Source: Syntrophobacteraceae bacterium
Lineage (GTDB): Bacteria > Desulfobacterota > Syntrophobacteria > Syntrophobacterales > Syntrophobacteraceae
DNA: 45,769 bases
Assembly (NCBI GenBank): GCA_013314815.1
Contig: JABUEY010000013.1
Location: forward strand, 1-45,769
Direction of reading: 5' to 3'
Shown: positions 1 through 45,769 of the stretch, piece after piece
How the letters are laid out: every line of letters starts with the position of its first letter
Numbering within the stretch: position 1 is the stretch's first letter
Translations under genes and position numbers: made by a program
The notes under the pieces: model-generated
What the model was told of the DNA's origin: nothing
The model's input: the letters and a program-made list of their open reading frames with translations, nothing else
Databases searched by the model: none

Positions 1-639
<639 letters not shown>

Positions 640-712
640 CGGGACGAGTGCGTTCCATCGATAAAATTCCGACGATTGAAGCGGAAACGAACCGCAAGAA
701 AAGGATGTCGAT

Positions 713-1069
713 ATGCTGATGATCAGATCGATAGTCAGGCCGGATAAGGTGGACAACGTGCTCGCCGCCCTGATGGAAGCCGGATTCCCGGCTGTGACCA
801 AGATATCCGTAGTGGGAAGGGGAAAGCAGCGGGGAATCAAGATCGGCGAAATCACCTACGACGAGATCCCCAAGGAACTCCTCATTACCGTCGTCAGGAA
901 CGAGGACAGGGACTATGTGGTGAAGACGGTAATCAAGGCTGCAAGGACCGGCGAGAGGGGGGCTTTTGGGGACGGCAAGATCTTTGTCTCGCCCGTGGAA
1001 GAGGTCTACACCATCAGCTCCGGAATGAAGGAAACGGCGGGCGGTGTGATCGAAGAGGTGAAAACATGA
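713..1069 (+). CDS. nifI1: PII-like nitrogenase regulator NifI1
   Basis: NifI1 is a GlnB-family trimer subunit that, with NifI2, binds the MoFe protein and switches nitrogenase off when ammonium is available; 2-oxoglutarate and ATP relieve it in methanogens. The 118-residue protein has the PII core, a T-loop at residues 36-54 (GRGKQRGIKIGE...), and the GDGKIFVSPVEE ending typical of NifI1. The canonical PII uridylylation loop is not present. A short extra stretch (ERGA) sits before GDGKIF. ATG at 713 follows AAGGA by 7 nt. The gene lies between nifH and nifD, the arrangement known in methanogens, Clostridium, Chlorobium and sulfate reducers, and its stop overlaps the nifI2 start by 4 bases, which implies translational coupling. 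Confidence 0.95.
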   Translation: MLMIRSIVRPDKVDNVLAALMEAGFPAVTKISVVGRGKQRGIKIGEITYDEIPKELLITVVRNEDRDYVVKTVIKAARTGERGAFGDGKIFVSPVEEVYTISSGMKETAGGVIEEVKT

Positions 1070-1446
1070 AAGAAATCATGGCTATTGTTCGCATGAACAT
1101 GATGAACAAGACCAAGCGGGCTCTTTCGGAAGCCGGAATATCGTCCATCACGGCCAAGGATGTGCTGGGCAGAGGCAAGGGCCTGGTGGACTGGAGGCTC
1201 CTCGACGGAGCCGAAAAGGGGTACGAGGAAGCGGTCGCACAACTTGGGCAGAGTCAGCGCCTGATGCCCAAGAGGCTGCTCATCATCGTGGTGCCGGACA
1301 GGCTGGTGGCCAAGACCGTCAAAACCCTTATCGCCGTCAACCGATCGGGGAAATCGGGCGACGGGAAGATATTCGTCATGCCTGTTCTCGGTTCGGTCAG
1401 CGTTCGCACGGGCGAAACGGGCGATTCGGTCCTGGACGACGCATGA
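1066..1446 (+). CDS. nifI2: PII-like nitrogenase regulator NifI2
   Basis: This is the second member of the NifI1/NifI2 pair that controls nitrogenase activity after translation. The 126-residue protein has the PII fold signature, a T-loop longer than that of NifI1 (about residues 36-68, GRGKGLVDW onward), and the SGDGKIFVMPV motif near residues 97-106. The longer T-loop is typical of NifI2, where it inserts into the nitrogenase complex. It starts on an ATGA overlap with nifI1 and is followed by a 112-bp gap before nifD, in which GGGGAG near 1549 serves as the nifD ribosome site. I saw no sigma-54 promoter in that gap, so nifD probably shares the upstream transcript. Confidence 0.95.
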   Translation: MKEIMAIVRMNMMNKTKRALSEAGISSITAKDVLGRGKGLVDWRLLDGAEKGYEEAVAQLGQSQRLMPKRLLIIVVPDRLVAKTVKTLIAVNRSGKSGDGKIFVMPVLGSVSVRTGETGDSVLDDA

Positions 1447-1558
1447 GCGCACATCCCAAAGTACTCCGCGAGGAACATTCTTTCTCTTGTGTGCCCCGCG
1501 GTGCCGGCTGTGAAGATTCTGACAGCCAACCCATCTCAGGATACGGGGAGAAATCGAA

Positions 1559-3217
1559 ATGGCTCTATCGGTAAAGGAGAGACCGGACTCTGAACCTGAA
1601 AGGATCGACCTGAATGATGTGAGGCAGGAGATCCTCGACAGGTATCCCACGAAAGTGGCGCGCAAGCGTGCAAAGCAGATCGTCATAAACCGGGCCGGGG
1701 GAGGCGCCGAAGTACCCGAAATCGAGGCCAACACCCGGACCATTCCCGGCATCATTACTCAGCGCGGCTGCACCTACGCCGGGTGTAAAGGGGTCATCCT
1801 CGGCCCGACCCGTGATATCGTCAACATCACTCACGGTCCCGTAGGATGCGGCTTCTACAGCTGGCTTACCAGGAGAAACCAGACCAGGGCCTCCACCCCG
1901 GAGGACGAGAACTACATGACCTACTGTTTCTCGACGGACATGCAGGAGGAAGATATCGTGTTCGGCGGAGAGAAGAAACTGCGAGCGGCTGTGCTTGAAG
2001 CCTACGAGATTTTCAGGCCCAAAGCCATCAGCATCTTTTCCACCTGCCCGGTGGGCCTCATCGGGGACGACGTTCACACGGTAGCCCGCGAGATGAAGGA
2101 GCACCTCGGCATCAACATCTTCGCCTTCAGCTGCGAAGGATACAAGGGTGTCAGCCAGTCGGCCGGCCACCATATCGCCAACAACGGGATCTTCACCCAC
2201 GTCGTGGGACTCGATGACACCAGGAAGGAAGGCAAATACAGCATCAACCTGCTCGGGGAATACAATATCGGCGGGGATGCCTTCGAAATCGAACGTATTC
2301 TTCACCGCTGTGGCATCACCGTCGTGTCTACCTTCAGCGGCAATTCGACGTACACCCAGTTCTCCAACGCCCACACCGCGGATCTCAACACCATCATGTG
2401 CCATCGGTCGATCAATTACGTGGCGGAGATGATGGAGACCAGGTACGGCATTCCCTGGATCAAAATCAATTTCATTGGAGCTGGAGCCACGGCGAAGACC
2501 CTGAGAAAGATCGCCCGGTATTTTGAAGACCCGGAATTGGCGGACCGGGTCGAGGAAATCATTGAATCGGAAATGCCCGACGTGGAGAAAGTCAGGGATG
2601 AGGTAAGAGCGAGGTGCGAAGGCAAATCGGCCATGCTGTTCGTGGGCGGTTCCCGCGCACATCACTACCAGGAGCTTTTCCGGGAGATTGGAATGATCAC
2701 TGTTTCGGCGGGTTATGAATTCGCCCATCGGGATGATTACGAAGGCAGAAACATTCTGCCCGACATCAGGGTGGACGCGGACAGCCGAAACATCGAGGAA
2801 CTTCATGTGGAACCTGACCCGGAAAGATACCGGCCCCGAAAAAACCCTGAAGAACTGGAACGGCTGGCCCGGGAAGGTTTCAGATTCAAGGATTACGACG
2901 GCATGATGTCCGATATGCCCGCCCGGACACTCATCATCGACGATATAAGCCAGTACGAGACGGAGCGGCTCATCGAGATCTTCAAGCCGGCGATCTTCTG
3001 CGCGGCGATCAAGGAGAAATACGCCATCCAGAAGAAGGGAATCCCCATGAAGCAGCTTCACAGCTACGATTCCGGCGGCCCTTATGCCGGCTTCCGCGGA
3101 GCCGTCAACTTCTACAGGGAAATCGACCGGATGGTGAACACTAAGATATGGAGTGCCATCAAGGCGCCGTGGCAGAAGAGCCCCGAACTTTCGGCAGGCT
3201 ATGCCTGGAATGCATAG
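1559..3217 (+). CDS. nifD: Nitrogenase MoFe protein alpha chain NifD
   Basis: NifD carries the FeMo-cofactor and half of the P-cluster. The three P-cluster cysteines are C71 (RGCTYAGC), C97 (GPVGCGFY) and C163 (STCPVGLIGDD). The cofactor ligands are C281 (NTIMCHRS) and H501 (KQLHSYDSGGPY). The substrate-channel residues Q200 and H204 (EGYKGVSQSAGHH) are also present, so the enzyme should be active and of the Mo type. At 552 residues it is longer than proteobacterial NifD. The extra part, about residues 400-445, matches the insertion known from C. pasteurianum NifD, which fits cluster III. ATG at 1559 is preceded by GGGGAG. Confidence 0.98.
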   Translation: MALSVKERPDSEPERIDLNDVRQEILDRYPTKVARKRAKQIVINRAGGGAEVPEIEANTRTIPGIITQRGCTYAGCKGVILGPTRDIVNITHGPVGCGFYSWLTRRNQTRASTPEDENYMTYCFSTDMQEEDIVFGGEKKLRAAVLEAYEIFRPKAISIFSTCPVGLIGDDVHTVAREMKEHLGINIFAFSCEGYKGVSQSAGHHIANNGIFTHVVGLDDTRKEGKYSINLLGEYNIGGDAFEIERILHRCGITVVSTFSGNSTYTQFSNAHTADLNTIMCHRSINYVAEMMETRYGIPWIKINFIGAGATAKTLRKIARYFEDPELADRVEEIIESEMPDVEKVRDEVRARCEGKSAMLFVGGSRAHHYQELFREIGMITVSAGYEFAHRDDYEGRNILPDIRVDADSRNIEELHVEPDPERYRPRKNPEELERLAREGFRFKDYDGMMSDMPARTLIIDDISQYETERLIEIFKPAIFCAAIKEKYAIQKKGIPMKQLHSYDSGGPYAGFRGAVNFYREIDRMVNTKIWSAIKAPWQKSPELSAGYAWNA

Positions 3218-3279
3218 GCGTACTCGAAAAACACCGCGCTGTGAAAACCGGCCTGGCCATGCAAAAGAGGATCCATACC

Positions 3280-4656
3280 ATGCTGCTCAGACATACATCC
3301 AAGGAGATAGTCAACCGGAAGGCCCTTACCATCAATCCGGCAAAGACCTGCCAGCCCATCGGCGCCATGTACGCCGCCCTGGGCATCCACGGCTGCCTGC
3401 CGCACAGCCACGGTTCCCAGGGCTGCTGTGCGTACCACAGGAGCACGCTGACCCGGCACTACAAGGAACCGGTAATGGCCGCCACGAGTTCATTCACTGA
3501 AGGGGCGTCGGTTTTTGGAGGGCAGGCGAACCTTGTACAGGCCATCGACAATATATTCACCATCTACGATCCTGAAGTCATCGCGGTGCATACCACGTGC
3601 CTTTCCGAGACCATCGGCGACGACATCCCGCAGATTGCCGGGAAGGCCCAGGCGGATGGGAAGATTCCCGCCGGAAAATACGTCATCCATGCGAACACAC
3701 CTAGCTACACGGGATCCCACGTTACCGGGTTCGCATCCATGACCAGGGCCATGGTGGACTACTTCGCCCGGTCGTCCGGACAAAGGTCCGACCGGATCAA
3801 CATTATCCCGGGATACGTGGAACCATCGGACATGGAGGAAATCAGGCGCATCGCCGTTGAAATGGGGGTGCGGATTATCCTCTTCCCTGACACATCCAAC
3901 GTGCTCAACCGCCCGCAGACCGGCAGGTACGAAATGTTTCCCAAGGGAGGCGTCACCGTCGAGGAATTGATGAGCACAGGAGACAGCAGGACTACCCTTG
4001 CTCTCGGCCGCCTGGCGTCAGGCTCCGCTGCTCGGGCGCTCGACACCCGATGCAAGGTCCCCTGCGAGATCCTCGACCTGCCCATCGGCCTCAATGCAAC
4101 GGACGCCTTCGTGGATGCCCTGAGAAAAGCGGCGGCAGTGAGCGTTCCTGATACCATCACAACGGAACGCGGGCGCATGCTGGATATCATCACCGACATG
4201 CACCAGTATTTTTACGGCAAGAAGGTCGCCCTCACGGGTGATCCGGATCAGCTCGTCTCCCTCAGCGAGTTTCTCGTTTCCATTGACATGCAGCCCATAC
4301 ATATCGTGACGGGAACGCCAGGAAAGAAGTTCGAAACGAGGATCCGGGAGATCACCGGTGAAGTGCCTCATCGAGTCAACATCGGCGCACCCGGCGACAT
4401 GTTCCTCTTTCATCAGTGGATCAAGAACGATCCGGTGGACCTTCTTATGGGGAATTCCTATGTGAAGTACATCGCAAGAGACGAAGACATCCCGTTCGTG
4501 CGTTTCGGCTTTCCCATTACGGATCGCATCGGCCACAGCTACTTTCCCACCGTGGGCTACCGCGGCGGCATGCGCCTGCTCGAAAAGATCCTGGATGCGC
4601 TGCTGGACCGCAAAGATCGGGACTCTCCCGAGGAGTCTTTTGAACTGGTGATGTAG
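3280..4656 (+). CDS. nifK: Nitrogenase MoFe protein beta chain NifK
   Basis: NifK pairs with NifD and supplies the other half of the P-cluster. The cysteines are C24 (KTCQPIGAM), C49 (GSQGCC) and C107 (HTTCLSETIGDD). I chose ATG 3280 because AAGAGG lies 9 nt upstream and the resulting 458-residue protein starts like the short clostridial NifK (..KEIVNRKALTINPAKTC). The frame is open upstream to 3148, but that part overlaps nifD and has no family resemblance. The long N-terminal extension of Azotobacter NifK is absent, as expected for cluster III. nifD ends 62 bp upstream and nifE begins about 100 bp downstream. Confidence 0.97.
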   Translation: MLLRHTSKEIVNRKALTINPAKTCQPIGAMYAALGIHGCLPHSHGSQGCCAYHRSTLTRHYKEPVMAATSSFTEGASVFGGQANLVQAIDNIFTIYDPEVIAVHTTCLSETIGDDIPQIAGKAQADGKIPAGKYVIHANTPSYTGSHVTGFASMTRAMVDYFARSSGQRSDRINIIPGYVEPSDMEEIRRIAVEMGVRIILFPDTSNVLNRPQTGRYEMFPKGGVTVEELMSTGDSRTTLALGRLASGSAARALDTRCKVPCEILDLPIGLNATDAFVDALRKAAAVSVPDTITTERGRMLDIITDMHQYFYGKKVALTGDPDQLVSLSEFLVSIDMQPIHIVTGTPGKKFETRIREITGEVPHRVNIGAPGDMFLFHQWIKNDPVDLLMGNSYVKYIARDEDIPFVRFGFPITDRIGHSYFPTVGYRGGMRLLEKILDALLDRKDRDSPEESFELVM

Positions 4657-4759
4657 AACACGAAGGAACCGAAGCCCGCCGCGGGGGAATCCACACCGCG
4701 TCGAAACGAAGCTATCGGGAGGAACACGAGGCGCCAAAGATCGATGTTCGAGGAATATC

Positions 4760-6124
4760 ATGAGCACTGACGTATCCGTCATACACACCGAAAGGAAGGA
4801 CCAGATTCACCGTAAGGGCGAGGGAGACTTCGACCTGTCTTGCAACCGGGACAGCCTGGCAGGGGCCGTCAGCCAAAGAGCCTGCGTCTTCTGCGGGTCC
4901 CGGGTGGTCCTTTACCCCATAGCCGATGCGCTGCACCTGGTCCATGGTCCCATAGGCTGCGCGGCTTACACCTGGGACATACGCGGGGCACTCTCCTCAG
5001 GGCCCGAACTCCACAGAATGAGCTTCTCCACGGACCTCCAGGAAAGGGACGTCATATTCGGCGGCGAGGAAAAGCTTCACAAAGCCCTCGACGAACTCAT
5101 CGACCGCCATGCCCCGAAGGCGGCGTTCGTTTATTCCACCTGTATCGTGGGAATCATTGGAGACGACATCGAGACCGTGTGCGCAAGTGTGGCAGAAAAG
5201 AAGGGAATTCCTGTCGTTCCTGTCCAGTCGGAGGGTTTCAAAGGGAACAAGAGGGCGGGCTACCACGCCGCGTGCAAGGCCATGTTCAGGCTAATGGGAA
5301 CGGGGGATACCTCGGGCATTCCCATCCTCGGCATCAATATCCTGGGAGATTTCAACCTGGCGGGTGAAATGTGGATCATCAAGGACTATTTCCGCCGCAT
5401 GGGCATCGAAACGGTGGCCTGCATAACGGGAGACGGGAGGGTCGACGACCTGCGAAGGGCTCACGGCGCATCCCTCAATGTGGTGCAGTGCTCCGGCGCC
5501 ACCATGGATCTGGCCGACATGATGAAGAAATCCTTTGGAGTTCCCCACCTGCGTGTCTCCTATTTCGGAGTGGAAGACATGGCCGAATCGCTTTACTCGG
5601 TGGCGCACTTCTTCCAGGACAAGGACCCCGGCATCATGGATCGAACCCGGGCACTGGTGAAAGAGGAACTTTCCCGACTGTACCCGGTGCTCCAGGAATT
5701 CAGAAAAGCTCTCACGGGCAAAAAGGCGGCCATCTATGTCGGAGGTGCTTTCAAGGCCTTTTCCCTGGTCAGGGCCTTCAGGCTTCTGGGCATGCAGGTG
5801 GTCCTGGTGGGTTCCCAGACGGGCACCGACGAGGACTACAGGGAACTTTACGAGATCACGGACGAGGGCACCATCATCGTGGACGATTCGAACCCACTCG
5901 AACTGACTTCGTTTCTCAAGGAAAAGGACGTGGATGTTTTCGTTGGAGGAGTCAAGGAGAGGCCCATCGCCTACAAGCTTGGAGTCGGCTTCTGCGACCA
6001 CAACCACGAGCGCAAGGAGCCCCTCGAGGGATTCATCGGGATGGCCAACTTTGCCCGGGAAGTCCACTCCTCGGTCAAGAGTCCGGTGTGGAGGTTTGTG
6101 CCTCGGAGGAATGGGAGGGTCTAA
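4760..6124 (+). CDS. nifE: FeMo-cofactor scaffold protein NifE
   Basis: NifE with NifN forms the scaffold on which the NifB-cofactor is matured before transfer to NifDK. The 454-residue protein is NifD-like, with cysteines C42 and C45 (RACVFCGS), C67 (GPIGC), C128 (STCIVGIIGDD) and C244 (LNVVQCSGATMD, the cofactor-contact position). The His that ligates FeMo-co in NifD is not conserved: the corresponding C-terminal region reads GFCDHNHERKEPLEGF, the NifE pattern. GAGGA lies 8 nt before ATG 4760. The nifK-nifE gap of about 100 bp has no promoter I could recognise, and nifN follows after 2 bp. Confidence 0.97.
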   Translation: MSTDVSVIHTERKDQIHRKGEGDFDLSCNRDSLAGAVSQRACVFCGSRVVLYPIADALHLVHGPIGCAAYTWDIRGALSSGPELHRMSFSTDLQERDVIFGGEEKLHKALDELIDRHAPKAAFVYSTCIVGIIGDDIETVCASVAEKKGIPVVPVQSEGFKGNKRAGYHAACKAMFRLMGTGDTSGIPILGINILGDFNLAGEMWIIKDYFRRMGIETVACITGDGRVDDLRRAHGASLNVVQCSGATMDLADMMKKSFGVPHLRVSYFGVEDMAESLYSVAHFFQDKDPGIMDRTRALVKEELSRLYPVLQEFRKALTGKKAAIYVGGAFKAFSLVRAFRLLGMQVVLVGSQTGTDEDYRELYEITDEGTIIVDDSNPLELTSFLKEKDVDVFVGGVKERPIAYKLGVGFCDHNHERKEPLEGFIGMANFAREVHSSVKSPVWRFVPRRNGRV

Positions 6125-6126
6125 GA

Positions 6127-7506
6127 ATGAAGAGTTCCCGTGATTCATATGTTTCCACGACAAATGCCTGCAAATTGTGCAAGCCCATGGGCGCTTGCCT
6201 GGCCTTCCGGGGGATCGAGGGAGCGGTCCCTTTCCTCCACGGTTCACAAGGCTGCGCAACCTACATGCGGCGCTACATTATCAGCCACTTCAGGGAACCC
6301 ATGGACATCGCTTCTTCGTCCCTGGGAGAAAAGCACGCCGTGTACGGAGGAGAAGCGAACCTTATTCTGGGGCTGAAGAACGTGCTGTCCAAGTTCTCGC
6401 CGCGCCTCATCGGGGTTGCCACAACATGCCTGACGGAAACCATCGGAGACGACGTGCCGATGATCCTGAGGAAGTTTCACAGGGAAAGCCGGATTGAACA
6501 CGCGGGACCCGACCTGCCGCTCCTCGTGAGCGTGTCGACGCCGAGCTATTCCGGGACTCACATGGAAGGCTTTCACGCGGCGATAAAGGCGGTGACTGAC
6601 CAGGTGTGCATCGCCTTGCCAGGCTCCGCCGCACAGGACAGGATCAATCTCCTCCCGGGCTTCCTCTCACCTGCAGATATTCGCTACCTCAAGGAAATCC
6701 TGGTGGATTTCGGCATCCATGCGGTCGTCCTTCCCGATATTTCAGAAACTCTCGACGGCCCCGCCCTTGAAGACTACGAGAAAATCCCCTCGGGAGGCAC
6801 GCCCATCCAGGACATCAGGAGCATGGGAAAAGCCTGCGGCACTATCCAGTTCGGTCGAACTCTTGGCTATGAAGACACGGCGGGCAGTCGTCTGCATGAA
6901 CGCTTCAATGTGCCCCTGCACGCACTCGGTATGCCCGTAGGTCTGAGAGAGACCGACCGTTTCTTTTCCCTGCTCGAAGACATCTCGGGGCTTCCCACGC
7001 CACGGAAACATGCTCTCGAACGCGGCCGCCTGATCGACGCCTTCGTGGACGCACACAAGTACTTGTTCGGCAAGCGCGCGGTGATCTACGGAGAAGAAGA
7101 CCTTGTCGTCGGGCTCACCTCCTTTCTTGCCGAAACCGGGATCAGACCCGTGATCTGTGCATCGGGAGGCCGCAGCGGCCGCTTCAGGGAAGCCGTCGAA
7201 CAGGTCACCCGGGACATCCTGGCGGAATCTCCCATGGTGTGTGATGGCGTGGATTTTCATGAAATCGCCGGCGAGGCGGAAAAACTCGCTCCCGATCTCC
7301 TCGTCGGCCACAGTAAAGGCTATCACCTCTCATCCCGCTGGAAAATCCCACTCGTGCGCGTCGGGTTTCCCATTCACGACCGGTTTGGAGGGCAGCGAAC
7401 TCTGCACGTGGGCTATCGGGGAACCCAGTCTCTGCTCGATGGGATTGTCAACGCTTTCATCGGCAGCAAACAGGAGGATTCCCCCGTAGGTTACGGCTAC
7501 ATGTAA
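6127..7506 (+). CDS. nifN: FeMo-cofactor scaffold protein NifN
   Basis: NifN is the NifK-like partner of NifE in the cofactor assembly scaffold. In the 459-residue protein the cysteines are at C15 and C18 (NACKLCKPMGA), C43 (HGSQGCATYMRR) and C101 (TTCLTETIGDD), and the C-terminal part contains VGFPIHDRFGGQR as in NifK-type proteins. ATG 6127 starts 2 bp after the nifE stop with GGAGGG just upstream inside nifE, so the two scaffold subunits are translationally linked. It is a separate NifN with no NifB fusion, unlike the C. pasteurianum NifN-B protein. Confidence 0.96.
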   Translation: MKSSRDSYVSTTNACKLCKPMGACLAFRGIEGAVPFLHGSQGCATYMRRYIISHFREPMDIASSSLGEKHAVYGGEANLILGLKNVLSKFSPRLIGVATTCLTETIGDDVPMILRKFHRESRIEHAGPDLPLLVSVSTPSYSGTHMEGFHAAIKAVTDQVCIALPGSAAQDRINLLPGFLSPADIRYLKEILVDFGIHAVVLPDISETLDGPALEDYEKIPSGGTPIQDIRSMGKACGTIQFGRTLGYEDTAGSRLHERFNVPLHALGMPVGLRETDRFFSLLEDISGLPTPRKHALERGRLIDAFVDAHKYLFGKRAVIYGEEDLVVGLTSFLAETGIRPVICASGGRSGRFREAVEQVTRDILAESPMVCDGVDFHEIAGEAEKLAPDLLVGHSKGYHLSSRWKIPLVRVGFPIHDRFGGQRTLHVGYRGTQSLLDGIVNAFIGSKQEDSPVGYGYM

Positions 7507-7518
7507 AAGGACAGGATC

Positions 7519-8790
7519 ATGAATCATAAGCTGGATTTCAACCGTCATCCCTGCTTCCACGCCGATGTGAAGGGAAGATTCGGCCGAATACATCTGCCGG
7601 TAGCCCGCCGGTGCAATATACGTTGCAATTACTGCAACCGGAAATACAACTGCGTCAACGAAAGCCGACCGGGGGTCTCCAGCGCCATCCTCTCCCCCCT
7701 GCAGGCCGTCCATTACCTGGAAAAGGTGCTCGAAAGGGAACCCCGCATCACCGTCGCCGGGATAGCCGGGCCTGGAGACCCCTTCGCCGACGCTCCAGTC
7801 ACTCTCGAGACAATGCGTCTCGTAAGGGAACGCTTCCCCCACATGCTGATTTGCGTCGCTTCCAACGGACTGTGTCTGCCGCCTTACCTGGATCATCTGG
7901 CCGACATCGGCGTGTCTCATGTCACCGTTACGGTCAACGCCGTTGACCCGGAAATCGGCCGGTGCATCTGCAGCTGGGTCAGGGACGGCAGAGTGCTCTA
8001 TCGCGGCATCGAGGCTGCCGGGCTTCTGCTGGCGCGCCAGGAGGAATCCATCAGGGGGCTGAAAGCAAGAGGAATCGTTGTCAAGGCAAATACCATCGTT
8101 ATACCCGGAATCAACAACGGACACGTGCCCGCGGTAGCGTCGAGGATGGCGGAACTCGGCGTGGATCTGCTCAACTGCATGCCCATGTATCCCAACAGGG
8201 GAACCCCCTTCGAAGATATCCCCGAACCCGCCGAGGAAGAAATGCGCGCTATCCGCCGAACAGCCGGGGAGCATCTTCCTCAGATGCTGCACTGCACTCG
8301 ATGCAGAGCCGACGCCGTGGGACTGCTCGATTCGGACCGCTCGGCCCAATTCCGAAGCTGCCTCGGAGAATGCTCCGCTTTTCCGCCCCTGGAAACCCAC
8401 CGCCCGCATGTGGCCGTGGCAACCCATGAAGGGCTCCTGGTCAACCAGCACCTGGGCGAGGCAGCCACGTTCCAGATCTGGAGCAGAACAGGTGAGGATT
8501 TCGCTCTGGTGGACGAACGCGCGGCTCCTCAACCCGGGCTCGGCATCAAACGATGGTTCGAACTGGCCGAAATCCTCGATGACTGCCGGGCCGTGCTCGT
8601 GAGCGGAATCGGGGATACTCCAAGGGAAGTCCTCACCAGCGCGGGAATCCTTCCTGTCGAAATGAACGGATTCATCGAGATGGGCCTGGAACTCGTCTAC
8701 GGCGGAGGAGATCTCAGTCGTTTGAAAGCCGGTCGCAGGGAATGCGGGAAAGGATCAGCCTGCGGCGTTGATGGAAGCGGCTGCATGTGA
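7519..8790 (+). CDS. nifB: NifB radical SAM cofactor maturase with C-terminal NifX-like domain
   Basis: NifB joins two 4Fe-4S clusters and inserts the SAM-derived carbide to make NifB-co, the precursor of FeMo-co. Of the 423 residues, about 1-285 form the radical SAM part. It has HPCF (C12) near the start, the CX3CX2C cluster site C32-C36-C39 (RRCNIRCNYC) and YNCVNESRPGVSS. Residues from about 293 (HVAVATHEGLLVNQHLGEA) to about 390 form a dinitrogenase iron-molybdenum cofactor (NifX/NafY) domain, and the protein ends in a Gly/Cys-rich tail. Because no separate nifX is present, the fused domain probably carries NifB-co towards NifEN. The gene starts 12 bp after nifN. Confidence 0.97.
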   Translation: MNHKLDFNRHPCFHADVKGRFGRIHLPVARRCNIRCNYCNRKYNCVNESRPGVSSAILSPLQAVHYLEKVLEREPRITVAGIAGPGDPFADAPVTLETMRLVRERFPHMLICVASNGLCLPPYLDHLADIGVSHVTVTVNAVDPEIGRCICSWVRDGRVLYRGIEAAGLLLARQEESIRGLKARGIVVKANTIVIPGINNGHVPAVASRMAELGVDLLNCMPMYPNRGTPFEDIPEPAEEEMRAIRRTAGEHLPQMLHCTRCRADAVGLLDSDRSAQFRSCLGECSAFPPLETHRPHVAVATHEGLLVNQHLGEAATFQIWSRTGEDFALVDERAAPQPGLGIKRWFELAEILDDCRAVLVSGIGDTPREVLTSAGILPVEMNGFIEMGLELVYGGGDLSRLKAGRRECGKGSACGVDGSGCM

Positions 8791-9025
8791 TCAGGGGCTC
8801 GACAGGCATGAGCCAACATCTGCACCGGATCCGGGGATGCAACATTCGTGAACTGTAAGCACCTGGACAGAACAAAAATGTGCCGTTGCCCCATGCCTTT
8901 TCCTCTCTTCTTTCAATTGGGCACCGGGTGTACGACAACCATCGGACATGCGGTTCTCCCGGTCGATGGGACAACGCCTTGCCCTGCATTCAGGAAGGCA
9001 TGTTTATTGCTTCACTGCCGGGATT

Positions 9026-10588
9026 ATGGAAAAGAACATTGGCAGACTGGAATTAAAGGTACTCTATGAGATCAGCCGCATCATAGGAAAGGCTCTCCAC
9101 CTGGACCAGGCTCTTGAAGCCGTTTTGGAGATCCTTTCCGATTCCCTGGAGATGAAACGGGCCACGGTTACACTGAAGGACGAGGAAACCGGAGACCTGG
9201 TCATACGCGCGTCTCACAACCTGACTCCTCAAGAAAAGAAACGGGGTATTTACCGTCGGGACGAAGGGGTGACAGGGCTCATTTTCAGGACAGCGAAGCC
9301 CTTCGTAGTCCCGGATATCAGTCGCGAACCGCTGTTCTTGAACAAGACCGGTGCCCGGCCCATCGAGAAGGGCCGCATTTCCTTCCTGGGAGTCCCGGTC
9401 GTACTGCACGGTTCCGCCATCGGCGTCCTCAGTGTAGACCGCCTTTTCGGCAATGAAATATCCTTTGAGGAGGATATCCGCTTCCTTTCCATCGTCGCCA
9501 CCCTCATCGCGCAGTTCGTGAGCCTCAATCGCCAGGTGAAGGCTCGCGAGGAACAGCTTCGAAGGGAAAACCTGTCTCTGAGGGCGGAGATATCGGCCCG
9601 AACCAGGCATTTCTTCATGGTGGGTAAGAGTCTTGCCATGATGGAAGTGCAGCGGTTGATCATGAAGGTGGCTTCCAGCAAGGCATCGGTGCTCCTCCTC
9701 GGCGAATCGGGAACAGGCAAGACCCTCGTTGCCCGCATCATTCACGAACTGAGCAACAGGGCCGGGCGCCCTTTCGTAAAAGTCAACTGTGCCTCCCTCC
9801 CCGAAAACCTGCTCGAATCCGAATGGTTCGGATATGAAAAGGGAGCGTTCACCGGGGCTGTGAAGTCCAGGCCCGGGCGGTTCGAGGAAGCGGAAGGAGG
9901 TACGATCTTCCTTGACGAAGTCGGCGAACTGACGCCGTCTCTGCAGGCGAAACTGCTTCGGTTCCTTCAGGAGCGCGAGTTCGAGCGTCTTGGCAGCAAC
10001 AGGACCCGTAAAGTTGACGCACGCATCGTTGCCGCGACAAACCGGGACCTCATGGAAGCCGTAAGCAAGGGAACGTTCCGGGAAGATCTATTTTACAGGC
10101 TCAACGTCTTCCCCATCCAGGTACCCCCTCTGAGAGAAAGGATCGAGGATATCCCCGCGCTGGTCAATTATTTCCTCGACAGGACAACCAGGGAATACGG
10201 TCGAAAACGGAACCTCACATCAAGGGCTATGGATGCGCTTGTAAAATATGAATGGCCGGGCAACGTCAGGGAAATGGAAAACCTGATCGAACGCGCCGTC
10301 CTCATCACGGATGATGCCGAAATCGATCTTGCACATATCGAAGCCTGTTTTCAGCAGAGCGCGAACAGGATCATGCCCGAGGACCAGGCTTGTCTGTCGA
10401 GGCTCGAAGAGATGGAAAAGCGGGAAGTGGTGGCGGCACTGGAAAGAAACCGGTGGGTCCAGTCTCAAACCGCAAGAGAACTCGGGCTCACTCTCAGGCA
10501 GGTCGGGTATCGCATAAAAAAATTCGGGCTGGACAGGCTGGTTGAAGAACGTCGAAGCAGACGACTTTCCATCGGGAAGAAAAAGTGA
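9026..10588 (+). CDS. nifA: NifA-type sigma-54-dependent activator (GAF-AAA+-HTH)
   Basis: This is a bacterial enhancer-binding protein that opens sigma-54 promoters. Its position directly after nifB makes it the likely nif activator. With ATG 9026 it has 520 residues: a GAF domain (about 20-165), a short coiled linker, a AAA+ domain with Walker A GESGTGKT at 226-233, the GAFTGA sigma-54 contact loop at 273-278 and Walker B TIFLDE at 293-298, then a Fis-type HTH near 478-505 ([18 protein letters not shown]). The clustered cysteines of the oxygen-sensing NifA linker are not evident. The frame is open upstream to 8948 and no strong ribosome site marks the start, so the N-terminus is uncertain by up to 26 residues. 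Confidence 0.88.
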
Positions 10589-10600
10589 TATACAGCACAA

Positions 10601-10637
10601 CGGATCGGTTCACTCGGATCCGGCTTCTTTCTTTTTT
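10601..10637 (+). terminator. Possible Rho-independent terminator after nifA
   Basis: Arms CGGATC (10601-10606) and GATCCG (10617-10622) enclose a 10-nt loop and are followed by a T-rich stretch. The stem is only 6 bp, so this is a modest candidate for the end of the nif transcript, 12 bp past the nifA stop. Confidence 0.5.
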
Positions 10638-10694
10638 CTGCCGTCAGGTGGTGAAAAGGAGAAAGCGGCACGTTGTGTGCCTGTTCCACCCCCG

Positions 10695-10734
10695 CTCCAG
10701 TTCCTTTCCTCAGTATCGAGGGGAGGAACTGGAG
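10695..10734. terminator. Long hairpin between convergent nifA and alkD-like genes
   Basis: A 17-bp stem (arms 10695-10711 and 10718-10734, two G-U pairs on the + strand transcript) closes a 6-nt loop, just before the end of the - strand repair gene. Neither strand has a T-run after it, so it is better read as an RNA-processing or Rho-related stop between convergent genes than as a simple intrinsic terminator. Confidence 0.45.
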
Positions 10735-10742
10735 TACCTCAT

Positions 10743-11450
10743 TCATCGGTTCGGTTCGGATGCCGGGGTCTGCCATCCCCCGATACGGGTCTGCACTTTT
10801 ACCCCGGTCAACTCACGCAAGGCGTCCCGCGCGATCCACCTGGCGGCCCTCGACGGGATCGACATTATTCTCCTGGAGGTTTCGACGGCCAGAACATTCA
10901 ACGGACGGTTTCTTTTCCCGATCTGCCTCAAAGCCCAGTTGACAGCCTTCTTCACGAAGTTTCTGTCATCTGTGGCCTCCCGTTCAATCACCTGCAGGAA
11001 CTTCCCGAACACCTCGTCTCCCGCCTCCTTGTGATGGACCGCCATGTGAGCCATCAGCACGAATCCGCACCTTTTTACGAACTCTTCTTCTCTGCGACTC
11101 CATCCCATGGCTTTTTCGAGCGCCCACGTCGTTCTTCCAAACAGGTTGCTGCAGCACTGGTCGCAGACATCCCACGAATCGAGATCCAGAGCCCAGCTTT
11201 CCAGTTGAGCTTCCGTCACGAGGGCCGGGTCGTCGATCATGCCGGCCAGGATGCGTGCCTCGGGAATTCCCGAGGCCCACAGTTTCCCGGCCAACTCGTG
11301 GTTCCTGCCGATCTTTCGCGCCAATCGGCGCAGCGCGGGAATCGATACGCCCAGCCTGTTGTCGGGCCTGATGCCGTATCGAGCCAAACCATCGATGGCT
11401 TTTGCACTGGACATGGACCTGAGCTCGTCTAAGATGTCCGCAGGGTGCAT
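10743..11450 (-). CDS. DNA alkylation repair protein, AlkD-like HEAT-repeat glycosylase
   Basis: The 235-residue protein belongs to the DNA alkylation repair family (AlkC/AlkD type), helical HEAT-like repeat proteins that excise positively charged alkylated bases such as 3-methyladenine and 7-methylguanine. The clearest signature is residues 91-100, DSWDVCDQCC, where the Trp and Asp correspond to the catalytic region of AlkD. It is followed by repeat-like helices and a RRIMSIPSRAARWIARDALREL end. AGGAGG lies just upstream of ATG 11450. The gene diverges from the photolyase gene across only 69 bp, so the two repair genes may share control. The biochemical specificity is inferred from the family. 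Confidence 0.85.
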   Translation of the reverse strand: MHPADILDELRSMSSAKAIDGLARYGIRPDNRLGVSIPALRRLARKIGRNHELAGKLWASGIPEARILAGMIDDPALVTEAQLESWALDLDSWDVCDQCCSNLFGRTTWALEKAMGWSRREEEFVKRCGFVLMAHMAVHHKEAGDEVFGKFLQVIEREATDDRNFVKKAVNWALRQIGKRNRPLNVLAVETSRRIMSIPSRAARWIARDALRELTGVKVQTRIGGWQTPASEPNR

Positions 11451-11519
11451 GGGACCTCCTTTGGGTAGAGCCTATCCGAACGTTGAAACCATGCGACGGC
11501 ATCGCACGGAGGACAGACC

Positions 11520-12899
11520 ATGGAACACTTTACTATTCAGGCGGATCGCATTCAACATCTCAATCAGAAGGAGATCCGGGAGGGCGAGTATGTGATCTAC
11601 TGGATGCAGCAGTCCCAGAGGTCCCGGTTCAATCACGCTCTCGAGTACGCTGTTGCAGCCGCCAACAACCTCGATAAGCCTCTGCTGGTGGTGTTCGGGG
11701 TCATGAACGGGTACCCGGAAGCGAACCTGCGCCACTACACTTTCATGATGGAGGGGCTGAAGGAGACTCAGGCGTCCCTCGCAGACCGGGGCATCAGGAT
11801 GGTGGTGCAGCACGGCAACCCCGATGCGGTAGCTGTCGAAGCCTCCCGGAAAGCGTCTCTTCTGGTCTGCGATCGCGGGTACCTGAGGCACCAGGCGGCA
11901 TGGCGGCGGGATGTGGCCCGCCACGCACCCTGCCGGGTTGTGCAGGTGGAAGCCGACGCCGTTGTTCCCGTGGATACCGCGTCGGGCAAGGCGGAATACG
12001 CCGCGCGCACCATACGACCCAAGCTTATGAGACTCCTGGATCGCTGCATTGCCGACCTGCCGGAAACGCCTCTTCGTCGGCCATCCCTCTCACTGGACAC
12101 CCGGGGCATCGCACTGGACGATATCAGCCGAGCACTCGACCCTCTCCCACTTGACAGGGCGGTCGGGGCAGTCAGCCGCTTTTACCGCGGGGGCACAACG
12201 GAGGCCGAACGCCTATTTCTTGACTTTTCCGAGTCGCGGCTGCGGCACTATGTGAAAAACCGCAACCAGCCCCAGACGGACGATGTGTCCCATATGAGCA
12301 TGTACCTTCATTTCGGGCAGATTTCCCCGGTCTACCTGGCCTGGAAGTTGACCGGGGCGGATCCTGAGTTGAACGAGCAGAAAGCGGCTTATCTCGAAGA
12401 ACTCATCGTGCGCAGGGAACTCGCCATGAATTTTGTGCGTCATAATCCCGATTATGATTCCTTCGACTGCCTGCCCAACTGGGCGATGGAAACACTTCGG
12501 GACCACGAAAAGGACCCGCGGGAACACCTCTATACCCGTGACCAGCTGGAGAACGCTCGAACTCACGATCCCTACTGGAACGCCGCCATGCTGGAAATGA
12601 AACACTCCGGCTACATGCACAACGCCATGCGCATGTACTGGGGCAAGAAGATTCTTGAATGGTCCGAGACGCCTGAACAAGCCTTCCGGACGGCACTCGA
12701 ACTGAACAACAGGTACTTCCTGGACGGGCGTGATCCCAGTTCGTACGCGGGAGTCGCCTGGGTCTTCGGGCTCCACGACCGGCCATGGAAGGAACGCCCG
12801 ATATTCGGCAAAGTGCGAATCATGCTTGCATCGGGCCTCGAGCGAAAGTGCGATATTCAGTCCTACGTGGAGAAGGCGGCTCGATTTGTGCGCGAATGA
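11520..12899 (+). CDS. Class II cyclobutane pyrimidine dimer photolyase
   Basis: The protein (459 residues) repairs UV-induced pyrimidine dimers using light and reduced FAD. It has an N-terminal Rossmann-like photolyase domain (about 20-170) and a C-terminal FAD-binding helical domain. Class II signatures are SMYLHFGQISP, EELIVRRELAMNFVRHNPDYDS, and in the C-terminal part NNRYFLDGRDPSSYAGVAW followed by GLHDRPW. GGAGG lies 7 nt before ATG 11520. It is divergent to the alkD-like gene. Class II enzymes are common in methanogens, anaerobes and eukaryotes, so their presence in an anaerobe is not surprising. No truncation is visible. Confidence 0.95.
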   Translation: MEHFTIQADRIQHLNQKEIREGEYVIYWMQQSQRSRFNHALEYAVAAANNLDKPLLVVFGVMNGYPEANLRHYTFMMEGLKETQASLADRGIRMVVQHGNPDAVAVEASRKASLLVCDRGYLRHQAAWRRDVARHAPCRVVQVEADAVVPVDTASGKAEYAARTIRPKLMRLLDRCIADLPETPLRRPSLSLDTRGIALDDISRALDPLPLDRAVGAVSRFYRGGTTEAERLFLDFSESRLRHYVKNRNQPQTDDVSHMSMYLHFGQISPVYLAWKLTGADPELNEQKAAYLEELIVRRELAMNFVRHNPDYDSFDCLPNWAMETLRDHEKDPREHLYTRDQLENARTHDPYWNAAMLEMKHSGYMHNAMRMYWGKKILEWSETPEQAFRTALELNNRYFLDGRDPSSYAGVAWVFGLHDRPWKERPIFGKVRIMLASGLERKCDIQSYVEKAARFVRE

Positions 12900-13281
12900 A
12901 CCCGCCCTCGATGCCTTCCCCACCGGACCAGACAGGGGACTCCACTTGAAAGGAAAACGTTTTCTGCAATACCCTCAGCCGTCCGGCATGTGGCGAGATA
13001 GGCGGTAATCAGGATGGCATCTCTGTCCGAAAATGAAACATTTCTTGCCTGGATTTTTCCACTTCGATTATTATTGTTGAAGAGTCGTTTTCACCAGGCT
13101 GGTAGGTGCCGGGTCAAAGGTGTTCTCTGTGAGCCTCGCGCCGGGGATTCGCCCGCCTTCCAGCAATACGGGGCGGTTCGTTGCGGTCCGGCCCATACCG
13201 GCGTCGGGCGTAAGTTCGCATCTCGAATATGTCTGAATGTTGAGCATTTTTCCGCAAGTTCGTTTGCCCTGGAGGCCACGT
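12900..13281 (+). other. Intergenic stretch between photolyase and secreted-protein gene
   Basis: No convincing gene is visible. It holds a 12-bp perfect palindrome (12953-12964, GAAAACGTTTTC) shortly after the photolyase stop and one sigma-70-like promoter (listed separately). Confidence 0.5.
13045..13074 (+). promoter_or_regulatory. Possible sigma-70 promoter upstream of the 13282 gene
   Basis: TTGCCT (13045-13050) and TATTAT (13069-13074) are spaced by 18 bp in a locally AT-rich patch. They match the consensus at 4/6 and 5/6 positions. The gene start is about 200 bp downstream, so the link is tentative. Confidence 0.35.
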
Positions 13282-13890
13282 ATGAGAACCATGATTGCTG
13301 TCATTCTTGCGGCGGTGTTTTCTCTTCCATCCATGGCGGTCTGCGCGGGCGCTCCCCGTCAGATCGCGGGCATCCGGCTCGGAGCCGACGTATCCGAGTA
13401 CAGGGATCTTCTCCACATGGATACCGCGGTACCGCTCAGGCACTCGGAATACCTCACGGAAGCCGATATCCGATACATCCCGGGGTACAGGGGGGGCTAT
13501 GTTTCCTATGCAAACTGTGCCGAACCCGGCCGGATCGCAAGGATCAAGTTGAAATACGAACGGGACGACAAGGGTTTTTTTGACCAGTTGCTGGACCAGT
13601 TCAACCGGAAGTTCGGGAAGCCGGCGGAATACCGGGGCGACGCTTTCAGGGCGTGCATTGCATGGAAGTGGACCTTCGTGGACAGTGAGAAGAACAGGAT
13701 CAACCTGATTCTTCAGCACAACTGCCAGGATGACGAGGACTACATGAGCGGCAACGCCGTGAAACTGTCCATGAGGAACCTCATCGAAAAGGAGAGGCTC
13801 TGTTTTGAAGCCAGAAGACCCGAGCCCCGAAAACCCGCGGAAGAATTACGGGAGAAAAAGTTCGATATAAAATATTTCGTTCCCGATTGA
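13282..13890 (+). CDS. Secreted protein of unknown function
   Basis: I do not recognise the family. The 202-residue product begins with a clear signal peptide (MRTMIAVILAAVFSLPSMAVCAG, cleavage likely near residue 22), so it should be periplasmic or released. The mature part has ADVSEYRDLLHMD near the start, charged and aromatic residues, and three cysteines in the middle (SYANCAEP, FRACIAW, QHNCQDD), which may form disulfides. It ends in a Lys/Arg/Glu-rich tail with REKKFDIKYFVPD. GGAGG lies 7 nt before ATG 13282. The gene stands alone between the photolyase and the hpn operon and shares no obvious transcript with either. Confidence 0.8.
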   Translation: MRTMIAVILAAVFSLPSMAVCAGAPRQIAGIRLGADVSEYRDLLHMDTAVPLRHSEYLTEADIRYIPGYRGGYVSYANCAEPGRIARIKLKYERDDKGFFDQLLDQFNRKFGKPAEYRGDAFRACIAWKWTFVDSEKNRINLILQHNCQDDEDYMSGNAVKLSMRNLIEKERLCFEARRPEPRKPAEELREKKFDIKYFVPD

Positions 13891-14030
13891 TCCCAGGCCC
13901 CTTTGGGCTAAGGAATCCGGGCGGACATGGCATTCGTCCCGCCTTTGCCATCCCGTGGGAAGCGGAAATGGAGGAACCGGTCCGTTTCCCTTTCTTTCCT
14001 CAATCCAAGGGCATACCGCCCGGACTCTTC

Positions 14031-14059
14031 TTGACATGAAATCTCATGCCTCTTATAGT
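14031..14059 (+). promoter_or_regulatory. Near-consensus sigma-70 promoter of the hpnJKI operon
   Basis: TTGACA (14031-14036, 6/6) and TATAGT (14054-14059, 5/6) are separated by exactly 17 bp. Transcription would start near 14066, leaving a leader of about 25 nt that carries GGAGG before the hpnJ ATG at 14092. Confidence 0.8.
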
Positions 14060-14091
14060 TCAGCGTCTTTTACGAACCCCATGGAGGCCCT

Positions 14092-15522
14092 ATGAAGACT
14101 CTGCTCCTGAATCCACCCTCTTTTGAAAAATTCGACGGGGGGGCCAGTTCACGCTGGCCCGCACGGCGCGAGATCACGTCATTCTGGTATCCCGTGTGGC
14201 TGGCCTATCCGGCGGGCATGATCAAGGAAAGCAGGCTCCTGGATGCGCCTCCGCATGGAGTCACTCCCGAGGACACCCTCCAAATCGCCGGGGCATACGA
14301 TTTCCTGGTGCTCTTTACCAGCACGCCCGGGTTCAAGAACGACGTCAGGCTTGCCGAGATGATCAAGGATTCACATCCCGGGATCAAGATCGCTTTCGTA
14401 GGTCCACCGGTGTCCGTACAGCCCGAGGATACTCTGAAAGCGTCCCGGGCCATCGACTTCGTTGCACGCAGGGAATTCGACTATACCGTGACGGAGTTCG
14501 CACAGGGTGTGAAGCTGGAAGACATCCAGGGAGTGAGCTATCGAAAGAACGGAAAGATCATTCACAATCCCGACCGGCCGCCTCTTACCGACCTGGATTC
14601 TCTCCCGTTCGTCGTCGACGTCTACAAACGGGACCTGGATATCACCCGGTACAACGTTCCTTTTCTGCGCCATCCTTTCGTCGCTTTCTATTCTTCACGG
14701 GGATGCCCGGCCCTGTGTACCTTCTGCCTGTGGCCCCAGACGTTCAGCGGTCATCGCTGGCGGACGCGAAGCAGCGGGAACGTGGCCGCCGAAGTCAGGC
14801 ACGCCCTGGAAATCTTCCCCAACCTCAAGGAGATCTTCTTCGACGACGACACCTTCGCGTGGGGAAAGGCTCGAACCATAGACCTGTGTGAGAAGCTCAA
14901 ACCCATAAACTTCACCTGGTCCTGCACATGTCGTGTCCACGCCGATTACGAAATGCTCAAAGCCATGAAGGATGCCGGGTGCCGTCTGCTCATCGTCGGT
15001 TTCGAATCAGGCGATCCCACCGTGCTCAGGAATATCAAGAAAGGCGCCACAGCCGAACAGGCCCTTGCCTTCATGCAGAACTGCAGGAAACTCGGCCTCG
15101 CCGTCCACGGCGACTTCATTATCGGGCTTCCCGGCGAAACCCACGAAACCATCGAGAGGACCATGCAGTTTGCCGAGAAGCTGGATTGCGAGACGATCCA
15201 GGTTTCCATTGCCCATCCTTATCCCGGTACGGAATTCGATGAATATGCCCGCAGCCACGGCTACATCACCGAAGACGACATGTCCGATGAACTCGGTCAC
15301 CAGTTGCCCAATATCCAGTACCCCGGACTGGACAGGCATGAAATCGTCGAGGCCGTCGAATACTTCTACGGACGGTATTACTTCCGGCCCAGGATCGTCT
15401 TCCGCATTGTCCGGCGGGCGCTTTTCGACGGTGAAGAACGTATTCGCCTGTTCAAGGAAGCCAAGGAATATCTTCAGCTGCGGGCCAGGCGGAAGAGGTT
15501 TTCCAGGGCCAAGGCATGCTGA
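14092..15522 (+). CDS. hpnJ: HpnJ, B12-binding radical SAM enzyme of hopanoid head-group synthesis
   Basis: HpnJ converts the glucosaminyl-bacteriohopanetetrol made by HpnI and HpnK to the cyclitol ether, a ring rearrangement by radical chemistry. The 476-residue protein has an N-terminal B12-binding-like region (about 1-160, starting KTLLLNPPSFEKFDGG), then a radical SAM domain with CX3CX2C at C205-C209-C212 (SRGCPALCTFCLWPQ). Downstream are FDDDTF, GFESGDPTVL and HGDFIIGLPGET, typical of class B radical SAM proteins. The WPARREITSFWYPVWLAYPAGM stretch near the start is in keeping with HpnJ. It is the first gene of hpnJ-hpnK-hpnI. The gene order strengthens the call considerably. Confidence 0.9.
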   Translation: MKTLLLNPPSFEKFDGGASSRWPARREITSFWYPVWLAYPAGMIKESRLLDAPPHGVTPEDTLQIAGAYDFLVLFTSTPGFKNDVRLAEMIKDSHPGIKIAFVGPPVSVQPEDTLKASRAIDFVARREFDYTVTEFAQGVKLEDIQGVSYRKNGKIIHNPDRPPLTDLDSLPFVVDVYKRDLDITRYNVPFLRHPFVAFYSSRGCPALCTFCLWPQTFSGHRWRTRSSGNVAAEVRHALEIFPNLKEIFFDDDTFAWGKARTIDLCEKLKPINFTWSCTCRVHADYEMLKAMKDAGCRLLIVGFESGDPTVLRNIKKGATAEQALAFMQNCRKLGLAVHGDFIIGLPGETHETIERTMQFAEKLDCETIQVSIAHPYPGTEFDEYARSHGYITEDDMSDELGHQLPNIQYPGLDRHEIVEAVEYFYGRYYFRPRIVFRIVRRALFDGEERIRLFKEAKEYLQLRARRKRFSRAKAC

Positions 15523-15641
15523 GGCGGCTCTTGATTTCCGGGCAGGAGCGCGACCCGCCGTACCGAGGACTTTCCTCCGGACGCCGCGGTTCATCGGCCC
15601 GCGACAAGAGCCCGGGGTATCGCCCGATGATTGAAGGCAGG

Positions 15642-16553
15642 ATGGGTGAGATTCTGCTGATCGTCAACGGAGATGATTTCGGGGCATCCGAGGAGGTCAA
15701 CGAGGCCGTTGTGCTGGCTTTTCGCACGGGGGTACTCACCAGCTGCAGCCTCATGACTTCCGGAAACGCCTTCGACCATGCCGTGGGACTCGCTCGAGAA
15801 AACCCGGGGCTTGCCGTGGGCATACACCTGGTGACCGTCCTCGGCAGGCCGGTCCTTCCCCCGTTCGAGATTCCCGACATTGTCGACACTCACGGCCGCC
15901 TGCCGTCGAATCCGACTCTAGCCGGCCTGAAATATTACTTCTCTTTACGAGCCCGGCGACAATTAATGAAAGAACTCGATGCCCAGTTCAGAAAATTCCT
16001 GTCCACCGGCCTTCATCCTTCGCATATAGACAGCCACCTGCACATGCACATCCACCCGGTTATACGGGATGCGGCCATCGAACTGGGAATGAGGTACGGT
16101 GTCCGGCGGATGAGGGTTCCCCGGGACGACCTCGATATCACCACTCGATTTCAGGGTGCCAGGCCTTTTTCAAACAAGCTTTCCGATCGCATTTTCCGTT
16201 CCCTGAACAGGCACATGAGGGCAAAACTCCGGCGAAACGGATTCGTGTTTCCCGACCGTGTCTTCGGTCTTTTCATGAGCGGCAGGATGAACGAAGATTA
16301 TTTCCTCCACGTTCTCGACCACCTGCACGATGCCTCGAACGAGATCTACTTCCACCCGTCCGTCCACCCTCGAGACCGAACGCCCGGCGTCCAGGACCTG
16401 CACGGAATGAAAGAATTCCATGCCCTCACCTCCGCGGCGGTGAAAAACCGCATACGCGAATCGGGAATCCACCTGGCCGACTACCGGCGCCTGGACCGCG
16501 ATCATGAACCCGCCGGCAAGGCGTTTTCTTCGCGAGGCAAAGACACCCGGTAA
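15642..16553 (+). CDS. hpnK: HpnK, YdjC-family deacetylase of hopanoid head-group synthesis
   Basis: HpnK removes the acetyl group from the N-acetylglucosaminyl-bacteriohopanetetrol formed by HpnI. It belongs to the YdjC/ChbG carbohydrate deacetylase family. The metal-binding pattern is visible as VNGDDFGASEEVNEAV near the N-terminus, GIHLVTVLGRP, and HIDSHLHMHIHPVI in the middle, with EIYFHPSVHPRD near the C-terminus. I place the start at ATG 15642 (303 residues), where GAAGG precedes and the protein begins like its family. ATG 15627 is possible, and the frame is open further upstream to overlap hpnJ. It sits between hpnJ and hpnI, as in other cyclitol-ether producers. Confidence 0.88.
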   Translation: MGEILLIVNGDDFGASEEVNEAVVLAFRTGVLTSCSLMTSGNAFDHAVGLARENPGLAVGIHLVTVLGRPVLPPFEIPDIVDTHGRLPSNPTLAGLKYYFSLRARRQLMKELDAQFRKFLSTGLHPSHIDSHLHMHIHPVIRDAAIELGMRYGVRRMRVPRDDLDITTRFQGARPFSNKLSDRIFRSLNRHMRAKLRRNGFVFPDRVFGLFMSGRMNEDYFLHVLDHLHDASNEIYFHPSVHPRDRTPGVQDLHGMKEFHALTSAAVKNRIRESGIHLADYRRLDRDHEPAGKAFSSRGKDTR

Positions 16554-16631
16554 CCGACCGGTCTGCCGCAATGCGGGGAACACCCGCTGAAGCCGGCCTC
16601 GATCAACCCTTTCCGCGGGAAACTCCGACCC

Positions 16632-17783
16632 ATGACATACTATGTGCTCACCGCTCTTCTGACCACCCTTGCCCTGGCTTCCATCGCCTATCGACTCGTG
16701 AGCCTTGTCGCCGCGATCAGGTTCTTTTCCCGGGCTGACAAGCCGAGCTCTCCTATCCCCCCGCCTCCCGTCAGCGTGATGATTCCCCTGTGCGGAGTGG
16801 ATTTCGAGGCATACGAAAATTACCTCTCGTTCTGCCGGCAAGAATATCCTGAATTCCAGCTGGTTTTTGGAGTACAGGACCCGGGGGATTCATCCGTCGA
16901 GGTGGTCAGGCGGCTCATGGCCGAGTGTCCGGACAGGGACATCGAACTGGTGATCGGTTCTGAAACCATCGGCCACAACCCCAAGGTGAACAACCTGCAC
17001 AACATGTCCAAGAGGGTGAAACACGATATCATCGTCCTGGCGGACAGCGATATCCGGGTGGAACCGGACTATCTGTCCTCCGTCGCGGAGCAGCTCGATG
17101 ACGACCGAGTGGGCTTGGTCACCTGTTTCTACCGGGCAGGAGCCGCGCCGAGCCTGGGAGCAAAGATCGAAGCGGTGGGGATAACCGGGGATTTCGCTTC
17201 CGGCGTCCTCGTAGCCAACCAGCTCGAAGGAATGTCGTTTGCCCTGGGAGCCACCATCGGTGTGAAGCGCAAAGTCCTCGAATCCATCGGTGGATTCAAG
17301 GCCGTCGCGGACTATCTCGCCGACGACTACATGCTGGGCAACCTCGTGTGGAAGGCAGGCTGCCAGGTCAGACTCTCGCGGCACGTGGTGCAGACCGTCC
17401 TCCACCCCGTGAGTATCGCAAGCATGATCACACACCAGGTCCGATGGGCGAGAGGCATCCGGGCCTGCAGACCTCGAGGCCACTTCGGTTCGATCGTCAC
17501 TTACGGCACCGCCCTGGCATGCCTCAACGTCCTTGTGTGCAGCACGTCCCTGCCCAGCCTGCTTCTGCTGGCATCGGTTCTTTCCGTTCGACTCTGCTCG
17601 GCATGGTTTGTCGGTGTCCGGTGCCTGGGCGACGACATTCTGAGAAGAAACATCCTGCTGGTGCCCATTGCAGACATCCTGGGCTTTGTGGTCTGGTGCC
17701 TCGGCATTCGAGGCAGAAATGTGGTATGGCGGGGAAAAACCTTCCATCTCGACAAGGACGGGAAGATTGTTCCCGCGGGGTAG
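16632..17783 (+). CDS. hpnI: HpnI, membrane glycosyltransferase of hopanoid head-group synthesis
   Basis: HpnI attaches N-acetylglucosamine to bacteriohopanetetrol, the first step towards the cyclitol ether. The 383-residue protein is a GT2 enzyme of the ceramide-glucosyltransferase-like type. It has an N-terminal membrane span (about 5-32), a GT-A catalytic domain with the DxD-type motif LADSDIR (about 136-142), LADDYMLG, and the HQVRWARG (QxxRW) acceptor motif, followed by two to three C-terminal membrane spans. It ends 17 bp before the oppositely oriented Spy-like gene. The three hpn genes cover the whole path from bacteriohopanetetrol to its cyclitol ether; the earlier hopanoid genes are not in the window. 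Confidence 0.9.
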   Translation: MTYYVLTALLTTLALASIAYRLVSLVAAIRFFSRADKPSSPIPPPPVSVMIPLCGVDFEAYENYLSFCRQEYPEFQLVFGVQDPGDSSVEVVRRLMAECPDRDIELVIGSETIGHNPKVNNLHNMSKRVKHDIIVLADSDIRVEPDYLSSVAEQLDDDRVGLVTCFYRAGAAPSLGAKIEAVGITGDFASGVLVANQLEGMSFALGATIGVKRKVLESIGGFKAVADYLADDYMLGNLVWKAGCQVRLSRHVVQTVLHPVSIASMITHQVRWARGIRACRPRGHFGSIVTYGTALACLNVLVCSTSLPSLLLLASVLSVRLCSAWFVGVRCLGDDILRRNILLVPIADILGFVVWCLGIRGRNVVWRGKTFHLDKDGKIVPAG

Positions 17784-17800
17784 GAACGGGCGGGCGGGCG

Positions 17801-18220
17801 TCAGTCACACGGTTCTTGTCCATTGCCCTCCATTCGAGCATCCCTGTCCCGCCGGTATCTCTTCTTGACCTTTTCGTGCAGGACATCGAGCTTTTCCTGC
17901 TGTTCGGCGCTGAGTTCGGCCTTCATCAGGATTATGCCTTCATCGAGAATCCTTTCCAGTTCCGGGCGGCTTCGGCGCCTGACTTCCCGTATCTGCTCAT
18001 GGATGCGACATACGATCTTTCCGATTTTCACTCTTTGCTCGTCATCGAGTTCGAGTTCACCGGTGAGTTTCTTCATCACCAGCTCTCTCGCGGGAGGCCT
18101 CCATTTTGAATAAGATTCCTTCATGGACTGCCTGACATAGAAACCTCCCGAAACGGCTCCTATCAACACTCCCGAAAGAAACAAAGCCACCAGCCCCGAC
18201 CAAAGCTTCCACCTTTTCAC
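17801..18220 (-). CDS. Membrane-anchored Spy/CnrX-like periplasmic sensor
   Basis: With the GTG start at 18220 the product has 139 residues: a short basic N-terminus (VKRWKLW), one membrane span (about 6-27, WSGLVALFLSGVLIGAVSGG) and a charged helical periplasmic domain. That domain contains two LTxxQ-like repeats, LELDDEQRVKIGKI and ELSAEQQEKLDVL, the mark of the Spy/CpxP/ZraP and heavy-metal-resistance sensor group. CnrX, the sensor of the CnrYXH system, has the same one-span layout. It is the last gene of a Spy-like / sigma / anti-sigma / sensor cassette. A longer frame from TTG 18265 would overlap the upstream gene and is less likely. Metal binding is not proven: His and Met are few. Confidence 0.75.
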   Translation of the reverse strand: MKRWKLWSGLVALFLSGVLIGAVSGGFYVRQSMKESYSKWRPPARELVMKKLTGELELDDEQRVKIGKIVCRIHEQIREVRRRSRPELERILDEGIILMKAELSAEQQEKLDVLHEKVKKRYRRDRDARMEGNGQEPCD

Positions 18221-18239
18221 CTTTGCTCGACCCCTCTTC

Positions 18240-18563
18240 TCAGTTGATCCCGAACGACTGGGCAAGTACGATGTCCGCGGAATCGTCCAGGATCAGGCGC
18301 GCGATTTCATACTCCGTGTCCAGGCCGGAATGAGCGGCAAAGAACAGCAGCACCACGGCAACCAGGCAGGTCGCAGCTGCAAAACGCCACACGGCCCTGC
18401 CGAACAAGGCATCCCACACGCCTCCGTTCACCTCCGACTGCCCGATACTCGACATGATGCCGGCTTTCAGGCGGGAGCTCATCTCAAAAGATCTCTCCTG
18501 CCCGCGGTAAGCCGAGATGAGTGCCTTCTCGACTCTTTGGACGTCCTCACGAAGTCCCTTCAT
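18240..18563 (-). CDS. Putative one-span anti-sigma factor
   Basis: The 107-residue protein has an N-terminal cytosolic helical part (about 1-55, MKGLREDVQRVEKALI...SSRLKAGIMSSIGQ), one membrane span (about 59-76, WRFAAATCLVAVVLLFFAA) and a short periplasmic tail. It matches no zinc-containing anti-sigma motif (no HXXXCXXC), so I rely on size, topology and position. It starts inside the end of the ECF sigma gene (17-bp overlap) and precedes the CnrX-like sensor, which is where a CnrY-type anti-sigma factor would be. It would hold the sigma factor at the membrane until released by a periplasmic signal. Confidence 0.6.
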   Translation of the reverse strand: MKGLREDVQRVEKALISAYRGQERSFEMSSRLKAGIMSSIGQSEVNGGVWDALFGRAVWRFAAATCLVAVVLLFFAAHSGLDTEYEIARLILDDSADIVLAQSFGIN

Positions 18564-19170
18564 CGGATGTCTTCCGTCTTTCTTCTACGAGTTCCATGAT
18601 CATCTTCTTCATGCGCTGCCTCGACCTGTGAGCTCTCACCTTCACTCTCACGGAACTCCAGCCCAGCAGATCAGCCGTCTCCCGCACGGACAATCCATCG
18701 AGATGCACAAGCGTGACGATCATCCGGTCATCCGCGGAAAGCCTGTCGAGTGCGTATTCCAGCACTTCCCGAGCTTCGCGTTGAGCCGCCTGCCTCTCGA
18801 AGACCTCGCGGGAATCATCGGCGAGCAGCACATCGAGCCATCCCTGATGATCTTCAGTGAGAGAACTCAGGGACACCTCCCGCTTCCGATAGTGTTTCCG
18901 CCAGAAATCGTGGCAGCCCCGCACGGCGATGCTCGATATCCACCTGCCGAAAGGGCTGCGCGCCCCAAAGGTCGGCAGAGACCTGTAAATCGACACGAAC
19001 ACGTCGTGGGTCACCTCCTCAACAGATTCCGAGGGCACATGCCTGGCAACGATTCGGCCCACCGCATCGCCATACCTGTCCACCAGAAGTCCGAATGCTT
19101 CCGTGTCGCCGTCATTTACCCGTTGAACGATGTCGATATCAGAGGGCTCCTGCACAGACTTGTCATTCAT
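18547..19170 (-). CDS. ECF-family RNA polymerase sigma factor
   Basis: The 207-residue protein (ATG 19170) has region 2 (about residues 15-90: DIVQRVNDGDTEAFGLLVDRYG, then EEVTHDVFVSIYRSLPTF and the FGRWISSIAVRGCHDFWRK helix) and region 4 with an HTH (about 135-190: LEYALDRLSADDRMIVTLVHLDGLSVRETADLLG, then VKVRAHRSRQRMKK). That is the two-domain layout of extracytoplasmic-function sigma factors. A start at ATG 19191 is possible but lacks a spaced ribosome site. The next gene overlaps it and encodes a one-span protein, the usual anti-sigma arrangement. The target regulon probably includes this operon itself. Confidence 0.92.
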   Translation of the reverse strand: MNDKSVQEPSDIDIVQRVNDGDTEAFGLLVDRYGDAVGRIVARHVPSESVEEVTHDVFVSIYRSLPTFGARSPFGRWISSIAVRGCHDFWRKHYRKREVSLSSLTEDHQGWLDVLLADDSREVFERQAAQREAREVLEYALDRLSADDRMIVTLVHLDGLSVRETADLLGWSSVRVKVRAHRSRQRMKKMIMELVEERRKTSDEGTS

Positions 19171-19250
19171 TCGGCTCGATCCGAATAACATTCCATTTCA
19201 CGGGATACGGACATGGGAAGCACCCAGCTGCCGGCCACCGGCCTGCCCGA

Positions 19251-19279
19251 ACCGGAGGCAAAACCATCACGCCTCCGGT
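19251..19279 (-). terminator. GC-rich inverted repeat between Spy-like and sigma genes
   Basis: A perfect 9-bp stem (ACCGGAGGC / GCCTCCGGT) closes an 11-nt loop 15 bp after the Spy-like stop. No T-run follows on the - strand. It may stabilise the upstream message or partly attenuate read-through into the sigma gene. Confidence 0.45.
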
Positions 19280-19293
19280 CCGGTCCGACCCGC

Positions 19294-19800
19294 TTATTTA
19301 CCGTATGTGTCTATCCACCGGTCGATGGCGGAGAATCCGCGATCCATACGTTTCCTGCCTCTCTCCGTTACGTCTTTCTTCTTGCTGCGGAGGGCATCCA
19401 CCTGTTCGGGAGTCAATACCCCCTTGATTTCATGAAGCATCCCGGCCCTCAGCAGGACCATCTGTTCACCATGCTCCGCCATCTGCCGGAAAGCGGCACG
19501 AATGGCGTCGGCATTGAATTCATCGGCACGGACCTCTTTGCCCAGCTGCATTCTAGCCTCGCGCAACCGATCGGAAACGTTCTTCAACTCTTCCCGGTGA
19601 CGCTTGAGGATCACCGCAATATCATGCTTCTGGGCATCGGATAAATCAAGCTTCTCGAGGTTCTTCAGAACCCTTTTGTCGACACAGCCGCCCATCTCGT
19701 CCACGGGGCCGTGCGGTCCTCTCATCCTTCGCGCCTCCGACGCGGAGGCAAAAAACATGGCAAGAACCATCACCATACAAAAAACGAGTGTCCTTTTCAT
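19294..19800 (-). CDS. Spy/CpxP-like periplasmic protein
   Basis: The 168-residue product starts with a signal peptide (MKRTLVFCMVMVLAMFFASASEA, cleavage near residue 23). The mature part is strongly helical with LEKLDLSDAQKHDIAVIL and KGVLTPEQVDALRSKK, the paired LTxxQ-type motifs of Spy/CpxP/ZraP proteins. These act as ATP-independent chaperones or metal-responsive periplasmic sensors. The early RRMRGPHGPVDEMGGC stretch has the Met/His residues often seen before the first motif. AAGGAG lies 8 nt before ATG 19800. As first gene of the ECF sigma cassette it is probably both a target and a part of the envelope-stress response. Confidence 0.85.
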   Translation of the reverse strand: MKRTLVFCMVMVLAMFFASASEARRMRGPHGPVDEMGGCVDKRVLKNLEKLDLSDAQKHDIAVILKRHREELKNVSDRLREARMQLGKEVRADEFNADAIRAAFRQMAEHGEQMVLLRAGMLHEIKGVLTPEQVDALRSKKKDVTERGRKRMDRGFSAIDRWIDTYGK

Positions 19801-20199
19801 TTCTCTGTTCTCCTTGCTGCAGTTTCTCAACCCATCCACAAATCAACCTCTTTGGGGTGCAAAGCCGGCCTTCATTACCCTTGACTGTAGAGTCGCCCGA
19901 TTCGCGGTCCAGGTTACCGGCCGGAAGAAGAAATGTGCCTGCTGGAAATCATTCGTCCGGAATCAAAAGTAAAATTTATCCTATTGAGACAGCGATTATT
20001 TGATCTTGTCCCCCCCCAGCCCCACGAAGAAACGGGCTATCTGTTCAGAAGGGATACGATCATTTCCGGGCTGGAGCAAATTTCGTGACGGTGTACACGC
20101 TGAACCGGGTGCGTTTGTTTGGCGAGGCTACGGGTGGAGGAGGGCCAGTGAACTCAACTGGATCGATTTCACCAGCGTTCATAAGTGTTGATTTACGGT
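19801..20199. other. Intergenic stretch between Spy-like gene and recN
   Basis: No gene is supported. It contains the ribosome site and possible ECF promoter of the Spy-like gene, and a run of eight C at 20010-20017. The part next to recN (20020-20199) shows no structure I can name. Confidence 0.5.
19890..19918 (-). promoter_or_regulatory. Possible ECF-type promoter of the Spy-like/sigma operon
   Basis: Reading the - strand, GGTAACC (19918-19912) and CGACTC (19895-19890) are separated by 16 bp, close to the AAC...CG(A/T)C pattern of many ECF sigma promoters, about 90 bp before the Spy-like ATG. Autoregulation by the encoded sigma factor would fit, but this is a motif match only. Confidence 0.3.
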
Positions 20200-21930
20200 T
20201 TAGTTTTCGCCGTCCAGCGCGCAATGAACGGGATGCCCGATCCGCTTGTTCGCCTGAAGGAGCAACTCGCGGGCGTGGGCTCTGGTCCTCTCCGAGATGG
20301 AGATTCCTCCCAGCATTCGGGCAAGTTCCTCCAATCGGTCTTCCGCCGTGAGAGGTTCGATGGTGGTGAGAGTTTCATCGCCGGCAGACTGCTTGGCGAC
20401 CTTGTAGTGATTCATACCGTAGCAGGCGATCTGGGGCAAGTGGGTGATGCAGATCACCTGGTGCCTTGCGGCGAGTTGCAGGAGTTGCAGGCCTACCAGG
20501 TCTGCCGTGCGTCCGCCGATTCCTGCATCCACTTCGTCGAAGATGAGGGTTTCGGCTTCTCCTTCCCGGCTGAGCAGGGATTTGAGGGCGAGGAGGATGC
20601 GAGAGAGTTCACCGCCCGATGCCACCCGGCCGAGTGGTTTGAGATCTTCACCCGGGTTCGCCGACAGGAAGAATTCAATCACATCGATGCCGTCGGGGGT
20701 AAAACGGGTGTCATTTTCGATACCTTCTTCGCCCGTGGGACCGAATTCCACGGAGAATCTCGCCCCCGGCATGTCGAGGGCGGCCAGGGTCTGCTGGACT
20801 TCCCGGCTCAGGCGCAGTGCAGCTTCGTGCCTGTTCCGGGAAAGAGCTGTTGCCCGCTGCAGGTATTGGGCGCGATGCCGGGCCAGTTCCTTTTCCAGTT
20901 TGTCCTCGATGGAATCCGCATCCTCTTCGAGGGTGAGCGCCTCGCGTAGTTCTGCCAGCCGTTGCAGCATGGCTTCGACGCTGCCGCCGTATTTTTTCCC
21001 GAGGCGTTGAAGGAATGCCAGGCGTTCTTCGACCATGGAAAGTCTCTGGGGGTCGGAGGAGATGTGTTGAGTATACTGCTGAAGGCCGTGTGCGAGTTCC
21101 TCCAGGTGAATGCGCCCCTGTTCGAGATGCTGCCAGAAATGCTCCTGGGCGGGATCGATGCCCGATAAGGATTGCAGGTTCTTTTCAACGTCGGCCAGCT
21201 TTTCGAGGACCGAGCCCCGGGCCGCGTAAAGGGTCTGGTAGGCATTCGTAGCCGAATCCATGAGTATAGCCGCGTGTTTCAGAATGTTTATTTCCTGTTG
21301 GAGACAAACGTCTTCATCGGGCTGAAGGCGGGCGGTTTCGAGTTCGTTGAGCTGGAAGCGCATCCAGTCGAGTTGGGAAGCCCGTTCCTGCTTGAGCTTC
21401 CGCACCTTCCTGAGGCTGTCGAGGGTTTGTGCCCACCGGGAATAGGCTTCGCCCACGTCCGCGCGTTCGAGTTCGAGTCTCCCGAAGGTGTCGAGGAGCC
21501 CCAAATGCACATCCGCGTTGAGAAGCATCTGGTGCTCGTGCTGGCCGGAAACGGAGATCAGTCCCCGGGCAAGCTGCTGCAGTTGCTGGAGGGCGGCCAT
21601 CCGCCCGTTGATGAACACACGGCTCTTTCCGCCCCTGGCGATCGTTCGCCTGATAATGAGGTCGCCGGTTGAATCGATTCCCCATTCTTCCAGTTTGCCC
21701 GCCGCGAAACGACGATCCGGGAGACTGAAAAAGGCTTCAACGGAAGCTTCATCTGCGCCGGTGCGGATCATCTCCTGGGACGCCCGGCTCCCCAGGATAA
21801 GGTTGACGGCTCCGACCAGGATGGATTTCCCTGCGCCTGTCTCCCCGGTCACGATGTTCAACCCCTGCTCGAAGGACACCTCCAGGTGCCTGATAATGGC
21901 AAAGTTGTGAACGATCAGTTCGCTTAACAC
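20200..21930 (-). CDS. recN: DNA repair protein RecN
   Basis: RecN is an SMC-like ATPase that acts in recombinational repair of double-strand breaks. The 576-residue protein has the N-terminal MLSELIVHNFAIIRHLEVSFEQGLN start, Walker A GETGAGKSI at about 29-37, SGQHEHQMLL near residue 128, a long central coiled coil (about 150-370), and the C-terminal ATPase half with SGGELSRILLALK (signature) and LIFDEVDAGIGGRTADLVG (Walker B). The length is usual for RecN. It uses a GTG start at 21930 with GGGGAGG about 10 nt upstream. It is transcribed away from plsB and towards the Spy-like operon, with nothing to suggest they are co-transcribed. Confidence 0.97.
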   Translation of the reverse strand: MLSELIVHNFAIIRHLEVSFEQGLNIVTGETGAGKSILVGAVNLILGSRASQEMIRTGADEASVEAFFSLPDRRFAAGKLEEWGIDSTGDLIIRRTIARGGKSRVFINGRMAALQQLQQLARGLISVSGQHEHQMLLNADVHLGLLDTFGRLELERADVGEAYSRWAQTLDSLRKVRKLKQERASQLDWMRFQLNELETARLQPDEDVCLQQEINILKHAAILMDSATNAYQTLYAARGSVLEKLADVEKNLQSLSGIDPAQEHFWQHLEQGRIHLEELAHGLQQYTQHISSDPQRLSMVEERLAFLQRLGKKYGGSVEAMLQRLAELREALTLEEDADSIEDKLEKELARHRAQYLQRATALSRNRHEAALRLSREVQQTLAALDMPGARFSVEFGPTGEEGIENDTRFTPDGIDVIEFFLSANPGEDLKPLGRVASGGELSRILLALKSLLSREGEAETLIFDEVDAGIGGRTADLVGLQLLQLAARHQVICITHLPQIACYGMNHYKVAKQSAGDETLTTIEPLTAEDRLEELARMLGGISISERTRAHARELLLQANKRIGHPVHCALDGEN

Positions 21931-22343
21931 TCCAGGATGCCTCCCCTCTGGGAATCCTTCGTGGGTCCTGACGGGTGCCGTCGGTTTTCAGCGCCACCTG
22001 GATTTCCCTGATTCGGCGCGTGCATTTACTGTCAGAGCCGGTTTATCCATCGGCATTCTTTCAGATAGCAACGATTGATTAAAATGGAAAGCCAAAACCA
22101 TCGACGGATTTGACCCTCTCCGGAGGTCGGTCTTTACGAGGGTCTTCTCAAGGCATGACAGTGCGGGACTGACGAGATGGGCACGTGAAGCGCTTGGCGA
22201 CCTGCACGCCGTGCCAAACTTACACTTGACCCCGCATCGGGTTGGAAATAAAAGGATTTGGTTTGTCGGCGCATTTTTGTTAAGTTACGATTCTTCATTT
22301 CAGGTGGTGTCAGCCCTGCCGGTGATCAGAGGTTTATGAAGGT
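21931..22343 (+). other. Intergenic stretch between divergent recN and plsB
   Basis: No gene is supported. It must hold the promoters of both divergent genes; one sigma-70-like promoter towards plsB is listed separately. I did not find a LexA-type operator with confidence. Confidence 0.5.
22226..22254 (+). promoter_or_regulatory. Possible sigma-70 promoter of plsB
   Basis: TTGACC (22226-22231, 5/6) and TAAAAG (22249-22254, 4/6) have a 17-bp spacer and lie about 90 bp before the plsB ATG. Confidence 0.45.
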
Positions 22344-25010
22344 ATGCGTGAATTTTGGCAAAAACTGAAAAGAAAGACGGACTTTCTCGTTCGGAAAGAC
22401 CCGTTCGGATATTCGATAGACAAGAAGCCTCATTTTCCTGTCCAGGGCTGGTTCGAGCGGCTTGTTTCCAGGATATCCATTCCGGAAGATCAACAGCGGG
22501 TGATCGAGGATCTTGCCGGGCGCGGTACGATCATCTATGCCATAAAATACAGGTCTCAGTTCGACTTCGTGTATATCAGCCTTCGCCTTTACCAGCTGGG
22601 CCTGCCTGCCGCCTCCTTTGTCTTCGATCTTCATCCCTATCTCTGGCAGCCCCGCTGGTATGCGATGAAGATCCTGGGCTATCATCTTTACCACTTCATC
22701 AGGCGGGGATCTCTTCCGAACCCTTACGAAGACGGTTATTATCGCAAAAAGGTGCAGGAAGGCCTGACGGGACTCATGTTCCTCCTGGGGAAAAAGGGGT
22801 ACTACCGGCGCACAGTCCTGGTCGGAAACGACCCGCTTGAACACCTGGTCGAGATCCAGAAGGAAACGGAACGACCCGTTTTCGTTGTCCCGCTGATGCT
22901 CCTGTATACCAGGCACCCGGGGCGTCCGCGCAGGGGAGCGATGGAGCTCTTCCTCGGACAGAGGGAGCAGCCGGGGCCTTTCCGAAAGTTTCTGTCCTTC
23001 ATGCGCGGGTACTCGCACGCCATTCTCGAGGTCGGGGAGGCGTTAAACCTCCAGGAAATCCTGCCTGAACTGTCAGAAAACGTCTCTCAGAAGCGCAAGC
23101 AGGTTTTTGAACTTCGAAGGGGCCTCATCGATTCCGTCGACGAGATCAAAAGGGCCATTGTCGGGCCGACCCTCAAGAGCAAACTCGAACTCAAGGAAAT
23201 CATCCTCCACCATCCGCGGCTCGAAACCTACATGCAGCGGCGGGCACGCTCGCAAAACGTGGAAGTGTGGAAGGTGCGCATGGAGGCGGACGGGTATCTC
23301 GAGGAAATTGCGGCCAGTTACAGCTACGCCTTTATTCAGCTGGGGGAGAAGGTCCTGTCCTGGGTGTGGAACAACCTGTTCGACGGCATCGAGGTGGACG
23401 TGGACAGTCTGCAGAAGGTGAAGCGAGCCGCCCGGCACGAGACCCTGGTATATATCCCCTGTCACAAGAGCCATATCGACTATCTCATCCTGTCGTACGT
23501 ATTGTTTCGCCACAATCTCTTCTGTCCTTTCATCGCCGCGGGCAAGAATCTTGCCTTCTGGCCTCTGGGTTCGATTTTCAGGCGTGGGGGAGCATTCTTC
23601 ATACGCCGGACCTTCAAGGGGATGAAGTTCTACGCGGAAGTCTTCTCTCTTTATGTCAAGACGATGGTTCAGCTCGGGCACAACATCGAGTTTTTCATCG
23701 AAGGAGGTCGCAGCCGCACCGGCAAGCTGGTCCTGCCTAAACTCGGTCTTCTGGCCATCCTGATCCAGGCGGTGGAGGAAGGGTTCCGGGATGACCTGGT
23801 TTTTGTGCCGACTTCGATCTGCTACGATCGCATACCGGAGGAGGAGTCTTATACGAAGGAAGTGTCCGGGGGGAGCAAGGTCGAGGAAAACATCAAGCAG
23901 CTCGTTCGAGTCAGGCGCTTTCTCAAGAAGCGTTATGGACGGGTCTACGTACAGTTTGCCGAACCCATATCCCTTCAGCGGTACCTGGAAAAGCACCGGA
24001 GCAGTTCCTCGCCGCCGGCCCCGAGGGAGCGTCACGCCATGTACCGGGATTTCGCCTACAGGATCATCAACAGTATCAACCAGGCTTCTCTCGTGACGTC
24101 CCATGCGCTGGCATCCGCCGCCCTGCTGACGACGCCCCGGCATGGAGTCTCCATCGCTGAGTTCAAGGAGGTCTGCCGAACATTTTACGACTACCTTGCC
24201 CTCTGGGGCGTGAAGTTCTCGAACACCCTCAAGAACTATGACGTCGGCATGACCGAAACCCTGCACGACCTCGAACGAAGCAAGATGGTCGGGAAGCTCA
24301 AAGACGAAGACGACGACCTCGAAGAGGAAGTCTTTACCATGGAAGACAGCAAGCGTCTCACTCTGGAATACTATAAGAACAACATCATCCATTTCCTGCT
24401 TCCCGCCGCTTATGTGTCCACGTCCATCCTTTCACAGCAGACTTTTCGGTTCAGCGTCTCCCAGGTTCTTGAAGACGTTGCGTTCATGCAGAATTTCTTC
24501 AAGTTCGAGTTCGTGTATGACAATCAGCTGAGCAACGAAAAGCTGGTCACCGACGTTTTGGACACCTTCGAGAAGATGGGATGGCTCAACCTTGTGGGAG
24601 AGGGAGATCAACCCTATATCCTCTCTCACCGGGGTCTCAGGGCGGCCCATTCATTCCATGGCCTCGTGCGGAACTATTTCGAAGGGTACTGGCTGGTGTT
24701 GCGCGCGTTTCGCTATCTTCAGAAAAAACCGCTTGCCGAAAAGGACTTCCTCAAGAAGGTGCTTACCCTCGGCCAGAAGGCACTCAACCTGGAATTGATC
24801 GAACGGCCCGAAAGTGTATCCAAGATCATGTTCGGCAATGCGCTCAAGTATTACCTCGAAAAGAACGTCGTTCAGAAAAACACGGACATCGAAAGGATGA
24901 AAGAAAGGGATCAGGAATGGTACTCGGATGCGGGGAACCGGGTTCTGGTTCAGTATTACAGCAAGCAGATCAGCCGATTTCTGAGATCACCGCATTTCTC
25001 ACTGCAATAA
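22344..25010 (+). CDS. plsB: Glycerol-3-phosphate acyltransferase PlsB
   Basis: PlsB acylates the sn-1 position of glycerol 3-phosphate, the first step of phospholipid synthesis, at the inner membrane. The acyltransferase blocks are all present: HX4D at H374-D379 (IPCHKSHIDYL), the block II GGAFFIRRTFKG, block III FFIEGGRSRTGK and block IV VFVPTSICYDRIPE. At 888 residues it is longer than the E. coli enzyme (807), with the active site shifted about 68 residues, so it has a longer N-terminal region. The large C-terminal part is kept. ATG 22344 is preceded by AGAGG and GAAGG. ilvE follows after about 100 bp on the same strand. Confidence 0.93.
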   Translation: MREFWQKLKRKTDFLVRKDPFGYSIDKKPHFPVQGWFERLVSRISIPEDQQRVIEDLAGRGTIIYAIKYRSQFDFVYISLRLYQLGLPAASFVFDLHPYLWQPRWYAMKILGYHLYHFIRRGSLPNPYEDGYYRKKVQEGLTGLMFLLGKKGYYRRTVLVGNDPLEHLVEIQKETERPVFVVPLMLLYTRHPGRPRRGAMELFLGQREQPGPFRKFLSFMRGYSHAILEVGEALNLQEILPELSENVSQKRKQVFELRRGLIDSVDEIKRAIVGPTLKSKLELKEIILHHPRLETYMQRRARSQNVEVWKVRMEADGYLEEIAASYSYAFIQLGEKVLSWVWNNLFDGIEVDVDSLQKVKRAARHETLVYIPCHKSHIDYLILSYVLFRHNLFCPFIAAGKNLAFWPLGSIFRRGGAFFIRRTFKGMKFYAEVFSLYVKTMVQLGHNIEFFIEGGRSRTGKLVLPKLGLLAILIQAVEEGFRDDLVFVPTSICYDRIPEEESYTKEVSGGSKVEENIKQLVRVRRFLKKRYGRVYVQFAEPISLQRYLEKHRSSSSPPAPRERHAMYRDFAYRIINSINQASLVTSHALASAALLTTPRHGVSIAEFKEVCRTFYDYLALWGVKFSNTLKNYDVGMTETLHDLERSKMVGKLKDEDDDLEEEVFTMEDSKRLTLEYYKNNIIHFLLPAAYVSTSILSQQTFRFSVSQVLEDVAFMQNFFKFEFVYDNQLSNEKLVTDVLDTFEKMGWLNLVGEGDQPYILSHRGLRAAHSFHGLVRNYFEGYWLVLRAFRYLQKKPLAEKDFLKKVLTLGQKALNLELIERPESVSKIMFGNALKYYLEKNVVQKNTDIERMKERDQEWYSDAGNRVLVQYYSKQISRFLRSPHFSLQ

Positions 25011-25112
25011 GGGCTGAGATGGGGTATTATTCCGTCGCGGCATTCCGATCGTTTTTTCAAGAGGATGCAGTTGGATAAAGAATTGAATGATCTTTCCCAG
25101 GGAGGCGTTGAA

Positions 25113-26189
25113 ATGGACATCAAGGTGCAGCCCGCGGATCCTTCCAGGCGGCGTCCCAAGCCGACGGATGAGAGCAAGCTGGTTTTCGGCAGAATGTTCA
25201 GCGATCACATGTTCATCATGGACTACCGGTCCGGCGAAGGGTGGCGGGAGGCCAGAATCGTTCCCTACCATGCTCTGCAGATGGATCCAGCCGCGATGGT
25301 CCTCCATTACGGGCAGGGGATATTCGAAGGGCTCAAGGCATACAGGTGGAAGGACGGCAAGATCCGCCTGTTCAGGCCCCGTAAGAACTGGGAGCGTTTC
25401 AACAGGTCGGCGGCCAGGATGTGCATGCCCCAGGTCGATGTGGACTTTCAGTTCAAGGTCGTCGAGACTCTTCTTGCCCTCGATCACGAATGGGTGCCTC
25501 ACAGCGTCGGGTCCTCTCTTTACATCCGTCCCACCATGATCGCGAGTGAACCTCACTTGGGAGTCCGCCCGGCCAATGAATACCTGTACTACGTCATCAC
25601 CGGACCCGTGGCCGCCTATTATGCGGAAGGATTCAATCCCATAAGGATCTATGTCTCGAACGAATTTGTCCGGGCGGTGCGGGGAGGTGTGGGCGAGGCG
25701 AAAACGATGGCCAACTACGCGTCCAGCCTGTTTGCCGCCGAAATGGCCAAGAAGAAGGGCTTTACCCAGGTGCTGTGGCTGGATGGCATAGAACGCCGCT
25801 TTGTGGAAGAAGTGGGCACCATGAACATCTTCTTCCGCATCAAGGACGAACTGATCACTCCCCCTCTCACCGGATCCATCCTGCCGGGGGTCACGAGAGA
25901 CTCCGTCATCGAACTGGCCGGGCATTGGGGTATAAAAGTGAGCGAACGTCCCATCACCATCGACGAAGTCATCGACGCCATTCAGACGGGCGCCATGATG
26001 GAGATCTTCGGCACCGGCACAGCCGCGGTTATTTCCCCCGTGGGAGAGATCTCCTACCTGGACAGGTTCTACAAGGTTCAGGACGGTGGAGTGGGAGAAT
26101 GGTCCAGAAAGCTCTATGATGAAATCGTGGGTATTCAATACGGGGAGAAGGAAGATCCTTTCGGGTGGATATACCCTGTTGAGATTTAG
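25113..26189 (+). CDS. ilvE: Branched-chain amino acid aminotransferase
   Basis: This PLP enzyme interconverts leucine, isoleucine or valine and their 2-oxo acids. The 358-residue length and the sequence are typical of the longer (group II, eukaryote-like) branched-chain aminotransferases. Visible features are LHYGQGIFEGLKAYRW near the N-terminus, the PLP lysine K197 in GGVGEAKTMANYASSL, WLDGIERRFVEEVGTMNIFF, and GSILPGVTRDSVIELA, followed by EIFGTGTAAVISPVG. I chose ATG 25113 because GGGAGG precedes it; the frame is open to 25065. It lies opposite the Liv transporter operon, so uptake and conversion of branched-chain amino acids are adjacent. In a syntroph it may serve biosynthesis or breakdown. 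Confidence 0.95.
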   Translation: MDIKVQPADPSRRRPKPTDESKLVFGRMFSDHMFIMDYRSGEGWREARIVPYHALQMDPAAMVLHYGQGIFEGLKAYRWKDGKIRLFRPRKNWERFNRSAARMCMPQVDVDFQFKVVETLLALDHEWVPHSVGSSLYIRPTMIASEPHLGVRPANEYLYYVITGPVAAYYAEGFNPIRIYVSNEFVRAVRGGVGEAKTMANYASSLFAAEMAKKKGFTQVLWLDGIERRFVEEVGTMNIFFRIKDELITPPLTGSILPGVTRDSVIELAGHWGIKVSERPITIDEVIDAIQTGAMMEIFGTGTAAVISPVGEISYLDRFYKVQDGGVGEWSRKLYDEIVGIQYGEKEDPFGWIYPVEI

Positions 26190-26280
26190 CCCGCTCCTGC
26201 ATGTGAGGGCGGATTATGGTCGTGCATGAGTGTCCGTCGGGGAGGCTCTCTGTGCCGGAAAGCGTTCAACCTGGAGAGGA

Positions 26281-26309
26281 TTGATCTTCGTTTTCGGAAT
26301 GATTATAAA
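26281..26309 (+). promoter_or_regulatory. Sigma-70-like promoter inside the ilvE 3' region
   Basis: TTGATC (26281-26286, 4/6) and TATAAA (26304-26309, 5/6) with an exact 17-bp spacer sit about 90 bp after the ilvE stop and point at a strong terminator, with no reading frame between. Confidence 0.6.
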
Positions 26310-26314
26310 ATAGC

Positions 26315-26400
26315 CAAGGTCGACAATATGTCGCCTTCTCCTAACCCCCTCAAGCTCCGTTTGGTTACCCCCTCCGACCGAACGGAGCTTTTCGGTTTTT
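26315..26400 (+). ncRNA. Candidate small RNA with two C-rich anti-Shine-Dalgarno stretches
   Basis: The predicted transcript of about 85 nt runs from the promoter at 26281-26309 to the terminator. It would fold into a first hairpin (AAGG-U-CGAC / GUCG-CCUU, 26325-26347 approximately), a single-stranded part, and a 13-bp terminator hairpin. The octamer ACCCCCTC occurs twice, once between the hairpins (26344-26351) and once in the terminator loop (26367-26374), so both copies would be unpaired and could bind GAGGGGGU-type ribosome sites. C-rich loops of this kind are known in alphaproteobacterial CcsR-type sRNAs. It could also be a processed ilvE 3' UTR. It is not similar to any RNA family I can name. 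Confidence 0.5.
26352..26400 (+). terminator. Strong Rho-independent terminator after ilvE / candidate sRNA
   Basis: A 13-bp stem (26352-26364 with 26378-26390, one G-U pair) closes a 13-nt loop and is followed by TTCGGTTTTT. On the - strand there is no T-run, so it works for + strand transcripts only. Confidence 0.88.
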
Positions 26401-26414
26401 GACGTGTGCCGGAC

Positions 26415-26906
26415 TCATTCGTGGGGCGGCTCCTCCCGGCGTGCTTCCCCGTCTTCAGAAAGAAAGCGGTTCAAAGCGTTTTCCCAGTGTTTCATGAACT
26501 CGACAAAGTATTCCTCCGAGTAGTTCTCGACGAACTCTTTCCCTTCCTCGCTCACCGCCGTGTACATGTAGGTTACGGCGGCGTCAGTGGATTGATCCGC
26601 ATTTTCGGTAAGTGAGATGGTGATCCGGGCGACGGTCATGCCGGGAGTATACCTGGTGATGACCAGCCTGTACCGGTCAGGGTCGTAGCCGGTAATGACC
26701 CAGATGGATTCGGCGTCGTCTTGGCCCGTCAGGAATACGCAGTCGAGTTCGGCCTTTCCTGTGGCGGTAATGACGACCAGCGGGTCCCAGCCTTCCACCC
26801 ATTCCGTTTCCCTTACCGGGCAAAGCAGAGGGAAGACGACATCGGGGCGGGCACAAAGCCTTTGGGTATATGTTCTTTCGACTCTTACGGGTGCAACCAC
26901 TTTCAT
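26415..26906 (-). CDS. SRPBCC (START-like) domain protein
   Basis: The 163-residue protein looks like a member of the SRPBCC / polyketide-cyclase-like superfamily, small helix-grip proteins that bind hydrophobic ligands. Supporting features are the start with RVERTYTQRLCARPDVVFPLLCPVRETEWVEGWDP, a pattern usual for these proteins, alternating beta strands through the middle, and a long C-terminal helix (EYFVEFMKHWENALNRFL). There is no signal peptide or membrane span. It follows serA after 59 bp on the same strand and is the last gene of the liv-serA block. The ligand and role cannot be read from the sequence. Confidence 0.7.
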   Translation of the reverse strand: MKVVAPVRVERTYTQRLCARPDVVFPLLCPVRETEWVEGWDPLVVITATGKAELDCVFLTGQDDAESIWVITGYDPDRYRLVITRYTPGMTVARITISLTENADQSTDAAVTYMYTAVSEEGKEFVENYSEEYFVEFMKHWENALNRFLSEDGEARREEPPHE

Positions 26907-26965
26907 TGCGTTTGACCTCCCGGCAGGCTGTTTTCCGGCAGTGCCGCATTGGTCCGCATTGCCGG

Positions 26966-28546
26966 TCAGAGCCTGACCTGCTGAACGGAAATGATATTCG
27001 GGTGCCTTCTCAGCTCATCGAGTGCCTCGGCAGGGGCTTCTTCATCGAGGCGTATGATGGCAATGGCCCTGTCTCTTTCCGGAGTCCTGCTCAGGTGCAT
27101 GTTGGCGATATTGACCTGGAAGTTGCCCAGGGTTGTGCCGATGAAGCCGATCGTACCTGGCTTGTCGTGGTTCTGAACGAGGAGGTTGACCCCCTCGAGT
27201 TCGGCTTCGAGGCGGTAATTGTTCAGTCTGACCAACCGGATTTCCTCCCCCTGGAAAACCGTTCCCGCCACGGAAGATTCGCCCCTCGTTCCCCTGGCGC
27301 GGACGGTGATTTCGCCTGTGTATCCCCTGGCTTCCGTCGTAGCGGTGGAAAAGAGTTCGATCTGGCGCTCCTTGAGCAGGATAGGTGCATTGACCAAGTT
27401 GACTTTTTCCGCAAGGATAGGATCCAGCAGTCCCTTTATTACGGTCTGTGTCAGGGGCTGCAGGGGTACGTCTTGGAAATCCGAACCGCTGTAAGTGATT
27501 TCGATACGCTGGACGGGAGTACAAAGCTGTCCCTGCAGGCTCCCAAGCCGTTCGGCGAGGGTAAGATACGGCTTGATCCTTTCGAAATCCTTGGGGCGAA
27601 GGGACGGGAAGTTGACGGCATTGCGAATGATGCCGTAGAGGAGGTAGTCGGCAATCTGGGACGCAATGGCCCGGGAGACATTGGCCTGAGCCTGGAAGCT
27701 CGATGCCCCGAGGTGAGGTGTGAAGATGACGTTCCTGAGCTGCAGCAGGGGACTTCCAGCAGGGGGTTCCTTCGCAAAGACATCCAGGGCAGCTCCGGCG
27801 ACATGCCCACTCACAAGGAATTCGTAGAGGGCTTCCTCGTCGACGAGATCACCGCGGGCGCAGTTGATGATCCGGACTCCGGGCCTGGTTGCTGCGAGGT
27901 TCTCCCGGTTGAGGATCTTTCGGGTTTCCGACGTCGAGGGAGTGTGAAGGGAGATGAAATCAGAGCGGGCGAGGAGTTCTTCGAGTGAAACGCTTTCCAC
28001 GCCGAGTATCGCAATAGCCTCCGGAATGATGTACGGATCGTAGCCGAGTACGTTCATCTTCATGCCCAGTGCCCGATCTGCCACGATACTGCCGATCTTT
28101 CCGAGGCCTATGATTCCCAGGGTCTGTTCATACAGTTCGGTACCCATGAAGGCCTTCTTTTCCCAAAGGCCCTCCCTCATGGACTGTGTGGCCTGGGGGA
28201 TGTGCCTGGCAAGGGACAGCATGAGGGCGAGGGTGTGTTCTGCCGCAGCCACGGCATTCGCTCCGGGCGTGTTCATCACCAGGATCCCGCGTGCACTGGC
28301 CGACTGAACGTCGATGTTGTCCACCCCCGTGCCCGCCCGTCCGATCACCTTGAGGCGGGGAGCGTTCTCCAGCAGGTCGGCTGTGACCTGCGTACGGCTG
28401 CGCACGATGATGGCATCGTAATCGGGAAGTCGAGCCTTGATTTCATCGGCATTCAACTGGTCGGGCATATCCACTTTCAGACCCTCGGTGGATCGAAGGA
28501 GTGCCAGGCCGCTTTCGTGCATTCCGTCGCATATGAGTATGTTCAT
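26966..28546 (-). CDS. serA: D-3-phosphoglycerate dehydrogenase SerA
   Basis: SerA oxidises 3-phosphoglycerate with NAD, the first step of serine synthesis. The 526-residue protein is the long form with an extra substrate-binding domain and a C-terminal ACT domain that binds serine (about 452-526, NLLVQNHDKPGTIGFIGTTLG). The NAD-binding glycine motif GIIGLGKIG is at about 146-154, the catalytic Arg lies in NCARGDLVDE, and the catalytic His in TPHLGASS. I use ATG 28546 because AAGGAG lies 6 nt upstream; GTG 28549 is the alternative. It is 159 bp downstream of livF on the same strand. Confidence 0.96.
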   Translation of the reverse strand: MNILICDGMHESGLALLRSTEGLKVDMPDQLNADEIKARLPDYDAIIVRSRTQVTADLLENAPRLKVIGRAGTGVDNIDVQSASARGILVMNTPGANAVAAAEHTLALMLSLARHIPQATQSMREGLWEKKAFMGTELYEQTLGIIGLGKIGSIVADRALGMKMNVLGYDPYIIPEAIAILGVESVSLEELLARSDFISLHTPSTSETRKILNRENLAATRPGVRIINCARGDLVDEEALYEFLVSGHVAGAALDVFAKEPPAGSPLLQLRNVIFTPHLGASSFQAQANVSRAIASQIADYLLYGIIRNAVNFPSLRPKDFERIKPYLTLAERLGSLQGQLCTPVQRIEITYSGSDFQDVPLQPLTQTVIKGLLDPILAEKVNLVNAPILLKERQIELFSTATTEARGYTGEITVRARGTRGESSVAGTVFQGEEIRLVRLNNYRLEAELEGVNLLVQNHDKPGTIGFIGTTLGNFQVNIANMHLSRTPERDRAIAIIRLDEEAPAEALDELRRHPNIISVQQVRL

Positions 28547-28705
28547 CACATTCTCCTTGCTGTTTCTTCTTGGCAGAGTATGACGGATACGAGCGAAAAG
28601 TCCCGGGTGCGGAGCATTCGCTCCAGGGCATCGAAGGGGAAAGAAAGGGGGTTGCGGACGGCCGTTCTCATTGGCTGGTTCGATTCACCGCCTGCAATCG
28701 GCGAA

Positions 28706-29425
28706 TTATCCCAGGTAAGCCTTTTGAATCTCGCTGTTTCGTGCCAGTTCATGAGCCGGTCCATCCATCACGATCTTTCCCGCCTCCAGGACGTACGCAC
28801 GATGAGCATACTTGAGCGCGATGCGTGCGTTCTGTTCCACCACGAGGATGGTAGTCCCCGCCTCGTTCAGTTCCTTCAGAACTCGGAAGAGTTCCTGCAT
28901 GAGCAGGGGGGAAAGGCCCATCGAGGGTTCATCGAGGAGAATGAACCGGACCCCGCTCATGAACGCCCTGCCCATGGCAAGCATCTGCTGCTCTCCCCCG
29001 CTCAGCGTATCTCCCCGCTGATGCCTCCGGTCTCTCAGGCGGGGAAACAGGGAAAAAACCCTTTCGTAGTCGTCCGGGAGCTTTTGCGTGTCCTTGCGCG
29101 CAAAGGTGGCCAGTTTCAGATTCTCGAAAACGGTGAGATTACCAAAAATATGCCTTCCCTCCGGTACCAGGCCGATTCCGTACCGGGCCACGATGTCGTG
29201 GGCGGCGACGGGGAGAAGGTCTGCTCCATTGAAGGTGATGGACCCGGAGGCAACGGTGGGACCTTCGGGAGGCGGCAGCCGCATGATGCTCATCAGGGTG
29301 GTCGATTTTCCTGCCCCGTTTGATCCGAGCAGCGCCACCATCTCTCCTTCCCTGACATGAAAGGAGATACCCTGTAGAGCCTCGATATTGCCGTAACGTA
29401 CGCGCAGATTCTCCACTTCAAGCAT
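28706..29425 (-). CDS. livF: Branched-chain amino acid ABC transporter ATPase LivF
   Basis: LivF is one of the two ATPases that power the high-affinity branched-chain amino-acid importer. The 239-residue protein has Walker A GSNGAGKST near residue 34, the signature SGGEQQMLAMGRA, Walker B FILLDEPSMGLSP and the switch His region. The LivF sub-type is indicated by its short length, the EPSMGLSPLL motif and position. It overlaps the end of livG by 8 bases. It is the last transport gene before serA. Confidence 0.95.
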   Translation of the reverse strand: MLEVENLRVRYGNIEALQGISFHVREGEMVALLGSNGAGKSTTLMSIMRLPPPEGPTVASGSITFNGADLLPVAAHDIVARYGIGLVPEGRHIFGNLTVFENLKLATFARKDTQKLPDDYERVFSLFPRLRDRRHQRGDTLSGGEQQMLAMGRAFMSGVRFILLDEPSMGLSPLLMQELFRVLKELNEAGTTILVVEQNARIALKYAHRAYVLEAGKIVMDGPAHELARNSEIQKAYLG

Positions 29426-30194
29426 AAGTCGTTTCTTCGTCTCCCAGGTACGCCTGTATCACTCGCCTGTTTTCTCTAATGACCGAGGGGGGGCCTTCGG
29501 CAATGGTTTCACCAAAATCGAGCACCTTGATCCGCTCGCAGATGTTCATTACCACCCGCATGTGATGTTCGATCAGCCAGATGGTCAATTTGAATTCGTC
29601 GCGAATCCATTTGATGTGTTTGATCAGTTCGTCGACTTCACCGGGATTCATGCCGGCGGCGGGTTCGTCCAGAAGGAGGAGTGCGGGGCGCATGCAGAGG
29701 GCGCGCCCGATTTCCAGGCGCCTCTGGAGACCATAGGGGAGATTCTTGGGGTATTCCATGGCATAGTGCCGAAGGTTGAGAATATCGAGCATCTGTTCGG
29801 CCGTTCTGATCACCCGCTGCTCGTTCTCCCGGAAACGACGGCTTCTCAGCACCGTGTGAAGCAAACCGTATTCGAGTTGGTGGTGCTGAGAAATGCACAG
29901 GTTGTCGAACACGGTAAGGGTATTCCACAGCCTGATATTCTGGAAGGTGCGGGCAATGCCCATTGCGGTGACCTGGTGCGGACGAAGCCCGAGGATGCTT
30001 TTCCCCACCAGGGTGATTTCCCCTTGAGTGGGCTGATAGAAGCCGCTGACCAGGTTGAATACGGTGGTCTTTCCCGCGCCGTTGGGGCCGATGAGCCCGA
30101 CCAGTTCCCCTTTGGAAAGGGTCTGTTCGAAATTGTAGACGGCTCGGAGTCCGCCGAAGAAGTGAGTCAGGCTCCGGATTTCAAGAAGTGACAT
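29418..30194 (-). CDS. livG: Branched-chain amino acid ABC transporter ATPase LivG
   Basis: LivG is the second ATPase of the importer. Of its 258 residues, Walker A GPNGAGKTT is near residue 36. MGIARTFQNIRLWNTLTVFDNL is the LivG-type Q-loop region, YGLQRRLEIGRAL is the signature (the usual LSGG is replaced, as is common in LivG), and LLLLDEPAAGMNPGE is Walker B, followed by WLIEHHM with the switch His. The long helical insertion after the Q-loop is typical of LivG. It begins directly after the livM stop, showing tight operon packing. Confidence 0.95.
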   Translation of the reverse strand: MSLLEIRSLTHFFGGLRAVYNFEQTLSKGELVGLIGPNGAGKTTVFNLVSGFYQPTQGEITLVGKSILGLRPHQVTAMGIARTFQNIRLWNTLTVFDNLCISQHHQLEYGLLHTVLRSRRFRENEQRVIRTAEQMLDILNLRHYAMEYPKNLPYGLQRRLEIGRALCMRPALLLLDEPAAGMNPGEVDELIKHIKWIRDEFKLTIWLIEHHMRVVMNICERIKVLDFGETIAEGPPSVIRENRRVIQAYLGDEETTYA

Positions 30195-31220
30195 CTATGG
30201 TTGCCTTTCCTGCAAACTGAACCACCGACGAAGTCTCGGGAACACATCGGTGAGTTCCCGGTTCCCCAGGATGCCTTCCGGGCGGAAAAGCATGAGAAGG
30301 ATGAGCAGCAGGGGAACGATCACCCATTTGGCTACCTGGAGTGGGCGGAAAAGTTCGAGAATCAGGGTGAGGCCGATGGCACTGATCACGGATCCGCTCA
30401 GGGACCCCATTCCGCCAAGGTAGACCATCACCAGGACCTCCGTGGATTTCATGATGGTGAAGGTTCCCGGGTTGATATAGCCGAGCACGTGGGCGAAGAG
30501 TCCACCCGCAATCCCTGCCAGGCCCGACGAGAGCATGAAGGCTATCATCTTCATCCGCTGTGTGTCGACACTCATGATCTCCGCGGCAATCTCGTCATCA
30601 CGTATGGCTATGATCCCCTTGCCGTATGTCGAATTGACAAAGCGGTACAGAATCCATATTGTCGCTCCCACACAGGTGCATACCCACACAAGGGTCCACG
30701 GCAGGTTGACGACATCCTGCATGGAATTGACCACGCCCCGCATGCCCATGAAGCCTCGAGCTCCCCCGATGACCTGCATGTTTTCGATGGAACTCTTCAC
30801 GATGTAATTTACGGCCAGTGTGATGATGGCCAGGTAATCGCCCCGGGTCCGGAACGATGGAACGGCCACCAGCAGGCCTGCCAGGGCCGCTCCCACCCCT
30901 CCCGCCAGCAGGGTTACGGGAAAAAGAAGAATAGCACTGGACGGAGAAAGCAGCGCCGGACCAAATACCTGGCTGGACGTAAAAAGCCAGACGTTGAGCA
31001 CGGATGTGATATAGGCTCCCACCGCCATAAAGCCCGCATGGCCGACGGAAAACTCCCCCATGTAGCCGTTGATGAGATTGAGGGAGGAAGAAAGGATAAT
31101 GTTGATGCCTATGAACATGATGACAATCTGGATATAGGCGTTTATCCAGTCGCCGTGAGCAGCGGCGATCAGCAGGATGCAAAGCAGGGAGTATGAGGCG
31201 GCAGAGGTAAACCTGCGCAT
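30195..31220 (-). CDS. livM: Branched-chain amino acid ABC transporter permease LivM
   Basis: LivM is one of two inner-membrane permeases of the importer. The 341-residue product is a multi-span protein with eight or nine hydrophobic segments. The typical LivM stretches are LNLINGYMGEFSVGHAGFMAVGAY, TRGDYLAIITLAVNYIVK, GARGFMGMRG, and IRDDEIAAEIMSVDTQRMKMIAFMLSSGLAGIAGGLF, with GGMGSLSGSVISA at the second transporter motif. I start it at ATG 31220, 16 bp past the livH stop and behind CAGGAC. The frame is open upstream into livH, which is unlikely to be translated. Confidence 0.95.
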   Translation of the reverse strand: MRRFTSAASYSLLCILLIAAAHGDWINAYIQIVIMFIGINIILSSSLNLINGYMGEFSVGHAGFMAVGAYITSVLNVWLFTSSQVFGPALLSPSSAILLFPVTLLAGGVGAALAGLLVAVPSFRTRGDYLAIITLAVNYIVKSSIENMQVIGGARGFMGMRGVVNSMQDVVNLPWTLVWVCTCVGATIWILYRFVNSTYGKGIIAIRDDEIAAEIMSVDTQRMKMIAFMLSSGLAGIAGGLFAHVLGYINPGTFTIMKSTEVLVMVYLGGMGSLSGSVISAIGLTLILELFRPLQVAKWVIVPLLLILLMLFRPEGILGNRELTDVFPRLRRWFSLQERQP

Positions 31221-31236
31221 TTTTTTGTCCTGGTTC

Positions 31237-32169
31237 TTAGATCTTCGTAGCCCTGGCAATTCCGAAGATTCCTGTCGGCTTGATGCTCAGGAAAACGAGG
31301 AGAATGCTGAAGGCGATGAGATCCCTCAAGGTCGACGGGAAGAATGCCGCAACGAAGATTTCCACGAATCCGAGCAGAAATCCGCCGACAAAGGCTCCCC
31401 GGATTTCCCCTATTCCTCCCAGTACTGCTGCAATAAAGGCCTTCCAGCCGACAAGGGCTCCCATGTAAGGTTCAAGCACCGGGTAGGTTGTGGCAAAGAG
31501 GACTCCGGCCAGGGCTGCCATGGATGAGCCAAGCACGAAGGTGAACACGATCACCGTATCTATGGGAATCCCCATGAGGGGGACAGCCATCCGGTCATAA
31601 GAAATGGCACGCATGGCCATTCCCAGCTTCGTCTTTCGCACAATGGTTTCGAGAAGCACGAACACGACAAGGGTGGCGACGATAACCAGCAGCTTGGTAT
31701 TGCTCAGAGCGAGCCCCCCGACATCGTAGACCGTCTTGGGCAGAAGTTCAGGAAAGCTGCGCCGGCTTGCACCAAGCAGGGCCAGGTTGCCGTTTTCGAG
31801 GATGAGCCCGCACATGAGGGCGGTGATCACCACGTAAAGGCGCGATGCCCCCTTGCGCCTCAGAGGACGATATGCAACCCGCTCTATCGTTACGCCCAGC
31901 CCCGCGGTGAGGATCATGGTGAACAGGAGGGTGATGATGAAAATAATTGTGGGATCCAGGGCGAAGGGAAGCCCGAAGGCGTACTGCCCGAGCAGGAAGG
32001 TGGCAATGAAAAACCCGAGGTAGGCTCCCACCATGAAGATGTCTCCATGGGCGAAATTGATCAGAAGGAGCACTCCATAGACGAGGCTGTATCCCAGTGC
32101 GATGAGCGCATAAAAGCTGCCCCACTGGAGTGCATTGAGAAGGTTTTGCATGAATATCTGCAGTTCCAA
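31237..32169 (-). CDS. livH: Branched-chain amino acid ABC transporter permease LivH
   Basis: LivH is the second permease. The protein has about eight membrane spans and the motif NALQWGSFYALIALGYSLVYGVLLLINFAHGDIFMVGAYLG that marks the family N-terminus, then RAISYDRMAVPLMGI and KAFIAAVLGGIGEIRGAFVGG, the permease coupling region. I place the start at TTG 32169 (310 residues), because AAGGAG lies 9 nt upstream and the start MELQIFMQNLL resembles the family. ATG 32151 is possible but has no good ribosome site. It is separated from livK by a strong hairpin. Confidence 0.93.
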   Translation of the reverse strand: MELQIFMQNLLNALQWGSFYALIALGYSLVYGVLLLINFAHGDIFMVGAYLGFFIATFLLGQYAFGLPFALDPTIIFIITLLFTMILTAGLGVTIERVAYRPLRRKGASRLYVVITALMCGLILENGNLALLGASRRSFPELLPKTVYDVGGLALSNTKLLVIVATLVVFVLLETIVRKTKLGMAMRAISYDRMAVPLMGIPIDTVIVFTFVLGSSMAALAGVLFATTYPVLEPYMGALVGWKAFIAAVLGGIGEIRGAFVGGFLLGFVEIFVAAFFPSTLRDLIAFSILLVFLSIKPTGIFGIARATKI

Positions 32170-32195
32170 GAGGAGCGACTCCTTTAGTGCCGGCA

Positions 32196-32231
32196 CACAC
32201 AAAGGCGGGAATTCCTTCCCGCCTTTGTGTG
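32196..32231 (-). terminator. Perfect 16-bp hairpin between livK and livH
   Basis: Arms 32196-32211 and 32216-32231 pair perfectly around a 4-nt loop, 26 bp after the livK stop and before the livH ribosome site. No T-run follows on the - strand, so it should not stop transcription fully. Such stems protect the abundant binding-protein message from decay and lower expression of the permease genes. Confidence 0.75.
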
Positions 32232-32257
32232 CAAATGACGTGGCATGGCGTTACAGG

Positions 32258-33427
32258 TTACGGACATGCCGACTTGTAGAATTCGAATTCCCCTTTATCG
32301 TTGATCTTGACGACCACGGCACACTTGATGGGATCACCCGAGGCAGTGAAAGTCATCCTGCCCGTAATGCCTTCGAAGTCCTTGATTTCAGTCAGCCTGT
32401 CCTTGACTGCGTTTCGGTCCGTGGCCAGATTGCCCGTCAGTCCTCCGGTGTTCTCGATGGCCTTGATGAGCAGACTGATGGCATCCCAGGTGAGTGCGGC
32501 GACATCGTCGGGGACATAGCCGTACCGGGCGTTGTACTTGTCGATGAACTCCTTGGTAGCTCCCTTGGCTCCCGCCGCGGCATAGTGCGTGCTGAAGAAA
32601 TAGCCCTTGCAGGAATCCCCGCAGAGTTTCATGAGCTCCGCGGAACCCCAGCTGTCACTGCCCATGATGGGTTTTTTCCATCCGAGCTCCTGAGCCTGCT
32701 TCACGATGAGCGGAACTTCATCGTAATACTGGGGCGTAAAAAGCACGTCGGCTCCCGAATTGACTATCTTGGTCAACTGGGCGCTGAAGTCCTTGTCCTT
32801 GGTCGTGAAGGTTTCAAAGGCGACAACGGATCCCGCACCGTGGATAGATTCGAATGAGCTCTTGAAATACTCCGCCAGCCCCTTGGGGTAGTCGCTGGCT
32901 ATATCATAAAGCACGGCGGCCTTCTTGGCTCCGAACTCCTCCGTCACAAACCTGGCCGCAACGGGACCCTGGAATGGATCCAGGAAACAGGCCCTGAAAA
33001 CACAAGGGCGATTTTCCGTGGTCTTCGGATTGGTGGACCAGGGGGAAATCATGGGTGTCCTGTTGTCGTTGCAGACTTCACCTGCAGGGATGGCCTGTTT
33101 GCTGGACTGGGGGCCAATCAGGGCGAGGACCTGGTTCTGAGTGATGAGTTTCAAAGCGCCGGATGTGGCCGACTCTGCCTTGGACTCATTGTCCTCATAA
33201 AGAAACTCCAGCTTGTAAGTCTTGTCGCCTACTTTCAACCCACCCGCCCCGTTCACCTCGTCCTTAAAGATTTCGGCTGCAAACTTGGAGCTTTCTCCGA
33301 CCTTCGGAATATCGCCGGTCAGGGGGATGTTGAATCCGATCTTGATGGTATCGGCGCTCCAGCATAAAGTCGAAGCGCAAAAAGATACCGTCAAAACCAG
33401 TCCCAGGATCACAGTGGTCCTTCGCAT
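32258..33427 (-). CDS. livK: Branched-chain amino acid ABC transporter substrate-binding protein
   Basis: This periplasmic protein captures the amino acid and delivers it to LivHM. The 389-residue product has a signal peptide (MRRTTVILGLVLTVSFCASTLCWSAD, cleavage near residue 24) and the periplasmic-binding-protein type 1 fold. Its start DTIKIGFNIPLTGDIPKVGESS is typical, with QVLALIGPQSSKQAIPAGEVCN and ADVLFTPQYYDEVPLIVKQAQELGWKKPIMGSD for the ligand cleft. GAGGAGGG precedes ATG 33427. Actual specificity (Leu/Ile/Val, or other amino acids) cannot be read, so the symbol is the family default. Confidence 0.93.
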   Translation of the reverse strand: MRRTTVILGLVLTVSFCASTLCWSADTIKIGFNIPLTGDIPKVGESSKFAAEIFKDEVNGAGGLKVGDKTYKLEFLYEDNESKAESATSGALKLITQNQVLALIGPQSSKQAIPAGEVCNDNRTPMISPWSTNPKTTENRPCVFRACFLDPFQGPVAARFVTEEFGAKKAAVLYDIASDYPKGLAEYFKSSFESIHGAGSVVAFETFTTKDKDFSAQLTKIVNSGADVLFTPQYYDEVPLIVKQAQELGWKKPIMGSDSWGSAELMKLCGDSCKGYFFSTHYAAAGAKGATKEFIDKYNARYGYVPDDVAALTWDAISLLIKAIENTGGLTGNLATDRNAVKDRLTEIKDFEGITGRMTFTASGDPIKCAVVVKINDKGEFEFYKSACP

Positions 33428-33514
33428 CGTGGCCCTCCTCAGTGTTTATTGAGTCAAAGACGTACCTTCGGAAACAGTGAATGTAATGATCGGGATATGC
33501 CGCTCTTACAGCAC

Positions 33515-33550
33515 AAAAGGAAAAACCTGTCAATCGCGATTCGTGACAGG
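33515..33550 (-). terminator. Rho-independent terminator-like hairpin upstream of livK
   Basis: On the - strand CCTGTCA (33550-33544) pairs with TGACAGG (33532-33526), and TTTTTCCTTTT follows (33525-33515). It points into livK from its upstream side, with no gene before it. It would end a transcript running towards livK, so it is either a leader attenuator or the end of a small or antisense RNA. Confidence 0.6.
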
Positions 33551-33570
33551 CGGCCGAACTTCTTTCTCCC

Positions 33571-33660
33571 CCTTTGCGGGAATGACGCTGTGATCTTCAC
33601 TGCAATGACGGTGTGATTTTGTCGGTCCTTTGCGTGAAAGCACCGGAGGTACTCGTTCAT
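33571..33660 (+). repeat. Dispersed repeat, copy 1 (livK-ald intergenic)
   Basis: This copy holds a degenerate half of a GGGAATGACG element, two related units (GGGAATGACGCTGTGAT at 33578-33594 and TGCAATGACGGTGTGAT at 33601-33617) and the tail TCCTTTGCGTGAAAGC...CGGAGGTACTCGTT (33626-33657). The same order of parts recurs near 37078-37205. Confidence 0.7.
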
Positions 33661-33835
33661 GAGAACATAGTTGGTTGTGAGCCCGGCTCGTGGGACGTTG
33701 CTTGGGCTGATGCGAAGGATATCGACGAGCTGCCTTCGTCGAAGGAGGAGCTTGGTTTCGAGGAGCCGTGTGTCCGGGACGGCGGGAAGGTTCCCTGATG
33801 ACCCTGGTTTTTCACGAGTGAACGGATTAATTGCG

Positions 33836-33864
33836 TTCAAACGGCAAGCGAATTCCGATATAAG
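33836..33864 (+). promoter_or_regulatory. Possible sigma-70 promoter of ald
   Basis: TTCAAA (33836-33841, 4/6) and TATAAG (33859-33864, 5/6) have a 17-bp spacer. Transcription from here would give a leader of about 140 nt before the ald ATG. Confidence 0.5.
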
Positions 33865-33924
33865 TAATGGCCGTGAGGCGGTTTTTACCGCGGGGCGATT
33901 TCTTCCCCGGCCTGCGCCCGGTTG

Positions 33925-33976
33925 CCTCGGCGGCGGAAAGCCGCCCGAGGGCCGAAGTCCTGAAAACACCGGTGTT
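33925..33976 (+). promoter_or_regulatory. Structured ald leader: GC-rich hairpin and 12-bp palindrome
   Basis: CCTCGGCGGC (33925-33934) pairs with GCCGCCCGAGG (33940-33950) with one bulge. A perfect 12-bp palindrome AACACCGGTGTT follows at 33965-33976. The perfect ribosome site AGGAGGTGA is at 33998-34006. The hairpin could be a leader structure and the palindrome a protein operator; neither resembles a riboswitch I know. Confidence 0.4.
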
Positions 33977-34012
33977 ACGAGGCATTGTCTTGCTATCAGG
34001 AGGTGATGTTCC

Positions 34013-35134
34013 ATGAAAATAGGATGTCCCAAGGAAATCAAGAACAACGAATACCGTGCCGGTATTATACCGGGATCGGTCAGGGCCTACAGGCAGGCGG
34101 GTCATGAAGTGTACGTGCAGAAGGGAGCAGGTGTCGGCGCAGGTATCCTCGATGCGGAATACGAGGACTCGGGGGCAAAGATGGTCGATACGGCCGAAGA
34201 GGTCTGGAACATCGCCGAGATGATCGTCAAGGTGAAGGAACCAATGCCCGGGGAATACGGCCTGATGAAGTCCGGTCAGGTCATCTACGCGTACTTCCAT
34301 TTTGCCGCCGACGAACAGCTCACACGAGCCTGCCTGGAAAGGGAGATTATTGCGCTGGCATACGAGACCGTGCAGGAGGCCAATGGATCCCTGCCATTGC
34401 TCAAACCCATGAGTGAAGTCGCGGGGCGGATGGCTCCCATCATGGGGGCATATTACATGGCCCGCATCCATGGAGGGCGTGGGATGCTGCCCACGGGAGT
34501 TCCCGGGGTGGCTCCCGCCCATGTACTGATTCTTGGGGGAGGTACGGTGGGGAGCAATGCCGCAAGGGTTTCGGCGGGCCTGGGCGCCTGGGTGACCATA
34601 CTGGACATCAACCTGGATACGCTTGAAAACCTTGGAAATATCATGCCGCTCAATGTCTCACCTATCTATGCGGACAGTTACACCATTGAAAGAGGGCTTC
34701 GAGAGGCGGATATGGTTATCGGAGCCGTCCTCATACCGGGAGCCAGGGCGCCCAAACTCATCACCCGCGCACATCTCGGAATGATGAAGCCCGGCTGTGT
34801 GTTCGTGGATGTGGCCATCGACCAGGGAGGCTGTGCGGAGACATCCCGCCCCACCACACACGATGATCCAGTATACCTAGTTGATAACATTATACATTAT
34901 TGTGTTGCCAATATGCCGGGAGCCTACGCGCGATCGTCGACGTTTGCCCTGAACAACCGTACCGTAAAATACGGCTTGAAGATTGCCGGCATGAGCGTGG
35001 AAAAGGCCTGCCGCAGGAACATGGCCTTGAGAAAGGGACTGAATCTGTACAGGGGCACCATTACCTTCAAGCCGGTCGCCGAGGCCTTCGGACTCGAAGC
35101 ACTCTACAGGCCAGCAGACGAGGTCCTGCCCTGA
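34013..35134 (+). CDS. ald: Alanine dehydrogenase
   Basis: Ald catalyses the reversible NAD-dependent deamination of L-alanine to pyruvate and ammonium. The 373-residue protein matches the family length. It has the N-terminal MKIGCPKEIKNNEYRAGI, the substrate region VKVKEPMPGEY and IYAYFHFAAD, the nucleotide-binding VLILGGGTVGSNAARVSAGLGA (about 168-189), and VFVDVAIDQGGCAETSRPTTHDDPVY. The ribosome site is a perfect AGGAGGTGA, suggesting high expression. It diverges from the Liv operon over 585 bp, so amino-acid uptake and alanine metabolism sit side by side. Confidence 0.96.
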   Translation: MKIGCPKEIKNNEYRAGIIPGSVRAYRQAGHEVYVQKGAGVGAGILDAEYEDSGAKMVDTAEEVWNIAEMIVKVKEPMPGEYGLMKSGQVIYAYFHFAADEQLTRACLEREIIALAYETVQEANGSLPLLKPMSEVAGRMAPIMGAYYMARIHGGRGMLPTGVPGVAPAHVLILGGGTVGSNAARVSAGLGAWVTILDINLDTLENLGNIMPLNVSPIYADSYTIERGLREADMVIGAVLIPGARAPKLITRAHLGMMKPGCVFVDVAIDQGGCAETSRPTTHDDPVYLVDNIIHYCVANMPGAYARSSTFALNNRTVKYGLKIAGMSVEKACRRNMALRKGLNLYRGTITFKPVAEAFGLEALYRPADEVLP

Positions 35135-35246
35135 ACGACCTGGCGTGCTGCCGGAAAACTCTTCGCAGCCCGTCTTCCTTTCTTCCTCGAAGGCTGCTGA
35201 GGAATTTCCACCGGATCGGTTCATTCAACCCTCATGGAGTCGGCGC

Positions 35247-36086
35247 ATGCGGGACTGGGGCAATGAGGCCGGTCGATTCATCGACCAGCACATCGATGTG
35301 TGGGGAAGGAGGCCGTCTTTCAGGGCGCTTGCCGAGGTTGCAGAAGAGAACAGGGCGTTTCTGTCGAGCCGGATTTCGGAGATCTTCAACCGGAGACGGA
35401 AAAGCTACCGGGCGAAAGCGGATGAAGCCCGTGACTTCCTGGTGCGGTACCTGATTGAGCGGGTTCGTGCCGGGATAGAGGTCAGGCACTTCACACTGTT
35501 CAAGGAGTACGAGACGGTTGAGGTGGTTCTTGAGGACGCGTTCGGCGTGGACCCCGGTCCCGATTCGGACAGGGTGATCATCCCGTATCAGGCGGAGGCG
35601 GTCACGATGATCGCAAGGTGCCTGTTCCCGAAGCGCATCAAGGCTCCTGAGGCACGGGACATCGCCGTCTTCATGCAGATGTTCTCTGATCCCGACGAGA
35701 AACCGCCGGTGGACCAGGATAAACAGATGAGGGTCAAGACCATGGTGTGGCTGGCTTACCTGCTGATCGACCTGGTGAAGACCGACAGGCAGAATGTCTG
35801 CTTCCACGGGACCGTGTACTTGAGAGAGTCCTTCAAGAACCTCCTTGCCAGGGCGGTCGATGGAAAGATCATCAACGAGGATTCGGAACATTCCAGGGAC
35901 AACTACGAAGAAGGCCGGTGGGATGGTACTCTTTACGCCTGGCTGCAGGGAGAGGACAGAAAGCCTTTCCTGGAAAAGCTTCTTCGCCAGTTCAACCTGG
36001 AAAACAGGTCCGACCATGTGAACCGTTTTCTCCTGGCCGGACAGCGTGAGTGCATGTACAGGCAGACGATGGCGCTTTTCTGCTGA
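35247..36086 (+). CDS. Conserved-looking protein of unknown function
   Basis: I do not recognise this 279-residue protein. It is charged, probably cytosolic and largely helical: no signal peptide or membrane span. The N-terminal part (RDWGNEAGRFIDQHIDVWG...ALAEVAEENRAFLSSRISEIFN) and LARAVDGKIINEDSEHSRDNY are the most distinctive stretches. ATG 35247 has GGAG 7 nt upstream; the frame is open from GTG 35145, just after ald. The stop is 22 bp from the next gene, on the same strand and also unknown, so the two are probably co-transcribed, perhaps with ald. Confidence 0.75.
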   Translation: MRDWGNEAGRFIDQHIDVWGRRPSFRALAEVAEENRAFLSSRISEIFNRRRKSYRAKADEARDFLVRYLIERVRAGIEVRHFTLFKEYETVEVVLEDAFGVDPGPDSDRVIIPYQAEAVTMIARCLFPKRIKAPEARDIAVFMQMFSDPDEKPPVDQDKQMRVKTMVWLAYLLIDLVKTDRQNVCFHGTVYLRESFKNLLARAVDGKIINEDSEHSRDNYEEGRWDGTLYAWLQGEDRKPFLEKLLRQFNLENRSDHVNRFLLAGQRECMYRQTMALFC

Positions 36087-36108
36087 CGGCAGACAGGGAG
36101 TCGAGCCC

Positions 36109-36768
36109 ATGACCGAAGACCGACTTTACCATGGATTCCCCGACATCGTCTTCAGGAGCCTCAAAAATTTGATGCTCCTGGGAATGCTTCCCTCAGACGA
36201 GGTCCATGAAATTCTCAGGCCGTACCTCGAGTGTCGAGACGAGGTTATCTCCAAGATTCCCGAGAGGTTGAGAGTGGATGTGGAAGACATTCTGAGCCTG
36301 TATCCCGAGATCGGGGAAAAGTACGGTCGAGGGCGGCTGCCGGAGCCCGCTGCGGTATTGAATATCTTCTGGAGGAAGTGGAAAGCGGGAAAACGGGGAC
36401 CATTGACTACCGGAGGCGAGGAGGAAGGCTTGCGCGCGGGCGGATACTGCGGTGCGGAATTCGCCTCCGAGATGCAGAAGGGATGGCTGAAAGACTGCTC
36501 GTGGCAGGGTATTTTCCGAACAGACCGGGATCATCCCGTGCGGCTGACGTTCTCCTATGACGAGGAGAACGCAGGCATGGTGTTTCGGGCTGCAGGGTTT
36601 TCCGGTACCCTCGGTGTTTATGTAAACGGAGTGTGCATGCTGAAGCTCACCTCGCAGGTGCACTCGGAAGGGGGCTTCCTGGACATGGAGCGGTTGAGCG
36701 CGGTCCTGGAGCGTGAGGACAGGGAAGCCCTCGAATTGGAAATCCGTGAAGAAACCGACATCCCATAA
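36109..36768 (+). CDS. Protein of unknown function paired with the 35247 gene
   Basis: The 219-residue product is not recognised. It begins MTEDRLYHGFPDIVFRSLKNLMLLGMLPSDEVHEIL and has a central Gly-rich part and a C-terminal beta-rich part (RLTFSYDEENAGMVFRAAGFSGTLGVYVNGVCML), then an acidic helical tail. No signal peptide or membrane span is evident. ATG 36109 follows AGGGAG by 8 nt, 22 bp after the previous gene. The two genes look like one functional unit. Nearly 900 bp of repeat-bearing non-coding DNA follows. Confidence 0.72.
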   Translation: MTEDRLYHGFPDIVFRSLKNLMLLGMLPSDEVHEILRPYLECRDEVISKIPERLRVDVEDILSLYPEIGEKYGRGRLPEPAAVLNIFWRKWKAGKRGPLTTGGEEEGLRAGGYCGAEFASEMQKGWLKDCSWQGIFRTDRDHPVRLTFSYDEENAGMVFRAAGFSGTLGVYVNGVCMLKLTSQVHSEGGFLDMERLSAVLEREDREALELEIREETDIP

Positions 36769-36906
36769 GGCCCTGGACGGTGGTATATAAAGAACGAGGC
36801 CAACCGCGGTTATGACGGGCAGGCGGTCTTCGAACAATGGTTCTTCCGGCATCTTCTCATAAACGCGTACCCGGGCAGTTGTCATACAAAAGGTGGAATG
36901 CACCCG

Positions 36907-37010
36907 CAACACCGTCATTCCCGCGACAACTTCAGTCTCACAACACCCTCATTGCCTCAATACCGTCAGTGCCCCAACACCGCACTTCCTCAACACCGTC
37001 ATTCCCGCGA
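36907..37010 (+). repeat. Degenerate tandem array, about 17-bp period
   Basis: Units of the form CAACACCGTCATTCCC start at about 36907, 36941, 36958, 36975 and 36991, i.e. steps of 34 (2 x 17), 17, 17 and 16. The first and last share 20 identical bases (36907-36926 and 36991-37010). The middle units are diverged. Confidence 0.75.
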
Positions 37011-37103
37011 AGGCTGGAATCCAGGAAGGGTAACCGCGCATGGCGGAACAGTCTCAATAGATGGGAAAGACTTGGACTGGTTTCCCGCCTTCTCGATAAT
37101 GAC
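36997..37103. repeat. REP-like inverted pair (CGTCATTCCCGCGAAGG type)
   Basis: Forward copy 36997-37024 reads CGTCATTCCCGCGAAGGC-type and is itself palindromic. The reverse copy 37077-37103 reads CTGGTTTCCCGCCTTCTCG-type, matching its complement at 23 of 27 positions. The pair is separated by about 50 bp and could fold into one large stem, like a BIME or small MITE. Confidence 0.65.
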
Positions 37104-37113
37104 CTTGTTGAGT

Positions 37114-37205
37114 GAATGACGTTGCGATGTCGAATGACGTTGCGATGCCTTCGATCCTTTGTGTGAAAAGCACCGGATGCATGAAAAGCACCGGAGGTAC
37201 TCGTT
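37114..37205 (+). repeat. Dispersed repeat, copy 2, with internal duplications
   Basis: GAATGACGTTGCGATG occurs twice exactly (37114-37129, 37132-37147; 18-bp step). TGAAAAGCACCGGA occurs twice exactly (37164-37177, 37182-37195; 18-bp step). The tail CGGAGGTACTCGTT matches the copy at 33571-33660. The remaining non-coding DNA, 36769-36906 and 37206-37655, shows only the promoter listed next. Confidence 0.75.
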
Positions 37206-37335
37206 GATGGAAAAATGCCGGGACTGTTTGGCCTATTTTTTTAAGAGATCAGTTGGGTGCAGAAGAACGGACAAAAGTCGGAGACACGGTCTTATCCATT
37301 CAGTATCACTATGTTTATTCAACATTCAAGGTTGA

Positions 37336-37364
37336 TTGACTCTTCGGGTGCATTTCACTATCAT
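37336..37364 (+). promoter_or_regulatory. Sigma-70 promoter of the kinase-lipoprotein-regulator operon
   Basis: TTGACT (37336-37341, 5/6) and TATCAT (37359-37364, 5/6) are 17 bp apart. Transcription would begin near 37371 and give a leader of about 285 nt before the kinase ATG. Confidence 0.65.
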
Positions 37365-37655
37365 TAACCAGTCAAGCAGCTGAAATAATCGTTTCGGCGG
37401 TGCGGTGCCCCCTGATTTGTGTTCACGGAGCCGGTCCGGGCTGTCTTTCGACGCACCCGAGGGATGGATTCATGCAATGAGAAGCTTTTTCCGCGGGACC
37501 TGGTAGTTCTTCGTTCTCTTGGAAGACAGACAGGCCGGTGCGGTATCCAGCGGACGACGGAGTCTGTTCGTCATGGAGCATTGCGAAGTGGAAATCGGTG
37601 CAAAGCGGGAAGATCTGGGTGCCGGAAGGCGGTTTGAAGCAACCTGGTGCAGACG

Positions 37656-39122
37656 ATGAAGATAAAATTCGGGATAATGATGAAGCTTTTCTTCTGGTAT
37701 TTTGCACTGGCCTGCATATTCTACGGTACCATCGTGATCCTGTACGTTCATATGCAGCAGATCATGAGAATATCCGAGGACGTGGTTAACAAGAATTTCA
37801 AGATATCCTCGTCATCGAAGAAAATGATCGAGAGTCTTCTGTGGATGGCGGAGAACGAACGCAAGTACGATCTGTTGAAGAAGGAGGATTACAAAGAGTA
37901 TTTCATTGCCGGCCAGAAGGAGTTCGAAGGGAACCTTGTGGAGGTCATGCGCTTCGGGGCGGAATTGCCTGAGGAAGAGAGTCCATGGGAAGAGATCTAC
38001 GTCGATTACAAGGCTCAGCTGGCGTCTTCCTCTCAGCAGGGGGAGTCGAATGAAGCGTCGAGGACCCCCTGGATTCCCGAGGAGGTGATCAACGAATGGA
38101 TACAGAAGATTTCCAGGGCAAGAGCGGCCAACGAGTTAAAGATCGAGTCGGAGATGGTGAACCTTAACGACCGGGGCAGGATGGCTGTGCGGTGGGGATT
38201 CATAGGACTGGGGTTCTCCGTGATGGCCGGGCTTCTGGGGAGTGTTTTCCTCGGGCACTCGATGAACAGGCCTCTGCGTGAGCTTCGAAGAGGGATCCGG
38301 TCCATATCGCAGGAGGGGCTGAGTGAGCCGATACCGATTCTCACCAAGGACGAATTCGGTGAACTGGCACGTGCCTTCAACGACATGGCGGCTCGTCTTG
38401 CGGAAGAGGAGCGTATGCGTTCCGATTTCATATCGATGCTGAGCCACGAGATACGGACTCCCCTCACATCTATCCGCGAGTCGGTGAATCTTATAGCGGA
38501 AGAGGTGATGGGGGATATCAACGACCGGCAGAGACGTTTCCTGGAGATTGCCAGCCGCGAGATCGAGCGGATTTGTGATCTTCTGAATCACCTGATGCAG
38601 GTTTCCAGGCTGGAAGCGGGAGCCGTCAGTATCAAGCCCCGCCCTTTTGATGCGTCCTCCTTCGTGGAGGGAGGCATATACCGCGTAACTCCGGCGGCCG
38701 AGGCGAAGGGGATCCGGATAGAAGCCAGGGTGAGTCCTGAACTGCCCGAGGTGATGGGCGATCCCGAGAACCTGCAGCAGGTCCTGCTCAATCTGCTGGG
38801 CAACGCCATCAAATTCACGCCGCAGGGAGGCCGGATACTTGTGGATGTCGAGGCGGACAATCGAGAAGGTGACGAACGCCTTCGGTTTTCGGTAACGGAC
38901 ACCGGTCCGGGAATTCCCGAAGAAGAGCTGTCGCTGGTTTTCCACAAATATTACCGGGCTTCGGGCATTCGGAACGAGGTGGACGGAGTGGGGCTGGGGT
39001 TGAGCATATCCAGGCACATCGTGGAGGCGCACGGTGGTGAAGTATGGGTGAACAGCACGCCGGGAGATGGGAGCACCTTCAGTTTTACCCTGCCCGTGGT
39101 TCGAAAGGACAGAGATGGATAA
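37656..39122 (+). CDS. GlrK/QseE-like sensor histidine kinase
   Basis: The 488-residue inner-membrane kinase has an N-terminal span (about 9-30), a periplasmic helical domain (about 31-170), a second span (about 175-197, WGFIGLGFSVMAGLLGSVFLG), a HAMP linker, a HisKA domain with H264 in SMLSHEIRTPL, and a HATPase domain with the N box LLNLLGNAIKF and G boxes DTGPGIPEEEL and GVGLGLSISRHIV. It starts at ATG 37656; GTG 37647 and ATG 37677 are alternatives. The next genes encode a lipoprotein and a sigma-54 response regulator, the order of glrK-qseG-glrR (qseE-qseG-qseF) in enterobacteria, so they should form one signalling system. Confidence 0.88.
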   Translation: MKIKFGIMMKLFFWYFALACIFYGTIVILYVHMQQIMRISEDVVNKNFKISSSSKKMIESLLWMAENERKYDLLKKEDYKEYFIAGQKEFEGNLVEVMRFGAELPEEESPWEEIYVDYKAQLASSSQQGESNEASRTPWIPEEVINEWIQKISRARAANELKIESEMVNLNDRGRMAVRWGFIGLGFSVMAGLLGSVFLGHSMNRPLRELRRGIRSISQEGLSEPIPILTKDEFGELARAFNDMAARLAEEERMRSDFISMLSHEIRTPLTSIRESVNLIAEEVMGDINDRQRRFLEIASREIERICDLLNHLMQVSRLEAGAVSIKPRPFDASSFVEGGIYRVTPAAEAKGIRIEARVSPELPEVMGDPENLQQVLLNLLGNAIKFTPQGGRILVDVEADNREGDERLRFSVTDTGPGIPEEELSLVFHKYYRASGIRNEVDGVGLGLSISRHIVEAHGGEVWVNSTPGDGSTFSFTLPVVRKDRDG

Positions 39123-39774
39123 GCAAAAGTCCCGTTCAGGGAGCTTTTCAGCCTGGGCCCGGCTGTGGTTGCCGGCAATGGTGGTCTTGGCTCTGATCGG
39201 TTGTGCTTCCCCTCCTGCGCCCGAACCTCGAGCGGAGATTCCTCCGTGGCAGGAAGAGGAGCGCAGGACCTGGGAGGAAGGAATTTACGCCTTCAAGACC
39301 GGCAACTACAATGAGGCAACCGCGATCTTCGAAGTACTGAGTGAAACCGCTCGAACGGAATCGACCGGTCGGAAAGCTCTTTATGCGCTGGCGTGCACTC
39401 GACTTATTCTGGCTCAGACCGCCGACGAATACAACGAGGCCATGTCGCTCTGGGATTGCTGGAGCCGGCAGAACTCGATCGACCTGGACAGGGAGGACCC
39501 CCGCATGCTCACCCCGTTCCTCGGCAGGATCACTCCTCCCATTATGCCCGAAACGCCGTATCCCCAGGCAGCCAAACCAGTCAAGGATATGACCATCAAC
39601 AACATCCTGATGTATAAGAACCTCCTCCAGGCGAAGGAAAAGGAGATCGACCAGATGAAGAACAGGCTGGATGCCAGGGAAAGAGAGATCAAGAGACTCC
39701 GGCACCAGATCGAGTCGCTCGAGGAGATTCACTTGAAGTTTCAGGAACGAAAACAGGAAGTTTCCTCACCCTGA
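39115..39774 (+). CDS. QseG-like lipoprotein
   Basis: The 219-residue lipoprotein has a basic N-terminus, a hydrophobic stretch and a lipobox LIGC with lipid-modified Cys at residue 30. The mature part has TPR-like helices (EEGIYAFKTGNYNEATAIFEVL), then a C-terminal coiled coil (about 165-215, LLQAKEKEIDQMKNRLDAREREIKRLRHQI). This size and layout resemble QseG, the outer-membrane lipoprotein that contacts the kinase QseE. It starts inside the end of the kinase gene (8-bp overlap at 39115) and precedes the response regulator. The function is inferred from layout; sequence similarity to QseG cannot be measured here. Confidence 0.75.
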   Translation: MDKQKSRSGSFSAWARLWLPAMVVLALIGCASPPAPEPRAEIPPWQEEERRTWEEGIYAFKTGNYNEATAIFEVLSETARTESTGRKALYALACTRLILAQTADEYNEAMSLWDCWSRQNSIDLDREDPRMLTPFLGRITPPIMPETPYPQAAKPVKDMTINNILMYKNLLQAKEKEIDQMKNRLDAREREIKRLRHQIESLEEIHLKFQERKQEVSSP

Positions 39775-39800
39775 GGAAGCGCGACGAGGGGGGACACACA

Positions 39801-41180
39801 TTGCCTTCCAAGCAGACCATCCTTGTGGTGGACGATGACCTGCACATCCTCGAAGTGCTCGAAGCGAGGCTGTCTTCGGTGGAATTCAAGGTCCTGAAGG
39901 CCACGTCCGCACAGGAGGCCCTTGAAATCATTAAGTCCCAGCAGGTAGACCTCCTGATTACCGATGTGCGAATGCCCGGCATGGGAGGAATGGACCTGTT
40001 CGAGGAAGTACGTTCCCTGAAGCCGGTGCTTCCCGTGATCTTTCTGACCGCATATGGGACCATTCCCGACGCAGTGAAGGCCGTAAAGGCGGGAGCCGTC
40101 GACTACCTGACCAAGCCCTTCGAGGGAAGAGACCTTCTGCTGAAGGTCCAGGAGATCATGAAAAAGAGGCCGGTACGCCCGTCTCTCGAACCTCTTCCGC
40201 CCCTGGACCAGGAGTTGTGGGGAGGAAAGAGCCCGGCGATGCGGGAGCTCTACGACCTCATCGACCGGGTTGCTCCCAGTGATGTGAATGTGCTGATACT
40301 GGGGGAGAGCGGGGTCGGTAAGGAGCGGGTTGCGCGCCTGATTCATCAGAGAGGGCCGCGAAGGGACCTGCCTTTTGTGGTTGTGGATTGTGGATCCACC
40401 CCCACCGGGCTGCTGGAAAGTGAACTATTCGGACACGTTCGTGGGGCTTTCACTCATGCCATCCGCGACAAGAAAGGTCTGATCGAAGCAGCGGACCGAG
40501 GAACACTCTTCCTGGATGAAATCGGCAATATATCCCCCGAGATGCAGGTTCGGCTGCTCAGATTTCTAGAAGACCGCAAGATACGAAGGATCGGGGACCT
40601 TCGCGAGATACCGGTCAATTGCAGGGTACTTTCGGCAACGAACGTAGACCTGCCCGAGGAAGTCGAGGCGGGAACCTTTCGTGAAGATCTGTACTATCGC
40701 CTGCGCGTGGTCACGCTGAAAATCCCGCCGCTGCGCGAAAGAAAGGAAGATATTCCCATCCTGGCCCGGCACTTCATCGAATCGTTCTGTAAGAACCAGA
40801 ATATTGCTCCCGTAACGCTGCCCCCTGAAACAGTCAAGTGGCTGTGTGAATATCCGTGGCCCGGTAATGTCAGAGAACTCAAGAATGCTCTCGAAGCGGG
40901 TGCCGTCCTGTGCAGGAACGGAGTGCTGCTTCCAAGTGATCTGCACTTGAGCGGCCTCCCTCATGCTCCCGTCAAGGCGCAGGCGGCCGCGGGTTCGATG
41001 CTGCTCGAGGACAATGAACGGAACGCCATTCTAAGGGCACTTCAGCAGGCGGGATGGGTCCAGAAGGAAGCTGCACAACTTCTTGGAATCAGCCGCAGAG
41101 CGATCCATTACAAAATAAAGAAATACGGGATCGAGTTTTCGGGCAAGCGTTCCGGGCCGGATGAACCCGTCAATGACTGA
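39801..41180 (+). CDS. GlrR/QseF-like sigma-54 response regulator, with GAFTHA loop
   Basis: The 459-residue protein has a receiver domain with phosphoacceptor D55 (LLITDVRMPG) and K105, a AAA+ domain with Walker A GESGVGK (168-174) and Walker B TLFLDE (235-240), and a C-terminal Fis-type HTH (KEAAQLLGISRRAIHYKIKKYG). The sigma-54 contact loop is GAFTHA at 215-220, not GAFTGA. That Gly is normally conserved and His there is unusual, though everything else looks intact. The start is TTG 39801 with AGGGGGG upstream. It is the presumed partner of the kinase two genes earlier. Its stop overlaps that of the opposite hybrid kinase gene by 11 bases. Confidence 0.9.
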   Translation: MPSKQTILVVDDDLHILEVLEARLSSVEFKVLKATSAQEALEIIKSQQVDLLITDVRMPGMGGMDLFEEVRSLKPVLPVIFLTAYGTIPDAVKAVKAGAVDYLTKPFEGRDLLLKVQEIMKKRPVRPSLEPLPPLDQELWGGKSPAMRELYDLIDRVAPSDVNVLILGESGVGKERVARLIHQRGPRRDLPFVVVDCGSTPTGLLESELFGHVRGAFTHAIRDKKGLIEAADRGTLFLDEIGNISPEMQVRLLRFLEDRKIRRIGDLREIPVNCRVLSATNVDLPEEVEAGTFREDLYYRLRVVTLKIPPLRERKEDIPILARHFIESFCKNQNIAPVTLPPETVKWLCEYPWPGNVRELKNALEAGAVLCRNGVLLPSDLHLSGLPHAPVKAQAAAGSMLLEDNERNAILRALQQAGWVQKEAAQLLGISRRAIHYKIKKYGIEFSGKRSGPDEPVND

Positions 41181-43815
41181 CACATTTGTTTTGCCGCGGG
41201 AGACTGTTTGCCGTCCTGCCCGCTCTATCCTCGAGGGTGCTGAATTCCTTGCCGGCCTTTCCTCTATCGAGCACTTCGCGTATCTTTTCTGCAAGAGCAT
41301 CCAGCCCGAAAGGCTTCTGGAGAAAATCCGCGCCGGCTTCGATCATGCCGTTCCCTATGATTCCCCGGTCCGTATAACCGGAGATGTAGAGTACTTTGAT
41401 CCCGGGTTGTGAACGCGCGAGGGTTTCCGCCAGCTTGCGGCCGTTCATCCCCGGCAGCACAATGTCCGTCACGAGCAGATCGATGCCGCCGGGATGCTCC
41501 TTGCACACCTGAAATGCATCGTTGCCCGTGCCCGAAACGAGCACCGTGTAACCGCGCATGTGAAGACTCTCCGCCAGGATATTCCTCACCAGTTCGTCGT
41601 CTTCAACCAGGAGAATCGTTTCTGTTCCGAGGGAGGGTGAGCTCTGCGCCATGTTCTGCAGATTGTCCGTGATATCCGCGTCCACGGACGGCAGATATAT
41701 TTTGAATGTGGTGCCACAGCCCGGCTTGCTGTCAACAATGATCCGGCCTTCGCACTGCTCGATGATCCCATACAGGGTGGCCATCCCGATGCCGGCTCCC
41801 TTTGCTCTGTCCTTGGTCGTAAAGAAGGGTTCAAAAAGGCGGGACAGGACGGAACTGTCCATTCCACTGCCCGTATCCTTTATGGCGAGCATCGCGTACC
41901 GTCCGGGCTGAACAGCCGGGTGCCCACCTGAATCGACATCGTCGATGGTGATGTCGGCCGTTTCAATGGTCAGCTTTCCTCCCTCGGGCATGGCGTCTCT
42001 CGCATTCACCACCAGGTTCAGGATGACCTGTTCCAGCTGTCCTTTGACGATTCGGATTCGCCCGAGAGCCGGACTCAAATCCATGGAAAGCTCGATGTGT
42101 TCACCGATGATTCGTTCGAGCATGGCTACCATGTCGAAGATCACTGCGTTGAGATCCACCACGACTGGCTGGAGCAACTTTTTTCGGCTGAATGCGAGCA
42201 GCTGCCTGGTCAGTGCCTCGGCTCGTTCAGATGCCTTCTTGATTTCCAGGGCATTGCGTCGAATGAAGTCATCGTCTCCCGGATGCAGGAGCAGTACGTC
42301 GCAGTATCCGTTGATTGCGGTGATCAGGTTGTTGAAATCATGGGCGATTCCTCCTGCAAGTCTTCCCATGGCTACCATTTTCTGAGCCTGGCGCAGCTGT
42401 TCCTCAAGATCGGCCTGCTGGGTCATATCGAGCAGGCAGCTCTTAATGATGCTGAGCTGCCCGTCGGCGTCGAAAATGCCGGTGGCGTTTTCGACGACAT
42501 GGATGCATTTGCCGTCGCGCCGTATGAGTCTGTTGCGGTAATCGACGACCTTCCTTTCTTTGCATACCAGTTCCACGAACTTCTTCCGTGCTGCGGGTTC
42601 CTCGTAGAGGAATTGAAGATTCGAATCCATGGCTTCCTGGATGGAAGAAAATCCAAGGAGGCGGACGAATGCGGAATTGCAGGAAAGGAGCCGTCCTTCG
42701 GGGGTAGAGATATAAACCCCCGCCAGATCATCCTCCATGAATCTCAATCGGCGGTCTTCGCTATCCCGGAGGGTTGTTTCCTTTTGCTTCAGTTCGGTGA
42801 CATCGAGGGCCGCGATGACCCTGCCCCGGGATGGTTCCAGGGGGTTGAGGGCTCCTGCCTGGAGCAGGACCTGGATGATCGACCCGTCCTTGCGGATCCA
42901 GCGCGTCAGGGCTCTGCGTTCCGCCTGTTCGCTTGACGGTGTGAAAATCTGCCTGCTCACCAGAGCATATTCGCGCTCGTCCGAGTACAGGCAGGACATC
43001 TCCCTGCCCTGAATCTCCCGGAGTTCGCGCTGCAGCATGTTGCACATGGCCCTGTTCGCCCAGTTCAGGGTATTGCACTGGACGAGACACATACCGATGG
43101 GAGACGCATTGAGGACGATATCAAGCAGGTGGTTCTTCCGGATCAGCCTCTCCTGCATCTCCTCTTGACGGCTGATATCCCTGACGATACCCTGGTATCC
43201 CTCGATGGCCCCGCTTGTACTCCTGACCAGGGCAGCGGTGACCATGCAGTTTATTTCACTGTTCATCCTCCCTCGAAGTTTCAGTTCGTAATCCCGGACG
43301 TAACCTTCTCGATACAGTCTGCCTGCAAATTCGTTGCGTTCGTCACGGTTTGCATAGAGCTCGGCGACATCCCGCCCGATCATTTCGCCGCGGCTGCAGC
43401 CGAAAAGACTCAGCATGGTCTCGTTGCAGTCCATAATCCGCCCCTCCGAGTTCACCAGGTAGATGGCATCCCTGGACTCCTCAAAAAAGATTCGGTATTT
43501 TTCATCATTTATTATCTGCGACCTGGGTTCTGCATCACTTCGGGATGAAAGAAAGGCTGCCAGGATGCCTGCAAGAAGAAGCAGGGATCCGGCCAGAAAG
43601 AGGAAGTCTGAAGTACCCGGCAGTTCATAGGGTTGGAAGGACCCGAATTCGAACATCCGGAAGATTCGGATGCACGGTTCGAGAGCCAGCAGAATGCATG
43701 CACCCGAGGCCAGCAGCAGGCTGGTTCCTGTTCTGCCTCGGGCGGCTTTTGCCGCGACGACGGCGCCCGCAAGGTTGGCAAGGGCGGACAGGGCGAGAAT
43801 GTAAGTCCCGTTCAT
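41170..43815 (-). CDS. Membrane hybrid histidine kinase with three PAS domains and a receiver
   Basis: With ATG 43815 (AAGGA just upstream) the protein has 881 residues. It has three N-terminal membrane spans (about 4-85, small periplasmic loops), then three PAS domains (about 105-220, 230-345, 360-475), and a HisKA domain with H492 in GGIAHDFNNLITAING. A HATPase domain (LVVNARDAM, DTGSGMD, GIGMATLYGII) and a C-terminal receiver with D784 (LLVTDIVLPGMNG) and KPF follow. This is a PAS-rich hybrid kinase of the HDFNN type common in deltaproteobacteria. No partner regulator is next to it; phosphate transfer may be internal. The signal cannot be told from sequence. Confidence 0.9.
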   Translation of the reverse strand: MNGTYILALSALANLAGAVVAAKAARGRTGTSLLLASGACILLALEPCIRIFRMFEFGSFQPYELPGTSDFLFLAGSLLLLAGILAAFLSSRSDAEPRSQIINDEKYRIFFEESRDAIYLVNSEGRIMDCNETMLSLFGCSRGEMIGRDVAELYANRDERNEFAGRLYREGYVRDYELKLRGRMNSEINCMVTAALVRSTSGAIEGYQGIVRDISRQEEMQERLIRKNHLLDIVLNASPIGMCLVQCNTLNWANRAMCNMLQRELREIQGREMSCLYSDEREYALVSRQIFTPSSEQAERRALTRWIRKDGSIIQVLLQAGALNPLEPSRGRVIAALDVTELKQKETTLRDSEDRRLRFMEDDLAGVYISTPEGRLLSCNSAFVRLLGFSSIQEAMDSNLQFLYEEPAARKKFVELVCKERKVVDYRNRLIRRDGKCIHVVENATGIFDADGQLSIIKSCLLDMTQQADLEEQLRQAQKMVAMGRLAGGIAHDFNNLITAINGYCDVLLLHPGDDDFIRRNALEIKKASERAEALTRQLLAFSRKKLLQPVVVDLNAVIFDMVAMLERIIGEHIELSMDLSPALGRIRIVKGQLEQVILNLVVNARDAMPEGGKLTIETADITIDDVDSGGHPAVQPGRYAMLAIKDTGSGMDSSVLSRLFEPFFTTKDRAKGAGIGMATLYGIIEQCEGRIIVDSKPGCGTTFKIYLPSVDADITDNLQNMAQSSPSLGTETILLVEDDELVRNILAESLHMRGYTVLVSGTGNDAFQVCKEHPGGIDLLVTDIVLPGMNGRKLAETLARSQPGIKVLYISGYTDRGIIGNGMIEAGADFLQKPFGLDALAEKIREVLDRGKAGKEFSTLEDRAGRTANSLPRQNKCVSH

Positions 43816-44414
43816 TCCTTTCCTTATACAGCTGAGATACATGGATTTGTGCCTGTTCCTCCGTCCTGTATCGACGGGAACCTGCCTGTCTCCACACCCC
43901 GCCGGGCACCCGCGAAACCGGCGCTCGGGCTGGGAAGCGGGGTGACAGTCGTGTATCCGGTCTTTACACGGACCACAACAGCCTTGTCCTCCCGGGCATC
44001 CCCGGCGAGGAGAATTGTCGCCCGCCCTCGAGTGAGGTGTATGCGAGGCAATCGGGCGAATCTGCATAATGATGCGGCGTGGGAATGATTGCGCCGAGGG
44101 CATGGAACGACAGCCTGCTTAAGCCTGCCTTCGTTCATGTACAGGGGGTTTGGAGCGATTCTAAAAGAATCGGATGGTTTGGTAAAGAGCAAAAAGTGCG
44201 AAAATTCACTTTGACATGCAGGACCGGCACACAACCCGTCCTCCCGCTCCGGATCCGCAGTTCGGACCTTCGCTGTTGATTTGCCCCTTCAATCAGGCGG
44301 CCGGCAGACGTCACTCCGCCGATCCTCGAACGCGGATATTCCAGGTGAAAACTTTATCGAAATATTGTATGAAGATCGCACCGGCTGGAACTCCACTTGT
44401 TGAAGGATCGATCC
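43816..44414. other. Intergenic stretch between hybrid kinase and B12-domain gene
   Basis: No gene is supported. It contains a small perfect hairpin (CGATTCT-AAA-AGAATCG, 44156-44172) and an isolated TTGACA (44211-44216) without a good -10. The promoters of both divergent genes should lie here. Confidence 0.5.
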
Positions 44415-44846
44415 ATGAAGAAAAAGAGGCTGAGGGTTTTGATCGGAAAATTTGGCGAAGGCTATGACAAGGCAATGCTGAAGCTGGCTCATTCCTGCTG
44501 CGAGGCGGGTTTCGAGGTTGTGTACACGGAGCTTCAAGATCCGGAAGCCATTGTTGCGTCAGCCATTCAGGAATCCGTCGATCACATTGGGATCACCACC
44601 CTGCCGGGCGCCAGGGTCGAGGACTTCGCCAGGCTTTTCGAAGCGCTCTCCAGGGAGGACGTTTCCCACATCCGGGTCACAGCGGGAGGTTATTTCCCCG
44701 AAGAGGACGTGGAAAAGATCAAGCAACTGGGTGTCCTGGATTTCTATCCCAGGGGCTCCATTTATAGAAAGATCGAGGAATGGACGAGGGATTACGCCGA
44801 CCTTGCAGAGCCCGGGGAGTGCGCGGATTTCGAGCAGGAAGCCTGA
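44415..44846 (+). CDS. Stand-alone B12-binding-like domain protein lacking the axial histidine
   Basis: The 143-residue protein resembles the C-terminal cobalamin-binding domain of methylmalonyl-CoA mutase in length, strand/helix order and in motifs such as AGFEVVYTEL and RVTAGGYFPEEDVEKIKQLGV. The cobalamin signature D-x-H-x-x-G is replaced by E15-x-Y17-x-x-A20 (KFGEGYDKAM), so the His that binds cobalt is missing. The S-x-L motif reads T61-T-L63. The Gly pair is present at 91-92. It may bind B12 differently, bind something else, or serve as an inactive partner. ATG 44415 follows AAGGA by 8 nt. No mutase gene is adjacent. Confidence 0.8.
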   Translation: MKKKRLRVLIGKFGEGYDKAMLKLAHSCCEAGFEVVYTELQDPEAIVASAIQESVDHIGITTLPGARVEDFARLFEALSREDVSHIRVTAGGYFPEEDVEKIKQLGVLDFYPRGSIYRKIEEWTRDYADLAEPGECADFEQEA

Positions 44847-44856
44847 TGGCTTCCTG
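44835..44856 (+). terminator. Perfect hairpin across the B12-domain gene stop
   Basis: CAGGAAGCC (44835-44843) and GGCTTCCTG (44848-44856) pair around TGAT, which contains the stop codon. There is no T-run, so it is more likely an mRNA 3' structure than an intrinsic terminator. Confidence 0.4.
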
Positions 44857-45272
44857 GTGAAAGACCTGCCCTGCATACGCCCGGCAGGTTCGAAAGACGG
44901 GTTGCGTTCCCCCTTGTTCACGCAGTATCACACATCCTTTTCCTTTCTCCGGTTCAACGCAGCCTTTCGTGAAATCCCAGCCTTTCCGCCTGCTTGCTTT
45001 TTGCCTGATGCTGTGTCACACTCCCTCACCCTGGTCCCTCCATGCCCCGGATGTCCGTGGTCCCTGCTTTCGTCCAGGGCACGAAAGCCTCGAACAAATC
45101 ATTGCTTCTCTTTCGAACGTCGAACGGGACGGCATTGAGACTGCGGCTTTCGTTTTGTTTTGTTCGCATTCCTGATATTCTGATAAATCGATGGATAAAA
45201 TGGCGGGATATGATCCGCCGGCTGTTTCCGGACACAGTGCCGAGCCTTTGAAGGTGGAGTTGAGGATTTTCC
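44847..45272 (+). other. Intergenic stretch before the LABN-domain gene
   Basis: I see no gene, repeat or RNA here beyond the hairpin at its left edge. GAGG 7 nt before 45273 is the ribosome site of the next gene. Confidence 0.45.
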
Positions 45273-45560
45273 ATGGAAACGAGTTTGCTTGTTCTGGGGT
45301 TTGTCGCTCAGGGACTCTTTTCTGCAAGATTCCTTGTGCAGTGGATTGTGAGTGAAAGGCTCGGGCGCAGCGTAGTCCCGCCCGCCTTCTGGTTTCTAAG
45401 CATCGGCGGAGGGGGGCTCCTGCTGGTGTACGCCGCTCTGCGCAGGGATCCGGTCTTCATTGTCGGGCAGGCGAGTGGCCTGGTGATCTATTTGAGGAAC
45501 GTCTACCTGATTTACAGGGAGCGATCGCGAAAGAAGAAGGAGCTGGAGGAGCCGGAATAA
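45273..45560 (+). CDS. Lipid-A-disaccharide synthase N-terminal-domain (LABN) membrane protein
   Basis: The 95-residue protein is a small integral membrane protein with three spans (about 4-24, 37-57, 63-82). Residues FVAQGLFSARFLVQWIVSERLGRSVVPPAFWFLSIGGG are the hallmark of the LABN family, named for its fusion to LpxB in some bacteria. Stand-alone copies usually sit beside glycosyltransferase genes of lipid A or cell-envelope modification. The tail is highly charged and cytosolic. It is followed after about 130 bp by the start of a probable membrane glycosyltransferase, which fits this role. Confidence 0.88.
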   Translation: METSLLVLGFVAQGLFSARFLVQWIVSERLGRSVVPPAFWFLSIGGGGLLLVYAALRRDPVFIVGQASGLVIYLRNVYLIYRERSRKKKELEEPE

Positions 45561-45692
45561 CGCTTGTCCGTGGAACGATGCCGCTGATTTCGCCGCCGAA
45601 TCTCCATGATCGGGCTCCGGGATCCGTTCCACGCTGCATGTGAAGTGTTGCCGAAAGATTTCGGGAGACTTTCCTATTCAGGGTGGGATCTC

Positions 45693-45769
45693 ATGCTGTT
45701 TCAGAAGAAGTCAGTCCGTTGCGTGGTTCTTATTTTTGTCTGGGTGTTGATCTATCTCGGGAACATTTA
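45693..45769 (+). CDS. Start of a membrane protein, possibly a GT39/ArnT-like glycosyltransferase (3' end missing)
   Basis: Only 25 codons are in the window. They begin MLFQKKSVRC and continue with a hydrophobic span (VVLIFVWVLIYLGNI), as at the N-terminus of family 39 and ArnT-type glycosyltransferases that often accompany LABN proteins. GGTGGGAT lies upstream of ATG 45693. The identification rests mostly on the neighbour and is weak. Confidence 0.45.
   Translation, partial: MLFQKKSVRCVVLIFVWVLIYLGNI

Follow-up and report, generated by a model that had tools for sequence, protein, structure and literature searches.

A candidate anti-Shine-Dalgarno small RNA gene of the Syntrophobacterales with C-rich motifs in its linker and terminator loop

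In Desulfobacterota that live by syntrophy or sulfate reduction, small RNA (sRNA) regulation is, to our knowledge, poorly understood. The 3' end of 16S rRNA carries CCUCC, the CcsR RNAs have C-rich loops, and 6C is reportedly the subject of a study by Mai from 2019. In Sinorhizobium and other Rhizobiales, NfeR1/alpha-r14 repeats an identical anti-Shine-Dalgarno (aSD) motif in unpaired regions while its stems vary, and it is Hfq-independent with redundant seeds (PMC10746234, PMC3927594). Work on 6C/B11, from mycobacteria and actinobacteria, describes two C-rich loops, either of which is sufficient to repress the tested target, whose site is a G6 tract, and an action of B11 in bacteria without an identified Hfq or ProQ (PMC10470900). 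CcsR1-4 of Rhodobacter sphaeroides are described as four homologues that are cotranscribed with ccaF1, released from its 3' UTR through RNase E processing, and interact with Hfq (PMC8307010). For the order studied here, a search of full-text literature, whose coverage leaves out most subscription journals, returned no recognised description of an RNA like the one reported below, and the available text of a computational ncRNA survey of Oleidesulfovibrio alaskensis makes no mention of Syntrophobacter, Shine-Dalgarno or C-rich (PMC11124144).

The window, that is, the whole stretch of 45,769 nucleotides that was analysed, corresponds to a 45.8-kb contig from a draft genome that totals 4.06 Mb. 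The ORF list places a 374-aa ORF of the ilvE-type branched-chain aminotransferase at positions 25065 to 26189 on the plus strand, upstream of and outside the RNA gene; "ilvE" is a putative name carried over from the initial annotation. The promoter proposed in that annotation, TTGATC and TATAAA with a 17-bp spacer, was confirmed by reading the sequence, with the -35 box at 26281-26286 and the -10 box at 26304-26309 on the plus strand; a strict sigma-70 scan, in which a -10 box has to end in T, had missed it. Among relatives, the column consensus of the -35 box is TTGAAT, and the aligned TTA columns of the -10 box are 83-97% conserved. The candidate sRNA gene of about 85 nt (26316-26400, plus strand) is supported by the match to a covariance model, R1, and has 29 further homologues; its 5' end is placed from the -10 box and its 3' end from the T-run. 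It begins with a 5' hairpin, AGGTCGAC..GTCGCCT, of seven pairs and one bulge (26317-26336), which overlaps an ultraconserved core, GTCGCCTTCTCCTAACCCCCTC (26330-26351). The 3' part of this core is the first C-rich seed, with an octamer at 26344-26351. There follows an intrinsic terminator hairpin with a 15-bp stem (26352-26390), recovered by both the hairpin scan and the fold, whose 9-nt loop, ACCCCCTCC (26367-26375), is the second C-rich seed, and then a T-rich termination tail (26391-26400). Beyond it lies a convergent ORF of 163 aa on the minus strand (26415-26906, from the ORF list).

The segment 26311-26402 folds at -34.5 kcal/mol (z = -5.3), and none of 200 shuffles was as good. The initial annotation had the octamer twice in the RNA, unpaired each time. 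Two copies of ACCCCCTC are indeed present, at 26344 and 26367, and the second is fully unpaired (0.99-1.0), but the first is only partly open in the window copy (0.43-1.0), since base pairing is possible between AACC and the tail's GGTT. The octamer occurs four times on the plus strand of the window, the others being at 10123 and 27189, and not at all on the minus strand over the whole window. The description of the terminator as the strongest of the window was roughly right, in that it ranks second among 33 terminator-like hairpins, with only 11 of its 15 pairs counted by the script. C-rich loops are not a common habit of terminators in these genomes. The 670 kb of fetched sequence contain 581 terminator-like hairpins. 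A CCTCC loop is present in 42, of which 41 proved, when the list was sorted by reading, to lie at model matches. Given that the fetched sequence is centred on model matches, the fair base rate is that of the other hairpins, of which only one in about 540 has a CCTCC loop.

A BLAST search with a 130-nt query over 97 genomes, the window's own included, found clear homologues in three families of the order (E down to 5.6e-19) and none of note outside it, where E was 0.038 or worse. We aligned 30 loci, the window among them, leaving out five short chance matches of its own genome. The flanks are random, with a mean pairwise identity of 0.30 in the 30 nt 5' of the -35 box and 0.29 downstream. Between them, the -35 box has an identity of 0.73, the promoter spacer 0.36 and the 5' hairpin 0.61; the core GTCGCCTTCTCCTAACCCC stands at 0.94 across the three families, and the two terminator arms at 0.66 and 0.69. 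A promoter score of at least 8 of 12, taking the best per locus, was obtained at 21 of 30 loci and in 22 of 232 control stretches. CCCCTCC is present in the terminator loop of all 30 aligned loci, with an identity of 1.00, and CCCCT in the linker of 27. The terminator stem has 96.9% of its cells paired, and 11 of its 13 modelled pairs have changed on both sides in compensation. Thus, as far as the aligned sequences go, constraint falls on the loop rather than on the stem. The initial annotation had named as contrary evidence a conserved terminator without conserved C-rich loops and promoter; the opposite was seen, with conservation of the promoter and of the two C-rich elements and variation in the stem. 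In the 5' hairpin 91.4% of cells are paired over the 30 sequences, with one-sided changes only, and the five members of one family (f3) appear, from the alignment, to use a shifted register there. None of 500 shuffles reached the observed paired percentage or covariation score, although related sequences can exceed shuffles, as the tool itself warns.

Could the RNA simply be the end of the ilvE transcript, with a fortuitous promoter and an RNA that is read-through or a processed 3' UTR? An IlvE homologue does lie directly upstream on the same strand at 22 of the 30 loci (21 of 29 relatives and the window), as that explanation would have it. At one further locus the contig ends before the position can be read, and at the other seven, namely all five f3 genomes and two from the window's family (f1), no IlvE match was found within the fetched 7-12 kb. 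Given that the promoter boxes stand out as conserved from flanks that are not, that promoter and RNA are both retained at these seven loci elsewhere in the genome, and that a plain terminator has no need of an invariant 7-nt loop, we consider a mere ilvE 3' UTR or terminator very unlikely. Since the RNA is intact where ilvE is not its neighbour, it is an independent sRNA gene; and since the 163-aa ORF and/or a SerA-like ORF lies beyond it in the opposite direction in 13 of 29 relatives and in the window, it is neither the tail of ilvE nor the leader of a downstream gene.

The statement that the region holds no reading frame was not literally correct, as a 58-aa ORF (26226-26402) spans it. That ORF begins upstream of the promoter, and in the alignment indels between relatives disrupt any frame. 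A small protein read through the core (ATG TCG CCT TCT and onwards) might be suggested by the ATG that 13 of 30 loci have just 5' of the core. However, the other 17 have no ATG there, the linker and loop vary in length by 1-2 nt between relatives, which breaks the frame, and the changes that have been accepted are stem compensations; we rejected peptide coding as exceedingly improbable. The locus has the attributes of a trans-acting sRNA gene, with its own promoter, an intrinsic terminator, a conserved structure and no conserved ORF. Conservation supports a stand-alone sRNA gene in which a putative sigma-70-type promoter would direct an RNA of about 85 nt ending at its own terminator.

The covariance model R1 matched, over its full length, 30 of the 39 genomes examined from the order, which belong to three families, at E 3e-12 or better (best 1.7e-25, the scored copies having also built the model). 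The window copy, itself one of the 30 used for building, matches at 26309-26399 with 90.5 bits and E 2.6e-22. By family, R1 is found in 18 of 26 genomes of f1, seven of eight of f2 and all five of f3, at about one copy per genome, and it was not found by the model in nine of the 39. The best sub-threshold matches of the window's own genome (L143 and L149; E 0.035 and 0.098) were rejected as copies, being without a T-tailed terminator and C-rich loop, and a weak extra match in G027 (E 0.0015) shows no C-rich loop. Outside the order, a 395-genome sample of the phylum gave no strong match and weak ones in 22 genomes (E 2.5e-6 to 0.01). Within the class, one further weak match outside the order, in G048 (E 5.5e-5), has a terminator loop without CCTCC. 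Some of the weak phylum-wide matches resemble the layout (L077, L079, L081, L072, and three in tandem in L080), though we do not claim that any of them is homologous; the rest are simple terminators or DNA of other kinds. In L080 (G325:C8) the three tandem units of hairpin, C-rich stretch and terminator stand at 1272-1355, 1501-1583 and 1625-1711, next to an ORF that, by reading, resembles a small membrane protein of filamentous phages. Another candidate C-loop RNA, with terminator loop ACCCCCCCTCC, was observed at L069:1501-1587 and L073:1501-1584, in two genomes of the same genus (G227 and G420). An exact 19-mer of the core occurs in 18 stretches of an 84,980-species collection, all assigned to the order and labelled Syntrophobacterales, Syntrophobacteraceae, Desulfacinum, Desulfosoma, Desulforhabdus or Desulfoferrobacter, or as MAGs tagged Deltaproteobacteria or Desulfarculales. 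The named species with the exact core are Desulfacinum hydrothermale, D. infernum, Desulforhabdus sp. TSK and Desulfoferrobacter suflitae.

Two R1-bearing genomes have a second, weaker R1 match, and this led to a second C-rich family. A model built from two of its copies (R2) matched 29 of the 39 genomes at E 0.1 or better, among them all 26 f1 genomes at E 5.3e-9 or better, eight of which have no R1. The R2 matches in three non-f1 genomes are weak, and in two of these a match overlaps the R1 locus. A refined model (R3), run on the 395-genome sample, found six genomes, all f1, and two doubtful distant matches. Relatives were collected in L155-L180, L184 and L190-L197, often with more than one match per genome, and 20 loci of the family gave no gathering-level match in Rfam. 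The window's own genome has a strong copy (G000:C245:42272-42367; L170:1501-1596) and a weaker match (G000:C53:5865-5994). In the best copies the hairpin is GGAAAGA..TCTTTCC and the linker reads TCCTCC, with CCCCTCC or CCTCCTCC in the loop of the terminator. In 35 aligned copies, 11 of 12 terminator stem pairs are doubly changed, at least two CCTCC are present in 33, and TTGAC stands exactly 8 nt before TANNNT in 28, a spacing too short for a standard -35 box; this conserved TTGAC-N8-TANNNT points to an activator site or to a sigma factor of an unusual type. Compared with the window RNA, the second family has the same layout with other stems and another promoter, and is without the 22-nt core. 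The weaker match of the own genome (also L209:3066-3195) may, with L204:3091-3218 and L206:3014-3135, represent a third type, with a TATAAT-like box, a long internal region, the linker CTTTCTCCTG or similar, and a terminator loop with CCCCCCTCC.

The hallmark of the anti-Shine-Dalgarno class, a CU-rich unpaired motif complementary to the Shine-Dalgarno sequence, is present in the window RNA as the CCCCUCC loop and as UCUCC and CCCCUC in the linker. Two patches are predicted to be single-stranded, the linker's UCUCCUAACCCCYUC and the CCCCUCC of the terminator loop, and each resembles the anti-Shine-Dalgarno core that the ribosome itself carries. The reading of the RNA as anti-Shine-Dalgarno, made in the initial annotation, is supported, and we infer the function itself from sequence. 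We believe that the RNA is probably a stand-alone, trans-acting and chaperone-independent anti-Shine-Dalgarno sRNA whose two C-rich seeds mask Shine-Dalgarno sites. In this model, the C-rich patches would pair with G-rich Shine-Dalgarno sites (of the GGAGGGG type) of several mRNAs, seed pairing would block 30S binding and so switch the target mRNAs off, and the two seeds would be interchangeable, each backing up the other. Neither Hfq nor ProQ would be needed, since neither was found in the order: the Hfq profile (PF17209), which detected its control in E. coli and four others, gave no match above the cut-off in the 39 genomes and one partial sub-threshold match in G037, and ProQ (PF04352), whose control was detected in E. 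coli, gave none in the 39. The KH_KhpA-B profile (PF13083), which counts KhpA, KhpB and other KH proteins together, has 3-7 matches in each of the 39 genomes. KhpA-type RNA-binding proteins have possibly multiplied in these genomes, which yielded no Hfq and no ProQ.

Some observations speak against this model: the first octamer is half paired in the fold of the window copy, nine of the 39 genomes lack R1, and the stretch of some 22 nt over which the core is conserved exceeds what a simple CCUCC mimic requires. A core of this length could accommodate either a protein partner or longer pairing. One dedicated mRNA target, making the RNA a one-to-one regulator rather than a broad masker of Shine-Dalgarno sites, would explain a core with an identity this high across three families. 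We looked for GGGGTTAGGAG, an 11-nt complement in one register, without mismatches and 3-12 nt before ATG only; this search, which is not exhaustive, found it in five of the 39 genomes, and one of these five was simply the antisense strand of the RNA gene. As the reversed control pattern gave 11 matches, there is no long conserved target in that register, and with no recurrent complement before ATG we regard a dedicated target as very unlikely. The same negative result, the ubiquity of KH_KhpA-B proteins and a core kept more strictly than short seed pairing requires are all consistent with a protein decoy, in which the C-rich patches would bind an RNA-binding protein (candidates are KH proteins such as KhpA/KhpB, cold-shock proteins and Rho) that the RNA would sequester. 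Yet the invariant loop contains the aSD core CCUCC and not just any C-run, and the second family keeps CCUCC without the 22-nt core, a better fit to Shine-Dalgarno pairing, so that we hold a decoy to be unlikely. Masking of Shine-Dalgarno sites by the two seeds remains the reading that we prefer. More tentatively, riboregulation in the Syntrophobacterales might comprise several separate sRNA families of one layout (a 5' hairpin, a C-rich linker and a terminator with an aSD-mimic loop) with multiple KhpA/KhpB-type KH partners; the window RNA would then be the most widespread member, and the second family, with its TTGAC-N8-TANNNT promoter, would be universal in f1.

An RNA gene found order-wide, including in named species, is now defined with a covariance model. 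In an order where no Hfq or ProQ was detected, it is a natural system in which to ask how targets are selected by short C-rich seeds when there is no matchmaker, and it raises the question of whether terminator loops commonly house C-rich seeds.

Among the 4227 families of Rfam 15, which presumably include the 6C model, none matched at gathering level, either in the window or among 20 loci that bear R1 or were candidates for it, and we took sub-threshold matches in the region (XIST_intron, a group II intron and Hrs13; E 1.9-4) as chance, the families being unrelated. Our best reading is that the window RNA represents a new, uncatalogued family of anti-Shine-Dalgarno-type sRNA that would act in the manner of NfeR1/alpha-r14 or mycobacterial 6C/B11 and, as far as tested, is a member of neither. 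The precedent named in the initial annotation, CcsR, shares the C-rich loops but not the 3' UTR processing or the Hfq binding; with its own conserved promoter, about one R1 copy per genome and no Hfq found in the order, the window RNA does not belong to CcsR, and the other two systems are closer. Like 6C/B11, it has two C-rich seeds and occurs where neither Hfq nor ProQ was detected, whereas the 6C/B11 seeds both lie in hairpin loops and differ in sequence, and the window RNA has no Rfam match. Like alpha-r14/NfeR1, it has repeated unpaired aSD motifs (30 of 30 loci in the loop, 27 of 30 in the linker) and freely changing stems (11 of 13 pairs). The hosts of alpha-r14/NfeR1 belong to another phylum, and alpha-r14 is 123 nt long with three hairpins that each carry CCUCCUCCC. 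In contrast, the window RNA, at about 85 nt and with two hairpins, carries its seeds in two settings, the linker and the terminator loop, and combines CCCCUCC with an extra conserved block, GUCGCCUUCUCCUAA.
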